From: Anaerolineae bacterium
GTDB taxonomy: Bacteria; Chloroflexota; Anaerolineae; Aggregatilineales; Phototrophicaceae
NCBI GenBank assembly: GCA_023382675.1
Contig: JAHDWN010000034.1
Span: forward strand, 1-64,000
Reading direction: 5' to 3'
DNA length: 64,000 nt
Shown piece after piece: positions 1 to 64,000 of this stretch. The notes beneath the pieces are model-generated. The model made no database searches and was not told the DNA's origin. It worked only from the letters and a program-made list of their open reading frames with translations. The position numbers were made by a program, and so were the translations under genes. Positions within the stretch are counted from its first letter, which is position 1; the number at the start of each line of letters is the position of its first letter.

Positions 1-556
1 GCGCCAGACCGGCAAGACCACCCTGATCGAATGGCTGCGCCGCAATCTCGCCTCGGTCGGCGATTTCGAGCCAGAGCCGACCGCCGCTGGTGGCGATCTC
101 GTGCCTGGCTTCTCCGCTCAGGTCGATGATGGCCGTTACCTCAAGCTCAAGCCTAACCGCGATGTCGGCGGTGAGTACGCCATGTGGGAGACCGACTGGA
201 TCGAACTGTTCCGCGAGGCCAAACCCCGCGGCATCATCTTCATGGTCGATCACACCGACGCCGCGATGCACAAAGATGCGCTCAACTTCGTCCTGCAAAT
301 GATCGACGATGAGCCGGAAGCCGCTCGCCATCTCAAAGCGCTGTTCGTGCTCGTCAACAAGTCGGACGTGTGGGGCGTCGATATGACCATGGAAGAACTG
401 GTCGCGCAGTATCGCAATGAGCAGAAACGTCTGCGCGCCCAGGCCGAACGTATCGGCTACAAGTGGTCGTTCATGCCCACCAGCGTTCTCACCGGGACTG
501 GTATGGTCGAAGCGCTGCGCAAGTTCTTCAACACCATCCGGCCCAAGCCGCGCTAG
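1..556 (+). CDS. Small P-loop GTPase, 5'-truncated by the window edge
   Basis: The reading frame is open from base 2 and runs 184 codons to TAG. The first visible residues, RQTGKTTL, are the end of a Walker A/G1 motif, so only a short N-terminal piece is missing. A G3-like region appears around YAMWETDW, an Arf/Roc-style variant of DxxG, and NKSD (nt 356-367) is the G4 guanine-specificity motif. FMPTSVLTGTGM fits a G5 element (SA/TS). The length of about 200 residues matches small Ras/Arf-like bacterial GTPases. A GTG at 101 lies in frame but would remove the P-loop, so it is not the real start. The next gene, 109 bp downstream on the same strand, may be its partner. The cellular role is unknown. 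Confidence 0.85.
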   Translation, partial: RQTGKTTLIEWLRRNLASVGDFEPEPTAAGGDLVPGFSAQVDDGRYLKLKPNRDVGGEYAMWETDWIELFREAKPRGIIFMVDHTDAAMHKDALNFVLQMIDDEPEAARHLKALFVLVNKSDVWGVDMTMEELVAQYRNEQKRLRAQAERIGYKWSFMPTSVLTGTGMVEALRKFFNTIRPKPR

Positions 557-665
557 CAAATGGGCACTCTGGCACATTAGACTTCGTAAGTGCTACAGGT
601 ACACGCTTCTGCCTGCTCTTGGATGTGTCAATGTGCCAATTCGCTCATCTGCTAACCGACTGCCC

Positions 666-1304
666 ATGGATACCCTGATCATCGAGTACCGTACCGAGGG
701 CCGCGAGCGCGGCTATGGCTTTACCTCGCCAATCCGCGCCTACGACGAGGAGACGCTCAAGCGAATCTGGCGATCGGCCATGCCGCGTGGTAATGGCTGG
801 GCAGATTATGTTGGGGCGCGCTCGCTCAAATGCTTTCCGCTCGATGAGCGCCGGTATGCGCTTTCGGAAGTCACCGTTACCGATCAGCAAGATGAGAGTG
901 GACGGCGGGGCATTCGCCGCGCTGAAGTTCGTGTCATGGTCGCTGAGGCGTGTGCTGCGTACCTGCGCCACCGCTTGCTTGAATATCCCGCCGACATCGC
1001 CCGTGAGATCGACCGCCTGCCCACAGTCGGGCAATGGGGAACCATCGTCAGCCGCATGATGCCGCTCTTGGGCAAGAAACAACGTCAGCTTGTACTCACC
1101 CGTGCTTATGGGCATGATCGCTGGCAAATCATGGAGGGCGTCATCGTCAAGCTTGCGCTCGCCCTTCAGGTCGGCATCAGGCGTCAACAGGGTCTCGTGC
1201 CCTTCACGACGCTTGTGCTCGACGCTCGCGAGGAGATGCGGCTCATCGGTATGCCGGAGGCACGTGTCACCAGCTTGTCTCTTGACGATACGCTTTTCAT
1301 CTAG
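666..1304 (+). CDS. Hypothetical protein, possibly GTPase-associated (GAP1-N-like)
   Basis: This is a 212-residue soluble protein starting at the ATG at 666; an upstream extension in the same frame would overlap the GTPase gene and has no coding character. The N-terminal half carries a pattern of short motifs (EGRERGYGF, PLDERRYALSEV, GRRGIRRAEV) that resembles, from memory, the N-terminal domain of GTPase-associated proteins (GAP1-N) found beside small GTPases in bacterial conflict and signalling loci. The C-terminal half is helical. The position directly after a small GTPase supports a functional link. The family assignment is inference from pattern and context only; no catalytic residues are evident. 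Confidence 0.6.
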   Translation: MDTLIIEYRTEGRERGYGFTSPIRAYDEETLKRIWRSAMPRGNGWADYVGARSLKCFPLDERRYALSEVTVTDQQDESGRRGIRRAEVRVMVAEACAAYLRHRLLEYPADIAREIDRLPTVGQWGTIVSRMMPLLGKKQRQLVLTRAYGHDRWQIMEGVIVKLALALQVGIRRQQGLVPFTTLVLDAREEMRLIGMPEARVTSLSLDDTLFI

Positions 1305-1419
1305 CAGAAGATGCGACGAAGACAGCACGACCTGGATTGCGCAACCTGAACGCTCAATCCAAGGCGTGCTGGCTTCATTGTTCTGCGGTCGTTTCGTCCT
1401 CTACAGGTATTCTTCAGGG

Positions 1420-3201
1420 TCAGAATGCGAACTGAATCGCTTGTCCTGCGACGATATACCATGTAATGAACAACGCGGAGATGAATGCACCCGTGTAGAT
1501 GTGCCCTGTTTTGCGATAGAAGTACGTCAGGACAAATCCGACGATAATCAGCAAAGGCACGAACTGAATCCCGACAATCGTCAGCAGTGACTCACCGAGC
1601 GGGAGCGGGTTGCCAGCCATCAGCGGGATGTACTGGATCAGTAGCATGATGACGATCCCACCCGCCAGGAGTGCTGCGTTCACTAGCATCGCGCGCCCCA
1701 GACCCACAGGCGAACCATCTGCCTTTATCATCCTCAGTTGGCTGTTGATCACCGTGCTTGCTACCAGGAAGAAGAATGCGAATGGAATCAGATAAGCCAG
1801 GAAAATGTGGAAGTGCAGGAAGCTCATCGGCTTCAGGGCCAGCACCCACAGGCGGAAGTCCGTCTTGAACGCCCAATCTGAGATCGCCAGCAGCATGTAC
1901 AGTCCAAAAATCACGCAAATGGCCAGCAGCAGCGACTTGCCAATCAGTCCCAGGTTAACCCGCCCATTCCAAGTCACACCGTAATGCTCGGCGGTTGCGC
2001 CCGCCTGGCGATTGGATTGGTAGTGCCAGATCAGGAGCAGCACCAGCGAGATCACCCCATTGCCGACCGCCCATGCCATGATGCCTGTCGTGATCGTCTG
2101 CGGCCAGAAGGCGCTAGCAGGCATCAATTCGTTGCCTCGATTCTGCAGCCAGAAGAACGTCAGTGCTGGAATGATGATGGCGATAGCAGCACCAATCCAC
2201 CAGCCTGTACCCTGGACGCCTTTGAATTCGGGCATAGGAGACCGTAGATCGCTGAACAATCCACTCGTCAGCAGCAGCCCGCCCGCGGCGAAGATGAACA
2301 CCACACCGCCGATAAAGGCGATGAACGTGCCGATCTCTTTCCAGTACCAGATCTGGTCGCCTGGCGGCAGGCCGTTGCCACCTTCTAGCGTCATCTGCAT
2401 CCACTCGATAGCGTTGCCAATCGCTTCAGTCGAGATGTGATCGTTGGGGTGGGTGCCGCGCGGTACATAGAGCTGACGCGCTGTGCCATCTTCAATTGAT
2501 CCGTAAAGCGTTCCAACTTCGACAGGCTCCGTGGTATTGAAAACCGCCTGTAACTTCTCGGAATTGACAACATCCGCTCCAACCGGAACGCCCCACATCA
2601 ATACCGAGAACTCATCCCACTGGCTGAAGACTACGGCGAGGTTGCGCGGCCATTCCGGGCTGCCTTCAGCGGCAAATGGCGCACCGGTCGATGAACCTAC
2701 GATCGCGATCGACTTGTAGTCGTCGCTGAGGACGCCCGCGGCAGCCAGCGACGCCCAGCCGCCCATTGAGTGACCTTCCAGGCCAATGTTGTCGGGGTCA
2801 ACAATGTCCAGAGAGCGCAAAAAGCGAAGTCCGTCTGGACCGCCAAACCCATTCGCAAACGCAGGTGGGCCGGAAAAACCGTGTCCGGTCTGATCGAGCG
2901 CCAGCACGACGTAGCCGCGCCGTGCAAATTCGATGGCGAAGCCGTCTTGAGTTTCTCGCGAGTTGATATACCCATGAACTGCGAGGATGCCGGGTGCGGG
3001 AGTCTCAGCCGTCACACCATTCGGAATGTAGAGCAAGCCGCTCATTTCGATGCCGTTGGTGCCCGTGAAGCGGACATCCTGAATTCTAATCGTGCCACCT
3101 GCCGTCTGCACTGCCGAGGCAAGCAGCCCACCGAGGAGGACGAGGAGCACAGCCAGTCCGAGAAGATAACCTAGTCTTCGTGCATTAATTGACTCTGCCA
3201 T
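1420..3201 (-). CDS. Membrane-anchored alpha/beta hydrolase with C-terminal membrane domain
   Basis: The 593-residue protein begins with a transmembrane anchor (about residues 10-32). A dienelactone-hydrolase or prolyl-oligopeptidase-like domain follows (about 38-270): HGYINSRE is the oxyanion-region strand, GHSMGGW is the GxSxG nucleophile elbow with Ser catalytic, and a His in RGTHPNDHIS is the likely triad histidine. From about residue 290 the protein has some seven hydrophobic helices and ends in a short tail. The substrate is unknown. Attachment of an esterase-like domain to a polytopic membrane region is unusual and suggests action on lipids or envelope material. The start ATG lacks a close ribosome site; a perfect one sits about 70 bases upstream. 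Confidence 0.85.
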   Translation of the reverse strand: MAESINARRLGYLLGLAVLLVLLGGLLASAVQTAGGTIRIQDVRFTGTNGIEMSGLLYIPNGVTAETPAPGILAVHGYINSRETQDGFAIEFARRGYVVLALDQTGHGFSGPPAFANGFGGPDGLRFLRSLDIVDPDNIGLEGHSMGGWASLAAAGVLSDDYKSIAIVGSSTGAPFAAEGSPEWPRNLAVVFSQWDEFSVLMWGVPVGADVVNSEKLQAVFNTTEPVEVGTLYGSIEDGTARQLYVPRGTHPNDHISTEAIGNAIEWMQMTLEGGNGLPPGDQIWYWKEIGTFIAFIGGVVFIFAAGGLLLTSGLFSDLRSPMPEFKGVQGTGWWIGAAIAIIIPALTFFWLQNRGNELMPASAFWPQTITTGIMAWAVGNGVISLVLLLIWHYQSNRQAGATAEHYGVTWNGRVNLGLIGKSLLLAICVIFGLYMLLAISDWAFKTDFRLWVLALKPMSFLHFHIFLAYLIPFAFFFLVASTVINSQLRMIKADGSPVGLGRAMLVNAALLAGGIVIMLLIQYIPLMAGNPLPLGESLLTIVGIQFVPLLIIVGFVLTYFYRKTGHIYTGAFISALFITWYIVAGQAIQFAF

Positions 3202-3271
3202 GTTTATTTTGTCCCTGTTCTCTGCAACAGCGTGAATCTATTAAAGAGAGACTTTTGAATCTCCTCTCTTC

Positions 3272-3283
3272 GATCACCTCCTT
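3272..3283 (-). promoter_or_regulatory. Full-length Shine-Dalgarno sequence far from any start codon
   Basis: On the minus strand the bases read AAGGAGGTGATC, complementary over 12 bases to the universal 16S rRNA 3' tail. The hydrolase ATG lies about 70 bases downstream, with the 3244-3270 hairpin in between. No ATG, GTG or TTG falls at normal spacing behind it. It could be a standby or ribosome-loading site, or a chance match. Confidence 0.5.
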
Positions 3284-3414
3284 CCAAAATGATGTGACAC
3301 GAGTGTAACGCGATCCGAAATGGTTTACCACTCGGCTGAACCGGGATTGAACAACTGCAAGGCGACCTGCCTGTCGTAGAGGTTTCTCAGTCCAATCTTG
3401 TCAATCCGAACACA

Positions 3415-3447
3415 AAACACCCGCACAATTAGGAAGTGCGGGTGTTT
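3415..3447 (-). terminator. Rho-independent terminator of the ABC exporter operon
   Basis: A perfect 12-bp inverted repeat (arms 3415-3426 and 3436-3447) with a 9-base loop is followed on the minus strand by TTTTGTGTT-like sequence. It lies about 60 bases past the stop of the second exporter gene. Confidence 0.85.
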
Positions 3448-3505
3448 GCGTGAACACTATCTTGTGAGTATTTCTGGCCAAACCGACCGGGGCGATTGTC
3501 CAGCG

Positions 3506-5326
3506 CTACATCACTGGCTCAGGCTCCATCTCCCGCTCCAGTTCTAGCTCGCGCTGGCTGCGGAACTGCTGCGTATACAGCCGGTAGTAATGCCCACGCT
3601 GGCGCAGCAACTCAGCATGTGAACCCTGCTCGGTGATGCGCCCGCCGTCGATGACCAGGATGCGATCCGCGCGGCGGATGGTCGATAGTCGGTGCGCGAT
3701 CACGAAGCTCGTGCGCCCGGCCATCAACTGCTCCATACCTCGTTGAATCAGTGCCTCGGTTAGGGTGTCAACCGAACTGGTCGCCTCATCCATGATGAAC
3801 AGTTCCGGCTGCGAAAGCACCGCCCGCGCCAGGCTGATCAACTGTTTCTGCCCGACCGAAAGCAGCACGCCGCCTTCACCGACTGGCTCCTCGTAACCGT
3901 TCGCCAGCGTCATGATGAAGTCGTGTGCACCTGCCAGTTTAGCCGCATCCTCGATCTCGGCATCGCTCGCATCCAGCCGCCCGTAGCGGATGTTCTCGCG
4001 AATGCTGCCGCTGAACAGGTGCGGCGTTTGCAACACAATGCCGATGCGCGACTGAATGGCGTGCAGCGAAAGCTGCGTGTAATCGCGCCCGTTGAACAGG
4101 ATGCGCCCACCCGTCGGCTCATAGAAGCGGCAGACCAGGTTGACGAGAGTCGATTTACCGGCGCCCGTCGGGCCGACGAGCGCGATGGTCTCGCCCGCTT
4201 TCACCGTCAGGTTCATGCCACGGATGACCGGCTTATCATCTTCGTAGGAGAAGTCCACATTGTCGAAGACGATATCGCCCTGGATCGTTCCTGGATCGAC
4301 TGCGCCGCGCCGGTCGACAATCTGCGGCTTGGCATCGACCAGAGAGAACACACGCTCAGCCGATGCGACGGACTGCTGCATCGAGGCATACACGCGCGCA
4401 AGATCCTGAATCGGCCACAACATGAACGTCACGTAACCGATGAATGCCTGGATACCGCCGATGGTGAGACCGCCGGCTTCAACCTGGATACCGCCGTACC
4501 AGATGATTGCCCCCAGCCCCAGCGAGCCGACGATTTGAACGACTGGCAGAAACAGCGCCGAGAGCCAGGCTGCGCGGAACGACCGCCGGTACATCGTGTC
4601 TGTCAGCACGCTAAATTCGCTCAGGTTCTTTTCCTCGCGTCCCAGCGCCTTCGACACGCGCACACCCTGAATGTTCTCATTGTATGCGCCGGTGATCTTC
4701 GAGTTCGTCTTGCGCACTTCGCGGTACTCGACGATGATGCGCTTCTGGAACCAGGACGCGATCACGATCAGCACCGGGATGATCAGGAACACGATCAGCG
4801 CCAATTGCCAATTGATCGTCATCATGAAGATCGTCGCTGTGGCAATATTCATCAACGCCCATGTCACGTCCAGCATTCCCCATGTCACCAGATCAGCGAT
4901 GCGCTCGGTGTCCGAGGTCACGCGCGACATGATCCAGCCGACGGGCGTGCGGTCGAAGTAATCGAACGATAGCGCTTGCAGGTGATTGAACAACTGCTTG
5001 CGCATGTCGTAGCGCACCCGTTCGCCGAGCACACCCGCCAGGTAGATGAACCCGAACACCATCACCGCGATCAACAGGTAGAGCACACCGAATAGAATGA
5101 TGTGATCCGTCAGTGCCTGTCGGTCGCCGGGGATGATACCCACGTCGATGATCTGCTTGGTCAGGTAGGTGAAGATCGAGTCCAGCGTCGAAACACCGCC
5201 GACGAAGCCCAGGAAGCCCGCTACCCACCATTTGTACGGTTTCACCTGCGCCAGAATGCGCATCAGTGTGCCGCGTGTGACTTTCGTTTGTTGAAAGTCC
5301 TCTTCTTCAAATTGGAAATCAGACAC
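3506..5326 (-). CDS. ABC exporter half-transporter, subunit with degenerate signature motif
   Basis: The 606-residue protein has the type IV exporter layout: six membrane helices (about 30-330) and a nucleotide-binding domain. Walker A is GPTGAGKS (about 385-392), Walker B with catalytic Glu is IMDEATSS (about 511-518), and the H-loop is IAHRLST. The signature motif reads LSVGQ instead of LSGGQ. The partner subunit has the complementary defect, a Walker B ending in Asp, so the two form one canonical and one degenerate ATP site, as in BmrCD or TM287/288-type heterodimers. It is the second gene of a two-gene operon and overlaps the first by 8 bases. The substrate could be a drug, lipid or peptide and cannot be read from sequence. 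Confidence 0.95.
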   Translation of the reverse strand: MSDFQFEEEDFQQTKVTRGTLMRILAQVKPYKWWVAGFLGFVGGVSTLDSIFTYLTKQIIDVGIIPGDRQALTDHIILFGVLYLLIAVMVFGFIYLAGVLGERVRYDMRKQLFNHLQALSFDYFDRTPVGWIMSRVTSDTERIADLVTWGMLDVTWALMNIATATIFMMTINWQLALIVFLIIPVLIVIASWFQKRIIVEYREVRKTNSKITGAYNENIQGVRVSKALGREEKNLSEFSVLTDTMYRRSFRAAWLSALFLPVVQIVGSLGLGAIIWYGGIQVEAGGLTIGGIQAFIGYVTFMLWPIQDLARVYASMQQSVASAERVFSLVDAKPQIVDRRGAVDPGTIQGDIVFDNVDFSYEDDKPVIRGMNLTVKAGETIALVGPTGAGKSTLVNLVCRFYEPTGGRILFNGRDYTQLSLHAIQSRIGIVLQTPHLFSGSIRENIRYGRLDASDAEIEDAAKLAGAHDFIMTLANGYEEPVGEGGVLLSVGQKQLISLARAVLSQPELFIMDEATSSVDTLTEALIQRGMEQLMAGRTSFVIAHRLSTIRRADRILVIDGGRITEQGSHAELLRQRGHYYRLYTQQFRSQRELELEREMEPEPVM

Positions 5327-7139
5327 CTGCCAGCTCCTTCTCCAGCTCGTCTTCTATGCGTGCCTGTACGTCGTAGATCTGGCGATAGATACCAGGTTGA
5401 TCGATTAATGTCTCATGGGTGCCATGTTGCACCATGCGCCCATCCTTCAACACGAGAATTTGATCCGCGTTCATCAGGCTCTGGATACGATGGGCGATGA
5501 TGAACGTCGTCCGGTTTTGCATCAGTCTTTGCAGCGCTTCACGGATGTCTGCCTCAGTCTCCATGTCCACCGATGATGTGGCATCGTCCAGGATCAGGAT
5601 GCGCGGATTCTTCAGCAGAACACGCGCAATCGCCACGCGCTGCTTTTGCCCGCCCGAAAGCGTGACCCCGCGCTCACCCACGAGCGTTTGGTAGCCTTCG
5701 GGAAAGCTCATGATCGACTCGTGGATCGCCGCTGCTTCTGCGGCTGCGATCACTTCCTCGTCGCTGACCTCGCGCGCCACGCCGTAGGTGATGTTCTCGC
5801 GGATTGTACGTGAGAACAGGAACGGCTCTTGCTCGACGATGCCGATCTGCTGGCGCAGATACTCGCGCGATAGTTCCTTGATGTCCACGCCATCCAGCAG
5901 CAGTTTGCCACTCGTATATTCGTAGAAGCGTGGCAGCAGGTTCACCAACGATGTCTTGCCGGAGCCGGTCGAGCCGAGCAGGGCGATTGACTCGCCGGGC
6001 GCGACGCGGAAACTGATGTTGTGCAGCACGGGCGCCGTCGAGTCGTATTCGAAGCTCAAATCGTCGAACACGATCTCCCCGCGCGCTGACCCGGCTGGAT
6101 GCATCCCTTCGGTGATCGGCTCACGATCCTCGCGGATGACGGCTGCGACACGTTCGTAGGACACCATTCCGGTCGAAAGCTGCGTGATCAGCCGCCCCAG
6201 ATTGCGGATCGGGTTGATCATCCATGCCAGCAGACCGACGTAGGCCAGGAACGTCCCGACGGTGATCTCGCCGTTGATCACCATTAACCCGGCGATCAAG
6301 TAGCCAGCCATCGTCTGCGCTCCGACGATAATGTCGGTTGTCGGCCAGTAGTAAGCGTGCATCATCAGCAGCCTGCGCCCACGCTGGAACTGCTCGAAAT
6401 TCTCCTTGTCGAATTTCTCGCGCTCATAGCTCTGCCGGGCAAACGCCTTGACCACACGCACGCCTGTCAGATTTTCTTGCAGCGTCGATGAGACGACGGC
6501 TTCCTGCTCCTGGAAGCGCTCATACGCCTTTTCCAGCCGCCGGAAGAAGAACATCGACACGACGCCGACCACCGGTACGCAGATGATCGAGATCAGTGCC
6601 AGCTTGAGATTGAGCACCGCCAGCGCCGCGAAATTGACCGTGAACAGCAGCAGAATGCGACCCAGGCCGATCAACTGCTCGCTGAAAAACCGGCGCACCG
6701 CGTCCACATCCGATGTGACACGCTGGATCAGCTCACCGGTGCGCGTCTGGTCGTGATAGGTGAACGTCAACCGCTGAATGTGATCGTAGAGATAGTTGCG
6801 CAGGCGCAGCGTGACGCCTTCTGCCGTCAGCGCGGCTAATCGCCCGCTCAACGCTGTGAACGTGCCTTCGACCAACGCGAGGCCGATGAACGCCAGCGCA
6901 ATCACCGGCAGAACACGTCCAAAATTCGGTTGCGCCAGGACGTTGTCAACAAAGTGTTGTACCAGCAGATAGGTCGCTGTTTTCGCGACTGCTCCGACTG
7001 CGAGCGAAACGTTTGCGCCAGCATAATGCCAGCCAAAACCACCCAGCAGGCGCGTGAGACCTACCAGCCGGTTCGGCGACAGTCTGGCTTTGAAGTCTGC
7101 CGTTGGAATTTCATGAGTAGTGATTGGGATTGCAGCCAC
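5319..7139 (-). CDS. ABC exporter half-transporter, subunit with Asp in place of the catalytic Glu
   Basis: This first gene of the exporter operon encodes 606 residues with six membrane helices (about 40-330) and an ATPase domain. Walker A is GSTGSGKTS, the signature is a normal LSGGQ, and the H-loop is IAHRIQS. Walker B reads ILILDDATSS, with Asp where the general base Glu is expected. This subunit therefore supplies the Walker motifs of the degenerate site and the good signature of the active site. The start codon is GTG at 7139, placed 7-8 bases after a GGAGGA ribosome site. Translation is coupled to the downstream partner through an 8-base overlap. Confidence 0.95.
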   Translation of the reverse strand: MAAIPITTHEIPTADFKARLSPNRLVGLTRLLGGFGWHYAGANVSLAVGAVAKTATYLLVQHFVDNVLAQPNFGRVLPVIALAFIGLALVEGTFTALSGRLAALTAEGVTLRLRNYLYDHIQRLTFTYHDQTRTGELIQRVTSDVDAVRRFFSEQLIGLGRILLLFTVNFAALAVLNLKLALISIICVPVVGVVSMFFFRRLEKAYERFQEQEAVVSSTLQENLTGVRVVKAFARQSYEREKFDKENFEQFQRGRRLLMMHAYYWPTTDIIVGAQTMAGYLIAGLMVINGEITVGTFLAYVGLLAWMINPIRNLGRLITQLSTGMVSYERVAAVIREDREPITEGMHPAGSARGEIVFDDLSFEYDSTAPVLHNISFRVAPGESIALLGSTGSGKTSLVNLLPRFYEYTSGKLLLDGVDIKELSREYLRQQIGIVEQEPFLFSRTIRENITYGVAREVSDEEVIAAAEAAAIHESIMSFPEGYQTLVGERGVTLSGGQKQRVAIARVLLKNPRILILDDATSSVDMETEADIREALQRLMQNRTTFIIAHRIQSLMNADQILVLKDGRMVQHGTHETLIDQPGIYRQIYDVQARIEDELEKELAGV

Positions 7140-7480
7140 GAGGCTTATCCTCCGTCATCGAACGAAACCATGACTTGATGCAGGGTGAAATACGGCGGAG
7201 ATGCACAATCTCCCCACTCGACATGCTCCAGTTCGCTGCGATGGCGGTGCGCGTGCGCGCCGGGCTAGTCGAGGTGAAGCGTTCTAATGGAAGGGGTCAT
7301 AAAGTATCACAAAGCGCCTCGCGAGAGATATAGAGTGCATAATAGACATTCTACGCGCATCGACGGCAGAAAGGGAGTTACAAGAATCAAACTCATCCCT
7401 CATTGCTGTATTATGAGCAAAGGTATCACATTACGTCATGATGATTCATGCTACTTTAGATGTATTTTGTGATAATCCCA
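7140..7480. other. Intergenic region without a recognisable gene
   Basis: This 341-bp gap between two minus-strand units must carry the promoter of the ABC exporter operon, and the GGAGGA ribosome site is visible next to the GTG start. The menA-proximal half is AT-richer. I see no RNA gene, repeat or convincing terminator. Confidence 0.5.
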
Positions 7481-8407
7481 CTATCCACCGCTGAGTTGAA
7501 CCACGAATAGCCATACGAGCCAGCCGATCACCAGCCAGAATCCAAAATCCCCATGCAGCCTGGCCGTGCGTCCCTGCGCCTGGTGCAGCAGCCCAGTATC
7601 CTCACTCCTGGTAATGATCTGGATCAAGCGCTGTGCTTCCGGCAGTGTCACCGCTGCAATCAACGTCGTCCAGGGCATGATGCCTGCCAGGATCAGCACG
7701 ACAACACCGATGTACGCGCCGACAATCAGCACTACATATTCTATACGCGCCGCGCGCCGACCGAGTAGCACCGCCAGCGTCCGTTTGTTGACTGCGCGGT
7801 CGGCGTCGATGTCGCGGATATTGTTGGCGTGCAGAATAGCGGCGACGGTGAAGCCAATCGGCACTCCTGCCCAGAGGGGTAGTGTGCTGAATTCGCGTGC
7901 CATCACGTACCAAGCGCCGAGCACCATCACCGGCCCCATGAAGATGAAGACGGCTGCTTCGCCCAATCCGTTGTAGGCCAGCGGAAACGGCCCGGCGGTG
8001 TAGGTGATCACTACCAGTACGCCACCCAGCCCGATCCAGAACAGCAGCGGCCCGCTCTGCGTCAGCAGATACAGGCCAATGGCGATCCCTGCCAGCACCG
8101 TGACGATTGCCCCGACCAGCACCGCAGGCGGTGTCAGCACGCCGTGCTTGATCACCATGCCTTGCCCCGCCTGCTTGAGTTCTTCCGCGCCCCGCCTGAA
8201 GTCGAAATACTCGTTGATCAGATTCGCGGCGATTTGCAGGAACAATGCGCCGATGAGCGCCAGCAGAAACGGCACAAGCTCGAACACGCCTTCTTGCGCG
8301 GCGAGCGCTGCCGCCAACGCCAGAGGTACGTAAGTTGCCGTCAGCGTGCGCGGTCGCGCCGCGCGGTACCAGGCAGAAAGAAGGGAAGGGTTGGTTTCAG
8401 CCGTCAT
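7481..8407 (-). CDS. menA: 1,4-dihydroxy-2-naphthoate polyprenyltransferase (UbiA family)
   Basis: This 308-residue, eight- to nine-helix membrane protein transfers a polyprenyl chain to 1,4-dihydroxy-2-naphthoate in menaquinone synthesis. The first Asp-rich prenyl-diphosphate motif is NLINEYFDFRRG and the second is NNIRDIDADRAVNKRT, both at the expected loops after helices 2 and 6. The length matches MenA. UbiA relatives act on other aromatics, but the NEYFDF motif and wording of the second loop fit MenA best. No other men genes are in the window, so it stands alone here. Confidence 0.9.
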   Translation of the reverse strand: MTAETNPSLLSAWYRAARPRTLTATYVPLALAAALAAQEGVFELVPFLLALIGALFLQIAANLINEYFDFRRGAEELKQAGQGMVIKHGVLTPPAVLVGAIVTVLAGIAIGLYLLTQSGPLLFWIGLGGVLVVITYTAGPFPLAYNGLGEAAVFIFMGPVMVLGAWYVMAREFSTLPLWAGVPIGFTVAAILHANNIRDIDADRAVNKRTLAVLLGRRAARIEYVVLIVGAYIGVVVLILAGIMPWTTLIAAVTLPEAQRLIQIITRSEDTGLLHQAQGRTARLHGDFGFWLVIGWLVWLFVVQLSGG

Positions 8408-8586
8408 AGACGCCTCGGTTAAACATGACCTTTTACATTACGGGGCGGTGTATAAATGCAGATGCTGCGCGCCGTGCATTGACCGATAATCATATATAGA
8501 GATGAGGATAAAGTCTGATTTCGCCTCGAAATCTGAGCGAAAAGACATCATCTCGTGGCTCATCATTTATCAAGGAGAGTGCATTC

Positions 8587-8748
8587 ATGCAGCGAGAGAG
8601 AGAAGCAACGATGGCAATGATCGCCGCCTTGCTCGTACTCTTTACCGCCATGCTCGATGCTCGCATTAGCGTCATTCTGGCGATCGTCGTGCTGGTCGCC
8701 TTTGCTCTGCTAACCTACTTTGATCGCCACTCTGCATCCGCGGAGTAA
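8587..8748 (+). CDS. Small two-helix membrane protein, 53 residues
   Basis: The ATG at 8587 follows AAGGAG at a spacing of about 9 bases, and the frame runs 53 codons to TAA. After a charged N-terminus (MQREREA) there are two short hydrophobic stretches (about residues 9-22 and 27-43) separated by a DAR turn, then a polar tail. A terminator-like hairpin follows. No family is recognised. The strong ribosome site and clean membrane pattern argue for a real gene; its role is unknown. Confidence 0.65.
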   Translation: MQREREATMAMIAALLVLFTAMLDARISVILAIVVLVAFALLTYFDRHSASAE

Positions 8749-8752
8749 ATAC

Positions 8753-8780
8753 AGGGGTACGGCACGCAAGCCATACCCCT
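8753..8780. terminator. Hairpin between convergent genes
   Basis: Arms AGGGGTA (8753-8759) and TACCCCT (8774-8780) pair fully and an inner GGC/GCC extends the stem. It lies between the 53-residue gene and the convergent transketolase gene and could serve both; neither side has a strong T run. Confidence 0.6.
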
Positions 8781-8794
8781 ATATCTGACAGACT

Positions 8795-10783
8795 TTACTT
8801 CATGACCCGTTTCGCCGCGTCCACCACCGCTTGCGCTGTCAGGCCGTATTCCTCGTAGAGGCGCTTATACGGTGCGCTCGCCCCAAACTTATCTACGCCA
8901 ATCGTCACACCGTCCAGGCCGACGAAGCGTCCCCAACCGATCGTGCGCCCGGCCTCGATGCTGACACGCGCCTTGACGCTCGAGGGCAGCACACTCTCCT
9001 GGTAGCTCGCATCCTGCTCCTCGAACAGCTCCCAACAGGGCAGCGAAACCAGGCGCGCTCTGATCCCTTCGGCGATTAGGGCCTTGTAGGCCTCGTGGGC
9101 GATATGTACTTCGCTGCCGCTGCCGAGCAAGATTACCTGCGGCGTACCTTCACAATCCGCCAGCACATAGCCACCACGCGCCACACCCACGCGAACATGA
9201 TCGCCTTCCAGCACAGGCAGGTTCTGCCGCGTGAAGATCAGTGTCGAGGGTTTGCTCAACTCCATGGCAGTGCGCCATGACCAGGCAGTTTCGTTGGCAT
9301 CCGCTGGACGGAAGAGGTATAGGTCTGGGATCAGCCGCAGTGACATCACCTGTTCGACGGGCTGGTGGGTTGGTCCATCTTCCCCCAAGCCGATGCTGTC
9401 GTGCGTGAAGACGTAGACCGTTGGGATTTCCATCAGCGCCCCAAGCCGGATCGCCGGACGCATGTAGTCGCTGAACGAAAGGAACGTCGCTGTATACGGT
9501 TTGATGATGCCACCGTGCAGCGCCAGGCCATTGGCAATCGATCCCATTGCGTGCTCGCGGACGCCGAAGCGGACATTGCGCGCATCCGTCTTGCCCGCGC
9601 CGGTGTTGTCTGCGCCCTTGATCAGCGTCTTGGTGCTGCCCGCCAGATCGGCGTCCCCGCCCATCATCAGCGGCACGCGCGCCGCGATAGCGTTCAGTAC
9701 CTCGCCGGAAACATTGCGGGTCGCCTGTTGCTTCTCCGCCGTATAGGACGGAATGTTCGCATCCCAGCCATCCGGCAGTTTCCCCGCCTGTGCCTGCTCG
9801 AAGGCAGCGGCCAGGTCAGGATAGGCACCGCGATACGCACTGAAGCGGGCTTTCCATTCGCTTTCTGCGGCCTCGCCCTGCTCGACAGCGCTGCGGAAAT
9901 GCTCCAGCGCCTCGCCCGGCACGTAGAAATCCTCGTCCGGCCAGCCCAGGAACTGCTTGACGAGTTTCACCTCGTCCGCGCCGAGGGGTTCGCCGTGCGC
10001 TTTGTTTGTTCCCTGTTTATTCGGGCTGCCGTAGCCGATGATGGTTTTGATTTCGATCAGGCTGGGCCTATCCGTCACTGCCTTGGCTGCGGAAATTGCC
10101 TCGCTGATCGCGTTCACGTCGTTGCCATCGTCAACCCGCAGTGTGTGCCAGCCATAAGCTTCATAACGCGCGCGCACATCCTCGGTAAAGATCATCGCCG
10201 CTTTGCCATCGAGGGTGATGTCGTTGCTGTCGTACAGGTAGATCAGCTTGCCCAGTTTCCACAGACCGGCGAGCGATGCCGCCTCGGAGCTGACTCCTTC
10301 CATCAGATCACCATCACTGACCAATGCATAGGTGTAATGATCGACAATGGTGTGGCCGGGGCGGTTGAAGTACGAGGCCAGGAACGATTCTGCCAGCGCC
10401 ATACCGACGGCGTGCGCCGCACCTTGCCCCAACGGGCCGGTCGTCACTTCGACGCCGGGTGCTACACGGTATTCCGGGTGGCCGGGGGTTTTGCTGCCCC
10501 ATTGGCGGAAATTCTTGATGTCATCCAGCGACAGATCGTAGCCGGTGAGATAGAGCAGCGTGTAGATCAGCATCGATCCGTGGCCGGCGCTCAGGATAAA
10601 ACGGTCGCGATCCGCCCATTTCGGATCGTGCGGATTGTGCTTGAGATGCCGCTGCCACAAAGCATAGGCCATGGGCGCGGCCCCAAGCGGCAGGCCGGGA
10701 TGGCCGCTGTTCGCTTTCTGCACGGCATCGATGGAAAGCGTGCGAATCGTGTTGATCGCCAGGGTGGTCAGATCGGTAGTCAC
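8795..10783 (-). CDS. tkt: Transketolase
   Basis: The 662-residue TPP enzyme moves two-carbon units in the pentose phosphate or Calvin-type pathways. SGHPG near the N-terminus and [13 protein letters not shown] (the GDG-like TPP/Mg site) are diagnostic, and the central pyrimidine domain has the usual [17 protein letters not shown] sequence. The start is placed at the GTG at 10783, behind TAAAGGAG at 10-base spacing; an in-frame ATG 31 codons upstream would add residues foreign to the family. Neighbours are unrelated. A long antisense open frame in this region is a codon-bias shadow. Confidence 0.96.
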
Positions 10784-10946
10784 AGTGCTTTGCTCCTTTA
10801 GTTGCGAATCGCGGCGGTCAAAACATACGCTGATTATAGAATCTCTGCGCAGAGACGAACACAACTTCTCGCCCATTGCTCACGTATAAGGCTGAAGATG
10901 GCTGATACAATGACTTGGGTTTATGCCTGTGGAGTGAATTCAATCC

Positions 10947-11741
10947 ATGCTGCTAGTGGTATTCGGCGTTTTCTTTGCGTTGCTATTCCTCATCAATAAT
11001 CTCGTCAAAACGATTCTCAAGCGGGATCATATCACGTTTCTCGAACTGCTGCTTGCCTTCCTGGCCGCTCTCTTGCCAGGGTTGGGGCTGTTGTTCGACG
11101 CCCTCAATGGCAGCAGCATGGCGCTTTTGACCAGCCTTATACGTGTTATTGGCGGGGTAGTGGCTGGTTTCAGCCTCTTGCTATTGATTGTCGAGCTGCG
11201 CCGCCCTCAGCGATTGCGTCAGTCGCGCGGGGTGCTCGGACTTGGCATAGGTATCTTGCTCGCGCTCGTGTCCATCTCGATCCCCAACGCTGCTGTTACC
11301 TTTGCCATTCCGACGCCCACGCCGATCCAGGTCGCGGCGGATGGGCCGGATGACCGCCCGACAGCGACCGTCATGCCATCTCCCACGCCTTCGTCAACGG
11401 CGACGCCTACGGACACGGCTACTTACACGCCAACGGTTCGTGCCACTGCGACGGCGACGGCAACCCGCTGGGCTTACCAATCGCCGACGCCGCTGCCAAC
11501 CCTTACGCTGCCTACACCGTGTCTTGCCGTCGTCGATTTCAATCTTCGTTTGCGATCGCTGCCCGACCGTGAATCCGAAACCTTGCTGGTCATCCCGTTC
11601 TCGACGACGATCACGCTGTATGCGCGTAGCCAGGACGGCGGCTGGTGGTTTGCCGAGTACGAGGATCAGACCGGCTGGCTCGATGGGGCGTTCATCACCC
11701 GCAGCGCCTCATGTGATGAACTCCCTGTGCAAACCCCATGA
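10947..11741 (+). CDS. Membrane protein with Thr/Pro linker and C-terminal SH3-like domain
   Basis: The 264-residue protein has four or so hydrophobic helices in the first 120 residues, a low-complexity Thr/Pro/Ala linker (about 122-188), and a C-terminal bacterial SH3-like domain (about 192-255) with the typical NLRLRSLPDRESETL start and GGWWFAEYEDQTGWLDGAF end. SH3b domains often bind cell-wall or surface ligands; the linker predicts display outside the membrane. A GGAG lies about 13 bases before the ATG, and TACAAT at 10906 may be a -10 box. Specific function unknown. Confidence 0.85.
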   Translation: MLLVVFGVFFALLFLINNLVKTILKRDHITFLELLLAFLAALLPGLGLLFDALNGSSMALLTSLIRVIGGVVAGFSLLLLIVELRRPQRLRQSRGVLGLGIGILLALVSISIPNAAVTFAIPTPTPIQVAADGPDDRPTATVMPSPTPSSTATPTDTATYTPTVRATATATATRWAYQSPTPLPTLTLPTPCLAVVDFNLRLRSLPDRESETLLVIPFSTTITLYARSQDGGWWFAEYEDQTGWLDGAFITRSASCDELPVQTP

Positions 11742-11766
11742 TCGACCGGGTCTGCCCGTCCGGTCA

Positions 11767-12012
11767 TCATTTGGGGCGCTTGCTTGATGCTTGATCGCTC
11801 TGACTGTCGTTTGCGGAGTCATCTGCTTCTTTTGAGCTGTCAACTGGCTCCATTCGGATCACTGGCATGAACCCGGTTGTGCCGTCTGAATCCGGGAATT
11901 CGGGCAGGTTTGGCGGTTGGGGCGGGTCGCTGACTTTTCCGGTCACGGGATCGACACGTGGAACGTGCCCTGTCGGAGACTTTGCACCTGAACGACGTTT
12001 TTCTTCGCTCAT
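11767..12012 (-). CDS. Small hydrophilic, probably disordered protein
   Basis: The 81-residue protein is rich in Pro, Asp, Ser and Lys, with no hydrophobic core. It begins MSEEKRRSG and ends in a Ser/Asp/Lys-rich tail. The ATG is preceded by GCAGGAAACGTT, an acceptable ribosome site. It converges on the SH3-domain gene with a 25-bp gap. It might be a real lineage-specific protein or a fortuitous frame; the ribosome site tips the balance. No function can be proposed. Confidence 0.5.
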   Translation of the reverse strand: MSEEKRRSGAKSPTGHVPRVDPVTGKVSDPPQPPNLPEFPDSDGTTGFMPVIRMEPVDSSKEADDSANDSQSDQASSKRPK

Positions 12013-12340
12013 AACGTTTCCTGCGGTTTTGCAACAATGTCATTTGTAACACAATTTGCGCGATTTGGGCGTATGGATACGCTTTAAGGTTGCGGTTGAG
12101 CCACCGCGCAGACCGTAGGTCGTCGCTTAATGGGCGCTTCAAGACTTCATAACCTGTGTTTCACGCCTCTGATCATGAAATCTGGACACGGGTTTGTCAC
12201 TGAGAATCGTGCATCCAAAAGCCGGTTGCTGTCGCTAGCGAATGCCATTTGCTCACTAGAGAAACAGTTTCCGCAGGCCGTAAACCGTGCTACAGTTGCT
12301 GCTGGAGATGGCTCGCTGTAGAAATGTGTGACTGGGTATC
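12013..12340. other. Intergenic region, divergent promoters expected
   Basis: This 328-bp gap separates divergently transcribed genes. TACAGT at 12291 is a possible -10 box for the DUF6391 gene. No RNA gene, repeat or additional coding frame is supported. Confidence 0.45.
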
Positions 12341-12343
12341 GTG

Positions 12344-12892
12344 ATGATTGAACAGTTTGCGCGTGTAATGCAACCTCTGCTGGATTTGCCCGTGCTCCGA
12401 CGTACCCGCCGTAATCATGGGCTTGAACACGCGACGATTACCATCCTCTCCGGTCGGGTACGCAACTTGCGTATGGCGGGACGCAGTGATGCCGGAGGGT
12501 ACATGCTTATCGGTGACGTTCCCACGGAGTCGATTGAACAAGCCGCTCAAGATGCGCTTCGCCGCCTGCAAAATGGTGAAAGCAGGCTCGCAATTCATCC
12601 TAACTGCGGCACAAATCTGGTGACGACGGCATTGCTCACAAGTGTTGCGGCGATGATGGGCTTGACCGGCACAGATCGGCGTGGCTGGTTTGGACGACTG
12701 CCTGTGGTCATGGCGCTCGTCATCGTCGCCGGAATCCTGTCTCAACCGCTGGGGCTGTCCCTCCAGCGGCATATCACAACCGATGGCGACCCTGCCGACC
12801 TCGAAATCATCAACATCACCCGCCATCAAATGCGCGTGCCCATGGGCGCGAAAGCCATGGTTGTCCATCGGGTCAACACACAGTCGTCGTGA
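12344..12892 (+). CDS. DUF6391-type membrane protein
   Basis: About 182 residues. The N-terminal half has the motifs RNHGLEHATITIL and AIHPNCGTNLVTT, which I recognise as the DUF6391 signature known from cyanobacteria and Chloroflexota. One or two hydrophobic helices lie in the middle (LVTTALLTSVAAMM and VVMALVIVAGILS), and a polar C-terminal tail follows. The biochemical role of the family is unknown. A GTG three bases before the ATG is an equally possible start. The gene lies 6 bp upstream of holA and is probably cotranscribed with it. Confidence 0.8.
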   Translation: MIEQFARVMQPLLDLPVLRRTRRNHGLEHATITILSGRVRNLRMAGRSDAGGYMLIGDVPTESIEQAAQDALRRLQNGESRLAIHPNCGTNLVTTALLTSVAAMMGLTGTDRRGWFGRLPVVMALVIVAGILSQPLGLSLQRHITTDGDPADLEIINITRHQMRVPMGAKAMVVHRVNTQSS

Positions 12893-12898
12893 CAGACC

Positions 12899-13891
12899 AT
12901 GACAAAAGCAGCCCCAACCTTCTATCTGCTTCATGGCGACGATGATCTGCGCATCGAGGAAGAAGCCGAACGCCTGCGCCGTGAGTTCTCGGATTCGCCG
13001 AATGCCAATCTTAACACCGCTGTCTTCGACGGCGCGCAGGCGGAAGTCGGCGACATTCTGGGGGCGGCGCTCGCCTTCCCCTTCCTGGCAGACATCCGTC
13101 TTGTCATGGTCAAGGGCTTGCTCGCACATCTGACACGCAAAGGCGCTGGCGCAACGGGCAAAAAAGCGCTGGAAGATCTGGCCGAACAGCTTCCTCAACT
13201 GCCCGCATGGGCGCGCCTGCTCCTGATCGAACGGCAGAAGCTCGATGAGCGGAACAAGGTCGTGCGGTTGGCACGCAGCGACGAGCATGGACTGGAAAAG
13301 CTCTATGTCGTGCCCAAAGACACGACCACCTGGATTCTACAACGGGCGCAGAACACCTATGCCGCGCAGATTGAGCCGCGCGCAGCCGCCGCGCTGGCAA
13401 GTGTGACGCAGGCAGATCTGCGCGCCGCCGATAATGAACTGTTCAAGCTCATCCTCTATGTCGATGGCGCTCGACCTATCTCAGAGGCCGATGTCGCGCT
13501 GCTGACGCCATATGTCGCCGAAACCAGCATGTTCGCCATGGTGGATGCGATTGCTGAAGGCAGAACACAAACGGCGATGGCATCCATTCGGAGATTGTTG
13601 GAGCAGCAGGAAGACCCGTTCTCAATCTTCGGCATGATCGTCCGTCAGTTCCGGCTCTTGCTGCTGGCGAAAGAGCATCTTGTCAGCGGCGGCTATCCTA
13701 AGGAGCTTGCCGGGGTGCTCGGCATTCATCCCTATCCCGCCGAAAAAGTCGCCCGACAATCGCGGAGCTTTACGCTGGCACGGCTGGAGACGATTTACCG
13801 CGCCGTCCAGGACTATGATCTCCGTATCAAAACGGGGCGCATTGATCCCCTGCTTGCTCTTGAACTCCTGGTCGCCGGATTATCCGCCTGA
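12899..13891 (+). CDS. holA: DNA polymerase III subunit delta
   Basis: The 330-residue protein matches the delta subunit of the clamp loader, which opens the beta sliding clamp. The start FYLLHGDDDLRIEEEAERL is typical of the N-terminal AAA-like domain, which lacks Walker function in delta. The C-terminal collar region ends with KTGRIDPLLALELLV, a common delta ending. The start ATG lies 6 bp behind the DUF6391 stop. Its last 12 bases overlap the end of the convergent glycosyltransferase gene. Confidence 0.93.
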   Translation: MTKAAPTFYLLHGDDDLRIEEEAERLRREFSDSPNANLNTAVFDGAQAEVGDILGAALAFPFLADIRLVMVKGLLAHLTRKGAGATGKKALEDLAEQLPQLPAWARLLLIERQKLDERNKVVRLARSDEHGLEKLYVVPKDTTTWILQRAQNTYAAQIEPRAAAALASVTQADLRAADNELFKLILYVDGARPISEADVALLTPYVAETSMFAMVDAIAEGRTQTAMASIRRLLEQQEDPFSIFGMIVRQFRLLLLAKEHLVSGGYPKELAGVLGIHPYPAEKVARQSRSFTLARLETIYRAVQDYDLRIKTGRIDPLLALELLVAGLSA

Positions 13892-16153
13892 TGCCGGTTC
13901 GAGCGGCAGCATAACGAAACCTTCATCGATTGGCGTGCCATCCGGCGCTAGGGTAGCGAGCCGCTCGCCGCTTGATGGGTCGATCCACCCGACACGCAGC
14001 TTCCACCCCGCGCCTACGGCCGCAGCTTCTATCGGGAAATACAGCCTGTCGACAACCTGGTCGCCGCTTGCCCACGTCGAGGTCGGCGCTGTGCCGCCCA
14101 ACGGTGGCCTGTCCTGCTGGGCGACGATTTCGCCGCGCGCACTCAGAAGATGCACAAACCAGGCATAATCCGCGTCTGGCGCATCGACAGCCTGCCAGTG
14201 AAGCTCGACGATGATCCCATCTTCGACCGCGGAGGCACCATACGCATCCAGTTGGAATGGGCCAAAGCTGGCATTCTCTGGCTGCTGCACGCTGGTAGGC
14301 GGCGTCAGATAAAACAGCAGCGCGCGATGTCCATCCAGCACATGCTCATAAGCGAAAGCGCCCGTCTTCCACAATTCGCGCTCCTGCCAGTTGTCCGGAT
14401 CTTGCGCGGTGAACCATGTGACGTACCACAGGCGGCGATCTGTCTGGAGTGCGTGCTCCCATAAGGGCCGTTCAAGCCGGTCATCCTGCGCGACGGGCGC
14501 ATTCATCGTCATCGGGCGGATGCGTTCCGCGTCCAGCACCGCATCTTCATAGTAGTCGGTCGCAAGGACAGTGACCGTGGCCGTTTGCATCGTTTGCTCC
14601 AGGCGCATCATCGCCTGTGTGTGCGGCTCTTCGATCTGGCGTGCGGCCACGACGTTGAGCGCAATCAAGCACATGCCAACGCCGATTAACGCGGGTCGGC
14701 GCTGGCGGAGCAGGGCGAATGCCGCCCCCATTAGCAAGAGCGCTGTCGCCAGATACACCACATCCACACCGTCGCGCAGCCACGCAGGACTCAAAGGTTG
14801 TCCTTCAAACAGCATGCGGGCATGACCCAACACCGGGCTGAGACGTGGATCGTACATGACCTCATCTCCTAACCCCGTGACGAGCGAATCGATCACGCCG
14901 GTATAGTGGTTGGCGACCAACTCACCATAATAGGGATACGGGCTGAACAGCGCACCCAGCGCCTGAACGATCAGTGACACCGGCAGCAGCACACCGAAAA
15001 CTGCGCTCAATCCCAGCCGTCGTATGCCCCCTGCATCAAACAACCGATCCACCAGCGGGGCGAGCCAGAATGCCATTAGCGGGACGACAGGCACAAGAAA
15101 TCGGGTTCCCCAGACGACGCCGCCGTGCCAGCTCCACCAACCGGCATAGGTCAGGCTTTGCGCGCTAACGACTGCCAGTGTGAGCCAGGCCGCCAGGGGC
15201 AGTCGCCGCCGCAGCATCCACCATCCGGGGAGGGCAAGCAGCACGATCGGTGAGAACCAGAGCAAGCCACGGTAGGGACTCAGGAACAAACCAAACAGAC
15301 CTGCGAGGATTGGCCTGGTGAAGCCCTCGCCGGCCTCGAAATGATAGCCCGTGTTGAGCGGGCTGCCGAAGCGCGCCCAGTTGTAGAGCGCCAATCCGGC
15401 CAGCGCCAGGAGTACCGGGGCTGCAAAGGCGGCGGCATCCATCAGTATACGCCGTGACTGGTGTGAGCGTATCGCTGCCGCAACTGACCGCGGCGTAAAG
15501 ACGAAGGCAGCGAAAACGAACGGCATCAGCGCATAGGTCATGTTGACGCCAAGGGCGACTCCGAGTGCTGCGCCCGCCAGCAGCAGCCAGCGTCTTGCGC
15601 CTTGTTCGCGCCAGCTTAAGACGCAGAGAGTTGCTGCGAGCAGTGCCAGGGCAGCGAGCGGCTCACCGAATAGCGTTTTGGTGTAGACCAGCGCCAGGGT
15701 AGCCAGGCCATAAATGAGACTGACTCCGAGCGCCACTCGTGGGCGAAATCCGGTTACACGCACGAGCTTATAGAGCAGCACGCCGGACGCAGCCGTGAGC
15801 AGCGCATTCAACAGCATGGCTGTGGCTCGCATCGTCAACCAGGGCAGTATTTGTGCGGCGAAGATAAATGGCAGCAGGGCGATAGAGGGTGCGACGCCTT
15901 TCTTCGAATACAGCGCGCCATCTACACCAAACGTTCCCATGCGCGACATGTCAAATTCGAAGCGAGCATCGTCCGCCGCGATGGCGCTGATGTCGGGTGT
16001 CCCATAATGCAAGAATGCCGATGCAGCGGCCAGCACAGCATTGCCATCGGCGCTGTCCGGCTCCGGGACATAGACCAGCAGATAGACACTCAACAGGAAG
16101 CAAAACAAGAACCAGCGCAAGCGGCGGTCAACGAGTTTGGGTTTGGTTTGCAT
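13880..16153 (-). CDS. Polytopic membrane protein, probable glycosyltransferase of the GT-C type
   Basis: The 757-residue protein has about a dozen hydrophobic helices from residue 12 to 500 and a soluble, beta-rich C-terminal domain (about 520-757). The first outer loop, with PEPDSADGNAV and an ALYSKKG segment, resembles lipid-carrier-dependent glycosyltransferases (GT-C, ArnT/PMT relatives). A second GT-C-like gene with the same architecture lies at 55034-56830. Substrate and acceptor unknown; cell-surface glycan assembly is likely. It converges on and overlaps holA by 12 bases, so the two transcripts share an antisense tail. Confidence 0.75.
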   Translation of the reverse strand: MQTKPKLVDRRLRWFLFCFLLSVYLLVYVPEPDSADGNAVLAAASAFLHYGTPDISAIAADDARFEFDMSRMGTFGVDGALYSKKGVAPSIALLPFIFAAQILPWLTMRATAMLLNALLTAASGVLLYKLVRVTGFRPRVALGVSLIYGLATLALVYTKTLFGEPLAALALLAATLCVLSWREQGARRWLLLAGAALGVALGVNMTYALMPFVFAAFVFTPRSVAAAIRSHQSRRILMDAAAFAAPVLLALAGLALYNWARFGSPLNTGYHFEAGEGFTRPILAGLFGLFLSPYRGLLWFSPIVLLALPGWWMLRRRLPLAAWLTLAVVSAQSLTYAGWWSWHGGVVWGTRFLVPVVPLMAFWLAPLVDRLFDAGGIRRLGLSAVFGVLLPVSLIVQALGALFSPYPYYGELVANHYTGVIDSLVTGLGDEVMYDPRLSPVLGHARMLFEGQPLSPAWLRDGVDVVYLATALLLMGAAFALLRQRRPALIGVGMCLIALNVVAARQIEEPHTQAMMRLEQTMQTATVTVLATDYYEDAVLDAERIRPMTMNAPVAQDDRLERPLWEHALQTDRRLWYVTWFTAQDPDNWQERELWKTGAFAYEHVLDGHRALLFYLTPPTSVQQPENASFGPFQLDAYGASAVEDGIIVELHWQAVDAPDADYAWFVHLLSARGEIVAQQDRPPLGGTAPTSTWASGDQVVDRLYFPIEAAAVGAGWKLRVGWIDPSSGERLATLAPDGTPIDEGFVMLPLEPASGG

Positions 16154-16364
16154 GGATGCGCAGTATAGAGGACTCGCGGCGGGCTTTCAACAAATGACGG
16201 TGCTTCACACCGATTGAAGATACTGCCAATCCTTAAGAAATGTTGCAGACCGAGGTTGAGCACGGTAAGCTTGTCACTCCTTGCAAATGGCATTGGTGAC
16301 ACGCGATCGCCAAATCCTTCGCATATTACTTTTGATCATGCCTTTTGCGTTGAAAGAAAATGAT

Positions 16365-16556
16365 ATGGTGACAGCATTGTTGCAATGTGTAGGAATGTGG
16401 CTGGTGATTTCTATTCCATCAGCGTTGTTTGTTGGCTTGATGATGGGTCGTATGAACCGGGAACCGGAACCGTTGCACCTCTCCAATCGGGAAGCTGCCG
16501 ATACTTTGGGTGTACACGGGCGCGAACCAATATCGAGTTACGAAGCCATTCCTTAA
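16365..16556 (+). CDS. Small single-pass membrane protein, start uncertain
   Basis: From the ATG at 16365 the product is 63 residues: one hydrophobic helix (about residues 4-25, MVTALLQCVGMWLV onward) and a polar tail with RMNREPEP. GAAAG upstream is a weak ribosome site. In-frame ATGs at 16281 and 16338 would give longer forms. No family recognised. The downstream 170 bp to the next gene show nothing notable. Confidence 0.5.
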   Translation: MVTALLQCVGMWLVISIPSALFVGLMMGRMNREPEPLHLSNREAADTLGVHGREPISSYEAIP

Positions 16557-16726
16557 CTGTGTCGTTGGTACTTAAATCACCAGATGACGATACTACTAAT
16601 CACCGGGCGAGGGTGAAACGCCGTTCTTGACGAACGGGTACTTCATAGCGCAAACAATATGCCGCTCAACCTCCAAGGGGAGCATGTTCTACGTATTGTT
16701 GTATGCTGCTTTCTGAGTTGGATGTT

Positions 16727-17086
16727 TCAGGCTGTCTGCAAATGCAGTCGTTCGCGGGCTTCTTCGAGCGTTTCCACAAACTGCAAGTTCGAGAAAAAAG
16801 GCATCAACAACTGGGCGGCTGATATTTCATCGCTGCAAACGAGCATCAGAACGCCGATGTTGGTGGGGATATATTCGAACGCTGATCGATGGTAAGCGGT
16901 AATCTTACCAAAGGGTGGGCGTGAGCCAGCGACATTGAGAATGACATCGACACTGCGATCCGTGGACGCAATCATAGCGCTGGAAACCCGCGCCGAATCT
17001 GCAAATGCGTCCCACGACCACGTTTGCTCAAAATCCCACAGAATGACTGTTTGTTCCGGGTTATCCCACTGTACCGCGATGCCCAT
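16727..17086 (-). CDS. Hypothetical protein, 119 residues
   Basis: A compact soluble alpha/beta protein that starts with MGIAVQWDNPEQTVILWDFEQTW and has alternating strands and helices reminiscent of STAS or SpoIIAA-like folds, although I see no defining motif. The ATG follows GAGGGGGG at good spacing. It is the only gene on its transcript. Function unknown. Confidence 0.7.
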   Translation of the reverse strand: MGIAVQWDNPEQTVILWDFEQTWSWDAFADSARVSSAMIASTDRSVDVILNVAGSRPPFGKITAYHRSAFEYIPTNIGVLMLVCSDEISAAQLLMPFFSNLQFVETLEEARERLHLQTA

Positions 17087-17314
17087 ATTCCCCCCTCTAA
17101 TCCTGGCGAGAACATTCCGTCATGGTTTTATCGTAAGGGTGAAAACGATAAATAAAACATTGATACATCGTATGTGCCAGTCCAATTTTCACGTTATTCA
17201 CAATCTATGTCTGATCGTTAACGATGTGGCAATCGCGCGTTGATATGGTGATGCGAAACGAAAACGACACGTGTACAATACAAATGTGTCACGAGTTTAT
17301 GATGGATTAAACGC

Positions 17315-19813
17315 TTGATACGCATATTTCGATATTGCCTTGTCATATGCCTGCTCTTTTGGTTGGCAGCGAGCTTGCCTGCCGATGTCCACGCACAAAC
17401 CCTTCCTCCACTGGTCACTTTGGAAGCTGTTGCAGGTTTTGAAAGCTATTATCGAGACCAGGGCTGGTTTCCCGTAAGAGTGCGAGTAGCCAATGATGGC
17501 GGAGATGCCAGAGGCTATTTAATCGTCCGTCCAGAAACGTCGGGGGCGGGCATTCCTGGTTCTTACAGCACCGCAGTAAATTTGCCTGGAGGAGCGCGCC
17601 AGAGCGCCACACTTTACGTTACAGCGTCGGGCATTGTCACACAAATTCGTGTGGAAATGATTGACGATACTGGTCTGGTTATTGCCAGCGCACCGGCAAC
17701 ACTTCATCCGATCCAGACTCAGGATCGCCTGGCTGTGGTCATCAGCAATTCCGTGAGCGGCAGCGCCGATTTGAGCGTTGTCAAGACCGGCTCAGCAAAT
17801 GGCTATCAGGCGAACCTGACTTTGAGCGATCTGCCGGCTCAGGTGGGATTATTCGATGCGGTAGACCTGCTTATGTTGAGCGATGTCGATACGAGTCTCC
17901 TCTCCGTAGGACAGCGAAGTGCTATCGAAGACTGGGTTCAGGCCGGAGGGCATTTGCTCGTTACCGGGGGGGCTGCCTGGCAGTCAACCGCGACCGGCAT
18001 TGCGGATCTGCTGCCGCTGATGCCGGACAATGCCATCGTGGCGGAAGATTTGAACGCGCTCGCCCGCTGGATGGGGTCGGATAGGCCGCTCGCAGCCCAA
18101 ACATTGATCGCGACCGGCAGCTTACAACCGGATGCACAGGTGCTCGTCACCAATAATGCTGGCGTGCCTCTTTTGAGCCGGCGTGTAGTCGGCGCTGGCG
18201 TTGTGGACTATCTGGCCGCAGATCCCGCCACTGCTCCCCTGCGCAACTGGGCAGGGCTGCCGTCATTCTGGTACGCCATCGCTTCAACGGTCGATCCACA
18301 GCCGAGCTGGAATTACGGCTTCACACGCTGGAGTCAGGCAGCCAGTGCTGTTGAGATTCTTCCCGGCCTTGATTTGCTGCCGGATGTGCTGCCCCTGTTC
18401 GGGTTTCTTGCTCTCTACATCGGGCTTATCGGGCCGTTGAACTATATTGTTCTCAATCGCCTTAATCGGCGTGAGCTTGCGTGGGCAACTATCCCACTGC
18501 TGATCGTGGTTTTTAGCGTGCTTGCGTATGTCGTCGGTTCCAATCTGCGTGGGAATGAAGTCACGCTGAGTCGTCTCGCCCTCGTGCGGGCGTGGGATAG
18601 CGTGGAAACGGCACGAGTTGAAACTGTCACGGGGTTACTTTCGCCCAGGCGCACCCAGTACGATTTCAGCATCCCGGATGCAACCCTGCGCTCTTTGCCT
18701 TTGCCGCGTCAGATCGGTGGCAACTTGATCGCGACGAGCGCGCAGTCGCGGGCGGAGATTCGCCAGGGTGATGAGTTTAGAGCCGAGTCTTTCACCGTGG
18801 ATGCCAGCTTCCTGGGCGAGTTTACGGCTGTCAGCACCATTCCTCGCCCAGACATCCAGGGACAAGCATCCATCGTCGATGATCCTCAAATCGAAGGTCA
18901 ACAGCGGCTGCGCGGCGCGGTCAGCAACGAGAGCGATTTCACATTGAATGAGCCGGTGATTCTCGCGCGCGGCGCAAGCTTTCGATTGGAGAAGCCCCTG
19001 GAGCCAGGCGACGTGGTCGATTTTGAATTGACACTCCCTGGCGAAGAACCACCGGCGCCCACGCTGTATCGCGCGTCATCATTTAGTGCAGTCCGCAACC
19101 CGAGTCTTGCGGCAAGATTGGCGACCGAGCAGACTGTTGTCGATTTGCTGGGGACTGATCGGTTCAACACCAACATCGATTCGCCCTTTTTCGACGATTC
19201 GCGCGAAAGCCTGGAGAGCCGCCGCCGACAATTGTTTCTATCGTCGTTCGTGACCGATCCCTACGGCGCGAGCGGGCGGGGTAGCGGCGTGTATCTTGCC
19301 GGATGGACGGAAACAAGCCCGCTTGATAGTGAACTGATCGGTGCGGAATGGCGTCCGCAAGACACGACGCTGTATATCATTGAACTGAAGACCGAACGCA
19401 TTCCGGGCAATGATCTGACGTTGGTGAGCGCCGATCAATTTGGCTGGGCACTTCAGAGCACCACTGGATTGGGAGACTTCAGCCCATTCGACATGCGACT
19501 CGATCAGGATGAAGAAATTCAACTGCGCTACACACCCATTGCTGATGCAGTGCTCAGGCAGGTTGAAGACCTGTATCTGGTGCTCACCAATATCAGCAGT
19601 GGGGGTCGCTTCTTGCCGGTGTCTTTGTGGGATTGGCAGGCAGAAACGTGGGTGAGTCTGGCCGTGTCCGGCGAGAGGTATCGTGTCGCCGATCATGAGC
19701 GCTTCATTGGGCCGCAAAACGCCGTCCAGGTTCGGTTGCGCGCCGACGAGACCGGTGGTTTCATGCGGGTCGGCCAGCTCGCTATCGAGCAGCGCGGCTA
19801 TTTTGAACGCTAA
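17315..19813 (+). CDS. Large secreted/membrane protein with GATase-like domain, first gene of an ABC module
   Basis: The 832-residue protein starts at TTG 17315 (an in-frame TGA at 17300 limits alternatives) and has a signal peptide ending near ADVHAQ. Residues 30-120 are beta-rich, and 130-300 look like a class I glutamine-amidotransferase-like Rossmann domain (VQAGGHLLVTGG) without an obvious Cys nucleophile. A membrane pair follows at about 350-410 (LPLFGFLALYIGLIGPLNY and the next helix), then a long beta-rich outer domain to the end. An ABC-2 ATPase, permease and coiled-coil membrane protein follow on the same strand, suggesting an envelope complex. The function of this family is not known to me. 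Confidence 0.8.
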   Translation: MIRIFRYCLVICLLFWLAASLPADVHAQTLPPLVTLEAVAGFESYYRDQGWFPVRVRVANDGGDARGYLIVRPETSGAGIPGSYSTAVNLPGGARQSATLYVTASGIVTQIRVEMIDDTGLVIASAPATLHPIQTQDRLAVVISNSVSGSADLSVVKTGSANGYQANLTLSDLPAQVGLFDAVDLLMLSDVDTSLLSVGQRSAIEDWVQAGGHLLVTGGAAWQSTATGIADLLPLMPDNAIVAEDLNALARWMGSDRPLAAQTLIATGSLQPDAQVLVTNNAGVPLLSRRVVGAGVVDYLAADPATAPLRNWAGLPSFWYAIASTVDPQPSWNYGFTRWSQAASAVEILPGLDLLPDVLPLFGFLALYIGLIGPLNYIVLNRLNRRELAWATIPLLIVVFSVLAYVVGSNLRGNEVTLSRLALVRAWDSVETARVETVTGLLSPRRTQYDFSIPDATLRSLPLPRQIGGNLIATSAQSRAEIRQGDEFRAESFTVDASFLGEFTAVSTIPRPDIQGQASIVDDPQIEGQQRLRGAVSNESDFTLNEPVILARGASFRLEKPLEPGDVVDFELTLPGEEPPAPTLYRASSFSAVRNPSLAARLATEQTVVDLLGTDRFNTNIDSPFFDDSRESLESRRRQLFLSSFVTDPYGASGRGSGVYLAGWTETSPLDSELIGAEWRPQDTTLYIIELKTERIPGNDLTLVSADQFGWALQSTTGLGDFSPFDMRLDQDEEIQLRYTPIADAVLRQVEDLYLVLTNISSGGRFLPVSLWDWQAETWVSLAVSGERYRVADHERFIGPQNAVQVRLRADETGGFMRVGQLAIEQRGYFER

Positions 19814-19828
19814 GTACCCGTCACAGAC

Positions 19829-19834
19829 TATAAT
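19829..19834 (+). promoter_or_regulatory. -10 box before the ABC-2 operon
   Basis: A perfect TATAAT lies 46 bases before the ATPase start. The best -35 candidate (TTGAAC, 19803) is spaced 20 bases, longer than usual. The downstream genes may thus have their own promoter besides readthrough from the 832-residue gene. Confidence 0.45.
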
Positions 19835-19879
19835 GCAAAACAGATCCAGCCTTTAGAGCGCAGGAGACGAAGAGCGAAT

Positions 19880-20839
19880 ATGACTGACTTGATAATTGAG
19901 ACCAGAGATCTCGTCAAGAAATTCGGCAATTTTACCGCCGTTAATGGTCTTTCGCTGGAAGTCCCGGCGGGTTCTATTTACGGCTTTGTTGGCCCGAACG
20001 GCGCTGGAAAAACGACAACGATGCGGATGTTGACGACGTTGACCCGCCCCACGTCCGGGCAGGCCTGGGTGAATGGTCATTCCGTAACCGAAGAGCCGCG
20101 CGCTGTCCGCCGTGCCATCGGCTACATGCCTGATGAGTTCGGCGTCTACGATGATATGCGCGTCTGGGAGTACCTGGATTTTTTCGCCGCTTGCTACGAC
20201 ATCCCGGAAATCGAGCGTAAGAAGCTGATCGATGATCTGCTCGCGCTGGTTGATCTCAGCCATCGCCGTGATGACATGGTTGACAAGCTCAGCCGTGGCA
20301 TGAAACAGCGGTTGTCTCTGGCGCGGACACTGGCTCACGATCCGTCTGTGCTGATTTTGGATGAGCCAGCGTCGGGACTCGACCCGCGAGCGCGTGTCGA
20401 GATTCGCGAGCTGCTGGTTGAACTGGCACGCATGGGCAAGACGATATTTTTCTCGACCCATATTCTCGCGGATGTGAGCGAGATTTGCAGTCACATCGGC
20501 ATTGTTGAAGCCGGAGAGATCATCGCGCAGGGCAGCATGGAAGACATGCGAGCGCAAATCCAGCCCCACCGCGAGATCACCGTTACCTTGCGCGATCAAG
20601 AGGCTGTCGAGGCTGTCAAAGCAATCGTCAGTGGCGTCGAAGGGGTGATGGGCATCGCCGATCTGGAACCTAGAGCGGGACGCCAGCGTCTAAGAATTGA
20701 TTACACCGGCGATGATGAAGGCGTTGCCGATCTTAATCGACGGATCAGCGCCGCTGGTATCGCCATTCTTGGCTTTGCCGAGGAAACGAAGGATCTCGAA
20801 TCGATGTTCATGCGCGTCACTAAAGGGATTGTCACCTGA
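19880..20839 (+). CDS. ABC-2 type transporter ATP-binding protein
   Basis: The 319-residue ATPase has Walker A GPNGAGKTT, signature LSRGMKQRLSLA, Walker B LILDEPASGLD and the H-loop FFSTHIL. The SRGMKQ signature is typical of GldA/NatA/CcmA-like ATPases of ABC-2 exporters. A C-terminal ferredoxin-like domain (about 230-315) fits the same group. The ATG follows AGGAGA. The stop codon overlaps the permease start (TGATG), so translation is coupled. It energises the 447-residue permease. Confidence 0.95.
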   Translation: MTDLIIETRDLVKKFGNFTAVNGLSLEVPAGSIYGFVGPNGAGKTTTMRMLTTLTRPTSGQAWVNGHSVTEEPRAVRRAIGYMPDEFGVYDDMRVWEYLDFFAACYDIPEIERKKLIDDLLALVDLSHRRDDMVDKLSRGMKQRLSLARTLAHDPSVLILDEPASGLDPRARVEIRELLVELARMGKTIFFSTHILADVSEICSHIGIVEAGEIIAQGSMEDMRAQIQPHREITVTLRDQEAVEAVKAIVSGVEGVMGIADLEPRAGRQRLRIDYTGDDEGVADLNRRISAAGIAILGFAEETKDLESMFMRVTKGIVT

Positions 20840-22182
20840 TGACAGAAACGTCTGTCGGCGTGCCGATGTCGGGTACAGATGGCCCTGCTGGCGCTGCTCT
20901 GGAAGGTGCGGCGAAAGTACTGCGGCGCGCAGCGAACCTGCATACAGCGCTTGCGGGGTTGATGCTCCTTGTAGCGGTGGTGGCGGCATCTCGTCTCGTG
21001 CCCGGATTGTATGATCTCGTGCGCAGTGTGTTCCTGGCGCGCTATGGCGGTGTGGGCGATGCTGCGCTGGCAATCGTGATCATCTTTGCGCTGGTCAATA
21101 TCAGCGCCCTGCTCGTCATCATGGTGAGTGTGCTGGCGCGCGAAATCTGGGCCTTACCAGGGCTTCTCTTGCTCATGGTGGTCAATCTCGCGGTTCTGCT
21201 CATTATGGGCTACACCCCCAGCCTGATCACGCTGGTCTTCGGAACCTGGGCGATGCTGCGCTTGTTGCGAGCGCCGAATCTGCTGCGCATCAATCCGGTC
21301 ATGGTGCGAGAACTGCGGGGCCGGATGCGCGGCGCGCGTGCCTTCGTCGTCATGACGATTTACCTGGCATTAATGAGCGGCTTTGCTCTGCTTCTCTATG
21401 TCGTTTTCAGCACAGCCAGCAGCCTGAATGCCTCAGCCGCTACAGGACAGATTGGCCGCGTGTTATTCGCCGGTGTCGTTGGGATCGAACTACTGCTGAT
21501 CATTTTCATCGCGCCGTCGTTCACGTCGGGCGCAATTACGGGCGAGCGTGAACGGCAGACTTATGACTTGCTGCGCACAACTTTGCTGGCAACGCCGTCC
21601 TTCATTACCGGCAAGCTGGAGTCATCGCTTGGCTACATCTTGCTGCTGTTACTGGCTGCTATTCCTCTGCAATCCCTGGCGTTCCTGTTCGGTGGTGTCA
21701 GCGAAACTGAAGTTATTCTCGCCTTTCTGATCCTGGCGCTAACCGCCGTGACATTCGGCACGTTTGGTATTTACTTTTCGGCGACGCAGCCGCGTACTCT
21801 CGCGGCCAGCGTCCGCACCTACGGCACGATCGCGGCCTGGGCATTTGTTGTGCCCCTGGTGATCGGCTTCATCGTCAATCTGGTGCAGACGGGGATTTTT
21901 GGCAACGCGAACGCCCCGAACGCGCCCGGCCTCGAAGCGGTGCTCAACTATGCCAATCTGCTGCTGACCAGTACGAATCCTTTCGCAACCGCTGTTCAAA
22001 CCCAGCGCCTGCTGGTTGAACAGCAGGTGATCGGGTTGTATTCTGTGACGCTCTCCAGTGACGGGAGCACGATACCCATGATCTCTCCCTGGGTCGTCTT
22101 TAGTACGCTCTATCTGACGGTGGCCGCCACCCTGATAGTGCTCACCATTCGACAGACTCAGCAAGTTGACGTGAACAGCTAG
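20839..22182 (+). CDS. ABC-2 type transporter permease
   Basis: The 447-residue membrane protein has about 10-12 hydrophobic helices. The motif SGAITGERERQTYDLLRTTLL is the conserved cytoplasmic element of ABC-2 permeases that have an ERE-like sequence. The N-terminal 30 residues are cytoplasmic and Gly/Ala-rich. It shares a stop/start overlap with its ATPase and is followed after 11 bp by the coiled-coil protein gene. The substrate is unknown; relatives act in gliding, drug export or polymer export. Confidence 0.9.
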   Translation: MTETSVGVPMSGTDGPAGAALEGAAKVLRRAANLHTALAGLMLLVAVVAASRLVPGLYDLVRSVFLARYGGVGDAALAIVIIFALVNISALLVIMVSVLAREIWALPGLLLLMVVNLAVLLIMGYTPSLITLVFGTWAMLRLLRAPNLLRINPVMVRELRGRMRGARAFVVMTIYLALMSGFALLLYVVFSTASSLNASAATGQIGRVLFAGVVGIELLLIIFIAPSFTSGAITGERERQTYDLLRTTLLATPSFITGKLESSLGYILLLLLAAIPLQSLAFLFGGVSETEVILAFLILALTAVTFGTFGIYFSATQPRTLAASVRTYGTIAAWAFVVPLVIGFIVNLVQTGIFGNANAPNAPGLEAVLNYANLLLTSTNPFATAVQTQRLLVEQQVIGLYSVTLSSDGSTIPMISPWVVFSTLYLTVAATLIVLTIRQTQQVDVNS

Positions 22183-22193
22183 CGGAGGCTGTC

Positions 22194-24032
22194 ATGACTA
22201 CACAAACTGTAACCCATCCATCGTATGCCGTCGTTCGCAATATCGTTCGGCGCTGGGAGCGTCGGCAGCGGCTGGGGCAGATGTTCGACTGGCTGCCACG
22301 AACGCTCGTGATCGCGCTCTTGATCGGGATTGGCATCGCGCTCGTCTCGCGGATGCGCCCATGGCTGCTGCCTGGGCAGATTATCCTGGCGACGGGGATC
22401 GCCGCGGTGGTGTGCCTGGCGGTCATCTACCTGGCGATCTGGTTTTGGCCGCGCACGCTCATTGAGTCAGCGCGCCGGTTTGATCGGCTGTTTCAGCTCA
22501 AAGAGCGCACATCGACAGCGCTTGAACTGCTGGTCGGCAGCATCCACGCGAACGACGAATTGATGACCTATCAACTGGAAGACACGCTGGCCCGCGCGAG
22601 CGCCATCCGCCCGGCGAGCTATTTGCCTTTGCAAATGCGCTGGCGCGAATGGGGGCTGGTGGCTCTGTTGGCGGCTTCGTTGGCGCTGCTGATCCTGCTG
22701 CCCAATGTGTTTGCTGAGACCATTTCCGATAACTCGGCACAGCAGGAAACCATTGACGAAGCCGCGGAGACTCTGCGCGACATCACACGTGATCTCGCCG
22801 CCGATCCAACCCTGGAGAACGAGCGACGGGAACAACTTCTGGAGGCGCTGCGCGCGTCGATAGCTATTCTGGACGAGCCGGACATCACCCCCGAAGAAGC
22901 GCTGGCGGCAGTGTCCAGCGCCGAAGCGATGCTCAGCGATCAGGCCTCCGAATTGCGCCAGCAGTCGAGAAGTGCCCAAAGCAGTCTGGAGGCTGCGGCT
23001 GACGCGCTGCGCGATCTGCAATCACTCAACAACGATCCACAGAGCAGCCAGCAATCTTTGAGCCAGACGCTGGAAAGCCTGAGCCAACAGATGCAAGGCT
23101 TCAATGATTCACAGCGCCAGAGCGCCGCGAATGCTATGAATAATGCTGCCCAACAGATGGAGCAGAGTTCACCTGCCGGTGCTGAGGCGTTGCGTCAGGC
23201 TGGACAGCAGCTCCAACAAGGGGATACCCAGGGCGCGCAACAGCAGCTTCAGCAGGCGCAGCAGCAAGCGCAACAGGCTGAGCAGCAGGCCCAGGCACAG
23301 CAGAACAGTGCGCAGCAATTAGGCGAGAATGCGAACCAGGCTCAGGAGGCGGGGGCGCAAATCAGCCAGCAGCAAAGTTCACAGCAGGCGCAGGGACAAC
23401 AGCAGACTCAGCAGGCACAATCCGGCGCTCCGAATACCAGTAACAACGCGCAGTCGCAGCCCAACTCGCAGGGCGGCCCGCAGGTGCCCAGCAACTCTCA
23501 GTCAGGCTCACAGCCGGGGCAGCAGCCAGATGCGCAATCTGCGCAAAGCCAGCCCGGCGAGAGCGGCCAGGGTGGGATGCAGAGCCAATCGCCGTCGGGG
23601 CCGCCGGCGAGCGGTGGGCAGCAATCAGAGCAGGGCAACTCACAAGGCAGTGCTCAGGCCGGTGCCGGGGATACGCCCGGTAATGCCGGACAGGATACGA
23701 GTGGGAGTCAGGGACAACCACCGGATCAAAACAACAATCCGGATGGCGGTGGGGTACGTGACTTTGAGCCGATCTATGCGCCATCCCGTCTGGGTGGCGA
23801 GCCAGGTGAAGATACCGTTGAACTCGAACCTGATGCCAGTCAGATGCCGGTAATCGAAGGCGAATTCGCCCAGAATCCAACCGGTTCGACCAGCGTGCCG
23901 TACAACCAGGTCTTCAACGACTACGCCAATGCAGTCAACCGCGCGCTCGAAAGCGACTATGTGCCGCTGGGCCTGCGGGATGTCGTGCGCGACTACTTCA
24001 CCGGATTGGAGCCAGGGCAGCGCAGTCCTTAG
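22194..24032 (+). CDS. Membrane protein with coiled-coil and Gln/Ser-rich region (DUF4175-like)
   Basis: The 612-residue protein has two N-terminal helices (about 37-85) and a third near 150-172 (LVALLAASLALLILLP), a long predicted coiled coil (about 180-300), then an extreme low-complexity Gln/Ala/Ser/Gly segment (about 300-520) and an acidic, more ordered C-terminus with FEPIYAPSRLGGEPG. The overall layout resembles DUF4175-type proteins encoded near MoxR/DUF58/ABC envelope modules, from memory. The start has GGAGG 7 bases upstream. It is the fourth gene of the module and overlaps the convergent hydrolase by 4 bases. Confidence 0.75.
   Translation: MTTQTVTHPSYAVVRNIVRRWERRQRLGQMFDWLPRTLVIALLIGIGIALVSRMRPWLLPGQIILATGIAAVVCLAVIYLAIWFWPRTLIESARRFDRLFQLKERTSTALELLVGSIHANDELMTYQLEDTLARASAIRPASYLPLQMRWREWGLVALLAASLALLILLPNVFAETISDNSAQQETIDEAAETLRDITRDLAADPTLENERREQLLEALRASIAILDEPDITPEEALAAVSSAEAMLSDQASELRQQSRSAQSSLEAAADALRDLQSLNNDPQSSQQSLSQTLESLSQQMQGFNDSQRQSAANAMNNAAQQMEQSSPAGAEALRQAGQQLQQGDTQGAQQQLQQAQQQAQQAEQQAQAQQNSAQQLGENANQAQEAGAQISQQQSSQQAQGQQQTQQAQSGAPNTSNNAQSQPNSQGGPQVPSNSQSGSQPGQQPDAQSAQSQPGESGQGGMQSQSPSGPPASGGQQSEQGNSQGSAQAGAGDTPGNAGQDTSGSQGQPPDQNNNPDGGGVRDFEPIYAPSRLGGEPGEDTVELEPDASQMPVIEGEFAQNPTGSTSVPYNQVFNDYANAVNRALESDYVPLGLRDVVRDYFTGLEPGQRSP
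23100..23750 (+). repeat. Low-complexity CAG/CAR-rich coding tract
   Basis: Within the 612-residue protein gene the DNA is dominated by CAG, CAA, AGC and GCG codons, encoding runs such as QQQLQQAQQQAQQAEQQAQ. It is an imperfect in-frame repeat that is likely to vary in length between strains. Confidence 0.8.
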
Positions 24033-24949
24033 TTACCGGGTGGGGTTGCTAGCGCTGCGTCAAGAAAGCGATAGACTTCGTTTGCATACACCGTTTCGCC
24101 AGCCGTGGCGACGTAATCGCCGTGGCCTGCGCCGGGAACGACCCAGAGCGAAACCCGCTCCGGCGCAACTGCTTGCATAGCACGTGCTCCCGCCAGGGTG
24201 ACTTCCGTGCTGCCATAGATCAGCAGGATCGGACGCGGCGCGCTGGTTTGAATGGCAGCCAGCGGGTTGAGGACGCTAATGTCTTCGCCGGCAACCTGAC
24301 GATAGGCCAACTGTGCGGCCAAGCGGAAGACAATTCCAAGCAGCCCCATCGGCGTGATGCTGTCGCTCAGAATGGCATCAAAATCTTCGTAGCCTCCGTG
24401 GGCAATCGCTGCGCGCAGTGTCGGATACCGCGCCACGGCCATGAGGCTGGTCGCGCCGCCTGCCGAAAAGCCATGAACCGCGATCTTGCCCGTATCGACA
24501 TCGCCCCGTGAGCGCAGATAGTCCAGCGCATCACCCACCGCAGTGACTTCCAGATAGCCCAGCGAGTGCGGCGTGCCGAAGCAGGAACGCGACTGGTAAG
24601 TGAGAACGTTGTAGCCGCCGCGCTGGTAGACGGCGATTTCTTGCATCCGGTCGCCGCGCCCAGAGCGCAGAGTGGGGACAACAATTACTGTCGCACCGTT
24701 GCTGCCAGGGATAAAGTAGCCTGCATAGTCAGCATCAAACTCGGATGAGGGAAAATGGATGTCTTCGCGTGCCATTCCATAATCGGCAGGGTCGGCATCA
24801 CCGCCACAGCCTGGCAGCGTCAGGCCAGCCATAAACGAATAGCCCAATATGCCGGGAATACCTGTCGCCAGAATGACACTGATGAGGATGACGGACGTCA
24901 CCACGAAATGGACGCGCCGTGCTGAGGATAACGCCGGTGACTGGCTCAT
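24029..24949 (-). CDS. Membrane-anchored alpha/beta hydrolase
   Basis: The 306-residue protein starts at the ATG at 24949, behind GGAGAG; a longer frame upstream lacks coding character. One N-terminal helix (about 15-38) anchors an alpha/beta hydrolase. HGFSAGG is the GxSxG elbow with catalytic Ser, YGSTEVTL sits where the acid is usual (a Glu may serve instead of Asp), and GAGHGDY carries the likely catalytic His. Family relatives include BAAT/dienelactone-like esterases. Substrate unknown. It converges on the coiled-coil gene with a 4-base overlap. Confidence 0.88.
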   Translation of the reverse strand: MSQSPALSSARRVHFVVTSVILISVILATGIPGILGYSFMAGLTLPGCGGDADPADYGMAREDIHFPSSEFDADYAGYFIPGSNGATVIVVPTLRSGRGDRMQEIAVYQRGGYNVLTYQSRSCFGTPHSLGYLEVTAVGDALDYLRSRGDVDTGKIAVHGFSAGGATSLMAVARYPTLRAAIAHGGYEDFDAILSDSITPMGLLGIVFRLAAQLAYRQVAGEDISVLNPLAAIQTSAPRPILLIYGSTEVTLAGARAMQAVAPERVSLWVVPGAGHGDYVATAGETVYANEVYRFLDAALATPPGN

Positions 24950-25067
24950 CTTCTCTCCAACTGCAAAGCCAAACCCTTCTTCAGAATACGCTGTCCCGCT
25001 CAACTTCTCCATGAAGACGTAGGGAAGGGGTAGTCTGAGCGTGGCCTGGGGTGGCATGGCGAAGGAC

Positions 25068-25073
25068 TATAAT
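25068..25073 (+). promoter_or_regulatory. -10 box of the lipoprotein gene
   Basis: A perfect TATAAT lies in the divergent region between the hydrolase and lipoprotein genes. Transcription from it would begin near 25080, which favours the ATG at 25100 over the one at 25079 as the translation start. No good -35 is visible. Confidence 0.5.
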
Positions 25074-25099
25074 CGGAGATGTTGGAGAACGAGGACTCG

Positions 25100-27079
25100 A
25101 TGATGCGCCGACGCTGGACGCTGATATTGCTTGGGTTGATGCTGGCAGGCTGTAATCTCGGGCTTCCTCAGGCAACACCGACCGTCGCGCCAACGCGAAC
25201 CGCCAGCCAGACGCCCAGCCCGCTGCCTTCCGATGCGCCCACATTGACGCACACAGCAACCCGGATCGCGATCGTGCCGAGTCCCACGCCGACTTCGACA
25301 TCGACTATGACTCCATCCTCAGCACCGACCGCAACCTGGACTGCCAGCCCTACAGCACAACCGACCGTGACCGAAACCCGCCCCGTACCTACGCCTTTAC
25401 CGCAGCCGACGACCGTGCCCACTGTGACCCCGCTGCCGACGATTGGCCCGACGCGCACCTCGACAGCGCCAGCAGCTGCCACTTCAGTGCCAACGATCAC
25501 ACCAAGTGCCACAAGCACGGCAACACCCATACCCGCGCCGAGTGGGACTCCGGCTGCTTTTGCGCCGGTTGGCGAACGCCCCCCTGAGTTTCCACAGCCG
25601 ACGATCATGGCGACGCCAACATTCGTGACAGGCGAATCAAACTTCGTGCAGCCGACCTCGCTGCCGACGGCGGTCGATGTTCTGCCGCCTACGACATTGC
25701 CGCTAGTGCTGCCGCCGACAGCCGTCCCGGCACAGTTTGTGACACCGGGCGTCATCAGGGCGGTGGATACGCGCGCCTTCGCCTTGAGCATCACCAACGG
25801 CGTTTTCAGTGGTCGGTTGTTCGAGATGCCGGGCGGGACACTGACCTTTGCGCAAGATCCTTTGAACGTCAACCGGTTGGCGCTGGTGGATGCACGAGGG
25901 TTGCTGTTTGTCTTCCATGATTTCGCGGGCGGGCATGGTGGGCGTGTCGCTTCGTCGCCATTTTCTGAGCCGGAGCCTGCGAGCGCTGAGACGAACAATG
26001 CGCGGGTGACACAGATTGCCTATTCACCCGATGGGCGCTATCTCGCTTTCTTGATCGACACCGATAGCGATAGCTCGAACGACAACGACTCCAGTAACGA
26101 TGGTGTGTGGATTCTGCCGTTAGCGCCATCAAACGGCCAGCCGGCAGGTAGTGCGGTTATCCTGCTGCGTGACTGCCCGCCGGAGGCTGGCTGTATGATC
26201 GTCGACCGCCCGGATTCGCCGTATCGCTATCGCAGCCAGTCGATGGCTTGGAGCGCCAGCGGCGATGCACTCATCATCACCGTCGAACTGCCCGAAGAAG
26301 GCAGGCAGGGTGTCGCTGTCGTCTATCCTGAAGCGCCAAACCCGGCGGCACGCCCGCCGATTCTGCGCTACGACGATGCTACCTGGGCTAACGATGGGCA
26401 GCGGTTGGTCGTGAGCGGGCGGGGGCCGGATGGGCGTATCGTGGTCGGAACGGTGACCCGCCAGGGCGGCGAGCCACAACTGCGCGATGTAGTCTTGATG
26501 GGCATCGGCTGGGCCGAACATGCGGTGCAGCGCCCGAACGGGCAATTCGTGTTCCTCGGCGGCCCAGCGGCGGATAGCCCGCTGCGACTTTATGATGGCG
26601 ATGGCATTGCATTGACCGCGCCGATTGGCAGCGCCCACGCCGTCAGGGTTGTCTGGAGTCCTGATCGGAGCGCCGTGATGGTAGCGACCGAGGAGAATGG
26701 GAGAATCGAGTATTACGTGGCGCTGGTCGATAGCGGACAGGTGCAGCGCATCACCGATCAGGCGGGCGGGGTGATGGCGCTTGCGTGGACATCTGCGTTG
26801 CCGTCTCCCGGCGCGTCCGGCAGCGCGCCAGTATCCTCGGTAACCGCGGTGGTCAATGAGCGTCCGGCAGTGGTCATCGCGGGTGATGGCCTGTTTATCC
26901 GCAGCGCGCCGTCGTCGAGCGCCGAAGTCGTCGCATCGGTGCTGTTCGATCAAACAGTGACAATCACAGGCGAGGCGGTGACTGCCGACGGTATCCTGTG
27001 GTATCCCGCTCGCGCGCCCGATGGCGTAACCGGTTGGATCGCAGGCAGGATCGGTGGCGCGGAGACGCTGCGCTTTTGA
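25100..27079 (+). CDS. Lipoprotein with Thr/Pro linker, WD40-like repeats and SH3-like domain
   Basis: The 659-residue precursor has a signal peptide ending in the lipobox LAGC (lipid-modified Cys about residue 17). A Thr/Pro-rich, probably extended linker covers about 20-215. A beta-propeller-like region follows, with TolB/WD40-type strands such as IAYSPDGRYLAFL and SMAWSASGDALIIT. The last 75 residues are a bacterial SH3-like domain (GDGLFIRSAPSSSAEVV to TGWIAGRIGG). A GAGGA ribosome site precedes the ATG at 25100. The product is presumably surface-attached; its ligand is unknown. Confidence 0.88.
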   Translation: MMRRRWTLILLGLMLAGCNLGLPQATPTVAPTRTASQTPSPLPSDAPTLTHTATRIAIVPSPTPTSTSTMTPSSAPTATWTASPTAQPTVTETRPVPTPLPQPTTVPTVTPLPTIGPTRTSTAPAAATSVPTITPSATSTATPIPAPSGTPAAFAPVGERPPEFPQPTIMATPTFVTGESNFVQPTSLPTAVDVLPPTTLPLVLPPTAVPAQFVTPGVIRAVDTRAFALSITNGVFSGRLFEMPGGTLTFAQDPLNVNRLALVDARGLLFVFHDFAGGHGGRVASSPFSEPEPASAETNNARVTQIAYSPDGRYLAFLIDTDSDSSNDNDSSNDGVWILPLAPSNGQPAGSAVILLRDCPPEAGCMIVDRPDSPYRYRSQSMAWSASGDALIITVELPEEGRQGVAVVYPEAPNPAARPPILRYDDATWANDGQRLVVSGRGPDGRIVVGTVTRQGGEPQLRDVVLMGIGWAEHAVQRPNGQFVFLGGPAADSPLRLYDGDGIALTAPIGSAHAVRVVWSPDRSAVMVATEENGRIEYYVALVDSGQVQRITDQAGGVMALAWTSALPSPGASGSAPVSSVTAVVNERPAVVIAGDGLFIRSAPSSSAEVVASVLFDQTVTITGEAVTADGILWYPARAPDGVTGWIAGRIGGAETLRF

Positions 27080-27257
27080 GTGCGAGGATACTTCATGAGA
27101 CGCGCGCTGGTACTGGCGCGTGGGGGCAATTCGGAATGGTGCTCTGGGTTGAGGGACAACTTCTTGATGCTATTTGGGGTTCGATTCCGGATTACAATGG
27201 TTTTTAGTAGGCTGCGTGCAAAGTGTTTGCCGATTTTACACGTTAGGAAAAGGTGCA

Positions 27258-28586
27258 ATGTCTCGATCACGAATTGTAGTCCTGTTACTTATCGCCTTGC
27301 TGGCACTGCCATTGCTGGCATTCGCGCAGGATGAAATCGCATTTGGAGAGACGGTCGAAGGCAATCTGACTGCCGACGAACCAACCGCCATCTATACGTT
27401 TACAGCGGAACAAGATCAAAGCGTCACGATTCGCCTGGTGTCTTCGGATTTCGATTGTTTTCTCACGTTGCAGAATGCCGATGGCGACGTACTCGCGACT
27501 GATGATGACAGCGCTGGCAATCTCGATTCTCAGATTACGTTCAGAATTCCCGATGCGGGCGAGTACACCATTCTGGCACAGAGCTACGCTTCCTCGCAGG
27601 GAACGGGTGTCGAACCTGGTGCCTTCACACTCGCGCTTCAGAGTTCTTCATTTGAGTATGGCATGACCGTCAATGGCGATTTGACCGAAGCTGAAACCTT
27701 TGACGATTACTCCTTCCAGGGTGACGCGGGCGACACGATTCTCATCACCATGATCGGCGACGATGGCCTGGATACCTATCTGACGCTCTACCAGGGTGTG
27801 GACAAGTCTGTCAGCTTGCTCACAAACGACGACGGTGCCGGCGGGTTGAATTCGCTCATTGGGCCGTATACGCTCCCGGCCGATGGTGTTTATACGGTTG
27901 AGGCGACCAGTTTCAGCCGCACAGCAGCGGGAACGTACACACTGACCCTGGAACGCGCTGAAGTATCGACCCTGGAATATGGCGATAGCGTCGAGGCGAG
28001 TCTGACTGAGAACCGCCAATTCCTGTACTATCAGTTCGAAGGTACAGAAGGCGATATTATCGACCTGAAGGTTGAAGATGGCGCGACGATTGGAACGTCA
28101 TTGGTCGTCAATGGGCCGGATGGGTATCAGGTTGGCTACAGCGATTCGTACAGCGGGGCTGACCCACTGGTGAACGACTTGCAGCTCACGGCGACTGGCA
28201 CTTACACTGTGTTGGTGCGGACGCTGGAGCCGAATACGGCGGGCAAGATCACCGTCGTCCTTGAACAGGCGACGCTGGAATCGCTCGACGAAGGCCCCTT
28301 GATGCTGGAATTCAGCGATGCCGTGACGCGCAATACAATGGTCTTCACGGGTAACGAGGATGAGGCTGTCACACTCACGCTGACAGTGCAGGATGGCGAG
28401 AGCGGATCGCCGAGTGTCTCTGTGACGCAGAACGGCTCGTCGATCACCTACATAAGTGCCAGTACCGTCACAGAATTATCGGTGTCGTTCGTCGTACCCG
28501 GTGACGGCGATGTGCTGGTGCAAATCGACGATTACGGCTACGTTACCCATACCATTGAGGTAACTCTGGATAAGAAGTCATCCTGA
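27258..28586 (+). CDS. Secreted protein with bacterial pre-peptidase C-terminal (PPC) domains
   Basis: The 442-residue precursor starts at ATG 27258 behind AGGAAAAGG and has a signal peptide ending at LLAFAQ. Three consecutive PPC-like beta-sandwich units can be seen (about 25-130, 135-235, 240-340), each with the pattern of a short GETVEGNLT-type strand, YTFTAEQDQSVTIRL and D-rich loops (TDDDSAG, TNDDGAG). A fourth degenerate unit ends the protein. PPC domains usually accompany secreted peptidases, but no protease domain is present. A strong terminator follows. Confidence 0.88.
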   Translation: MSRSRIVVLLLIALLALPLLAFAQDEIAFGETVEGNLTADEPTAIYTFTAEQDQSVTIRLVSSDFDCFLTLQNADGDVLATDDDSAGNLDSQITFRIPDAGEYTILAQSYASSQGTGVEPGAFTLALQSSSFEYGMTVNGDLTEAETFDDYSFQGDAGDTILITMIGDDGLDTYLTLYQGVDKSVSLLTNDDGAGGLNSLIGPYTLPADGVYTVEATSFSRTAAGTYTLTLERAEVSTLEYGDSVEASLTENRQFLYYQFEGTEGDIIDLKVEDGATIGTSLVVNGPDGYQVGYSDSYSGADPLVNDLQLTATGTYTVLVRTLEPNTAGKITVVLEQATLESLDEGPLMLEFSDAVTRNTMVFTGNEDEAVTLTLTVQDGESGSPSVSVTQNGSSITYISASTVTELSVSFVVPGDGDVLVQIDDYGYVTHTIEVTLDKKSS

Positions 28587-28619
28587 GAACGGTAAACATA
28601 GCCGGATCTTTGATGGATT

Positions 28620-28650
28620 GGGGGATGGGAATAACTCATCCCCCTTTTTT
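28620..28650 (+). terminator. Rho-independent terminator of the PPC gene
   Basis: Arms GGGGGATG (28620-28627) and CATCCCCC (28637-28644) pair perfectly and are followed by six T residues. Confidence 0.92.
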
Positions 28651-28661
28651 CAGAAGAAAGA

Positions 28662-28690
28662 CTGACTCTGCTCAAAAACACGCATATAAT
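28662..28690 (+). promoter_or_regulatory. Sigma-70-like promoter of the molybdopterin oxidoreductase gene
   Basis: CTGACT (28662-28667) and TATAAT (28685-28690) are separated by 17 bases. The start codon lies 47 bases further on, and the preceding terminator isolates this unit. Confidence 0.65.
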
Positions 28691-28737
28691 TCTGAACAGT
28701 GTTTGCAATGCCTATCCGTTCACGCGAGGAATCAGGA

Positions 28738-29367
28738 ATGAGCAAGCTCGATAATGTTCTGCGTCGTCGTGCCGAGGAAGAACGTATGCGCAAAGAAGGG
28801 CGGCTGCCGCCGGGGCAGTCGTTGACACTGGATTTTCCGGTGCTGCATGTTGGGCCGACGCCAGTATTCAACGAGGCGACCTGGGATTTGCGTGTGTTTG
28901 GACTGGTTGACAAACCGATGCAATGGAACTGGCAGGCATTTCTGGCACTGCCGACGGTGAAGATTACCGTTGATATTCACTGCGTGACACGCTGGAGCAA
29001 ATTCGACACACTTTGGGAAGGTGTCCTGTTCCGCGATTTCGTCAATTTGTTTGGCTTGAAACCGGACGTGAAGCACGTGATTGCGCACTGCGAGCAAGGC
29101 TACACCACGAACGTGCCGCTGGATGTCATGATGGACGGAGATGTGCTGCTGGCATATAAGTTCGACGGCCAGTTTCTGGAACCTGACCACGGCTACCCAC
29201 TGCGCACGCTCGTGCCGAAACGCTACTTCTGGAAGAGCGCCAAATGGCTGCGCGCGCTCGAATTCAGTACGACGGATAAACCGGGCTATTGGGAAAACGC
29301 GGGCTACCACAACGAGGGTGATCCGTTCAAAGAAGAACGGTTCAGCCGGCGCGGCTTTTTCCTTTAA
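28738..29367 (+). CDS. Molybdopterin-dependent oxidoreductase (sulfite oxidase/YedY fold)
   Basis: The 209-residue cytoplasmic protein consists of the sulfite-oxidase Mo-cofactor domain only. IHCVTRW (Cys82) provides the Mo ligand, and [12 protein letters not shown] and [21 protein letters not shown] are conserved cofactor-contact segments. It has no signal peptide or Tat motif, unlike YedY/MsrP, and lacks the dimerisation domain of sulfite oxidases. The ATG follows an AGGA. Such short forms are common in Chloroflexota and Actinobacteria; the substrate is unknown. The selenocysteine tRNA gene lies directly downstream on the other strand. Confidence 0.9.
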
Positions 29368-29402
29368 ACCGCCACAAATAGCAACCCCATACCTGTCATC
29401 TA

Positions 29403-29496
<94 letters not shown>

Positions 29497-29599
29497 CTCC
29501 GTGCATGATTTTACCGCAAATTCTCCGCTGAATCTCCCCGGCGCTGGTATCATTCTGTCAAACGTGTTTGATGGCTTTGCAGTAGGACGCTGAGAGTTT

Positions 29600-31219
29600 A
29601 TGCTGACGGTTGCCGATGCGCTGCTCTTGAATGAATTTGCCGGGGCACAGGTGGTTGGCGGTCGCGCCGGATTACAGCGGCAGATCGCCTGGGTACATGT
29701 CGTTGGTGTGCCTGATGCGGCCCAGTGGTTGAACGGTGGTGAACTGGTGCTGACGACGGCGAATGCGCTGCCATCCGAAGCCGATGAGCAGCGAGAATAT
29801 ATCTATGCACTGGCAGAGAAGGGCGTCACGGCGTTGGCATTGGCGGTCGGGCGCATTCTGACGCACGCACCGGAAGCATTCCGCGAGGCAGCGGATGCGT
29901 TGGATTTTCCGCTGATCGAGATTCCTTATCAGGCGCGTTTCATCGATATTGCCAAGACCATCAACCAGCGGATCACGGCTGCGCAGATGGAAAACGTCGA
30001 GCGCGCGCTGCACATCCACCGTGTGTTGACGCAGCTGATCCTGGAAGGCGGCGATCTCAAACGTCTGGCAGAAACTTTGGCAGGTCTGATCCACCAGTCT
30101 GTGAGCATCGAGAACGAGCGGTTTGAGGCGCTCGCGAGTCACAACATCGGCATTTATGACGAAGCGCGGCGCTACACGCTCAGTGAAGGGCGCACGGATC
30201 CTCGGCTGGTGCGCGCCTTAGAGGAGCGGGGCGTTCTGCCTGAGATTCGCGCCCGGCTGCGCCCGGTATTCATCCCGCAGATGGCGGACGTAGGCCTGGA
30301 GATGGAGCGTATTCTCGCGCCGATTGTCGTACACGGGGATTTGTACGGCTACATCTGGATCATCGCGGACGACCGGCCACTCTCCGATCTCGACCGGTTG
30401 GCGATCGAGAGCGGTGCGACGGTCGCCGCATTGATGATCTTTTATCAGGAGGCGGTGCAGAGTGCGGAAGCATCGTTAAAGGGGGGATTGCTGACGCAGT
30501 TAATCCAGGGAGAGCCAGGACGAGAGGCTGTGCTAGCCGACCAGTCGCTGCGTTACGGCCTCGATCTGACTGCGCCGCTGGTTTTGCTGGTGGTCGAGAG
30601 TGGCGACCGGAGTTCGCAGCGTCTGCTGCAAATTGATCGCCGTGTCAACCGGCTGGCGATGATGCAGGGATGGCACGCCGTGATTGGTCAATTCGCCGGT
30701 CATGTCGTGATCTTGTCGCAGGCAAGTGATGATTCTGCTAAGCTGGCAGTGGCTGTACGCGACGCGGCGCAGATGCCTGGGGTGAATGTACGGATTGCGA
30801 TCAGTCAGAGCATGATTGGGGCTGGGCAGGTATCAACTCTCTACGCTCAATGTCAGGACACGCTGCACATTGCCAACCGGCTGGGGAATGGCCAGACGAT
30901 TATCAAGTTCGATCAACTGGGCTATCTGTATACTCTGCTGCGAGCGGGGAACGTGGCGCTGGATACCAACCAGTATGTGCCGGGGGTGCGCTTGCTGCGC
31001 GAGGAGCAGAACGCCGATTTATTCGATACACTGGAGGTGTACCTCGACAACGGCGGCAATGGAATGCAGACCGCGAAGGTTCTGAACATTCATCGCAGTA
31101 CGCTGATTTACCGCCTCGACCGGATCAAAGAGATTTGCGCTATTGATCTCGGTGATCCGATTGTGCGTACCAATCTCCAGGTCGCTATCAAGCTGATCCG
31201 GTTGTTCGATCAGGCATAG
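29600..31219 (+). CDS. PucR-family transcriptional regulator
   Basis: The 539-residue protein has the three PucR parts. The N-terminal PucR domain (about 5-125) begins MLTVADALLLNEFAGAQVVGG, the middle is a CdaR GGDEF-like region (about 290-430), and the end is the PucR C-terminal helix-turn-helix (about 470-535) with ALDTNQYVPG, VYLDNGGNGMQTAKVL and HRSTLIYRLDRIKEI. Family members regulate purine, GABA, glycerate and amino-acid catabolism. The operon it controls is not certain; it could be the amine/GABA genes further downstream. The ATG lies 7 bases after a weak GAGAG site. Confidence 0.92.
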   Translation: MLTVADALLLNEFAGAQVVGGRAGLQRQIAWVHVVGVPDAAQWLNGGELVLTTANALPSEADEQREYIYALAEKGVTALALAVGRILTHAPEAFREAADALDFPLIEIPYQARFIDIAKTINQRITAAQMENVERALHIHRVLTQLILEGGDLKRLAETLAGLIHQSVSIENERFEALASHNIGIYDEARRYTLSEGRTDPRLVRALEERGVLPEIRARLRPVFIPQMADVGLEMERILAPIVVHGDLYGYIWIIADDRPLSDLDRLAIESGATVAALMIFYQEAVQSAEASLKGGLLTQLIQGEPGREAVLADQSLRYGLDLTAPLVLLVVESGDRSSQRLLQIDRRVNRLAMMQGWHAVIGQFAGHVVILSQASDDSAKLAVAVRDAAQMPGVNVRIAISQSMIGAGQVSTLYAQCQDTLHIANRLGNGQTIIKFDQLGYLYTLLRAGNVALDTNQYVPGVRLLREEQNADLFDTLEVYLDNGGNGMQTAKVLNIHRSTLIYRLDRIKEICAIDLGDPIVRTNLQVAIKLIRLFDQA

Positions 31220-31326
31220 CGGAGCGGTCCAGGCGAATTTTCGTGTCGCCAATTCATGTTTTGATGTTGCGCATAGCGTAGCATCTTCTGAAAATGTGTG
31301 GTCATAGAGTATAAGGAGGTTTCTCG

Positions 31327-32829
31327 TTGAGCGGTGAAACGACTGCGAAGGAACCGTTGATCGTCATTGCGAGCAATCGCGGCCCCTATGCCTTCAAATT
31401 GAACGAAGAAACCAAGGAACTGGTGGCCACGCGTGGGGCAGGCGGTCTGGTGACGGCATTGAGCGCTATTGGTGGTGAGTACGACGTGTTATGGGTGGCG
31501 GCAGCACTCGGCAAGGGCGATGTCGAGTGGGTGCGCAGACACAAAGGACAGCCGCAGATTGTTGACAATATGCGGATTTCGATGATCATCCCTGACCGTC
31601 GGCGCTACGGGCTGTACTACAACACCATATCCAATCCACTGCTGTGGTTCATTCAGCACGAACTCTGGGACACCCCACGTCAACCAAGCATCACTGCCTC
31701 GACCTGGGATGCCTGGCGCGAAGGCTACGTGGCGATCAACCAGCAGTTTGCGGAGGCGATTGTCAGCGCCATCGGCGATACGGATCGCCCGGTGCTCGTG
31801 TTCCCGCAGGATTATCATCTGTATCTCGTCCCACATTTTGTGCGCGAGAAGCTGGCTGAGCGCGTGCAAATCCAGCCTTTCTTGCACATCCCGTGGCCTG
31901 GGCCGGATGCTTGGCGGATTCTGCCAGAACACATGCGAACCGAACTCCTGACCAGTATGCTCAATTCAGATCGGATCGGCTTCCAAACCAAGACGGATGC
32001 GTTCAATTTCGTGCAAGCGTGCCGTTTTTATCTGCCGGATGCGCACTCGTACGGCAGTCGCGATACGATCGAGTACAAGGGACGCACTGTTCAGGCGGTC
32101 GCCTACCCGATCTCGATTGATGTCGAACGGGTGGAAGAACTGGCTGCCGCGCCATCGACACGGCTGATCCGTGAGCAACTGTTGTCGTCGATTGGCGATT
32201 ACCGGATGGTGCTGCGGGTGGATCGCATCGAGCCGAGCAAGAATATCGTGCGTGGGCTGGAAGCATTCCGCGCGTTGCTACAGGCACACCCTGAACATCG
32301 GGGCAAGGTCAAGATGCTGGCGCTGTTAGTGCCGTCACGCATGGACGTCGAGGAGTATCGCGCTTATCTGGGGCGCATCATGACGGAAGCCGGACGCATC
32401 AACGCCGAATTCAGCGATGCGTTCTATGAGCCGGTGCGTATCATCCTGGGCCAGAATTATGAGCGCGCGCTGGCGGCGATGCAGTTCTACGACGTGCTGC
32501 TCGTCAACCCCTTGACTGACGGGATGAATCTGGTGGCGAAAGAAGGGGCGTTGGTCAACCAGCGGGACGGCGTGCTTGTGCTCTCCGAATTCGCAGGCGC
32601 GATTTATGAGCTGGGCGACCACGTGCTCAAGATTTCACCGTTCGACGTGTATGGCACCGCGGAAGCGATACACCAGGCCTTGACGATGCCTTACGAGGAG
32701 CGCACGCAGCGAGCGACGGCTCTGCGCGAAATCGTTCAACGTGCAGGCGTCAAGGAGTGGTTTAGCCGCCAGGTAAATGATGCGCTGGTCGCGATCAAGA
32801 AAGTGCGCGAAACCAAAGCTGCGACTTAG
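31327..32829 (+). CDS. otsA: Trehalose-6-phosphate synthase-like glycosyltransferase (GT20)
   Basis: The 500-residue GT20 enzyme is expected to join UDP- or GDP-glucose to glucose-6-phosphate. SNRGPYAF and RGAGGL near the N-terminus form the sugar-nucleotide loop, FPQDYHLYLVP and HIPWPGPDAWRILP are the conserved acceptor motifs, LRVDRIEPSKN fits the phosphate/nucleotide site, and PLTDGMNLVAKE is the C-terminal diphosphate motif. The start is TTG at 31327 behind a perfect AAGGAGG. A glucosylglycerol-phosphate synthase cannot be excluded, but the convergent trehalose phosphatase supports trehalose. Confidence 0.9.
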   Translation: MSGETTAKEPLIVIASNRGPYAFKLNEETKELVATRGAGGLVTALSAIGGEYDVLWVAAALGKGDVEWVRRHKGQPQIVDNMRISMIIPDRRRYGLYYNTISNPLLWFIQHELWDTPRQPSITASTWDAWREGYVAINQQFAEAIVSAIGDTDRPVLVFPQDYHLYLVPHFVREKLAERVQIQPFLHIPWPGPDAWRILPEHMRTELLTSMLNSDRIGFQTKTDAFNFVQACRFYLPDAHSYGSRDTIEYKGRTVQAVAYPISIDVERVEELAAAPSTRLIREQLLSSIGDYRMVLRVDRIEPSKNIVRGLEAFRALLQAHPEHRGKVKMLALLVPSRMDVEEYRAYLGRIMTEAGRINAEFSDAFYEPVRIILGQNYERALAAMQFYDVLLVNPLTDGMNLVAKEGALVNQRDGVLVLSEFAGAIYELGDHVLKISPFDVYGTAEAIHQALTMPYEERTQRATALREIVQRAGVKEWFSRQVNDALVAIKKVRETKAAT

Positions 32830-33650
32830 CCCTGCTGTTGATGGTTGAGCCAGGCGAGAAAGGCTTCGACCTGGGCGATGCCGTGCGCCAGCACGTCGGC
32901 GCTTTCTATAACGGCGGCGGGTGTTTCATCGGCAACGACGCCCACGCCAATCGCGTAGCACGTCTCGGCAGCGCGGAGGCGCTTGCAGGCGCGGAGTGCG
33001 TCAGCGTCGGTCGTGTCATCGCCGAGATAGAGCGCCGCATCGAGCTGATAATCACGAACGAGCGCTGCGAAGGCGGTGCCTTTGTCGATTTCCAGCGGCG
33101 GACGCAGCTCGAAGATCATGCGCCCTTGAAATAAGCGGATCGCGTGTTGTGTCGCAAGGCGCTCTAGCAGCGGGGCAAGTTCCGCTTCCGCGCGGGTAGG
33201 ATCAGCCGCGTTGCGATAGTGGATTGAGTAGGTTGCGCCTTTATCTTCGATCTTCATTCCCGGTAGCAGGTGATCGCGCACGCTGTTGGCGACGGCTTCG
33301 AGCGCCGGGCGGTATCTTTGCGCTTCCGGCGCGACTTCAACCCGTCCATTGGCCCAACGCTCCAGCCCGTGATTGCCCACGTAGACCAGCGTGGAGATGC
33401 CGACACGTGCCTGGACATCATCGACCGCGCGCCCGCTGATCACGCCGACGAGCGCCAGCTTTTGCGCCAGCGCGGCGAGCAGTTCACGGCTTCGCGGTGT
33501 CACCTGGGCCGCCTCCGGCTGGTTGACGATGGGACTGATAGTGCCATCGACATCGGTGACGAGGCCGAGGCGATGGGCAGTCAGCAGCGGGGCGAGCAGT
33601 GAGCTTGTCGCCTCGCTCCAATCGACAGCCGGGGTAGGCACAAGAGTCAT
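32826..33650 (-). CDS. otsB: Trehalose-6-phosphate phosphatase
   Basis: The 274-residue HAD-family phosphatase removes the phosphate made by the GT20 enzyme. Motif I is TDVDGTISP with nucleophile Asp33 and acid Asp35, motif II is GVISGRAVDDV, and motif IV is YLGDDTTDADAL. The chosen ATG at 33650 has GAGGA upstream; a 16-codon extension is possible. The gene faces otsA and shares 4 bases with it, so the two trehalose genes are not on one transcript, which is unusual for this pair. Confidence 0.92.
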   Translation of the reverse strand: MTLVPTPAVDWSEATSSLLAPLLTAHRLGLVTDVDGTISPIVNQPEAAQVTPRSRELLAALAQKLALVGVISGRAVDDVQARVGISTLVYVGNHGLERWANGRVEVAPEAQRYRPALEAVANSVRDHLLPGMKIEDKGATYSIHYRNAADPTRAEAELAPLLERLATQHAIRLFQGRMIFELRPPLEIDKGTAFAALVRDYQLDAALYLGDDTTDADALRACKRLRAAETCYAIGVGVVADETPAAVIESADVLAHGIAQVEAFLAWLNHQQQG

Positions 33651-33721
33651 AGGCGTGTCATCCTCGTATGATCGACGATACGCTGCCCACTCTACCACAC
33701 TTCAACTGCGCGCTGTTTGTC

Positions 33722-36082
33722 TCAAGTCCCCTGATCGGATTCTGGCGGTGGCGGAGCGACGGTGAACATGCAGTCTGGCATCCCGTCGCCATAGAGATGG
33801 CGGTAGGCGGCGAAGTTCTCGTACGTAATGTCCAGGTAGAGTCGCGTCTCTTCAAACGGGATCGTCTCGTAGAGCAGGTCAATGTCGCCTGATGACTGCT
33901 GAAGCCAATCGGCGGCCCGCCCCGGCCCGGCATTGTAGCCGAGCAGCGCGCCGACGACACTGCCATCGAGAAAGTCGCGCGCGGATGCGATGTAGAATGT
34001 GCCCATGGCGATGTTCACGTTCGGGCGCACCAGATCGCCAAGCTGGTAGTCGGTCAGATTCAGGCGCGAGGCGACATCAGCGGCGGTGGTGGGCATGAGC
34101 TGCATCAGGCCACGTGCGCCGACAATGCTGACGGCATTGGCCTCATACGTCGATTCCTGGCGCGTGAGTGAGGCGACGTAGAGTGGATCAAGCTGGTACT
34201 GCTGCGATGCCGTCTGGATCAGGTCGGCGTAGTAGAGCGGATAGGCCAGATGCGCGATATACGACGGGATGGACGGCAGCGGCTGGCGCGCGAGAAAGAT
34301 CAGCCGGGTGGCGGCGACGATCGATGGCCGATATGCGCGGATGCTGCGGTAATAGTGTGCCAGTTGGAACATGGCGGCGGGATCGTCACGATAGAGGCGA
34401 TGGAGGGCGACGAATTCGGTAGTGGCCTCGCGCTGCCAGCCGAGTGCCCAGAGTTCATTGCCGCGCCTGAACAACGGGTGCTGTGCCAGTTCCGGCGATA
34501 ACTCGACCGGGACTGCGGCAATGTTGAACGTCTGCGCGACCCAATTCGCGGCGTTATTGACGTCGTCCGGTGTCGGATCGACGAGGCGGAGAGCGCTGGA
34601 AGGTTCGTAGGGCGGTGTACCGTTGAGCAGGGCACAGGCACGCATACTGAAGAACGTGCCGGGATCAGCATTCACCGCTGCCCCCCAGGCCGTTTGCGCG
34701 CCAGCCGGGTCGCCAAGCGCTTGAAGGACTTTGCCCTGCCAGACCAGGGCATGAGACGAGCCGCTGCGCCCGTAGAATTCGGCGGCACGCTGGGCATCCC
34801 CAGCCGCCTGGAAGATGCGCGCGGCTTCAAATAGCCCCGCCCGCGCCTGCTCGCTCGCCGGATAGCCGACGCCGAGCTGATCATAGAGCGTGACAGCCTG
34901 AGTCGGATCACCGGAAGCGCTCGCCAGACGGGCGGCGCGCAGCAATCCTTCCGGCGCTTCTGGCGATGCGGGATAAGCGCTCGCAATCGCAGTGTAGGCC
35001 GCCAGCGCATTGGCATTATCTCCGGCGTCCGCGTAGGTCTCCGCCTGTTCGAGCGCGGCCAGACTCGCGGATGGATCGGCAGGGAAGAGATCGCGCACCT
35101 GCTGGAAGGTCGCAATTGCGGCATTCGCGTCGCCCTGTCCACGCTGGCTGCGCCCCAGGAGCAGGAACAACTCCGGCGCATTAGCGTCGGCGGTCGGTGC
35201 GTTGTTCAGGTAGTCGTCCAGGACGGCGACGACCGGGCGATAGTTCTCGTTGCCCACGTTGATGCGCATCCGTGTGAGCAGATCGACTGGTTGGTCAGCA
35301 GTGATGAGATCGACCAGGGCATCGAAGGCGGCGGGTGTCTCCGGGAAGGTCGCGATCACCTGCTGCAATCGGGCATAAGCGGCATCCGGGCGGCCTAATC
35401 CGATCTCGATGTTTGCGGCGGCCACGGCCACAGCCGCCTGGTCGTTCTTTTGCTCGTCGCTCAACAGCTCCTCATTGAGGATCGCGTCGTACTGAACCAG
35501 CGCTTCATCCATGCGACCGATGATGCGGTAGATCTGCGTCAGCTCATTGCGCAGCACGTATTCACCTTGTGGTTCACGGCCCGCCTCGGCGGCGAGGCGT
35601 AGATAGAGGACACTGGCATCCGGGTTGACGGCGGCAATCCGCTCATAGAGATAGCTGTCGATCACGCCCGGCATGAGCGTGAGCGCCGCTTCGTAGTCTG
35701 CCTGCGCACCTGCGCCGTCGCCGCTGTTTTGGCGTGCGTTTCCGCGCAGAACGTGGGCGCGAAATGATGCGCCGCAGCCATCGATATGCTGGGTGAACGC
35801 GGCAGCGGCTTCGGCGTACATGTCCAGCCGCGTGTAGCCGATGCCTGCGCCGAAGAGCGCATCGCAGACGAGTTCCTGTGTGTTCAAAGCGGTGTTGTAC
35901 TGCGCGAGCGCCGCCTGATAATCACCATTCCAGAGTGCCTGATCAGCGGCATCGAGCGGGGCGGGGCGCGGCGCATCCGGCGCAAACGGGCTTTGCTGAG
36001 CATGAGTCGCTGCGATAGGGATGCTCAAAAAGATGAATGCGATGATCAGAAAGAATCTGTTGTTTCGTAATCTAAAGGCCAC
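33722..36082 (-). CDS. Lytic transglycosylase with TPR-like repeats (Slt70 type)
   Basis: The 786-residue protein has an N-terminal signal peptide (to about THAQQ), some 500 residues of helical TPR-like repeats, and a C-terminal goose-lysozyme-type SLT domain (about 625-775). Catalytic Glu643 lies in TRQESTYE; GARGLMQLMP and LLGYNAGPGRA are the other diagnostic SLT motifs. It cleaves peptidoglycan glycan strands with formation of anhydro-muropeptides. The TPR array is longer than the doughnut of E. coli Slt70. It acts at the cell surface and may work with envelope assembly machinery. Confidence 0.92.
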   Translation of the reverse strand: MAFRLRNNRFFLIIAFIFLSIPIAATHAQQSPFAPDAPRPAPLDAADQALWNGDYQAALAQYNTALNTQELVCDALFGAGIGYTRLDMYAEAAAAFTQHIDGCGASFRAHVLRGNARQNSGDGAGAQADYEAALTLMPGVIDSYLYERIAAVNPDASVLYLRLAAEAGREPQGEYVLRNELTQIYRIIGRMDEALVQYDAILNEELLSDEQKNDQAAVAVAAANIEIGLGRPDAAYARLQQVIATFPETPAAFDALVDLITADQPVDLLTRMRINVGNENYRPVVAVLDDYLNNAPTADANAPELFLLLGRSQRGQGDANAAIATFQQVRDLFPADPSASLAALEQAETYADAGDNANALAAYTAIASAYPASPEAPEGLLRAARLASASGDPTQAVTLYDQLGVGYPASEQARAGLFEAARIFQAAGDAQRAAEFYGRSGSSHALVWQGKVLQALGDPAGAQTAWGAAVNADPGTFFSMRACALLNGTPPYEPSSALRLVDPTPDDVNNAANWVAQTFNIAAVPVELSPELAQHPLFRRGNELWALGWQREATTEFVALHRLYRDDPAAMFQLAHYYRSIRAYRPSIVAATRLIFLARQPLPSIPSYIAHLAYPLYYADLIQTASQQYQLDPLYVASLTRQESTYEANAVSIVGARGLMQLMPTTAADVASRLNLTDYQLGDLVRPNVNIAMGTFYIASARDFLDGSVVGALLGYNAGPGRAADWLQQSSGDIDLLYETIPFEETRLYLDITYENFAAYRHLYGDGMPDCMFTVAPPPPESDQGT

Positions 36083-36199
36083 AGAACCCTATCTCCTCGT
36101 TGTGGCGGATGATGTGCGGCATTGTACACGCGTGGCCTGAGAATTGCCCTGTTTCTGGTACGATTGTCCAGATTGGATGTATTCGATGAGGCAGGGGTA

Positions 36200-36697
36200 A
36201 TGAGCGTGAGCGGCTACAGCATGCGCGCACTCGTCGATGCAGACCGCGGCTGGATGCGCGAATTCATGCGCCAGCGATGGGGCAGCGCGTTTGTCGTCTC
36301 GCGGGGGCAAATATACGAACCCAGCCGCCTGCCCGGTTTTATTGCCGAGCAGGACGGCCAGGTCGTTGGGGTGGCGACGTATCACGTCAGCGGCGCGGCG
36401 TGCGAACTGATGACGCTCGACAGCCTGGTCGAAGGCCAGGGCCTTGGGACGGCGCTGATCGATGCGGTCAAAACAGCAGCGCGTGCGTGCGGTTGTGTGC
36501 GTCTGTGGCTGATCACGACGAACGACAACATCGACGCGCTGCGTTTCTATCAGAAGCGTGGCTTCCGGCTGGTCGCGGTCTATCCGGATGCGATTGTGCA
36601 GTCACGCAAGCTGAAGCCAGCGATCCCGCTCATTGGCGCGCATGGCCTGCCGATTCGCGACGAAATCGAGCTGGAGATGCGCCTGGATGATGCATGA
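36200..36697 (+). CDS. GNAT-family acetyltransferase
   Basis: The 165-residue protein is a single GNAT domain. The acetyl-CoA motif A is seen in SLVEGQGLGTALIDAV (Q/RxxGxG/A type), and the C-terminal NIDALRFYQKRGFRLV is the usual GNAT ending. The start is ATG 36200, behind AGGGG. It is unrelated in sequence to the long GNAT paralogues at 38.8 and 51-53.6 kb. Substrate unknown. It converges on msrA. Confidence 0.88.
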   Translation: MSVSGYSMRALVDADRGWMREFMRQRWGSAFVVSRGQIYEPSRLPGFIAEQDGQVVGVATYHVSGAACELMTLDSLVEGQGLGTALIDAVKTAARACGCVRLWLITTNDNIDALRFYQKRGFRLVAVYPDAIVQSRKLKPAIPLIGAHGLPIRDEIELEMRLDDA

Positions 36698-36703
36698 TGC
36701 AAG

Positions 36704-37255
36704 TCAGACCTTGAGCCGCTCCAGGTAGTGCTTGCGGAACTTGGCGACCTTGGGTGCGATGATGAACTGGCAGTAGCCCTGGTTCGGGTTGCGCGCGAAG
36801 TATTCCTGGTGATAGTCCTCAGCCGGGTAGAACGTGTCGATGGGCGTAACTTCGGTCACAATCGGGTGATTCCAGAGCTTGGCAGCGGTGATGTCGGCGA
36901 TTTTGTGCTCGGCGATAGCTTTCTGCTCCGGCGAGTGATAGAAGATGGCAGAGCGGTACTGTGTGCCCACGTCATTGCCCTGGCGATTGAGCGTCGTCGG
37001 GTCATGGATGGTGAAGAACACGTCGAGCAGATCGGCAAAGCTCACGATCTGTGGATCGAACGTGATCTGGACGACCTCCGCGTGGCCGGTCGTGCCATTG
37101 CAGACGGCCTGGTAAGTGGGATTGGTAACATGCCCACCGGCATAGCCGGAGACCACATCCGTGACACCCTTGAGCTGATCGTAGACGGCTTCCAGACACC
37201 AGAAACAGCCCCCGGCGAGGGTGGCGACTTCCAGATGATTTGACGGGCTGCTCAT
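36704..37255 (-). CDS. msrA: Peptide-methionine (S)-S-oxide reductase
   Basis: The 183-residue enzyme reduces methionine-S-sulfoxide in proteins. GGCFWC gives catalytic Cys17; in some relatives this position is selenocysteine, but here it is Cys although tRNA-Sec is encoded nearby. GHAEVVQITFDP and PAEDYHQEY are the other family motifs. The start is set at the ATG at 37255, where the conserved region begins, with AAAGG upstream. Confidence 0.95.
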   Translation of the reverse strand: MSSPSNHLEVATLAGGCFWCLEAVYDQLKGVTDVVSGYAGGHVTNPTYQAVCNGTTGHAEVVQITFDPQIVSFADLLDVFFTIHDPTTLNRQGNDVGTQYRSAIFYHSPEQKAIAEHKIADITAAKLWNHPIVTEVTPIDTFYPAEDYHQEYFARNPNQGYCQFIIAPKVAKFRKHYLERLKV

Positions 37256-37389
37256 ACTGGTTTGACCTTTCAGATTTCTTCTCATCTCGAATGCCATTAT
37301 ACGCGGCAACATTATGGATGGCTTAAGCGGACATCGACAGTGCAATAGAACGCGCTACACTTGCGCCATGTTGTGCAAGGAGTAACCCG

Positions 37390-38832
37390 ATGTCCGGCTT
37401 TATTTCCAAACAGCTTATTAATGGCGAGTGGGTGGAGGCTGCAAACGGCGGGGTGTGGCAGCTTGTCAACCCGGCGACAGAGGAGATCATTGCGCCTTTA
37501 CCCTTTGGCGATGGCGACGATGCGCAGGCGGCGGTGAATGCGGCGGCGGCGGCGTTTCCTGGCTGGGCGGGCAAAACGCCGTATGAGCGGGCGGTCGTCC
37601 TGAAAGGCGCCGCGGATTGGATTCGTGCGCACGTCGATGAACTGGGGCGGCTGACGGTCGAGGAATCGGGCAAGCCGCTCCGAGAAGCGACCGGCGAATG
37701 GAACACAAGCGCCAACTTTTTCGAGTGGTATGCCGAGGAAGGTAAGCGCGCGTATGGTCGGGTTGTTCCCGACCGCAAGGCGAGCCGCAGGATTCTGGTC
37801 GTTCACCAGCCAATTGGCGTCGTCGGAACGATCACGGCCTGGAACTTCCCGGCATACAACGTCGCGCGCGCGTGGGCGGCGGCACTGGGCGCGGGCTGCA
37901 CGGTGGTTGGGCGACCATCGGAATATACACCCCGTTCGGCGATGGCGATGGCACAGGCGTTGCACGAGAGCGGCGCGCCCCCCGGTGTGATCAACATCAT
38001 CAACGGCGATCCGGCTGCAATGGGGCAGGTTATGCTCAACGACGCGCGGGTGCGCAAAATTAGCTTCACCGGCAGCACACGCGTTGGCAAGCTGCTGATG
38101 GATGGCGCATCGCGAACAGTGACGAAGCTGGCGCTGGAGATGGGCGGCAATGCGCCGGTACTGATTTTCCCGGACGTGAATGTCGAGGAAGTCGCCAAGA
38201 CCGCGGTCGGCAGCAAGTATCGCAATAACGGCCAGGTCTGTATTGCACCCCAGCGATTCTACGTCCACAGCCGGATCGCTGAAGAATTCATCGATCACGC
38301 GACGCGCATCTCGGAAGGCCTGCGTATGGGCAGTGGGTTGGAGCCGGAAACGGATGTCGGGCCGCTGATCAATGCCGTCCAGCGCGAACGGTTGGAGAAG
38401 ATGGTCACAGAAGCCGCCAGCCAGGGCGCGGAAGTGCTGACGGGTGGCGCGCGGCCTGCGGAATTCTCGCGCGGCTATTTCTACAAGCCGACGGTGATGA
38501 TCAATCTCAGGCCGGAGATGGCCGTCTATCGCGAAGAGTTGTTCGGGCCGGTAATGCCGATCATCCCCTTTGCCGATCCTGACGAAGCCATTGCCCTGGC
38601 GAACGGGCTGGAAGCTGGGCTGGCGGCCTATGTGCAGACGCGCGATCTGACGACGGCGATCCATGCTTACGAGAAGCTGGATTACGGCATGGTCGGCATC
38701 AACGAATGGATGCCGGTGACGCCAGAATCGCCGTTCGGGGGCATGAAGGCCAGCGGTATCGGACGTGAGAGCGGATCGGAGGGGATGCACGAGTATCTGG
38801 AGAGCAAAACAGTCTATATCGGTGGGCTATGA
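37390..38832 (+). CDS. NAD(P)-dependent aldehyde dehydrogenase, SSADH/aminoaldehyde type
   Basis: The 480-residue protein is a full-length ALDH. Cys284 in NNGQVCIAP is the nucleophile and Glu250 in LALEMGG is the general base; FTGSTRVGK is the NAD-binding turn and TAWNFPAY is typical of succinate-semialdehyde-type enzymes. The usual KPxE cofactor motif reads GRPSEYTP, with Arg for Lys. It is the first gene of a three-gene operon; its TGA overlaps the ATG of a GNAT gene by 4 bases. The neighbouring GNAT type recurs in the amine cluster at 49-59 kb, supporting an aminoaldehyde or succinate semialdehyde as substrate. Confidence 0.9.
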   Translation: MSGFISKQLINGEWVEAANGGVWQLVNPATEEIIAPLPFGDGDDAQAAVNAAAAAFPGWAGKTPYERAVVLKGAADWIRAHVDELGRLTVEESGKPLREATGEWNTSANFFEWYAEEGKRAYGRVVPDRKASRRILVVHQPIGVVGTITAWNFPAYNVARAWAAALGAGCTVVGRPSEYTPRSAMAMAQALHESGAPPGVINIINGDPAAMGQVMLNDARVRKISFTGSTRVGKLLMDGASRTVTKLALEMGGNAPVLIFPDVNVEEVAKTAVGSKYRNNGQVCIAPQRFYVHSRIAEEFIDHATRISEGLRMGSGLEPETDVGPLINAVQRERLEKMVTEAASQGAEVLTGGARPAEFSRGYFYKPTVMINLRPEMAVYREELFGPVMPIIPFADPDEAIALANGLEAGLAAYVQTRDLTTAIHAYEKLDYGMVGINEWMPVTPESPFGGMKASGIGRESGSEGMHEYLESKTVYIGGL

Positions 38833-39473
38833 GCACAGGCGATTCATTCGTCATCGTCAATACGCGCCTGGAGTATGCCGAAGCCCTGGCAGCGTTCCAG
38901 CGTCTGTGCTACCCGACGCTGCCTGAAAGCGATCTGTTCACGGCAGAGGACTATCGCAGCCACATACGCATCTTCCCAGAAGGGCAGTTCACGGCGCTGC
39001 TGCACACCGAAGGCGAAGACAAGCTCGTGGCAGCGACGACAACGATGCGGGCTGACTTCGGCGAGCTTCCGGCGCATTTCATGGACTTTATCGGCCACAA
39101 TACGCTCAGCACGCACGATCCGAAGGGGGCGTGGCTGTATGGCATCGACATGAGCGTCCACCCGGCCTTTCGCGGCCTGGGTTTATCGCGGCGCTTCTAC
39201 GAGGCGCGGGCGGCGCTGGTGAAACGCTTGGGACTGCGCGGCGAGTTCGTGGCTGGCTTGCTGCCGGGTTACGAGCGCGTGCGGACGAACATGAGCGTGG
39301 AGGATTACGTCGCGCATGTCGTGGTGGGCAAGATGACTGATCCGACGCTGACGCCGCAGCTCAAATCCGGGTTCCAGGTGGATCGGCTGTTATATGGCTA
39401 CGTTGTCGATCCTCGTTCAGACGACGTCTGTACGCTGCTCGTCCGTGAAAACCCGGACGCTGGCAAACGATAA
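38829..39473 (+). CDS. GNAT acetyltransferase, amine-cluster paralogue 1
   Basis: The 214-residue protein belongs to the same group as the three tandem GNATs at 51.0-53.6 kb. Shared landmarks are an N-terminal EYAEALAAFQRL block, FPEGQFTALL, STHDPKGAWLYGIDM, VHPAFRGLGLSRRFYEAR (acetyl-CoA loop), GEFVAGLLPGYER and the VEDYVAHVVVGK segment. From memory this group is also the N-terminal half of bifunctional GNAT/carbon-nitrogen hydrolase proteins. It is translationally coupled to the aldehyde dehydrogenase by a 4-base overlap and probably modifies a related amine or amino acid. Confidence 0.9.
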   Translation: MSTGDSFVIVNTRLEYAEALAAFQRLCYPTLPESDLFTAEDYRSHIRIFPEGQFTALLHTEGEDKLVAATTTMRADFGELPAHFMDFIGHNTLSTHDPKGAWLYGIDMSVHPAFRGLGLSRRFYEARAALVKRLGLRGEFVAGLLPGYERVRTNMSVEDYVAHVVVGKMTDPTLTPQLKSGFQVDRLLYGYVVDPRSDDVCTLLVRENPDAGKR

Positions 39474-40288
39474 TGCAGATACGACCGGCGCGCCTTGAAG
39501 AAGCGCAACTGCTTTCCGAACTGGCGCTGCGCTCGAAAGCGCATTGGGGCTACGACGACGCATTCCTGGATGCCTGCCGCCCGGTGCTGATGGTCGAGGC
39601 GAGCAGCATCGAATCAGGGTGGGTCTACGTGGTCGAGATCGCTGAGTGCAGCGCCGGATTCTACAGCTTGAAACCGCTTGAGGATGCCATCGATCTGGAT
39701 ATGCTGTTCGTCGATCCGTGGGCCATTGGGCAAGGCTGCGGCGCGCGGTTGTTTGCCCACGCCTGCGCGATGGCGCAGCGCCTGGGCGGGACTCGTCTGA
39801 TCGTCGAGAGCGATCCGAATGCTGAGGCGTTTTACGTCAGGATGGGGATGGCGCGTTACGCAGAACGCGAATCGAGTGTGCAGGCAGGGCGTTGGTTGCC
39901 TTTACTGGCTTTAGAACTCCAGAGGGAGAAACCGATTGTGGATGTCATCGTACACATGGCCGCGCGTGCCGATTGGGAACGGGCACAGGCTGAAGGGGCT
40001 TATCGGGTCGAGAGCTTGCTGACGGCGGGGTTCATTCACTTTTCGACCCCTGCTCAGGTTGCGCGGGTGGCGAACGCGATCTATGCCGGGCGCGCTGATC
40101 TGGTGCTACTGGTGGTCGATCCCTCACGACTGACGGCTACACTCAAGTACGAACCGCCGACGGGCACTTATACGCCGGGCGAGGAGTTGTTTCCGCATCT
40201 GTACGGCCCGCTCAATCTCGATGCCGTCGTGCGGGTGATGCCCTATCTGCCGGATGCGAATGGGACATTTGCGCCGCCCAGCTTGTGA
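39473..40288 (+). CDS. GNAT-DUF952 fusion protein
   Basis: The 271-residue protein joins two domains. Residues 1-150 are a GNAT domain with FVDPWAIGQGCGARLF as the acetyl-CoA loop and AEAFYVRMGM as its end. Residues about 158-265 are DUF952: ADWERAQAEGAYRVESLLTAGFIH, STPAQVARVAN, LVLLVVDPSRL and ELFPHLYGPLNLDAVVRV match that family closely. DUF952 is a small glutathione-S-transferase-like or ADP-ribosyltransferase-like fold of unknown activity. The ATG overlaps the previous stop by 1 base (TAATG). A strong terminator closes the operon. Confidence 0.88.
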   Translation: MQIRPARLEEAQLLSELALRSKAHWGYDDAFLDACRPVLMVEASSIESGWVYVVEIAECSAGFYSLKPLEDAIDLDMLFVDPWAIGQGCGARLFAHACAMAQRLGGTRLIVESDPNAEAFYVRMGMARYAERESSVQAGRWLPLLALELQREKPIVDVIVHMAARADWERAQAEGAYRVESLLTAGFIHFSTPAQVARVANAIYAGRADLVLLVVDPSRLTATLKYEPPTGTYTPGEELFPHLYGPLNLDAVVRVMPYLPDANGTFAPPSL

Positions 40289-40299
40289 GACGGTGAATC

Positions 40300-40330
40300 G
40301 AAAACGGGAGCCAGCACGACTCCCGTTTTC
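40300..40330. terminator. Bidirectional terminator
   Basis: A perfect 11-bp inverted repeat, arms GAAAACGGGAG and CTCCCGTTTTC with a 9-base loop, lies between the convergent ALDH operon and pepF. A and T runs flank it on both sides, so it can stop both transcripts. Confidence 0.9.
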
Positions 40331-40350
40331 ATCCCTGTGCATTGATAATT

Positions 40351-42069
40351 CTATGCCGATTCGAGATCGTCCAGCGTCGCTTCGATCAGCGAGACGGCGT
40401 CGCGCAGAATAGCTTCGTTAAAGGCGAATTTCGCCCCGGCAGTGGCGAACAACTCAGGTAGTGTGGCGGTGCTACCGAGCGCGAGCGCGCGCCGGTAGCT
40501 GGCGACCGCCTGAGCTTGATCGGTCAGGGAATTGCGCCAGATTTGCACTGCGCCGAGCTGTGCCAGTCCGTACTCGACATAATAGAAGGGGATCTCGAAG
40601 ATGTGCAGCTGGCGATGCCAGTATGAGCCAAGCTCAGCCTCGAAGCCCGTCCAATCCTCGACCGGCATGAAACGCTGCCAGAGTTCTGTCCACTTGGCAT
40701 CGCACTTGTCCGCGTCTTTGGCGTCCTCGATATGTGTGTAGGCCCAGTGTTGGAAGCCGTCCACGACCGACATGTAGCACCAGAAGCGCACCAGCTTCGT
40801 GAGATGATCGGCGCGGGCACGCGCCGCTTCCGGGTGGTTGTAGAAGCCGCCGTTGTCGTTCGTCAGATACGGCGCTGCCAGAAGCTCCATCGCCATCGAG
40901 GCGACTTCGGCGAACTCCATTGTGACGTCACCTTGTTGATAGTAGGGGAGCTTGCTGGACTCGAAGGCGTGGAAGCAGTGCCCGGCTTCATGGAGCATGG
41001 TTTGTACATCTTCGTGGCCGCCGACGCCGTTCATGAAGATGAAGGGGCGCTTGGCGTTCGCAAAATAGGTGCAGTAGCCGCCAGGTGCTTTGCCTTTGCG
41101 ATTGTCCAGGTCGAGCAGGTTTTCCCGATCCATGATGTCGAAATAATCACCAAGCATTGGATCGACGCGATGAAAGATGCTGCTGGAAGTGCCGCGAAGT
41201 TCGGCGCTGGTCGTGTAGGGCTTGAGCGGCGGGCGATTGAGCGGATCGATTGTGAAGCGCCAATCCGCATCCCAGGGACGGAGTACATCGACGCCCATCT
41301 GCTGCCGCTGCCGTTCAAGCAGCTTCGCTGCTGCTGGCACGACCACTTTCTCGATGGAGTCGAGGAATTGCAGGTTTTCTTCCGGCGTGTAATCGAAGCG
41401 CAGGTAATTTTTCCACTGGTAGGCACGCAGATCCGGCATGTCGGCATTGGCGGCGATTTTCTGACGCACCTCCAGGAATTTCACCCACAGAGCATGGAGG
41501 GCATCGCGATCCTGAAGGCGGCGTGCGGAGCTAACCCGAAAGGCGCGTTCGCGAACATCGCGGTCGGGGCTTTCCAGGAAGGGACGCAGTTGAGTGAGCG
41601 TCTTTTCCTCGCCATCCCACTCAACCGTTTGTGCGCCGATGATCTTGCTGTACTCGGTCGCCAGCTTGCTTTCTTCGTTGAAGAGCGGCAGGTTCGCCTC
41701 ACGGAAGAGTTCGGCCTGTGCGCGCATGTTCCGCAAAGGAATGGCGAAACCTTCGGGCTGAAAGCCCGTGGCAAGCAGCTTTTCCTTTAGTCGCTGTTCG
41801 GCAGCGCGCCAGGGCGTGATCACATTTTCCAGATAGTCGAGGTAGCGTTTTTCGGCGATCTCGTCGGTCGTGTCAACCGTTGTCGCAACATAGTTGCGGG
41901 TCGAGGTCTCGTCGATCAGTTGCTCTAGGCGGGTCCAGCCTTTGAGCCAGTCGTCTACGTTCTCGGCAGTCAATGGATAGTCTTGCAGTTCGGTACAGAA
42001 CGCCTCGATCTCAGGCCAACCAAGGGTGGAAAAACCTTCATAGTTGTGAGGAAGTGTGTCCAGCATCAA
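40351..42069 (-). CDS. pepF: M3-family oligoendopeptidase
   Basis: The 572-residue cytoplasmic zinc peptidase carries HEAGH at about residue 359 (the HExxH zinc site), with a downstream Glu in FAEVASMAMELL completing the ligands. N-terminal helical regions and the closing YVEYGLAQLGAVQIW segment match PepF-like oligoendopeptidases that clear short peptides. Length and order are normal for this branch. Monocistronic, minus strand, sharing a terminator region with the ALDH operon. Confidence 0.93.
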   Translation of the reverse strand: MMLDTLPHNYEGFSTLGWPEIEAFCTELQDYPLTAENVDDWLKGWTRLEQLIDETSTRNYVATTVDTTDEIAEKRYLDYLENVITPWRAAEQRLKEKLLATGFQPEGFAIPLRNMRAQAELFREANLPLFNEESKLATEYSKIIGAQTVEWDGEEKTLTQLRPFLESPDRDVRERAFRVSSARRLQDRDALHALWVKFLEVRQKIAANADMPDLRAYQWKNYLRFDYTPEENLQFLDSIEKVVVPAAAKLLERQRQQMGVDVLRPWDADWRFTIDPLNRPPLKPYTTSAELRGTSSSIFHRVDPMLGDYFDIMDRENLLDLDNRKGKAPGGYCTYFANAKRPFIFMNGVGGHEDVQTMLHEAGHCFHAFESSKLPYYQQGDVTMEFAEVASMAMELLAAPYLTNDNGGFYNHPEAARARADHLTKLVRFWCYMSVVDGFQHWAYTHIEDAKDADKCDAKWTELWQRFMPVEDWTGFEAELGSYWHRQLHIFEIPFYYVEYGLAQLGAVQIWRNSLTDQAQAVASYRRALALGSTATLPELFATAGAKFAFNEAILRDAVSLIEATLDDLESA

Positions 42070-42146
42070 GTTGTCCTTTCGGTTATTGCGTGGGATGATA
42101 CACGTGCAGTCTGAAAGTGTATAGAGTTGAGGGGCGAGGTTCGTTC

Positions 42147-43163
42147 ATGCTTGATTGGTTGCGGTGGCTGTTTGGCAGTGGTGAAAGTTCTGCTCGCCCC
42201 CATCCGCTTGAGCAGGATTGGCTGCCGCCCGACCAGACACGCCTGGCGGATTATCCACGGCCCACCCCCGTCAAGCGGAAAGTGCTCATGATCACGCATA
42301 ACCCTGTGCTGCGCAGCCAGGGTGGTAAGACTGTGCGTGAGTATTTCCGCTGGAACGATCCCGAGTTTCTGGCAAAAGGCTATATCGAGGACGTGCGCTG
42401 GTGCAGTCAAGGATACGCCAATTATGAGGTGGTCGAGCATCGGGTGGTCGATGGCTTTCCGGTCAAACATGATGGCTTTCGCTACGACGAATTGAGCTAT
42501 CTGCACGCCTGGAAACAGCGGCAGTTTCATCAGCCGGATGGCGTGGATTACCTGGCGCTGGTACGTGAATTCGAGATGGTCGAACTCATTGAGCGGCGCG
42601 AGATCGACGAGGTCTGGCTGTTCGGGCATCCCTATGGCGGTTACTACGAGTCGATCATGGCCGGGCGAGGCGCATTCTGGTGCAACGCGCCGCCGCTTGC
42701 GGGGACAGAGAATTGCCAGCGGCGCTTTGTCATCATGGGGTTCAATTTCGAGCGCGGCGTGGGCGAGATGCTGGAAGACCTGGGGCATCGCGCCGAGTCG
42801 ATTTTGTACAGAGTTTTCGAACGGACGCACAGCCAGGAAAACCTATTCGAACGATTTACGCGCTATGACCTGAAGTATCCTCAGCAGGCCGAATGCGGAA
42901 ATGTCCATTTCGCGCCAAACAGTGTGCGTGACTACGATTGGGGTAATCCGCGTCCCGTGTGGAGCTTGTGCGATCAATGGTATCGTTTCCCCCGGCTGGA
43001 TGGCACCCCACGCATGGTTGATGCTCATGAGTGGGGCGGCGGTGACATTCGTGCGCATCAACTCTGGTGTCTGCATCATTTTCAGCACATCACGGGTGAG
43101 ACCGACGGCATCGCCTGGAACTGGTGGCAGTACGTGATTGATCCAAACACTGTGCCCTTCTGA
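42147..43163 (+). CDS. Conserved-looking hypothetical protein, 338 residues
   Basis: The soluble protein starts at ATG 42147 with MLDWLRWLFGSG. It has a Rossmann-like strand KVLMITHNPVL near residue 55, a second strand DEVWLFGHPYGGYYES near 165, and a Trp/His-rich C-terminus (DAHEWGGGDIRAHQLW, LHHFQHITG). Regular alternation and rare residues suggest an enzyme, and the GHPYGGYYES element might form an active site, though it is not a GxSxG match. I do not recognise the family. The neighbour converges with a 4-bp gap. Confidence 0.7.
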   Translation: MLDWLRWLFGSGESSARPHPLEQDWLPPDQTRLADYPRPTPVKRKVLMITHNPVLRSQGGKTVREYFRWNDPEFLAKGYIEDVRWCSQGYANYEVVEHRVVDGFPVKHDGFRYDELSYLHAWKQRQFHQPDGVDYLALVREFEMVELIERREIDEVWLFGHPYGGYYESIMAGRGAFWCNAPPLAGTENCQRRFVIMGFNFERGVGEMLEDLGHRAESILYRVFERTHSQENLFERFTRYDLKYPQQAECGNVHFAPNSVRDYDWGNPRPVWSLCDQWYRFPRLDGTPRMVDAHEWGGGDIRAHQLWCLHHFQHITGETDGIAWNWWQYVIDPNTVPF

Positions 43164-43167
43164 CCTG

Positions 43168-43773
43168 TTACTTCAACTTGAGCTTCTTCTGCAAGATGAT
43201 GATGAACGGATAGGCCAGTCTGCCATTGTTGACTCTGCCAGCGGTGCGTAAAGAAGCTGCATTTGCCTGCTCGAAATCGTGGTGGAGGCGTTCGACCTCA
43301 CGCATCTGCTGGGGAGACGGCTCGTGATGAAACAGAACGATGGCGGTCGTGTATTTGCCGGGCGCAAACAGCAGCCAGCGTTCATTGCGGTGCTTGCGCA
43401 CCCGCCGGTCTATGAATTCTCCAGCGTCCATCATGAGCGAGAAATCATTGAGCGTGGGGGCAAGCGCGGACGTTTCTACGTCGAAATCGCCCAACGTATC
43501 GACAAAGGTACCGCTCTTGTTGTGATAGATCATCATACCGAGGGCTTTGCCCATGTGCGCATGACGAATCGCGATCGTTGCTCCAGGAGCGTTGGGGTCT
43601 TCTGTATCACCTGCGGGAATATCAAGACTTTCAGCCAGATTGAGCTGGTTGTTGTAGTGTTCGTAGATGGCGTGGAATTGTTCGCGGCTGACTCGACCTT
43701 CAGCGAATTCCGTCAGCAGGCGGTCGATTTTCTCAATCACACGTGTCCTATATTGTTCGGCTTGACTGCTCAT
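43168..43773 (-). CDS. Hypothetical protein, 201 residues
   Basis: The N-terminal 50 residues form helices (RVIEKIDRLLTEFAEGRVSREQ, which resembles a SHOCT-like or short antitoxin-like helical hairpin). The remainder is alpha/beta with RKHRNERWLLFAPGKYTTAIVLFHHEPS as two clear strands. No catalytic motif stands out. The same helical start is common in Chloroflexota hypothetical proteins near FHA and GTPase genes, from memory. It is divergent from the FHA gene, with an AT-rich region between. Confidence 0.7.
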   Translation of the reverse strand: MSSQAEQYRTRVIEKIDRLLTEFAEGRVSREQFHAIYEHYNNQLNLAESLDIPAGDTEDPNAPGATIAIRHAHMGKALGMMIYHNKSGTFVDTLGDFDVETSALAPTLNDFSLMMDAGEFIDRRVRKHRNERWLLFAPGKYTTAIVLFHHEPSPQQMREVERLHHDFEQANAASLRTAGRVNNGRLAYPFIIILQKKLKLK

Positions 43774-44037
43774 GAGTCTTATCTCTCGTCTCCCTCAATC
43801 GAATGATGAATATCTTCATACGCGAGTTCTAGAGCGTTGGCTATCAAGATATTGGTTGCACTCATACAAGAAAAGAATATATAATTTTCACAACTCCTCA
43901 TATAAGTTGTGATTTGGTTTGTGTTAGTCTTTTTATCAAGAGGATATTTAATGAACTTCTAATGATTGCTGCTTTTCTCTAATCCTGTTCTTTATATCGT
44001 ACCTGAAGTCCTTTTTTAGTAGTGTGAAGAGTGCCAT
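43774..44037. promoter_or_regulatory. AT-rich divergent promoter region
   Basis: This 264-bp region is clearly more AT-rich than its surroundings, mainly from 43830 to 44035. TATAAT at 43880-43885, with TTGCAC at 43856 (18-base spacer), is a plausible promoter for the FHA gene. The CACAACTCCTCATATAAGTTGTG-type dyad, arms at about 43889-43895 and 43906-43912, could be an operator. Confidence 0.5.
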
Positions 44038-44925
44038 ATGCTCAACCCGTCAGTTTCCACTCTGTCTAAAGAATGCGAACTTATACTAACGTACATGGCG
44101 GGGACAAAGACGGCAATGGCGCGCCATAAGCGCAATATCCAGGATGCGTGCCAATTGACAGATGGGCGACGCGCAAATCGCGCCTTCGCCGACTTGATGG
44201 ACGCCGGTCTGATTGTCGACGCAGGTGAGGCAATTTATGACTTAACACAGAATGGTATTGCCATGGCTCAACAGTTAGAAAAAGATAACGCAACACCGCA
44301 GTCGGTGACAAACATCAACAACACATTTGAGAAGATTGAAGGCAACAGCACCGTCAAGGTGGTCGGAACCATGGACATTTATACAACTCCACCTAGCTAC
44401 AAAGACATGGTTGAAGCATCGAAACCGGCCACGGTCAAACTCACGCCACCGCGTTCGCAAACGCGCATCGAAAAAGAAGAAACTGACATCGAGCGAACGC
44501 TGGATCAGATTGCACCTGGACTGCCGACCCTGAAAGAACATCCTTTGCGGAACGGTCTACCAGAGCTGCGCAGTTCCAAGGGTGTCAAGCCAGGGCGGAA
44601 CACGACCATTCGTTTCATGCTGGCGCTGGATACGCAAAAAGATGCCCTGCCGATCCCGATTGTGTCAGGAGACACGTTGGGACGTTCCAAGCGAGGGACG
44701 ATCATGCTGCGGCATGATGAATTCATCAGCAACCGGCATTGCCGCTTCGAAGTCCTGCGTGACAAGGTGACTCATCGGCCAACGCTGTTTGTGGAAGATC
44801 TCGGCAGCCGGAACGGTACGTCTGTGGATGATCTCGAAGTTCTGGACGGCAAAGTGCAGCTTTATCACGGCAGCCGGCTGCGTGTGGGCAATACTGTGCT
44901 GATTGTGGTCGAAATCCCATACTAG
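44038..44925 (+). CDS. Winged-helix/FHA-domain protein
   Basis: The 295-residue protein has an N-terminal winged-helix-like unit (about 8-80; ECELILTYMAGTKTAM to VDAGEAIYDLTQNG), a linker with a small beta motif (NNTFEKIEGNSTVKVVGTM), a charged region (100-190), and a C-terminal forkhead-associated domain (about 200-290). The FHA phosphothreonine-site motifs are LGRSKRGTIML, ISNRHCRFEV and DLGSRNGTSV. It probably senses Ser/Thr phosphorylation and may bind DNA. No kinase gene is adjacent. GAAGAG precedes the ATG. Confidence 0.85.
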   Translation: MLNPSVSTLSKECELILTYMAGTKTAMARHKRNIQDACQLTDGRRANRAFADLMDAGLIVDAGEAIYDLTQNGIAMAQQLEKDNATPQSVTNINNTFEKIEGNSTVKVVGTMDIYTTPPSYKDMVEASKPATVKLTPPRSQTRIEKEETDIERTLDQIAPGLPTLKEHPLRNGLPELRSSKGVKPGRNTTIRFMLALDTQKDALPIPIVSGDTLGRSKRGTIMLRHDEFISNRHCRFEVLRDKVTHRPTLFVEDLGSRNGTSVDDLEVLDGKVQLYHGSRLRVGNTVLIVVEIPY

Positions 44926-44958
44926 ACCGACCTCCACTACGACCTTCCATGGCGGACA

Positions 44959-44988
44959 AAAAAGAGGGCACAACAGCGCCCTCTTTTT
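44959..44988. terminator. Terminator of the FHA gene
   Basis: An 11-bp stem, AAAAAGAGGGC and GCCCTCTTTTT, with an 8-base loop ends in a T run. Confidence 0.92.
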
Positions 44989-45070
44989 ATTGCCAATAGT
45001 GATGGAACAAAAAAGCCAACACCGTCGTCATCTAGACAGGAACTTGCTCTAGAAACTTGTGGAGGTTGTC

Positions 45071-47320
45071 ATGAAGCGGTTGTTCTTGTTACTGATGGGG
45101 CTGCTGATGCTCGCGGCGACCCCAGCCCTGGCACAGGTTGTGTGTCCAACGATGCCGCCCTGTCCGCCAGATCAGCCCTGCCCAATGATGCCTGAATGCG
45201 TGCCGGTGCGCCCCGGAGTCTTCACCAACCCGGAATGGTTGAAGATCGAGTATCACCGGGTTCGCGTTGACATCACCAATCAGATCGCCCGCACAGACGT
45301 AGACATGATGTTCGTGAATGAGGGCAATGGTCTGGCTGAAGGCACATTCGTGTTTCCGCTGCCGCAAGGCGCAGCTGTCGAAGCACTGACAATGTATATC
45401 AATGGCACGCCGATTGAAGCGCAGATTCTACCTGCAGACCAGGCGCGCGCGATTTATGATGAAATCGTGCGCCAATACCGCGATCCGGCGCTGCTGGAAT
45501 ACGTCGGGACGCAGGCTGTGCAAGCGAATATCTTCCCGATTCCACCTGGCGAGACGCGCCGCATCACCATCACTTATTCGCAGGCCCTGACCGTCGATAA
45601 TGAACTGGTGCATTACGTGTATCCGCTGGATGTGACACGTCTGACCACGCGCCGCCCGGTTGAGCAGACGAGTATCAGCGTTAGCGTGAATGGCGACACG
45701 GAAATCAGCAATATCTATTCGCCGAGCCACAATATTGCCATTAGCCGTGGCGATGATGGGCGCAGTTTCCGCGCCGGGTTCGAAGCGGCATACTACACGC
45801 CGGATCAAGATTTCAGCCTGTTCTACGGCGTGACGACCGCTGACGAAATCAGCCTCAACCTGCTGACCTACCGTGACAGTGCCAACGAAGATGGCTTCTT
45901 CATGTTGATGATCCAGCCACCGCACTCGGCCCAGGAGCGCATCGTCGCCAAAGACCTGGTGCTGGTGGTCGATCAATCGGGCAGCATGGACGGCGTCAAA
46001 TGGCGTCAGGCGCAGGCGGCGGCGACCTACGTGCTAGAGAATCTGAATCCCGCAGATCGGTTCAACGTCATTCTGTTCAGCACCGGCTGGCGGCTGTACA
46101 GCAACCAGCTTGAGAGCGCGACATCAGCACGTGAAGCCGCAGACTGGGTCAATGGACAGTCTGCCGATGGCGGCACGGACATCAACGGGGCGCTGACGAC
46201 GGCCCTCGGCTTTGCCGATGCCGAGCGACCGCTGACGATCCTGTTCATCACCGATGGTTTACCGACCGAAGGTGAAGTTGACCCGCAGATGATCCTGAGC
46301 AATCTTGGCGCTGCTGCCAAGCCGAATGCACGCATCTTCTCGTTCGGCGTCGGTGATGACGTTGATACCTTCTTGCTCGACTCCATCGTACGCGAGCATC
46401 GCGGCTCCGGCTCGTATGTGCGTCCGTCAGAGCGTATTGACGAAGAGGTTGCCAGCCTGTACAACCGCATCAGCTCGCCCGTCATGACCGACGTACAGCT
46501 TGAGATTGACGATGTGATGGTCGATACGGTCTATCCGGCGCAGCCGCTGCCTGACCTGTTCGCAGGCAACCAGTTGATCATCGTTGGGCGCTACCGCAAC
46601 GGCATCGACTCGACCGCGATCCGCCTGAGTGGTGTCGTAAACGGCGAGCAGCAGACGGTGACCTACAACAACATGGCCTTCTCTGAACGTGCGGGCGGCG
46701 AGCCGTTCATCGCGCGGCTCTGGGCGACACGGCGCATCGGTGAACTGCTGAATACGATCCGGCTGCGCGGCGAAAATCGCGAGCTGGTGGACAGCATTGT
46801 CAGCCTGAGCGTGCGTTATGGCATCATTACGCCCTACACCAGCTTCTTGATCCAGGAAGACGACATCCTGACGCAGACAGGGCGAGCGCAGGCCGCCGAG
46901 GAATTCGACGCTGATCGACGTGCCTTTGACGGCGCGACCGGAAGCGCTGCTGTGGATGCTGCTGATGCTTTCTCCAGCATGGAGCAGGCTGCCGCACCCG
47001 CTATGCCAACGATGAGTCCGATGCCGACGGCAACCGCGCCCGGTGGCGTTGCTGTGGGTGGCGAGGGAGAGGTCGGCGGCCAGATCACGCCCGAAAACCC
47101 GATCCAGACTGTGGCGGGCAAGACGTTCATCCTCCAGCAGGGCGTGTGGACGGACACGACCTTCGAGCCGGACACGATGGAGACCCAGAAAGTCGTGTTT
47201 CTGAGCGATGAGTACTTCGCGCTCCTGGCTGCGCAGCCAGCGTTGAGCGAGTTCTTCGCGCTCGGCGACCGCGTGATTGTCGTCTACGAGGATGTGGCCT
47301 ACGAGGTCGTCACCGAATAG
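45071..47320 (+). CDS. VIT and von Willebrand factor A domain protein, secreted
   Basis: The 749-residue precursor has a signal peptide ending at PALAQ, then a short Cys/Pro/Met-rich stretch (about 22-42, five Cys), a VIT domain (about 45-170, as in inter-alpha-trypsin inhibitor heavy chains), and a vWA domain (about 295-470) with the metal-ion site DQSGS at Asp301 and later Thr and Asp residues (TDINGAL, FITDG). A C-terminal Thr/Pro-Met-rich segment precedes a short ordered tail. The ATG at 45071 follows GGAGGT. It is presumably surface-exposed and binds a ligand; the Cys cluster is unusual. Confidence 0.92.
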   Translation: MKRLFLLLMGLLMLAATPALAQVVCPTMPPCPPDQPCPMMPECVPVRPGVFTNPEWLKIEYHRVRVDITNQIARTDVDMMFVNEGNGLAEGTFVFPLPQGAAVEALTMYINGTPIEAQILPADQARAIYDEIVRQYRDPALLEYVGTQAVQANIFPIPPGETRRITITYSQALTVDNELVHYVYPLDVTRLTTRRPVEQTSISVSVNGDTEISNIYSPSHNIAISRGDDGRSFRAGFEAAYYTPDQDFSLFYGVTTADEISLNLLTYRDSANEDGFFMLMIQPPHSAQERIVAKDLVLVVDQSGSMDGVKWRQAQAAATYVLENLNPADRFNVILFSTGWRLYSNQLESATSAREAADWVNGQSADGGTDINGALTTALGFADAERPLTILFITDGLPTEGEVDPQMILSNLGAAAKPNARIFSFGVGDDVDTFLLDSIVREHRGSGSYVRPSERIDEEVASLYNRISSPVMTDVQLEIDDVMVDTVYPAQPLPDLFAGNQLIIVGRYRNGIDSTAIRLSGVVNGEQQTVTYNNMAFSERAGGEPFIARLWATRRIGELLNTIRLRGENRELVDSIVSLSVRYGIITPYTSFLIQEDDILTQTGRAQAAEEFDADRRAFDGATGSAAVDAADAFSSMEQAAAPAMPTMSPMPTATAPGGVAVGGEGEVGGQITPENPIQTVAGKTFILQQGVWTDTTFEPDTMETQKVVFLSDEYFALLAAQPALSEFFALGDRVIVVYEDVAYEVVTE

Positions 47321-47355
47321 CTGAAGCCACGACGCGATAATCACAAATTACCCTG

Positions 47356-47390
47356 GAAGGACGGACAGCCAGCTCCGTCCTTCTTTTGTT
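47356..47390 (+). terminator. Rho-independent terminator of the VIT-vWA gene
   Basis: A perfect 10-bp stem (47356-47365 with 47374-47383), 8-base loop and TTTTGTT tail. Confidence 0.92.
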
Positions 47391-47484
47391 CAGGAGAAAT
47401 CCTCAATCTGATCTATTTCACAGGTCGAGCGTGTGGCGTTAAACTGGTGTCACTTACCGCTGAGTGCCACGCCAGGAGTAAATT

Positions 47485-48876
47485 ATGACATCTCGCGCAA
47501 TCGTCATCGGCGGGAGTATCGCCGGGCTGCTCCATGCACGCATTCTGGCCGAGTTCTTTGACGACGTGAGTGTCATCGAACGCGATGCCCTGCCGGAAGC
47601 GCCAGATTTTCGCAATGGTGTTCCACAGGGGCGTCACGTTCACGCCCTGTTAGCGCAGGGGCAGCAGCTCATGGAGAAGCTGTTTCCTGGACTGGCAGAC
47701 GACTTCGTCGAAATCGGCGCGCCCCGCCTGACGTGGGGACTGGATACGGCCTACATGACATCCGGCGGCTGGCTGCGCCGTTACGATACAGGCATTCAGG
47801 TCAACCAGATAACACGGATCGCGCTCGAATTTCTGCTGCGGAAACGCTTGCAGAAGCTATATCCGAACGTCACTTTCGTCAGCGACTGTGTGGCCGAGGG
47901 ACTAGCCAGCAACGGCAGCCGGGTCACGGGCATTCACTGTACACCGCGGGGTGGTGAAACTGAAACGAAGCTTGCCGATCTTGTGGTCGATGCCAGTGGC
48001 CGCAACTCGAAAGCGCCCGAATGGTTGAAGGCCTTGGGCTATGAAGCTCCTCTGGAAACGCAGGTCAAATCCTACATCGGGTATGCGACGCGCTGGTATG
48101 AATGCCCCGCAGATCCCCCGGACTGGCGCATCCTGTTCATCCAGGCGAACCCGAAGCGCGGTATTTTGCGCGGAGCAGCCATTTTCGAGGTCGAGGGTGG
48201 TCGTTGGCTGGCGACGCTGGGCGGTGTCAATAAGGACTACCCGCCGACAGATGAAGCCGGGTTTCTGGAGTACGCGCGTTCACTGCCGACGCCGGTATTC
48301 TATGAGGCGATCCGAGATGCGAAGCCGCTGTCGCCGATCTATGGCTACCGGATCGAGGGCAATCGGTTGCGTCACTATGAAAAGGTGGCGCGCCAGCCGG
48401 ACGGTTTTATCGTCGTCGGCGATGCTGTCTGCGGCTTCAATCCATTGTACGGCCAGGGGATGACGGTTGCGGCTATCGAGGCCGTGCTGCTGCGCGAGAT
48501 GTTGGCGAAGACGGCGCTGCCGCTGCCGGAGGGCTTCGCAAGCGTATTTCAGCAGCGTCTCGCGAAAGCGATCCAGAATGCCTGGCTGCTGGCGACCGGA
48601 GAAGATCTGCGCTATCCGGGCACGGAAGGCACGAAGCCCGGCACTGCTGATCGATTCGTCCAGTGGTACACGGATCGCGTGCTTGAAGTCATGCCCTATG
48701 ACGAGACGATCTCGCACGCATTCACCGAGGTCGCTAATTTGACGGCGAGTCCAACCGTCTTGCTCCGACCTTCAGTTGCGCTCCGGGTCTTACGACACCA
48801 ACTGCGCGGCAGCCACCATGACAGCTCGGATTCACTCAGCAGTGTCCCACCGCGCGTGACTTCGACAACGACGTAA
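47485..48876 (+). CDS. FAD-dependent monooxygenase-like oxidoreductase
   Basis: The 463-residue flavoprotein starts with a dinucleotide-binding fold (IVIGGSIAGLLHARIL, GxGxxG variant with GGSIAG) and has VVDASGRNS and GDAVCGFNPLYGQGMTVAA, the FAD-ribityl motif of group A flavin monooxygenases and related halogenases. The C-terminal 50 residues are Ser/Thr-rich. The ATG has AGGAG close by. A hydroxylase acting on an aromatic or polyketide-like substrate is a possible role. A 178-bp gap separates it from the decarboxylase gene, so cotranscription is uncertain. Confidence 0.85.
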   Translation: MTSRAIVIGGSIAGLLHARILAEFFDDVSVIERDALPEAPDFRNGVPQGRHVHALLAQGQQLMEKLFPGLADDFVEIGAPRLTWGLDTAYMTSGGWLRRYDTGIQVNQITRIALEFLLRKRLQKLYPNVTFVSDCVAEGLASNGSRVTGIHCTPRGGETETKLADLVVDASGRNSKAPEWLKALGYEAPLETQVKSYIGYATRWYECPADPPDWRILFIQANPKRGILRGAAIFEVEGGRWLATLGGVNKDYPPTDEAGFLEYARSLPTPVFYEAIRDAKPLSPIYGYRIEGNRLRHYEKVARQPDGFIVVGDAVCGFNPLYGQGMTVAAIEAVLLREMLAKTALPLPEGFASVFQQRLAKAIQNAWLLATGEDLRYPGTEGTKPGTADRFVQWYTDRVLEVMPYDETISHAFTEVANLTASPTVLLRPSVALRVLRHQLRGSHHDSSDSLSSVPPRVTSTTT

Positions 48877-49054
48877 CCGGGCAGTTTTGGCGGCGAAATT
48901 GTCCTTGCGCGGGGTGCATTGGGTTAGTGTGTAGTCGCACGTGTCTGCCAGCTAAATCCTCACGATAACTTAAGGAAATAAGATGCAAATACTCCTTATG
49001 ATGTGATGCTTGTGCGTCCGCATCAGTTTTAAGAGAGGTGACCTGTAAAGCTAG

Positions 49055-50236
49055 ATGAATATCCGCCTAAACGCTGCACTCAACGACCCCACACTTGCGA
49101 CTCCCGCACTCGTCATTGACTTCGAAGACATCACCCATACTTATGCCCGATTTGGTCATGCTTTCCCCGGTGGACACGTTTACTACGCTATGAAAGCAAA
49201 CGCGAATCCGCAGGTCGTGAAACACATTGCCGATCTGGGCGGCGGGTTCGAGATCGCTTCGATGGCGGAACTTCAACTGGCGCTGGATACCGGCGCATCG
49301 GGCGACAGGATTATTTGCAGCAATCCGATCAAGCACCCGCAGTTCATCGCGCGGATGCAGGATGTCGGTGTGTATGCCATGGTCATCGACTCGACGTTCG
49401 AGCTTGAGAAGGTGGCGCACTACGCGCCCGGCGCGCGCATCTACGTGCGGTTGGCGGTCGATAACACCGGCAGCGTGCTGCCGCTGGCGGGCAAGTTTGG
49501 CGTCGATGCTGCGACAGCCGTGGAATTGTGCGACCAGGCGCGGGCACTGGGCTTGCAGCCGATTGGGACGATGTTCCACGTTGGGTCGCAGTGCCTGTCG
49601 ACAGCCAACTGGGTCAACGCGATCCGCGCGGCAGCGGATGTCTGGCGCGTGGCAGCAGAACACGGTCACCATTTCCACTTCCTGGATCTGGGCGGTGGCT
49701 ATCCGGCAGGGCATTACCATACGCCGAGCATCCCGACAATTGAAGACATCGGCGCGGAAGTGATGGCGGCGGTAGAAGCCTACATCCCGAAGCGCGATGA
49801 TCTGATGCTGGTGATGGAACCCGGTCGCGGCATGGTCGGTGAGTCCGGGCGCTTGCTCTCGGCGGTGTTCGGCAAGGCGCAGCGCGGCGAGGAAACCTGG
49901 CTCTACCTGGATGCGGGCGTTTTCAATGGCTTGATGGAAACCTATGAAGGCTTTCCGCCGGTCGTCTCGCATCTGGACGATGCGGCGCTTGTACGCCCAT
50001 TGCGCAAATACACGCTCGCCGGGCCAAGCTGCGATAGCTGTGATGTGATCGCGCGCGACGTGCTGCTCCCGGAAGTCCACATCGGCGACCGGTTGGTGTT
50101 CTTCGATGCCGGGGCCTACACGAACGAGTACGCAGCGGCCTTCAACGGCTTTCCGATCCCGGCATTCGTGCCCCTGCTGCCCGGTGAGCAGGAGGAGCGG
50201 ATTCTGGAGACGGTGTACGACTTCACCCCCGTTTGA
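49055..50236 (+). CDS. Ornithine/diamine-type PLP decarboxylase (alanine racemase fold)
   Basis: The 393-residue enzyme is a fold-type III PLP decarboxylase. Lys47 in YYAMKANANP binds PLP, HVGSQ and DLGGGYPAG are the phosphate-site motifs, EPGRGMV follows, and GPSCDSCDV provides the inter-subunit Cys326 used by ornithine decarboxylases. The motif favours ornithine or lysine decarboxylase over diaminopimelate or carboxynorspermidine enzymes, so putrescine or cadaverine is the expected product. It heads the amine cluster and has its own terminator. The ribosome site GAGAGGTGA is about 18 bases upstream, rather far. Confidence 0.88.
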   Translation: MNIRLNAALNDPTLATPALVIDFEDITHTYARFGHAFPGGHVYYAMKANANPQVVKHIADLGGGFEIASMAELQLALDTGASGDRIICSNPIKHPQFIARMQDVGVYAMVIDSTFELEKVAHYAPGARIYVRLAVDNTGSVLPLAGKFGVDAATAVELCDQARALGLQPIGTMFHVGSQCLSTANWVNAIRAAADVWRVAAEHGHHFHFLDLGGGYPAGHYHTPSIPTIEDIGAEVMAAVEAYIPKRDDLMLVMEPGRGMVGESGRLLSAVFGKAQRGEETWLYLDAGVFNGLMETYEGFPPVVSHLDDAALVRPLRKYTLAGPSCDSCDVIARDVLLPEVHIGDRLVFFDAGAYTNEYAAAFNGFPIPAFVPLLPGEQEERILETVYDFTPV

Positions 50237-50280
50237 CTGACCAGGCACGAGGACGTGTCTCAGAATTAGCATCGAGCAGG

Positions 50281-50312
50281 CGCACCCTCATTTTTCGGGG
50301 GTGCGTCTTTGT
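50281..50312 (+). terminator. Terminator of the decarboxylase gene
   Basis: Stem CGCACCC (50281-50287) and GGGTGCG (50299-50305), with an extra G-rich edge, followed by TCTTTGTTT. Confidence 0.8.
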
Positions 50313-50399
50313 TTCGAACCCCGTTGACTTAATTCAGAAATCCAGGTACGCTACTCGCAAGAGCGAAGCAATGCATGTTTTAGCAAAGCAGGTGCTTAG

Positions 50400-50985
50400 A
50401 TGGCAACGCTGGTGATAGGCGCGGGAACAGCCGGATTGATGGCTGCGCGTGAACTCAGCAATGCCGGCGTAAATGTCCTCGTACTGGAGGCGCGTGATCG
50501 AATAGGCGGTCGCGTGCATACGGATACTACATTTGCCCCGCATCCGGTCGAGTTCGGCGCGGAATTCATCCACGAAGATACCGCTCCGACGTGACTGATA
50601 GCCCGTGAGTCAGGGCTAAAAACACTCTTCTGGCACAAAACAGACGATTCGCTTGTGCGGCTGGCCGATGGTTCACTGCGCACGATAGCGGAAGCGGGCG
50701 CACTCTACCCCCACTTTGACATGACGCGGTCGTGGGACTTGCCGCTTGACTCGCCGCCGGGCGCTGACGAGTCTACGGAGTCGCACCTGAAGCGTATTGG
50801 TGAAGCCGGTGCGCAGCCGAATTTCCGTTCCTTATTCCCTAGGTGGCTACAGCGCAAGCGACCCCGCCTCTATTGGAGAGGCGACGGCGAAGAACGCCTG
50901 GGCAGCGACGGTGCATGGTGCTCTCGTAAGCGGGCAGCGTGCAGCAGCCGAAGTGCAGCAGTACTTGTTGCACCCTATTGTGTAA
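50400..50985 (+). pseudogene. Remnant of a flavin amine oxidase gene
   Basis: The 5' part encodes the FAD-binding start of a monoamine/polyamine oxidase ([38 protein letters not shown]). An in-frame TGA at 50592-50594 interrupts it at a place where relatives commonly have Trp (DTAPT-W). The frame then continues (LFWHKTDDSLVRL) to about 50835. From about 50840 the C-terminal FAD motif GEATAKNAWAATVHGALVSG appears in another frame. A functional oxidase has about 430-450 residues, so more than half is missing. The locus is thus a deleted, frameshifted remnant with a nonsense codon. It probably once oxidised a polyamine from the decarboxylase. Confidence 0.85.
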
Positions 50986-51774
50986 ATGACACGAAAGCGG
51001 AACATCATGTTAGCCTATCCGGTTAAATCCGGACACATCGACCAACAACTGAATACTGAAATTATCGTCGTACCCGCATCAGAGCGGTACGTCGAGCAGA
51101 TGGCGGTGTTGCAGCGCCTCGCCTATGATGATGACGACATCATGGAGGAAGACCAGTTCGCCAGCCACCTGCGCTACTTCCCCGAAGGGCAATTCATCGC
51201 CCTTGATCCCGAAACCGACACAGTGGTCGGAACAACTTCGGGAATGCGAATCAACTTCAGCCGCGAGGAAAAACTGCTCGAAAGCTGGCACGTCACCACC
51301 GGCGACGGTTGACTGAGCACGCATAACCCCGACGGTGAATGGATGTACGGCGTGGAGTCGTGTGTACATCCAGAATATCGCGGACGCGGCGTGGGCAGCT
51401 TGCTCATGGATGCACGCTTTGACGTGCTGCGCCGCCTGAATCTACGCGGTCTGGTCGCCGGCTCGATACCGATGGACTATCACAAAGTCGCGGCGAGCAT
51501 GACGATTGAGGACTACGTCTGCGAGGTCGTCGAGGGCAAACGTTTCGACACCAATCTATCCAAGCAACTGCACAAAGGGTTCCAGGCTCATAACCTGATC
51601 CCGGAGTACATCTATGATCCGCGCTCGCTCAATTGGGCGGTCGCAATCGTGTGGGATAACCCTGCTTACGAACCGGGCAAGGTTGCGGAAGCGCCTTTGT
51701 TCAAAGTGCCGCGTCTGTACCGGGCGGCGCTCAAGTCTGTAACTCGTAATCCAGATGGGGCGGCAGGGTCGTAA
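50986..51774 (+). pseudogene. GNAT acetyltransferase, amine-cluster paralogue 2, with in-frame UGA
   Basis: The reading frame is complete over 262 codons apart from one TGA at 51310-51312. Aligned to the next two genes by eye, that codon corresponds to Trp (SDGWLMRHKP at 52.26 kb and ADAWLSTHDP at 53.17 kb). The rest is intact: EYAEQM-type start (RYVEQMAVLQRL), FPEGQFIAL, GEWMYGVESCVHPEYRGRGVGSLLMDARF (acetyl-CoA loop) and EDYVCEVVEGKRF. A TGG to TGA mutation is the simplest reading; readthrough or recoding would leave a full protein. The start is uncertain (ATG 50986 or 51007). No SECIS-like hairpin follows the UGA. Confidence 0.75.
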
Positions 51775-51965
51775 TGGCATTGACGATGATCATCACCTGA
51801 TTGCAGGTGGCGTGAAAGATTGGCCGGGTGTGGATTTACCCACCAATGCCCGGCCAACAAGCCGTGCCGGTACAGTGATGATTGTTGAAAACGACGAAAG
51901 ATGTGGGAAAGCGCTTCATTGTTGGCGGGCTTTTACAAAGGATACAAAGCGCAGCGCGCGAATCT

Positions 51966-52721
51966 ATGGTCACTTTAGCCAATGACCAAACTGGCGCAGG
52001 AATTATGATTACTCGTAGTGGTGTGCAATATGCCGAGAGCATGGAAATGCTCCAGCATCTGGTGTATCACTCGACGCCTCAGGTGCCGCAAGACTCGATG
52101 CGTGCGGAGCAATTCCGTCACCACATGAAGGTCTTTCCACAGGGGCAGTTCGTCGCTGTTGACCAGGCGACGAACGAGGTGATTGGATTGACGGTGAGTA
52201 TGCGTCTCGATTTCGATCCTGAGCATCCCTTCATTGAACCCTGGCACGTGACGATCAGCGATGGGTGGCTGATGCGGCACAAACCGAAGGGTGAGTGGAT
52301 GTATGGCGTCGAGTCGTGCGTACACCCCGCCTACCGCAGTATGGGCGTCGGCGGCAAATTGATGGAAGCGCGTTTTGAAATCGCACGGCGGCAGAATCTG
52401 CGCGGGATGGTCGCTGGCAGCGCCCTGGTGAGCTATTACCGTTACAGCGAGCGGTTATCTCCTGAAGATTACGTGCGCGGTGTTGTCGCCGGTAAATACT
52501 TCGACACAAACTTGAGCAAACAAATCGCCAAGGGTTTCCGTCCCCTGATGACGATTCCGAATTACGTCACCGACGTTGAAGCTTGCGGTTGGGGTGTCGT
52601 GATCGTCTGGGACAACCCCGCATATGACCCGCTGCAAAAGCCACGCCGCATTTTTGCCAGACCTTATGTGTATTACCCGCACGCGCGCCAGCCTGAGCCG
52701 GAGCAGGGGCAGGCGGCCTGA
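51966..52721 (+). CDS. GNAT acetyltransferase, amine-cluster paralogue 3
   Basis: The 251-residue protein (from ATG 51966; longer starts at 51882 and a shorter one at 52005 are possible) belongs to the tandem GNAT group. QYAESMEMLQHLVY, FPQGQFVAVD, WMYGVESCVHPAYRSMGVGGKLMEARF, LRGMVAGSALVSYYRY and EDYVRGVVAGKYFDTNLSKQ are shared with the other copies. The acetyl-CoA loop here is RSMGVGG, slightly diverged from the RGxGxG/A consensus. It presumably acetylates an amine or amino acid of the cluster. Confidence 0.85.
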   Translation: MVTLANDQTGAGIMITRSGVQYAESMEMLQHLVYHSTPQVPQDSMRAEQFRHHMKVFPQGQFVAVDQATNEVIGLTVSMRLDFDPEHPFIEPWHVTISDGWLMRHKPKGEWMYGVESCVHPAYRSMGVGGKLMEARFEIARRQNLRGMVAGSALVSYYRYSERLSPEDYVRGVVAGKYFDTNLSKQIAKGFRPLMTIPNYVTDVEACGWGVVIVWDNPAYDPLQKPRRIFARPYVYYPHARQPEPEQGQAA

Positions 52722-52862
52722 CTGTGAATTTGATCATCGCCGCGGCGTTTTGGGCGATGTTTAGGTGCATTGGTTACGGTTTGGATGCGAGCGCAGTCGC
52801 TCGCTGAAAGACAGATATTTTGTAGGCATAGTGGGAAGGAAGAAGCGCTCCAGCGCCATCAT

Positions 52863-53630
52863 ATGAGCACCGATAGCAGTGACCCTGCGAGGTCACCCAT
52901 CCACATCATTCACAGCCGTCCAGAATATGCTGAGCAGATGGAGCTGCTCCAGCACGCAGTCTACGGCACGAGCCGGAGCAACCTGGGCGACGCAATGCTG
53001 GCAGAACAATTCGTCGCACACATGAAAATTTTTCCTCAAGGGCAATACATCGCCGTCACCGATGATGATCGGGTCATCGGGCTGACAGCGAGTATGCGCG
53101 TGAAATTTAACCCCAAGCGCCCTCACAACCTGATAGAACCCTGGCGCGAAACAACAGCGGACGCATGGCTGTCGACCCACGATCCACAGGGCAACTGGCT
53201 CTATGGCGTCGAGTCTTCGGTACATGCTGATTATCGTGGGTGTGGCATTGGCCGCGCGCTGATGGATGCGCGCTGGCACGTCATTACCAAGTTGAACTTG
53301 CGCGGCATGGTGGCCGGGGGCGCACTCAAAGATTACCACCGTTATGCAAGACGTATGCCGGTAGATACTTACGTGCGCGCTGTGGTGCGCGGTGAGATCT
53401 TCGATACGAATCTCACCAAGCAGATCCACATGGGTTTCAAGGTCATCGCCATCATCCCTAATTACGTCGACGATCCCGACACGCTCGGCTATGCGGCGTT
53501 GATCACGTGGGAGAACCCGAATTATCATCCTGAGCGTAGGCCACAGCGTGTGGTTGCAAAACGCACGACGATCCGCCTGCGCCCGGGCAAGCAACCAAAG
53601 ACGGGGCAGTCGCCGGCTGCACACGTATAA
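52863..53630 (+). CDS. GNAT acetyltransferase, amine-cluster paralogue 4
   Basis: The 255-residue protein is the third tandem copy, with EYAEQMELLQHAVY, FPQGQYIAVTD, STHDPQGNWLYGVESS, RGCGIGRALMDAR (acetyl-CoA loop, good consensus), LRGMVAGGALKDYHRY and VDTYVRAVVRGEIFDTNLTKQ. The ATG at 52863 lacks a close ribosome site; GGAAGGAAG lies about 25 bases upstream. It differs from the other copies in a basic C-terminal tail (RRPQRVVAKRTT). The two conserved blocks after the GNAT core are characteristic of the group. Confidence 0.87.
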   Translation: MSTDSSDPARSPIHIIHSRPEYAEQMELLQHAVYGTSRSNLGDAMLAEQFVAHMKIFPQGQYIAVTDDDRVIGLTASMRVKFNPKRPHNLIEPWRETTADAWLSTHDPQGNWLYGVESSVHADYRGCGIGRALMDARWHVITKLNLRGMVAGGALKDYHRYARRMPVDTYVRAVVRGEIFDTNLTKQIHMGFKVIAIIPNYVDDPDTLGYAALITWENPNYHPERRPQRVVAKRTTIRLRPGKQPKTGQSPAAHV

Positions 53631-53701
53631 TCGTCAGTGACAGGGGCTTGTGGAAACACAGGCCTCTGTTCATGTCTGATGCCGCCATCCCAGAGCGGCG
53701 A

Positions 53702-53707
53702 TATAAT
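53702..53707 (+). promoter_or_regulatory. -10 box before the aminotransferase gene
   Basis: A perfect TATAAT lies 40 bases before the ATG at 53747, which supports that start over upstream in-frame ATGs. No clear -35 is visible. Confidence 0.45.
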
Positions 53708-53746
53708 TTGGGGAACAATGTTCTTGAGTCACGGAAGAATTCAATC

Positions 53747-55027
53747 ATGACGGCTTATTCGACCGATCATCTGTCGCCTGTCTGGTCACATCTGACGACC
53801 ATCCAGCCGGTCAGGGGCGAAGGCATCTATCTCTATGATGCCGATGGCAAGCGCTACATCGATTTCACCAGCGGCATCGGTGTCACGAATACCGGGCACT
53901 GCCATCCGCACGTGGTCAAGGCGATTCAGGATCAAGCGGCGAAGCTGATCCAGGGACAGATCAACGTCGTCATTTCACCGAGCGTGGTCGAGCTGTCGAA
54001 CGCGCTCAACGAGGTGACGCCGCCGCACATCGACAGCTTCTTCTTCAGCAACAGCGGCGCAGAGGCGACCGAAGGCGCGGTCAAGCTGGCGCGCGCGGCG
54101 ACAAAGCGTCCGAACGTGATCGTCTTCCATGGGAGCTTCCACGGGCGCACCGCACAGACGATGGCAATGACCACCAGCAAGACCATCTACCGGGCGGGCT
54201 ACCAGCCGCTGCCCGCCGGGGTGTTCGTCTCGCCGTTTCCGTACAGCTATCACTACGGCTGGGATGGTGACAGGATGACCGACTACTGCATCGAGCAGTT
54301 CCAGTTTCTGCTCAAGAGCCAGTCCGCGCCGGATGAGACGGCGGCAGTCGTGATCGAGCCGGTTCTGGGCGAGGGTGGGTATGTGCCTGCGCCGAAGCGC
54401 TTTTTGCAGGAATTGCAGGCCATCTGCCGCAAGCATGGCATCCTGTTCATCGCCGATGAAGTGCAGACCGGGTTTGGCCGGACGGGCAAGCTGTTCTGCT
54501 TCGAGCACGCCGAAATCGAACCGGACATCATCATCATGGCAAAAGGATTGGGCAGCGGGATGCCGATTTCCGGCGTGGCGGCCTCGCGCGCATTGATGGA
54601 CAGGTGGCCAGTCGGATCGCATGGCGGGACGTATGGCGGCGGCGCGCTGGCTGCGGCCGCGGCTGTGGCAACGATCCAGGTCATGCGCGAAGAAGATCTG
54701 CCCGCGAACGCGGCGGAGCAGGGCGTGCGGCTGACACATGGGCTAAAGCGCCTGCAACGCGAGTATCCTGTGCTGGGGGATGTGCGCGGTCCCGGCCTGA
54801 TGATCGGCTGCGAATTCACACGCGATGGGCAGCCGGACGCGGCGACGGCGAGTGCTGTCCAGAAAGCCTGCTTGGAGCGCGGTCTGCTGCTGCTGACGTG
54901 CGGCACTTACAGCAACGTCATTCGCTGGATTCCGCCGCTGGTGGTCAACGAGGCGCAGATTGACGAGGCGCTGCGCATCTTCGGCGAGGCATTAGCGGTC
55001 GCCGAGAGCGCGGGTGTTGTCGCTTGA
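53747..55027 (+). CDS. Class III aminotransferase, GABA/diamine type
   Basis: The 426-residue PLP enzyme has SNSGAEATEGAVKLAR (phosphate loop), FHGSFHGRT, IEPVLGEGGYVPAP, FIADEVQTGFGRTG with the PLP-contacting Asp, and the Schiff-base Lys266 in IIMAKGLGSGMPIS. The family includes GABA, ornithine, putrescine and acetylornithine aminotransferases. Position after the decarboxylase and acetyltransferases suggests a diamine, N-acetyl diamine or omega-amino acid. GGAAGA precedes the ATG. It converges with a glycosyltransferase gene (6-bp gap). Confidence 0.9.
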   Translation: MTAYSTDHLSPVWSHLTTIQPVRGEGIYLYDADGKRYIDFTSGIGVTNTGHCHPHVVKAIQDQAAKLIQGQINVVISPSVVELSNALNEVTPPHIDSFFFSNSGAEATEGAVKLARAATKRPNVIVFHGSFHGRTAQTMAMTTSKTIYRAGYQPLPAGVFVSPFPYSYHYGWDGDRMTDYCIEQFQFLLKSQSAPDETAAVVIEPVLGEGGYVPAPKRFLQELQAICRKHGILFIADEVQTGFGRTGKLFCFEHAEIEPDIIIMAKGLGSGMPISGVAASRALMDRWPVGSHGGTYGGGALAAAAAVATIQVMREEDLPANAAEQGVRLTHGLKRLQREYPVLGDVRGPGLMIGCEFTRDGQPDAATASAVQKACLERGLLLLTCGTYSNVIRWIPPLVVNEAQIDEALRIFGEALAVAESAGVVA

Positions 55028-55033
55028 GGCCAC

Positions 55034-56830
55034 TCAGCCGCCGACCGTCAATGTGCCGATAACCGCCCACTGCTCGCCGTCTTCCGTCAGGACGCGCACG
55101 CCGTCCTGGTAAGTGTAGATCTGCACGGCGACGGTGTATTCGCCCGCAGGTAAGTCCTTGGGCGCCAGCGCGTGCGGATCGTAGACGACTTCGCCCGGCT
55201 GCCAGCCGCTGGTGGAACGGCGATTCTCGAATGGGAAGCTGTCGTTTTGGGCGGCGAGCTGGCCGCTGGCATCGAGCAAAAAGACCGAGGTCGTGAAATC
55301 GACGCTGAGCGGCTCGGGCGACGACCACCAGAGATCGACGCGCATATCTGCGGCGTCGATGGCGACGTCTCGCAGTGTCATGCCGTTCTCATAAGTGGTC
55401 ACGGGTGTTTCCGGCAGCCGATCATAGCGATAGACGTTGAGCGCGTTGCCGATGTGATCGGTCGTCAGCAGCGCGGTCTGGACGTAGCCGGTCTGCGCCA
55501 GCAGATCGAAGCCCGTCAGATCAGGACTCCAGTGGAAGAACCAGACGGTGTCGTGCTGGTTGAGAATGTCGATCAATCCCTGAGGATAGTTTTCTGGCGT
55601 GTATTCGCGCCACTTGCGCAGCGACTCGACATCCAACGTGTGGTCGGTGTTCCAGTCGAGATAGTAAGTGACGGGGTTATCGCCGCGATAGAGTTCGAGC
55701 AGGGCCATGTCACCGGGCAGGCTGTACTGGGTGGCACTGGCCGCCATCTGATCCCAGGGTTCTTTCGGGTAATAGTCATCGACGACCGCCAGCCCGAAGA
55801 CGGCAATTGCGCCGACGAGGACGATCCGCTCCGGCGAGCGGATGTTGCGCAGGCCACGCGCGATCAGCAGGGCAATCGCCGGTGAAATCAGCAGCAGGCG
55901 GTGCGGCGCGAGGACAACGGGGTAGGCGAGATTGAGAATGAAACTGATAACGAGTGTGAAGGCCAGCCACGTCACCAGGATGAACGTGGGTCCCGCTGGT
56001 CGCCAGCGCAGGCCGGGCCCCGGCATGAGCATGAAGGTGCCAAGCAGCAAGAGCGCGAGCATCAAGCCCCACTGGCTGCTGAGATACTTCTGCAGAATCT
56101 GCGTCATCGTCGTCCAGTTGGACGGGAGCGCTGCCTGAATGCCGAAATCGTTATTGCGCTGATCGACTGCGACACCGAGCGCCCAGGGCAGGAACAACGC
56201 GCCGATCAGGAACAGGATGGCGATGGCATTGCGGCGCACGCTGCCGCGCAGGAACAGCAGCGCGTGTAAACCCTGGACGACCAGGATGTAGCCGCTCTGG
56301 TACTGCGTGTACAGCATCGCGACTGAGGGGAGCATCCAGAGGGCGGCGCGCCAGGCCGTCATGCGGCGCGTCCAGCGCAGATAAAAGATCATGCTCAAGA
56401 GGACGAGCACAGTGCGCAGCGTATACATACGCACGTCCTGTGCCAGGACGACATCCGAGTCAGAGAGTGTGAGCATGAGCGCCGCCAGGATCGGCACGCT
56501 CGGATGGCGAAACCACGGCTGTTCGCGGTTGATGATCTTTGCCAGTGGCACGACCAGGGCGACAGCCAGAATGCTGAACAGCGCCGAAAACATGCGCATC
56601 GAGAGCACCGAACCGCCAGCCAGCCCGATCCAGCCTTTGAGGAGTGCGAAGTAGAGCGGCGGATGGACATCCGTCTGTGCCAACGTACGGATCAGATCCG
56701 GACTCTGGATGTTGAAATAGGTGATGCCTTCGTCGATCCACAGGCTTTGTTGGGTGATGTGCAGGATGCGCGTCCCGGCTGCGAGCAGCAGGATGGCGGT
56801 CAAAATGGCGATTTGCGCGGATTTGCTCAT
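55034..56830 (-). CDS. GT-C membrane glycosyltransferase (PMT/ArnT-like)
   Basis: The 598-residue protein has a signal-anchor helix, about ten further helices to residue 400 and a soluble C-terminal part. In the first outer loop, QSLWIDEGITYF gives the catalytic-type Asp-Glu pair and DVHPPLYFALLKG follows, both hallmarks of dolichyl- or undecaprenyl-phosphate-sugar-dependent glycosyltransferases. The start is set at ATG 56830; the open frame upstream is not protein-like. It interrupts the amine cluster on the opposite strand and seems functionally unrelated to it. Confidence 0.85.
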   Translation of the reverse strand: MSKSAQIAILTAILLLAAGTRILHITQQSLWIDEGITYFNIQSPDLIRTLAQTDVHPPLYFALLKGWIGLAGGSVLSMRMFSALFSILAVALVVPLAKIINREQPWFRHPSVPILAALMLTLSDSDVVLAQDVRMYTLRTVLVLLSMIFYLRWTRRMTAWRAALWMLPSVAMLYTQYQSGYILVVQGLHALLFLRGSVRRNAIAILFLIGALFLPWALGVAVDQRNNDFGIQAALPSNWTTMTQILQKYLSSQWGLMLALLLLGTFMLMPGPGLRWRPAGPTFILVTWLAFTLVISFILNLAYPVVLAPHRLLLISPAIALLIARGLRNIRSPERIVLVGAIAVFGLAVVDDYYPKEPWDQMAASATQYSLPGDMALLELYRGDNPVTYYLDWNTDHTLDVESLRKWREYTPENYPQGLIDILNQHDTVWFFHWSPDLTGFDLLAQTGYVQTALLTTDHIGNALNVYRYDRLPETPVTTYENGMTLRDVAIDAADMRVDLWWSSPEPLSVDFTTSVFLLDASGQLAAQNDSFPFENRRSTSGWQPGEVVYDPHALAPKDLPAGEYTVAVQIYTYQDGVRVLTEDGEQWAVIGTLTVGG

Positions 56831-56996
56831 AGTGCCCGTCGGTTGTCGCGAGAAGTCGCAGCGAAGTGTAGCACGGCAGGGAGGGCTGGTCAGCCTGCAA
56901 TTCGCCCGCTGTGGGCTGTTCTCTTGACGACAGATGCTTGTCGCTGCGCCGAAGATTGACGATAATCTGCGCCGCGCGCTAGCCATTTGAGTCAGG

Positions 56997-58361
56997 ATGT
57001 CAGAGATCATGCCGACCATTCATTTGCACACCGAATTGCCAGGGCCGAAAAGTCAGGCGATCGTCGCCAGACGCGAAGCGGCAACACCGCGAGGCGCGGC
57101 CAAGCTCACCCCCGTATCGATTGTAAAAGCCGAAGGCGCAGCCTTGATGGATGCGGATGGCAACACGCTGCTCGATTTCGCGGGCGGCATCGGCGTGTTG
57201 GCAGTTGGGCACTGTCCGCCCAACGTCGTCAACGCCGTGCAGAAGCAGGCAGCGGATCTGATCCACCTGTGCGCGATTGTGGGCACGTATGAACCCTACG
57301 TGGAGGTCGCCGAGCTGCTTAACGAAATCACGCCGGGGGATTTCGCCAAGAAAACAGTGCTGCTCAACAGCGGCGCGGAAGCCATCGAAACGGCGGTCAA
57401 GATCTCGCGCAGCTTCACCGGGCGTCCTGCGATCATCGTCTTCGAGAACGCTTATCATGGGCGCACCAATCTCACGCTGGCAATGACGAGCAAATACAAC
57501 CTGTTCAAGAAGGGTTTCGGGCCATTTGCGCCGGAAGTGTACCGGCTGCATTTCCCGAACCTGTACCGGCGTCCGGCAGGTATGAGTGAGGATGCTTTCA
57601 TCGATGACAGCATCCGCCAGCTTGAGAATGCCTTCGTTGCTTATGTCGATCCATCGGCGGTGGCGGCGATTGTCATCGAGCCGGTGCAGGGCGAAGGGGG
57701 ATTTATCCCGGTTCCAGCGCGCTTCTTGCAGCGCATCCGTGAACTATGCACAGAACACGGCATCGTGATGGTCGCGGACGAGATTCAGTGCGGCTTCGGG
57801 CGTACCGGGCGGCTGTTCGCCTGCGAGCATTACGGCATCGTGCCGGATTTGATTGCGACGGCCAAATCATTGGCGGCGGGGATGCCGCTCTCCGCCGTGA
57901 CCGGGCGGGCGGACATCATGGATGGGCCGCATCCAGGCGGGCTGGGCGGCACCTACAGCGGCAATCCGCTGGCATGCGTGGCGGCAGTGGAAGCGATCAA
58001 GATGATCCGCCAGCCCGAATTTCTGGCACGCGCGGGCGAAGTTGGTGAACGCCTGCGCGAGCACGCCCTCGCCTTACAAGCCGAGTTTCCCATCATCGGC
58101 GACGTGCGTGGTCTGGGGCCGATGGTGCTGATCGAACTGGTGAGCGATCCTGAGCGTAAGACGCCAGCGATGAACGAAACGGCAGCAGTGACACAGGCCG
58201 CTTTCAAGCGCGGGCTGATCGTCATTCGCGCCGGGCTGTATAGCAACTGCATTCGCTTTTTGCCGCCGCTCAATATCACCGATGAGCAAATTGCAGAAGG
58301 CATGGCAATTCTACGGGAAGCCCTGGCAGAAGTCACAGGTGTGCCCGCCATCCACGGCTAA
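56997..58361 (+). CDS. gabT: 4-aminobutyrate aminotransferase-like enzyme
   Basis: The 454-residue class III aminotransferase has LNSGAEAIETAVKISR, FENAYHGRTNLT, IEPVQGEGGFIPVP, MVADEIQCGFGRTGRLFACEH and Lys290 in LIATAKSLAAGMPLSA. The close match to GabT wording (QCGFGRTG, YHGRT) supports GABA plus 2-oxoglutarate to succinate semialdehyde and glutamate. The ALDH at 37.4 kb could oxidise the product. An alternative start at 57009 removes four residues. The pdxT gene follows after 80 bp. Related ornithine or lysine aminotransferases cannot be excluded. Confidence 0.85.
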   Translation: MSEIMPTIHLHTELPGPKSQAIVARREAATPRGAAKLTPVSIVKAEGAALMDADGNTLLDFAGGIGVLAVGHCPPNVVNAVQKQAADLIHLCAIVGTYEPYVEVAELLNEITPGDFAKKTVLLNSGAEAIETAVKISRSFTGRPAIIVFENAYHGRTNLTLAMTSKYNLFKKGFGPFAPEVYRLHFPNLYRRPAGMSEDAFIDDSIRQLENAFVAYVDPSAVAAIVIEPVQGEGGFIPVPARFLQRIRELCTEHGIVMVADEIQCGFGRTGRLFACEHYGIVPDLIATAKSLAAGMPLSAVTGRADIMDGPHPGGLGGTYSGNPLACVAAVEAIKMIRQPEFLARAGEVGERLREHALALQAEFPIIGDVRGLGPMVLIELVSDPERKTPAMNETAAVTQAAFKRGLIVIRAGLYSNCIRFLPPLNITDEQIAEGMAILREALAEVTGVPAIHG

Positions 58362-58441
58362 CTCTGGGTCTTGACCTGGATGTAGGTCTGCGCGACGATT
58401 GCATTGTCAATGTGCGCTTGACTTGAGGAAAAAACCGGATT

Positions 58442-59014
58442 ATGAAGATTGGTGTATTGGCGCTGCAAGGGGCGTTTGTAGAGCATATCGCGCGTTTGCG
58501 GTCTTTGGGGGTCGATGCTGTGGAAGTGCGACTGCCGGAGCAGTTGGGCGACTTAGATGGCCTGATCATCCCCGGTGGCGAGAGCACGACGATTGGTCGG
58601 TTAGCGGTCGAGTTTGGATTGGTGGAGCCGCTGCGACAGTTTGCGCAGCAGAAGCCGGTGTGGGGAACGTGCGCGGGCATGATTTTCCTGGCGAAGGATA
58701 TCGGCATTGACCGGCAGCCGATCCTTGGAGTGATGGATATTGTCGTAAACCGAAATGCATTTGGACGGCAAATAGATAGCTTTGAAACGGATCTACACAT
58801 CGGCCCGATTGGCGATATTCCGTTTCATGCTGTCTTCATTCGCGCCCCGCTTGTCATGGAGGTTGCCGAGGGTGTTGACATCCTGGCGCAGTTGGAGGAC
58901 GGACGAATCGTTGCTGTTCGAGAAGGTCATCTTCTGGCTACAGCATTCCACCCGGAATTGACCGATGACGACCGCCTGCACCGCTACTTTATACAAATGA
59001 TCGAAAAGGCGTGA
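58442..59014 (+). CDS. pdxT: Pyridoxal 5'-phosphate synthase glutaminase subunit
   Basis: The 190-residue class I glutamine amidotransferase delivers ammonia to the PdxS synthase for PLP formation. The triad is Cys77 in WGTCAGM, His170 and Glu172 in AFHPELTDD; PGGESTTIG is the Pdx2-specific oxyanion loop. GAGGAAA lies before the ATG. The partner pdxS is not adjacent and not in the window, which is unusual. Its location beside three PLP enzymes suggests cofactor supply for the amine route. Confidence 0.95.
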   Translation: MKIGVLALQGAFVEHIARLRSLGVDAVEVRLPEQLGDLDGLIIPGGESTTIGRLAVEFGLVEPLRQFAQQKPVWGTCAGMIFLAKDIGIDRQPILGVMDIVVNRNAFGRQIDSFETDLHIGPIGDIPFHAVFIRAPLVMEVAEGVDILAQLEDGRIVAVREGHLLATAFHPELTDDDRLHRYFIQMIEKA

Positions 59015-59139
59015 AAATGACCGAATTTGATCAAGATTCACCGTACAAAGTTGTCGACTCAATGCTACAATTTGCCCCGCCTTGCGCTACAATGGCAGGT
59101 AATGATTATTCGGGCAATCCAATTCAGGCGAGTGAAAGC

Positions 59140-59418
59140 ATGGAATTGATCCGTATCCTGAACCGGGTTGATGATTTCGACGGTTCTGATGACGATTTTG
59201 AGGATGACTTCGAAGTTGAAGAGGATGTCGAATACGACGTAGAAGAGGATCTAGGCGACGACTTTGATGAGGAGGAAGAGATCCTCGGCGATTTCGATGA
59301 TGACGACGATTTCGACGATTTCGATGATGACGACGACTTCGACGACGACTTCGACGACGATCTCTATGACGATGAGGATGATGACTACGACTACGATGAC
59401 GATGAGGATGATTTCTAG
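59140..59418 (+). CDS. Extremely acidic Asp/Glu-rich protein
   Basis: The 92-residue protein begins MELIRILNRVDDFDG and then consists almost only of Asp, Glu, Phe and Tyr, in repeated FDDDDDF-like units. Net charge is strongly negative. The ATG at 59140 follows two GCTACAAT boxes (59064 and 59086) that look like -10 elements; an upstream ATG at 59011, overlapping pdxT by 4 bases, would give 135 residues. Similar acidic tails occur in DNA-mimic proteins, RNA polymerase delta subunits and calcium binders. No function can be assigned. Confidence 0.7.
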   Translation: MELIRILNRVDDFDGSDDDFEDDFEVEEDVEYDVEEDLGDDFDEEEEILGDFDDDDDFDDFDDDDDFDDDFDDDLYDDEDDDYDYDDDEDDF

Positions 59419-59441
59419 GTCGATCCGGCGTGGCGCAAGTC

Positions 59442-60419
59442 ATGAATAAACTGTTGGCCGCGATTGCGTGCTGTTTGATAGCCATTTCGGCTGTCCATGC
59501 CCAGCGAAACTCAAACCTTCTGGCGTCAATACCTGTTGAAAATGCCAGCAGTATTGCGGTTGGCAAAAATGGCGATGTGATTTTCATCGGCACAAATCGT
59601 GGTGCTACGCTGTCGATTTACGACTTTAGCTCACGGGACACGCTCAATATACTGAACGAAGTCGCTTTGGACGGCGCGCTTGTCGACATGACCGTTGTGG
59701 ATGATTATGCGCTGGCGCTGCTAGAAGTTGACGGCGACGGCGATCAAATCGTGACTGTCGGCCCAGACCCTTATCGCGATGGCGAATACGGGGTTCTGGG
59801 TGCGGTGGATGTCCCTGATGGGCCACGCCAGGTTTTTGCTGCCCCGGATCATCGCTGGGCGCTGGTTGTCGGTGATGGATGGTCGATGGTTCTGCAATTG
59901 GTCTCGTCAGTCGAGAGCATTGCCTATGCCATTGAGATCGATGGAAACCCGTCGAGTGGGGCGGCGGCGGTTGGGATGGCCCTCGTTGGCACTGAGAGTC
60001 CTGATCAGATACAGCAGTTTCTTCTGCAAAACGACCGTGCGCCGCGTGCCTCTCGTTCGCTGGCTCTGGATGGCCCGCCAGTGTCGCTCAGTTTGAACGC
60101 GCGCATGTCACTAGGTGCGGCAGTGGTTGCCAATTCGGTCGTATTATTCGACCCGGCAGTTATGGAAACTGTGGGCAATTCGCTTGAAATTGAGGAAACC
60201 CCGACAAGCGCTCAATTTCTCACCCGCGAAGATGGGGAATGGCTGGTCGTGGCTGTGGAGAATAGCAGCGATCTACTCCTGTATGAAGCCACTGACCCGA
60301 CAACGCTGAGTGCAATTGGTTCGCTGCCACTTGACATGAACCCGCGCAAATTCATCCTCTATGACGACCTGGTTTTCGCAACTGATGGTCGTCAGGTAAG
60401 CGTATTTCAACTCAATTAA
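59442..60419 (+). CDS. Secreted beta-propeller-like protein
   Basis: The 325-residue precursor has a signal peptide ending at AVHAQ. The rest shows repeating strands of about 45 residues typical of lactonase/YVTN-like or TolB-like propellers (for example ASSIAVGKNGDVIFIG and TSAQFLTREDGEWLVVA). A GTG four codons upstream is another possible start. No catalytic motif is seen. A terminator follows. It may be exported to the surface like the other propeller and PPC proteins of the window. Confidence 0.8.
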   Translation: MNKLLAAIACCLIAISAVHAQRNSNLLASIPVENASSIAVGKNGDVIFIGTNRGATLSIYDFSSRDTLNILNEVALDGALVDMTVVDDYALALLEVDGDGDQIVTVGPDPYRDGEYGVLGAVDVPDGPRQVFAAPDHRWALVVGDGWSMVLQLVSSVESIAYAIEIDGNPSSGAAAVGMALVGTESPDQIQQFLLQNDRAPRASRSLALDGPPVSLSLNARMSLGAAVVANSVVLFDPAVMETVGNSLEIEETPTSAQFLTREDGEWLVVAVENSSDLLLYEATDPTTLSAIGSLPLDMNPRKFILYDDLVFATDGRQVSVFQLN

Positions 60420-60472
60420 CCGCTCGATTTCGGGGGGTTTACAAGGCCAAAAAACGGGTGTAGAGTGGGTCT

Positions 60473-60500
60473 ATCTGTGGAAGAAACGCCACAGATTTTA
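60473..60500 (+). terminator. Terminator-like hairpin
   Basis: An 8-bp perfect stem ATCTGTGG (60473-60480) and CCACAGAT (60489-60496) with an 8-base loop, followed by TTTA. It separates the propeller gene from the leader of the DUF1003 gene. Confidence 0.75.
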
Positions 60501-60525
60501 ACCTTATCTAAGAGTGAAGGAAGTC

Positions 60526-60594
60526 ATGGACGCTGACAGTAGTTTCGAACAGTTGCCACCGTTAGCGGACGGCAATAGCGTCCACGATCGTTAG
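60526..60594 (+). CDS. Candidate 22-codon leader peptide upstream of the DUF1003 gene
   Basis: The ATG at 60526 has AAGGAAG at 60516-60522, and the frame ends in TAG at 60592-60594. The product begins with acidic alternating residues (MDADSSFE) and has a Pro-Pro pair (QLPPLAD) at codons 11-12. Its coding sequence contains the 5' arm (60570-60580) of an 11-bp pairing with 60632-60642, so a ribosome in this ORF would prevent that pairing. The arrangement is like that of Mg2+-responsive leader peptides such as MgtL, known for acidic and Pro-rich starts; equivalence is inference. Confidence 0.55.
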   Translation: MDADSSFEQLPPLADGNSVHDR

Positions 60595-60670
60595 CCCCCT
60601 CCTGTATAGCGTGACCGGGGAGTAGCGACCGCGCTATTGCCGACCCCGCATCGCGGGGAAACCCGGTTAC
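60567..60670 (+). ncRNA. Structured leader RNA with crossing helices (pseudoknot)
   Basis: Three pairings can be read directly. P-a: 60570-60580 with 60632-60642, 11 bp perfect. P-b: 60611-60619 with 60662-60670, 9 bp with one G-U. P-c: 60644-60649 with 60653-60658, 6 bp, nested in P-b. P-a and P-b cross, so together they form a pseudoknot. A local hairpin GGAC/GTCC (60567-60570, 60580-60583) competes with P-a. GGGGAGTAGC at 60617-60626 matches the 5' loop of the Mn2+ (yybP-ykoY) riboswitch, but its usual 3' partner is absent. I cannot assign a known class. Confidence 0.6.
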
Positions 60671-60720
60671 GGAAGTTCCTGTTCCACAAACATCTGCATA
60701 ACGCATCCGCCTTTGCCGCT

Positions 60721-60772
60721 GTGAACGCGGTCTGTTGGATCGCGCTCACCTGTATGTCCTGTGGAGAGGTGA
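60721..60772 (+). promoter_or_regulatory. Mutually exclusive anti-sequestor and SD-sequestor hairpins
   Basis: TCACCT (60746-60751) pairs exactly with AGGTGA (60767-60772), the Shine-Dalgarno of the DUF1003 gene, and would block translation. The same segment, as CGCGCTCAC (60741-60749), also pairs with GTGAACGCG (60721-60729), 8 of 9 positions, which would free the site. This is the usual design of a translational expression platform. Confidence 0.65.
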
Positions 60773-60775
60773 CCC

Positions 60776-61390
60776 ATGTACAACGATCTGCTCCTCAATC
60801 GCATTGTGCCTACTGTTGACGATGCCGACGAGCAAATCCAAGACCTGATCGACGAGATCGAAGAACTCGACAGCCTGCTCAGCCCGGAAGCTCAGCAGCT
60901 CATCCGCGATCTTCGTCCCCACATCGTGACCGACGACGTTTACGAGCAAATCGACGAAGGAGCCTCACTTGGCGACCGCTTTGCCGACAAGCTCGCAACG
61001 TTTGCCGGTAGCTGGAAATTCATCATCATGTTCGTGGTGCTGATGGCGGTCTGGATGACCGGGAATCTCGTCTTGCGCGAATTGGCATTTGACCGCTACC
61101 CGTTCATTTTGCTCAATCTGGCTTTGAGCACCCTGGCAGCGCTGCAAGCGCCCGTGATCCTGATGTCGCAGAATCGCCAGGCAGCCAAAGACAGGGCACA
61201 GGCTGAGAACGATTACCAGATTAACCTCAAGAACGAAGTTGAAATTGCGGACCTGCACCGCAAGCTCGACTCGCTGACGGATGCGCTCACGATTCAGACA
61301 CGGCTGGTGAATGCGCTCGTTGAGGCGCGGCGTAAGGAACTGAACGCGACTGTGCGCGTCATGGAACGTGCCGGAGCGACGGAACGTTAA
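60776..61390 (+). CDS. DUF1003 membrane protein
   Basis: The 204-residue protein has a helical acidic N-terminus (DADEQIQDLIDEIEELDSLL), then the DUF1003 core: DRFADKLATFAGSWKFIIMF, a first membrane helix, YPFILLNLALSTLAALQAPVILMSQNRQ with the second helix, and a long C-terminal coiled coil (KDRAQAENDYQINLK). The family is often encoded next to Mg2+ transport genes (MgtE-type) in Actinobacteria, from memory, and its function is unknown. The SD AGAGGTGA is held in a hairpin. A long structured leader with its own small ORF precedes the gene. Confidence 0.9.
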   Translation: MYNDLLLNRIVPTVDDADEQIQDLIDEIEELDSLLSPEAQQLIRDLRPHIVTDDVYEQIDEGASLGDRFADKLATFAGSWKFIIMFVVLMAVWMTGNLVLRELAFDRYPFILLNLALSTLAALQAPVILMSQNRQAAKDRAQAENDYQINLKNEVEIADLHRKLDSLTDALTIQTRLVNALVEARRKELNATVRVMERAGATER

Positions 61391-61431
61391 ACGTGCCGTA
61401 AAATGCTCGTGACAACCTGGGTCTTATATGT

Positions 61432-61462
61432 AGCAGGGCGATCTTTCAGTGGTCGCCCTGCT
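61432..61462 (+). terminator. Hairpin after the DUF1003 gene
   Basis: A perfect 10-bp stem AGCAGGGCGA (61432-61441) with TCGCCCTGCT (61453-61462). The following sequence is not T-rich, so termination efficiency is unclear. Confidence 0.65.
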
Positions 61463-61479
61463 GCTTGATCGAGATGCGC

Positions 61480-61485
61480 TACAAT
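61480..61485 (+). promoter_or_regulatory. -10 box (GCTACAAT type) of the methyltransferase gene
   Basis: TACAAT within GCTACAAT, the same octamer seen twice before the acidic-protein gene. It implies a transcription start near 61492, so translation most likely begins at ATG 61532. Confidence 0.5.
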
Positions 61486-61531
61486 CGGCGGGGTGCATAG
61501 TCTGGCAGTGGTCAATGAAAATGGCGGAAGC

Positions 61532-62773
61532 ATGACCAAACAACGGCGCGAGATAATCGAGATCGAAATCGAGGATATGGCTCAGGGCGGTTTTGGCCTT
61601 GGTCGGCATAACGGGCGGCCTGTCTTCGTGCCGTACACGATTCCTGGCGAGCGTGTCGAGGCGCGTTTGCTCGCGCAAGGGGAGCGTGTCCTGCGCGCCG
61701 AGGGTGTGCGGCTGGTCGAGTCGTCCGGGGATCGTGTGTTTCCACGCTGTCCGCACTTTGGCCCCGGCAAGTGCTGGCGCTGCCAGTGGCAGCACATCGA
61801 TTATCCGGCGCAGCTTCTGCTCAAGCAGGATACACTCGCTGATCAATTGGAACGGCTGGGCGGCGTTCGTGAGGATGTGGTGCGCCCCGTCATCTCCAGC
61901 CCGGAGCAGTGGGGCTACAACTATCATATGACTCTGACGGCGATTGAAGGCGGCGGCTTCGGGCTTCCGGCTGCTGATGGTCGCACCATCGTGCCGGTGG
62001 ATACCTGCCCGGTGCTGCATCCTGATTTGCTGGCGCTCTACAGCCAGATCGATCTGTCGCTGCCGGGGCTGCGGCGGATGAAGCTCCAGATTGACAGCGA
62101 CACGGCAGCGATGATTGTGCTGTATTTGAGCGATGAGGAAGCGCCCGATCTCGAAACCGATCTGGCTGCAAGTGTCAATCTCTTGCTGCCGAATAACGAA
62201 CCCGTCAACCTGATCGGGCAGTCTCATTCGCGCTACCGCATTCGTGATCGTGCTTTTCGCGTCACGGCGGGCAGCTATTACCGGGCGAATGCACGCCAGG
62301 TACCCGTGCTGGTCGATTGGGTTTTGCAGCTGCTCGATCTCAAAGGCGATGAATTTGTGCTTGACGCCTACGGCGGTGTCGGCGTGTTCAGCGCGTTTCT
62401 GGCGCAGCAGGCTAAGCTGGTGACCCTCGTCGAAAGCTATCCGCCAGCTGCGACCGACGCCGAGGTAAATCTTGCCGATCTCGACAATGTTGACGTAATC
62501 GAGGGTACGGTAGAAAACACGCTCGCCGCTCTCGATGGCGAATACGATGCCGCAGTCGTTGATCCTTCAAGCGGACTGCATGACGACATAATCGCCGGGT
62601 TGCGAAGTCTGAATGTCAAACGGCTGGTGTATGTCAGTGGCGATGCGGCGGCGTTGGCGCGCGATTGCAAACGGCTTGCCCAGGCTGGTTATCGCTTGAC
62701 CACAGTCCAGCCGCTCGATTTCGCGCCACAAACCTATCGTGTAGATGCTGTGACGCTGTTTGTTCAGCGATAG
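61532..62773 (+). CDS. RlmD-like tRNA/rRNA (uracil-5) methyltransferase, catalytic Cys missing
   Basis: The 413-residue protein has a TRAM domain (residues 5-60), Fe-S cluster cysteines (CPHFGPGKCWRCQWQH, plus a further Cys in VDTCPVL), and a C-terminal SAM-dependent domain with FVLDAYGGVGVFS. The usual DPPR motif is DPSSGL, and the nucleophile motif YVSCNP reads YVSGDAA, so Gly370 stands in place of the Cys. A conventional m5U reaction should therefore not work. It might have another activity or bind RNA only. The ATG follows GGAAGC. It overlaps the convergent SDR gene by 10 bases. Confidence 0.85.
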   Translation: MTKQRREIIEIEIEDMAQGGFGLGRHNGRPVFVPYTIPGERVEARLLAQGERVLRAEGVRLVESSGDRVFPRCPHFGPGKCWRCQWQHIDYPAQLLLKQDTLADQLERLGGVREDVVRPVISSPEQWGYNYHMTLTAIEGGGFGLPAADGRTIVPVDTCPVLHPDLLALYSQIDLSLPGLRRMKLQIDSDTAAMIVLYLSDEEAPDLETDLAASVNLLLPNNEPVNLIGQSHSRYRIRDRAFRVTAGSYYRANARQVPVLVDWVLQLLDLKGDEFVLDAYGGVGVFSAFLAQQAKLVTLVESYPPAATDAEVNLADLDNVDVIEGTVENTLAALDGEYDAAVVDPSSGLHDDIIAGLRSLNVKRLVYVSGDAAALARDCKRLAQAGYRLTTVQPLDFAPQTYRVDAVTLFVQR

Positions 62774-63561
62774 CGCGTTGAGACGCCGCCCGCTGTGTTG
62801 CCACCATCAACAACGAGAAGTTGCCCGATCATGTAGCTGGAGTCATCGCTGGCGAGAAAAACGACCGCTCTCGCGATCTCATCAGCCGAGCCGACCCGAC
62901 CCATCGGGAAATCTGCCCCCAACTCCGCCAGATAATGCGCGAACTCGGCGTCAGACATGAGTGCGCCGCGTGCGTTTGTGCGCCAGCGTTCGACATAGGT
63001 GTCGCCGGGGCAGATCGCGTTGACACGAATACCCTGGCGTGCATAGTCAAGTGCCATTGAGCGGGTGAGTTGGACGACTGCGCCTTTCGTGGCGGCATAG
63101 GCGGCGGCGTTCTGAGCACCGACTACACCCCAATCCGAGGCATTATTGATGATGACCCCTTTGCGGCGCACAATCATGTGTGGCAGGGCAGCGCGGCTCA
63201 TGAAAAAGGTGCCATGGACGTTGACGGCGAAGACATCCAGCCATGTCCCGGTATCTGTTTCAAGAATTGAGCCGTAGGGTACCTGGCCGGCGTTGTTAAA
63301 CAGGATATCCAGTTCGCCGAACATATCGATAGTCGCCTGAACTGCGCGAGCACAATCGTCAGGCGAGCGCACATCGCACATGATGAAGCGAGCGTCGCCA
63401 CCGTTGCTGCGAATTTCGTCAATCGTCTCGTCCGCTTTGATGCGATCGCGCGCAGCGATCATCACGAGTGCGCCTTCGAGCGCAAACCGCAGCGCTGTTG
63501 CCCGGCCAATGCCTGAATTACCGCCGGTAATCAGGGCAACGCGCTCATAAAGGCGACTCAT
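62764..63561 (-). CDS. Short-chain dehydrogenase/reductase
   Basis: The 265-residue classical SDR has the cofactor motif TGGNSGIG (12-19), NNAG (89-92), Asn114, catalytic Ser142 and Tyr155/Lys159 in YAATK. ARDR after the second strand, with no basic residue directly after the Gly-rich turn and CDV at the adenine pocket, suggests NADP+ or NAD+ is not decided by sequence. Substrate unknown; an alcohol or ketone of lipid or sugar type is likely. The ATG overlaps the stop of the small upstream gene (ATGA), so the two are coupled. Confidence 0.92.
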   Translation of the reverse strand: MSRLYERVALITGGNSGIGRATALRFALEGALVMIAARDRIKADETIDEIRSNGGDARFIMCDVRSPDDCARAVQATIDMFGELDILFNNAGQVPYGSILETDTGTWLDVFAVNVHGTFFMSRAALPHMIVRRKGVIINNASDWGVVGAQNAAAYAATKGAVVQLTRSMALDYARQGIRVNAICPGDTYVERWRTNARGALMSDAEFAHYLAELGADFPMGRVGSADEIARAVVFLASDDSSYMIGQLLVVDGGNTAGGVSTRYR

Positions 63562-63878
63562 AAAGCGTCCGTGCGGAGGATGGTACTCACCATATCATCT
63601 AATGTGAGTTCTTGAACACGCGTATTGACATCGTTGACAACCCGAGGGCAGAGTTGAGATTCCAATTCGTCGTAGAGGATCTCTGCTTCTACATGAAGCG
63701 TCTCGTGCAACGGATACTGGAGGATCATCGCGACAATCTCGAAAGCGCGCTCATTCTCATTGTTGCGCGCCAGACCTTCGGCTATCGCAAACATAGCGGC
63801 CAACGCATTGGGAATTGCTTCCAGCAGCATCGCTATGCGAAGCATATCGAAAAGCTCAGTCATTGAGGGAACACCCAT
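63558..63878 (-). CDS. Small helical hypothetical protein coupled to the SDR gene
   Basis: The 106-residue protein (from ATG 63878; GTG 63947 and ATG 63863 are alternatives) is all-helical, with TELFDMLRIAMLLEAIPNAL and RNNENERAFEIVAMILQYPLH, which resemble TPR-like units found as C-terminal modules of regulatory proteins. The final RVQELTLDDMV ends with ILRTDAL. TTACAATAG near 63935 may be a -10 box, favouring the shorter starts. Its stop overlaps the SDR start by 4 bases. Function unknown. Confidence 0.65.
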   Translation of the reverse strand: MGVPSMTELFDMLRIAMLLEAIPNALAAMFAIAEGLARNNENERAFEIVAMILQYPLHETLHVEAEILYDELESQLCPRVVNDVNTRVQELTLDDMVSTILRTDAL

Positions 63879-64000
63879 ACACTTGTTCTTCAGTGAAGTT
63901 ACAGTGCTATGATCAGTTGTTATAGGCACTATTGTAACCTCAGTCACCCTTTGTGTGGAGGTTAAATTATTGCTATTGTAAAAAATTCATGGTTTCTTCA

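Follow-up and report, generated by a model that had tools for sequence, protein, structure and literature searches.

A gene for a DUF1003 protein of 204 aa (60776–61390; Pfam PF06210, E 3.6e-39) is preceded in the window (i.e., the whole 64,000-nucleotide stretch of Anaerolineae DNA that was analysed) by a leader containing a short open reading frame within a potentially complex RNA fold; unless stated otherwise, all features are on the forward strand. The question raised by this locus is whether translation of the leader ORF controls the gene behind it and, if so, in response to what. The preliminary description had proposed that ribosome progress through the leader sets the RNA fold and so controls a protein possibly tied to divalent cations. 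As a whole, this interpretation is partly supported by the results presented below.

Distribution and identity of the leader element

A close DUF1003 ortholog (E ≤ 5.2e-64) was found at 25 loci in 61 genomes (the host's own and 60 relatives), and alignment together with inspection by eye placed the same leader before 24 of these genes, the exception being locus L056. A covariance model (R1) built from 15 of the 24 leader copies was refined to a second model (R2) from 49 copies. With R2, the element was found in 49 of the 154 genomes of the host's order, in 50 copies with E ≤ 1.1e-10 each, values that are flattering for its own copies because the model was built from copies that it then found. 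Genome G022 is the only one of the 49 with two copies (C13:460205-460373 and C12:452029-452196), of which one precedes a DUF1003 gene and the other an MgtE gene. The alignment of the element (A3) has 49 rows, among which neither the 50th copy (L049) nor a 51st and weak one (L054; E 3.5e-5, searched without filters) is included. Genome G105, which gave E 0.009 with R1 and was absent with R2, was taken as a false carrier. Under strict filters, R2 matched 12 genomes out of 396 sampled from the class, each of the 12 belonging to the host's order, and a single one, the window's own, out of 400 sampled from the phylum; outside the host's order these samples yielded no match, with the limit that weak distant copies could go undetected because seven candidates were scored per genome.

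The window was also compared with Rfam. No family matches at the element, where the best score (10.7 bits, E 9.7, against a cut-off of 65.3) is on the opposite strand. The comparison with the M-box suggested in the preliminary description gave no RF00380 match above the Rfam gathering threshold in the window, and none under strict filters in 98 genomes of the host's family, while the Bacillus subtilis and Lactococcus lactis controls were matched. Kinship with yybP-ykoY RNAs, suggested by the string GGGGAGUAG, was rejected, there being no Rfam match. Elsewhere in the window, at 29404–29496 of the reverse strand, a selenocysteine tRNA was recognized (RF01852, 72.4 bits). Listings of open-licence papers on DUF1003, leader peptides, Mg2+ leaders and Chloroflexota showed us no description of the element. 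The 291-nt leader folds 3.2 standard deviations better than 200 dinucleotide shuffles, none of which equals it. It is nearly certain that the element is a conserved regulatory RNA, apparently undescribed, with a leader ORF under coding constraint.

The leader ORF and the coevolving helices

Transcription of the leader may start from a sigma-70-like promoter (TTTACA-N17-TAGAGT; 60438–60466), which has similar counterparts in 39 of the 47 copies examined; in 38 of these 39 the -35 box reads TTTACA (60438–60443 in the window), and the -10 box ends 52–67 nt upstream of the leader ATG. Further upstream, a 135-aa ORF (59011–59418, forward strand), unmatched in Pfam and rich in Asp and Glu along its long C-terminal half, overlaps the end of the gene for a SNO-type glutamine amidotransferase (58442–59014).

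The 22-codon leader ORF with its ribosome site, noticed earlier in the window, was confirmed. It occupies 60526–60594 with its TAG stop codon (MDADSSFEQLPPLADGNSVHDR) behind the Shine-Dalgarno (SD) sequence GAAGGA (60516–60521), and its frame is kept throughout the alignment, all 49 copies having an ATG start and 19–28 open codons. In each of them the frame ends upstream of the 3' strand of helix PB, and the ATG-to-PB spacing (41–53 nt) is identical modulo 3. A proline (60556–60558 in the window) is present at codon 10–14 of every copy, written with three different codons (CCG, CCT and CCA), and is followed by a second Pro in 34 copies and by His in nine. One or two acidic residues occur at codons 2–4 in 45 of the 49 copies, in none of which was an EPDP motif found. 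The ten codons ending in PB show a synonymous excess of 1.93 in frame vs. 1.07 and 0.74 in the shifted frames, and the first six codons 1.24 vs. 0.49 and 1.68, the test being not clean here. For the translation of the leader, to which these patterns point, the spacing rule is better evidence than the synonymous-change test. A local hairpin between the Pro-Pro and Gly-Gly codons was also considered and rejected (z 1.3). In three copies of genus g30, family f8 (L049, L050 and L051), an additional short reading frame (MRSLLPAxxPRxKSxxE), preceded by a site resembling GGGAGG or GGAGGG, lies over the 3' half of the element; it is absent from their relative L052.

The peptide pattern M..GSS..EQxPPLxGG is conserved among the copies, as would be expected if the leader encoded a functional small protein and the role of the RNA were limited to controlling this small ORF or mRNA stability; the M-box of Mycobacterium tuberculosis controls a conserved uORF, according to an excerpt of PMC12810186. 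Both ends of the peptide are, however, variable in length and sequence, much of the conservation coincides with the strands of helices PA and PB, and the element precedes three unrelated genes. We consider this explanation very improbable.

For the RNA itself, the following helices were distinguished: (i) P0, a 5'-terminal hairpin (60474–60480 with 60489–60495); (ii) P1, which joins the start-codon region (60527–60535) to the ORF end (60576–60584; z 5.7–5.8) and overlaps PB by 5 nt in the window's genome; (iii) PA, between the Glu-Gln codons (60547–60552) and 60679–60684 (z 4.4–5.4), a proposed anti-anti-SD helix; (iv) PB (60570–60580 with 60632–60642; z 7.9–8.5); (v) the pseudoknot PD (60610–60619 with 60662–60671; z 6.0 in a targeted test); (vi) the PC hairpin (60644–60649 with 60653–60658); (vii) the P5 hairpin (60721–60732 with 60738–60749; z 4.4–5.0); and (viii) P6 (60682–60688 with 60760–60766), which covers part of the SD sequence of the DUF1003 gene (GGAGAGG, 60763–60769). 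PB is the perfect 11-bp pairing reported in the preliminary description; it holds on the sequence and coevolves in relatives. The crossing 9-bp stem reported there (60611–60619 with 60662–60670) likewise stands, with one G-U pair, and can be extended to the 10 bp of PD.

In a model-guided alignment 94% of the PA, PB and PC cells are paired, and this falls to 29–59% when the partners are slid by 1–3 columns. Changes on both sides were seen at 18 of the 23 pairs (PA 4/6, PB 8/11 and PC 6/6), and cells with such changes number 139 vs. 32 in shuffles, none of the 500 shuffles being as high. The PC hairpin is absent or unaligned in some copies, and PB fits poorly in both copies that precede CorA, where 8 and 5 of its 11 pairs form. 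Because the model-guided alignment is fitted to the structure, a second test was run that is free of column alignment within windows; in this window-pair test, two windows from the same copy are searched for their best stem, which is compared with the stems obtained when windows are swapped among copies. Anchoring covered 47 of the 49 copies (L109 and L121 were not entered). From these, the scan used 38, doubtful anchors (L097, L112, L119, L105 and L114) and near-duplicates (L037, L050, L051 and L118) being dropped. Targeted tests, among them that of PD and the Pro-Pro controls, used 44 of the 49 aligned copies, with near-duplicates removed.

The scan of 637 window pairs (median z -0.02, 95th percentile 2.5) recovered seven helices. 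P0 was the strongest coevolving pair (z 13.1), and PB (8.5), P6 (6.7), P1 (5.8), the pair PA3 x SD (5.4), P5 (5.0), PD (4.5) and PA (4.4) were also all within the top 17 rows. Two pairs outside the assigned helices, pb5-8 x pa3-20 and pb3-18 x pb3-2, scored 5.2 each. When one copy per genus was drawn (12 of 39 copies, 200 draws), the mean z was clear for P0 (6.7), PB (4.8), P1 (4.2), PA (2.9) and P6 (2.9) and weak for PD (1.9) and P5 (1.5), with six controls between -0.9 and 1.1. The region following PC, paired with the Pro-Pro region as an intended control, gave z 3.7 and may include an extension of PA. The covariation of the stems and the conservation of the ORF in 49 of 49 copies are two of the points on which the preliminary description had made its reading depend, and in this part of its proposed tests, which was run, the reading was not refuted.

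A strand shared between the leader codons and the next ribosome site

Two mutually exclusive hairpins had been proposed downstream, one exposing and one hiding the SD sequence of the DUF1003 gene. The exposing one, P5, has a coevolving counterpart (z 4.4), while the hiding one (60746–60751 with 60767–60772) shows no coevolution in 40 copies (z -0.8). The helix that does coevolve at the SD sequence is P6, which the earlier reading had missed (z 8.1; this value, those of the SD hairpins and the block-position scan described below are based on 40 of the 47 copies). The claimed coupling of the leader RNA to the ribosome site of the next gene is thus supported, via P6 instead of the hairpin.

The strand that forms P6 is shared with PA: CUGUUC (60679–60684) pairs with the Glu-Gln codons GAACAG (60547–60552), UUCCACA (60682–60688) pairs with UGUGGAG (60760–60766), and 60682–60684 belong to both. 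Across copies, the flanks change in concert, e.g., CCAG with CUGG, CCAU with AUGG, UUCCAUACCG with CGGUAUGGAG and CUUUCG with CGAAAG. In a comparison of 43 of 44 copies, the best PA and P6 stems have nucleotides in common in 40, for which the overlap of the search windows is partly responsible. SD bases are covered by the best P6 stem in 29 copies, and in the other 14 that stem lies beside them. In the MgtE copy L092 and the CorA copy L113, PA and P6 are each copy's own and match the SD sequence of the gene behind it (for L112, the second CorA copy, no anchor could be set). The candidate helices are mutually exclusive, one at the SD sequence and one with the leader ORF, as in leaders that hide an SD site. 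The anatomy of the putative switch, as shown by sequence and coevolution, comprises a hairpin at the 5' end, the conserved leader ORF, the pseudoknotted core and the anti-SD strand.

How a ribosome on the leader would act on this strand was assessed from folding energies, computed for nested folds only (the pseudoknot was ignored) in 44 of the 47 copies and sensitive to block placement. When a block of 29 nt with the invariant Pro codon at its centre was held single-stranded, opening the SD site cost on average 1.4 kcal/mol more, with a rise in 29 of 44 copies, a fall in five, and a rise in 10 of 12 genus means. With the block one codon further on (42 copies, four of which, L123, L094, L096 and L100, sat on an earlier Pro) the mean was 2.2, up in 37 and down in one. 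Blocks at the start codon (-0.02) and the 5' hairpin region (-0.18) gave no net change, a stop-codon block had little effect (0.58), and a block over the whole ORF gave 1.9. In the position scan, the effect peaked for a block centred 10 nt past the first PA base (+2.4 kcal/mol, up in 33 of 40 copies), and a further maximum, of 1.7, lay close to the 3' strand of PB. In the window's own copy the response is weak, from 11.7 to 12.6 on Pro, 11.5 one codon on and 13.9 for the whole ORF, and the response of L092 depends on placement (from 7.6 to 7.2 centred on Pro, 11.3 one codon on). A ribosome at mid-leader is therefore predicted, on average, to hinder the start of the next gene; the computed energies agree on average with an inverse relation between leader translation and downstream expression.

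The reading that we prefer, to which we give about an even chance, is a cis-acting, leader-peptide-controlled translational switch of the anti-anti-SD type for Mg2+-transport genes of the host's order within Anaerolineae, with leader translation as the off signal; its Mg2+ response and polarity we infer. The anti-SD strand would have two alternative partners, the Glu-Gln codons (giving PA) and the SD region of the downstream gene (giving P6). Ribosomes at mid-leader, near the invariant Pro codon, would cover the Glu-Gln codons and block PA, so that P6 would hide the SD site and the gene would be off. If ribosomes failed to reach or to stay on the leader, as with MgtL-type peptides at low Mg2+, PA, PB, PC and PD would form, the SD site would be freed and the gene would be on. 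The helices would also allow a Rho-linked or an aptamer-assisted version.

In the former, leader translation would act through Rho-dependent termination and not through SD hiding, an uncovered stretch rich in C behind the leader stop codon (60595–60603 in the window, for example) being a possible rut site or, alternatively, an extra anti-SD sequence. CCUCC, CCCUC or CCCCU occurs within 25 nt past the stop codon in 38 of 49 copies, and corA of Escherichia coli uses Rho together with corL, as an excerpt of PMC11552253 describes. A pure Rho mechanism leaves unexplained, however, why P6 follows the SD flanks from one downstream gene to another, and this explanation is quite unlikely. Post-stop CCUCC as a second anti-SD sequence was rejected, its coevolution with the SD site reaching just z 2.1.

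Magnesium-transport genes and known leader systems

The gene next to the element encodes DUF1003 in 46 of the 49 copies, MgtE in one (the second copy of G022) and CorA in two, i.e., all three copies not before DUF1003 stand before Mg2+ transporters. A short ORF directly before an Mg2+-transporter gene, the arrangement known from MgtL and CorL, was thus found in 3 of 49 copies, and MgtE or MgtC is the second gene in three more loci, MgtE directly following DUF1003 in G035 and G084 and MgtC in G080 (some loci are too short to show a second gene). These copies and the DUF1003-MgtE and DUF1003-MgtC pairs support the tie to divalent cations suggested at the outset, and the element is likely tied to Mg2+ transport. 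Against the preferred switch stands the fact that the gene behind 46 of the 49 copies has no known function, DUF1003 being without an assigned one in Pfam. The fetched flanks of five non-Chloroflexota DUF1003 loci yielded no gene for MgtE, CorA or MgtC, and in five loci (streptococcal ones plus three more from outside Chloroflexota) neither an M-box nor any other Rfam RNA was matched near DUF1003. In genus g13, the long ORFs that follow DUF1003 were considered as MgtE candidates; tblastn found MgtE only in L092, L111 and L122, and the remaining ones resemble, by eye, a convergent FAD-linked oxidase. Two loci (L057 and L058) encode distant DUF1003 proteins with, as judged by eye, a cyclic-nucleotide-binding-like domain seemingly fused in front.

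A multi-helix pseudoknotted core before Mg2+ genes may also be read as a direct riboswitch, in which the core binds Mg2+ or another ligand and sets P6, with the leader ORF secondary; the M-box fills such a role elsewhere and was not found in the host's family (0 of 98 genomes, under strict filters). An aptamer would not need the leader frame and the Pro codon kept in 49 of 49 copies, a core stabilized by Mg2+ would favour PA and open the SD site at high Mg2+, the wrong sign for importers, and by eye there is no long invariant loop of the kind typical of aptamers. A direct riboswitch is, in our judgement, unlikely. That the ribosome is the Mg2+ sensor of the leader-peptide switch, in a new RNA class other than the M-box with an independent origin in Chloroflexota and a spread to DUF1003, MgtE and CorA genes, we suggest tentatively, at somewhat below even chances. 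If this is true, ribosome-based control of Mg2+ uptake would no longer be confined to enterobacteria but would also operate, through an unrelated RNA, in a distant phylum. DUF1003, so far without a known function, would gain a testable role in Mg2+ homeostasis, and the coding and pairing constraints on the same codons would become separable by experiment.

Among known systems, translation-attenuation leaders such as erm resemble the element in that the place of a ribosome within a leader ORF decides which of two kinds of fold forms, one hiding and one freeing the start of the next gene. In erm, stalling frees the next gene, whereas here a mid-leader ribosome is predicted to hide the SD site. 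The M-box (RF00380), including that of M. tuberculosis pe20, resembles the element in its Mg2+ genes, a leader uORF and a translational platform (PMC12810186, in excerpt) and differs from it in that RF00380 matches neither the window nor, under strict filters, the 98 family genomes.

The closest parallels are drawn with enterobacteria, where translation of mgtL and corL lowers the expression of mgtA and corA and low Mg2+ relieves this effect, as excerpts of PMC11552253 and PMC11282234 describe. The mgtL-mgtA system shares with the element a short translated ORF before an Mg2+-transporter gene, a leader fold that depends on translation (proposed here) and acidic and Pro residues near the N-terminus (PMC11282234, in excerpt). 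It acts via access to a Rho-dependent terminator (same excerpt), whereas the element would share one anti-SD strand between the leader codons and the next SD site in a pseudoknotted fold, and its peptide, unlike MgtL, lacks EPDP and is milder in acidic content. In corL-corA of Salmonella and E. coli, uORF translation is inversely related to corA expression, and control is Rho-dependent with two distinct secondary structures (PMC11552253, in excerpt). Two copies of the element also precede CorA genes, and for the element, unlike corL, a pseudoknot and hiding of the SD site are predicted.
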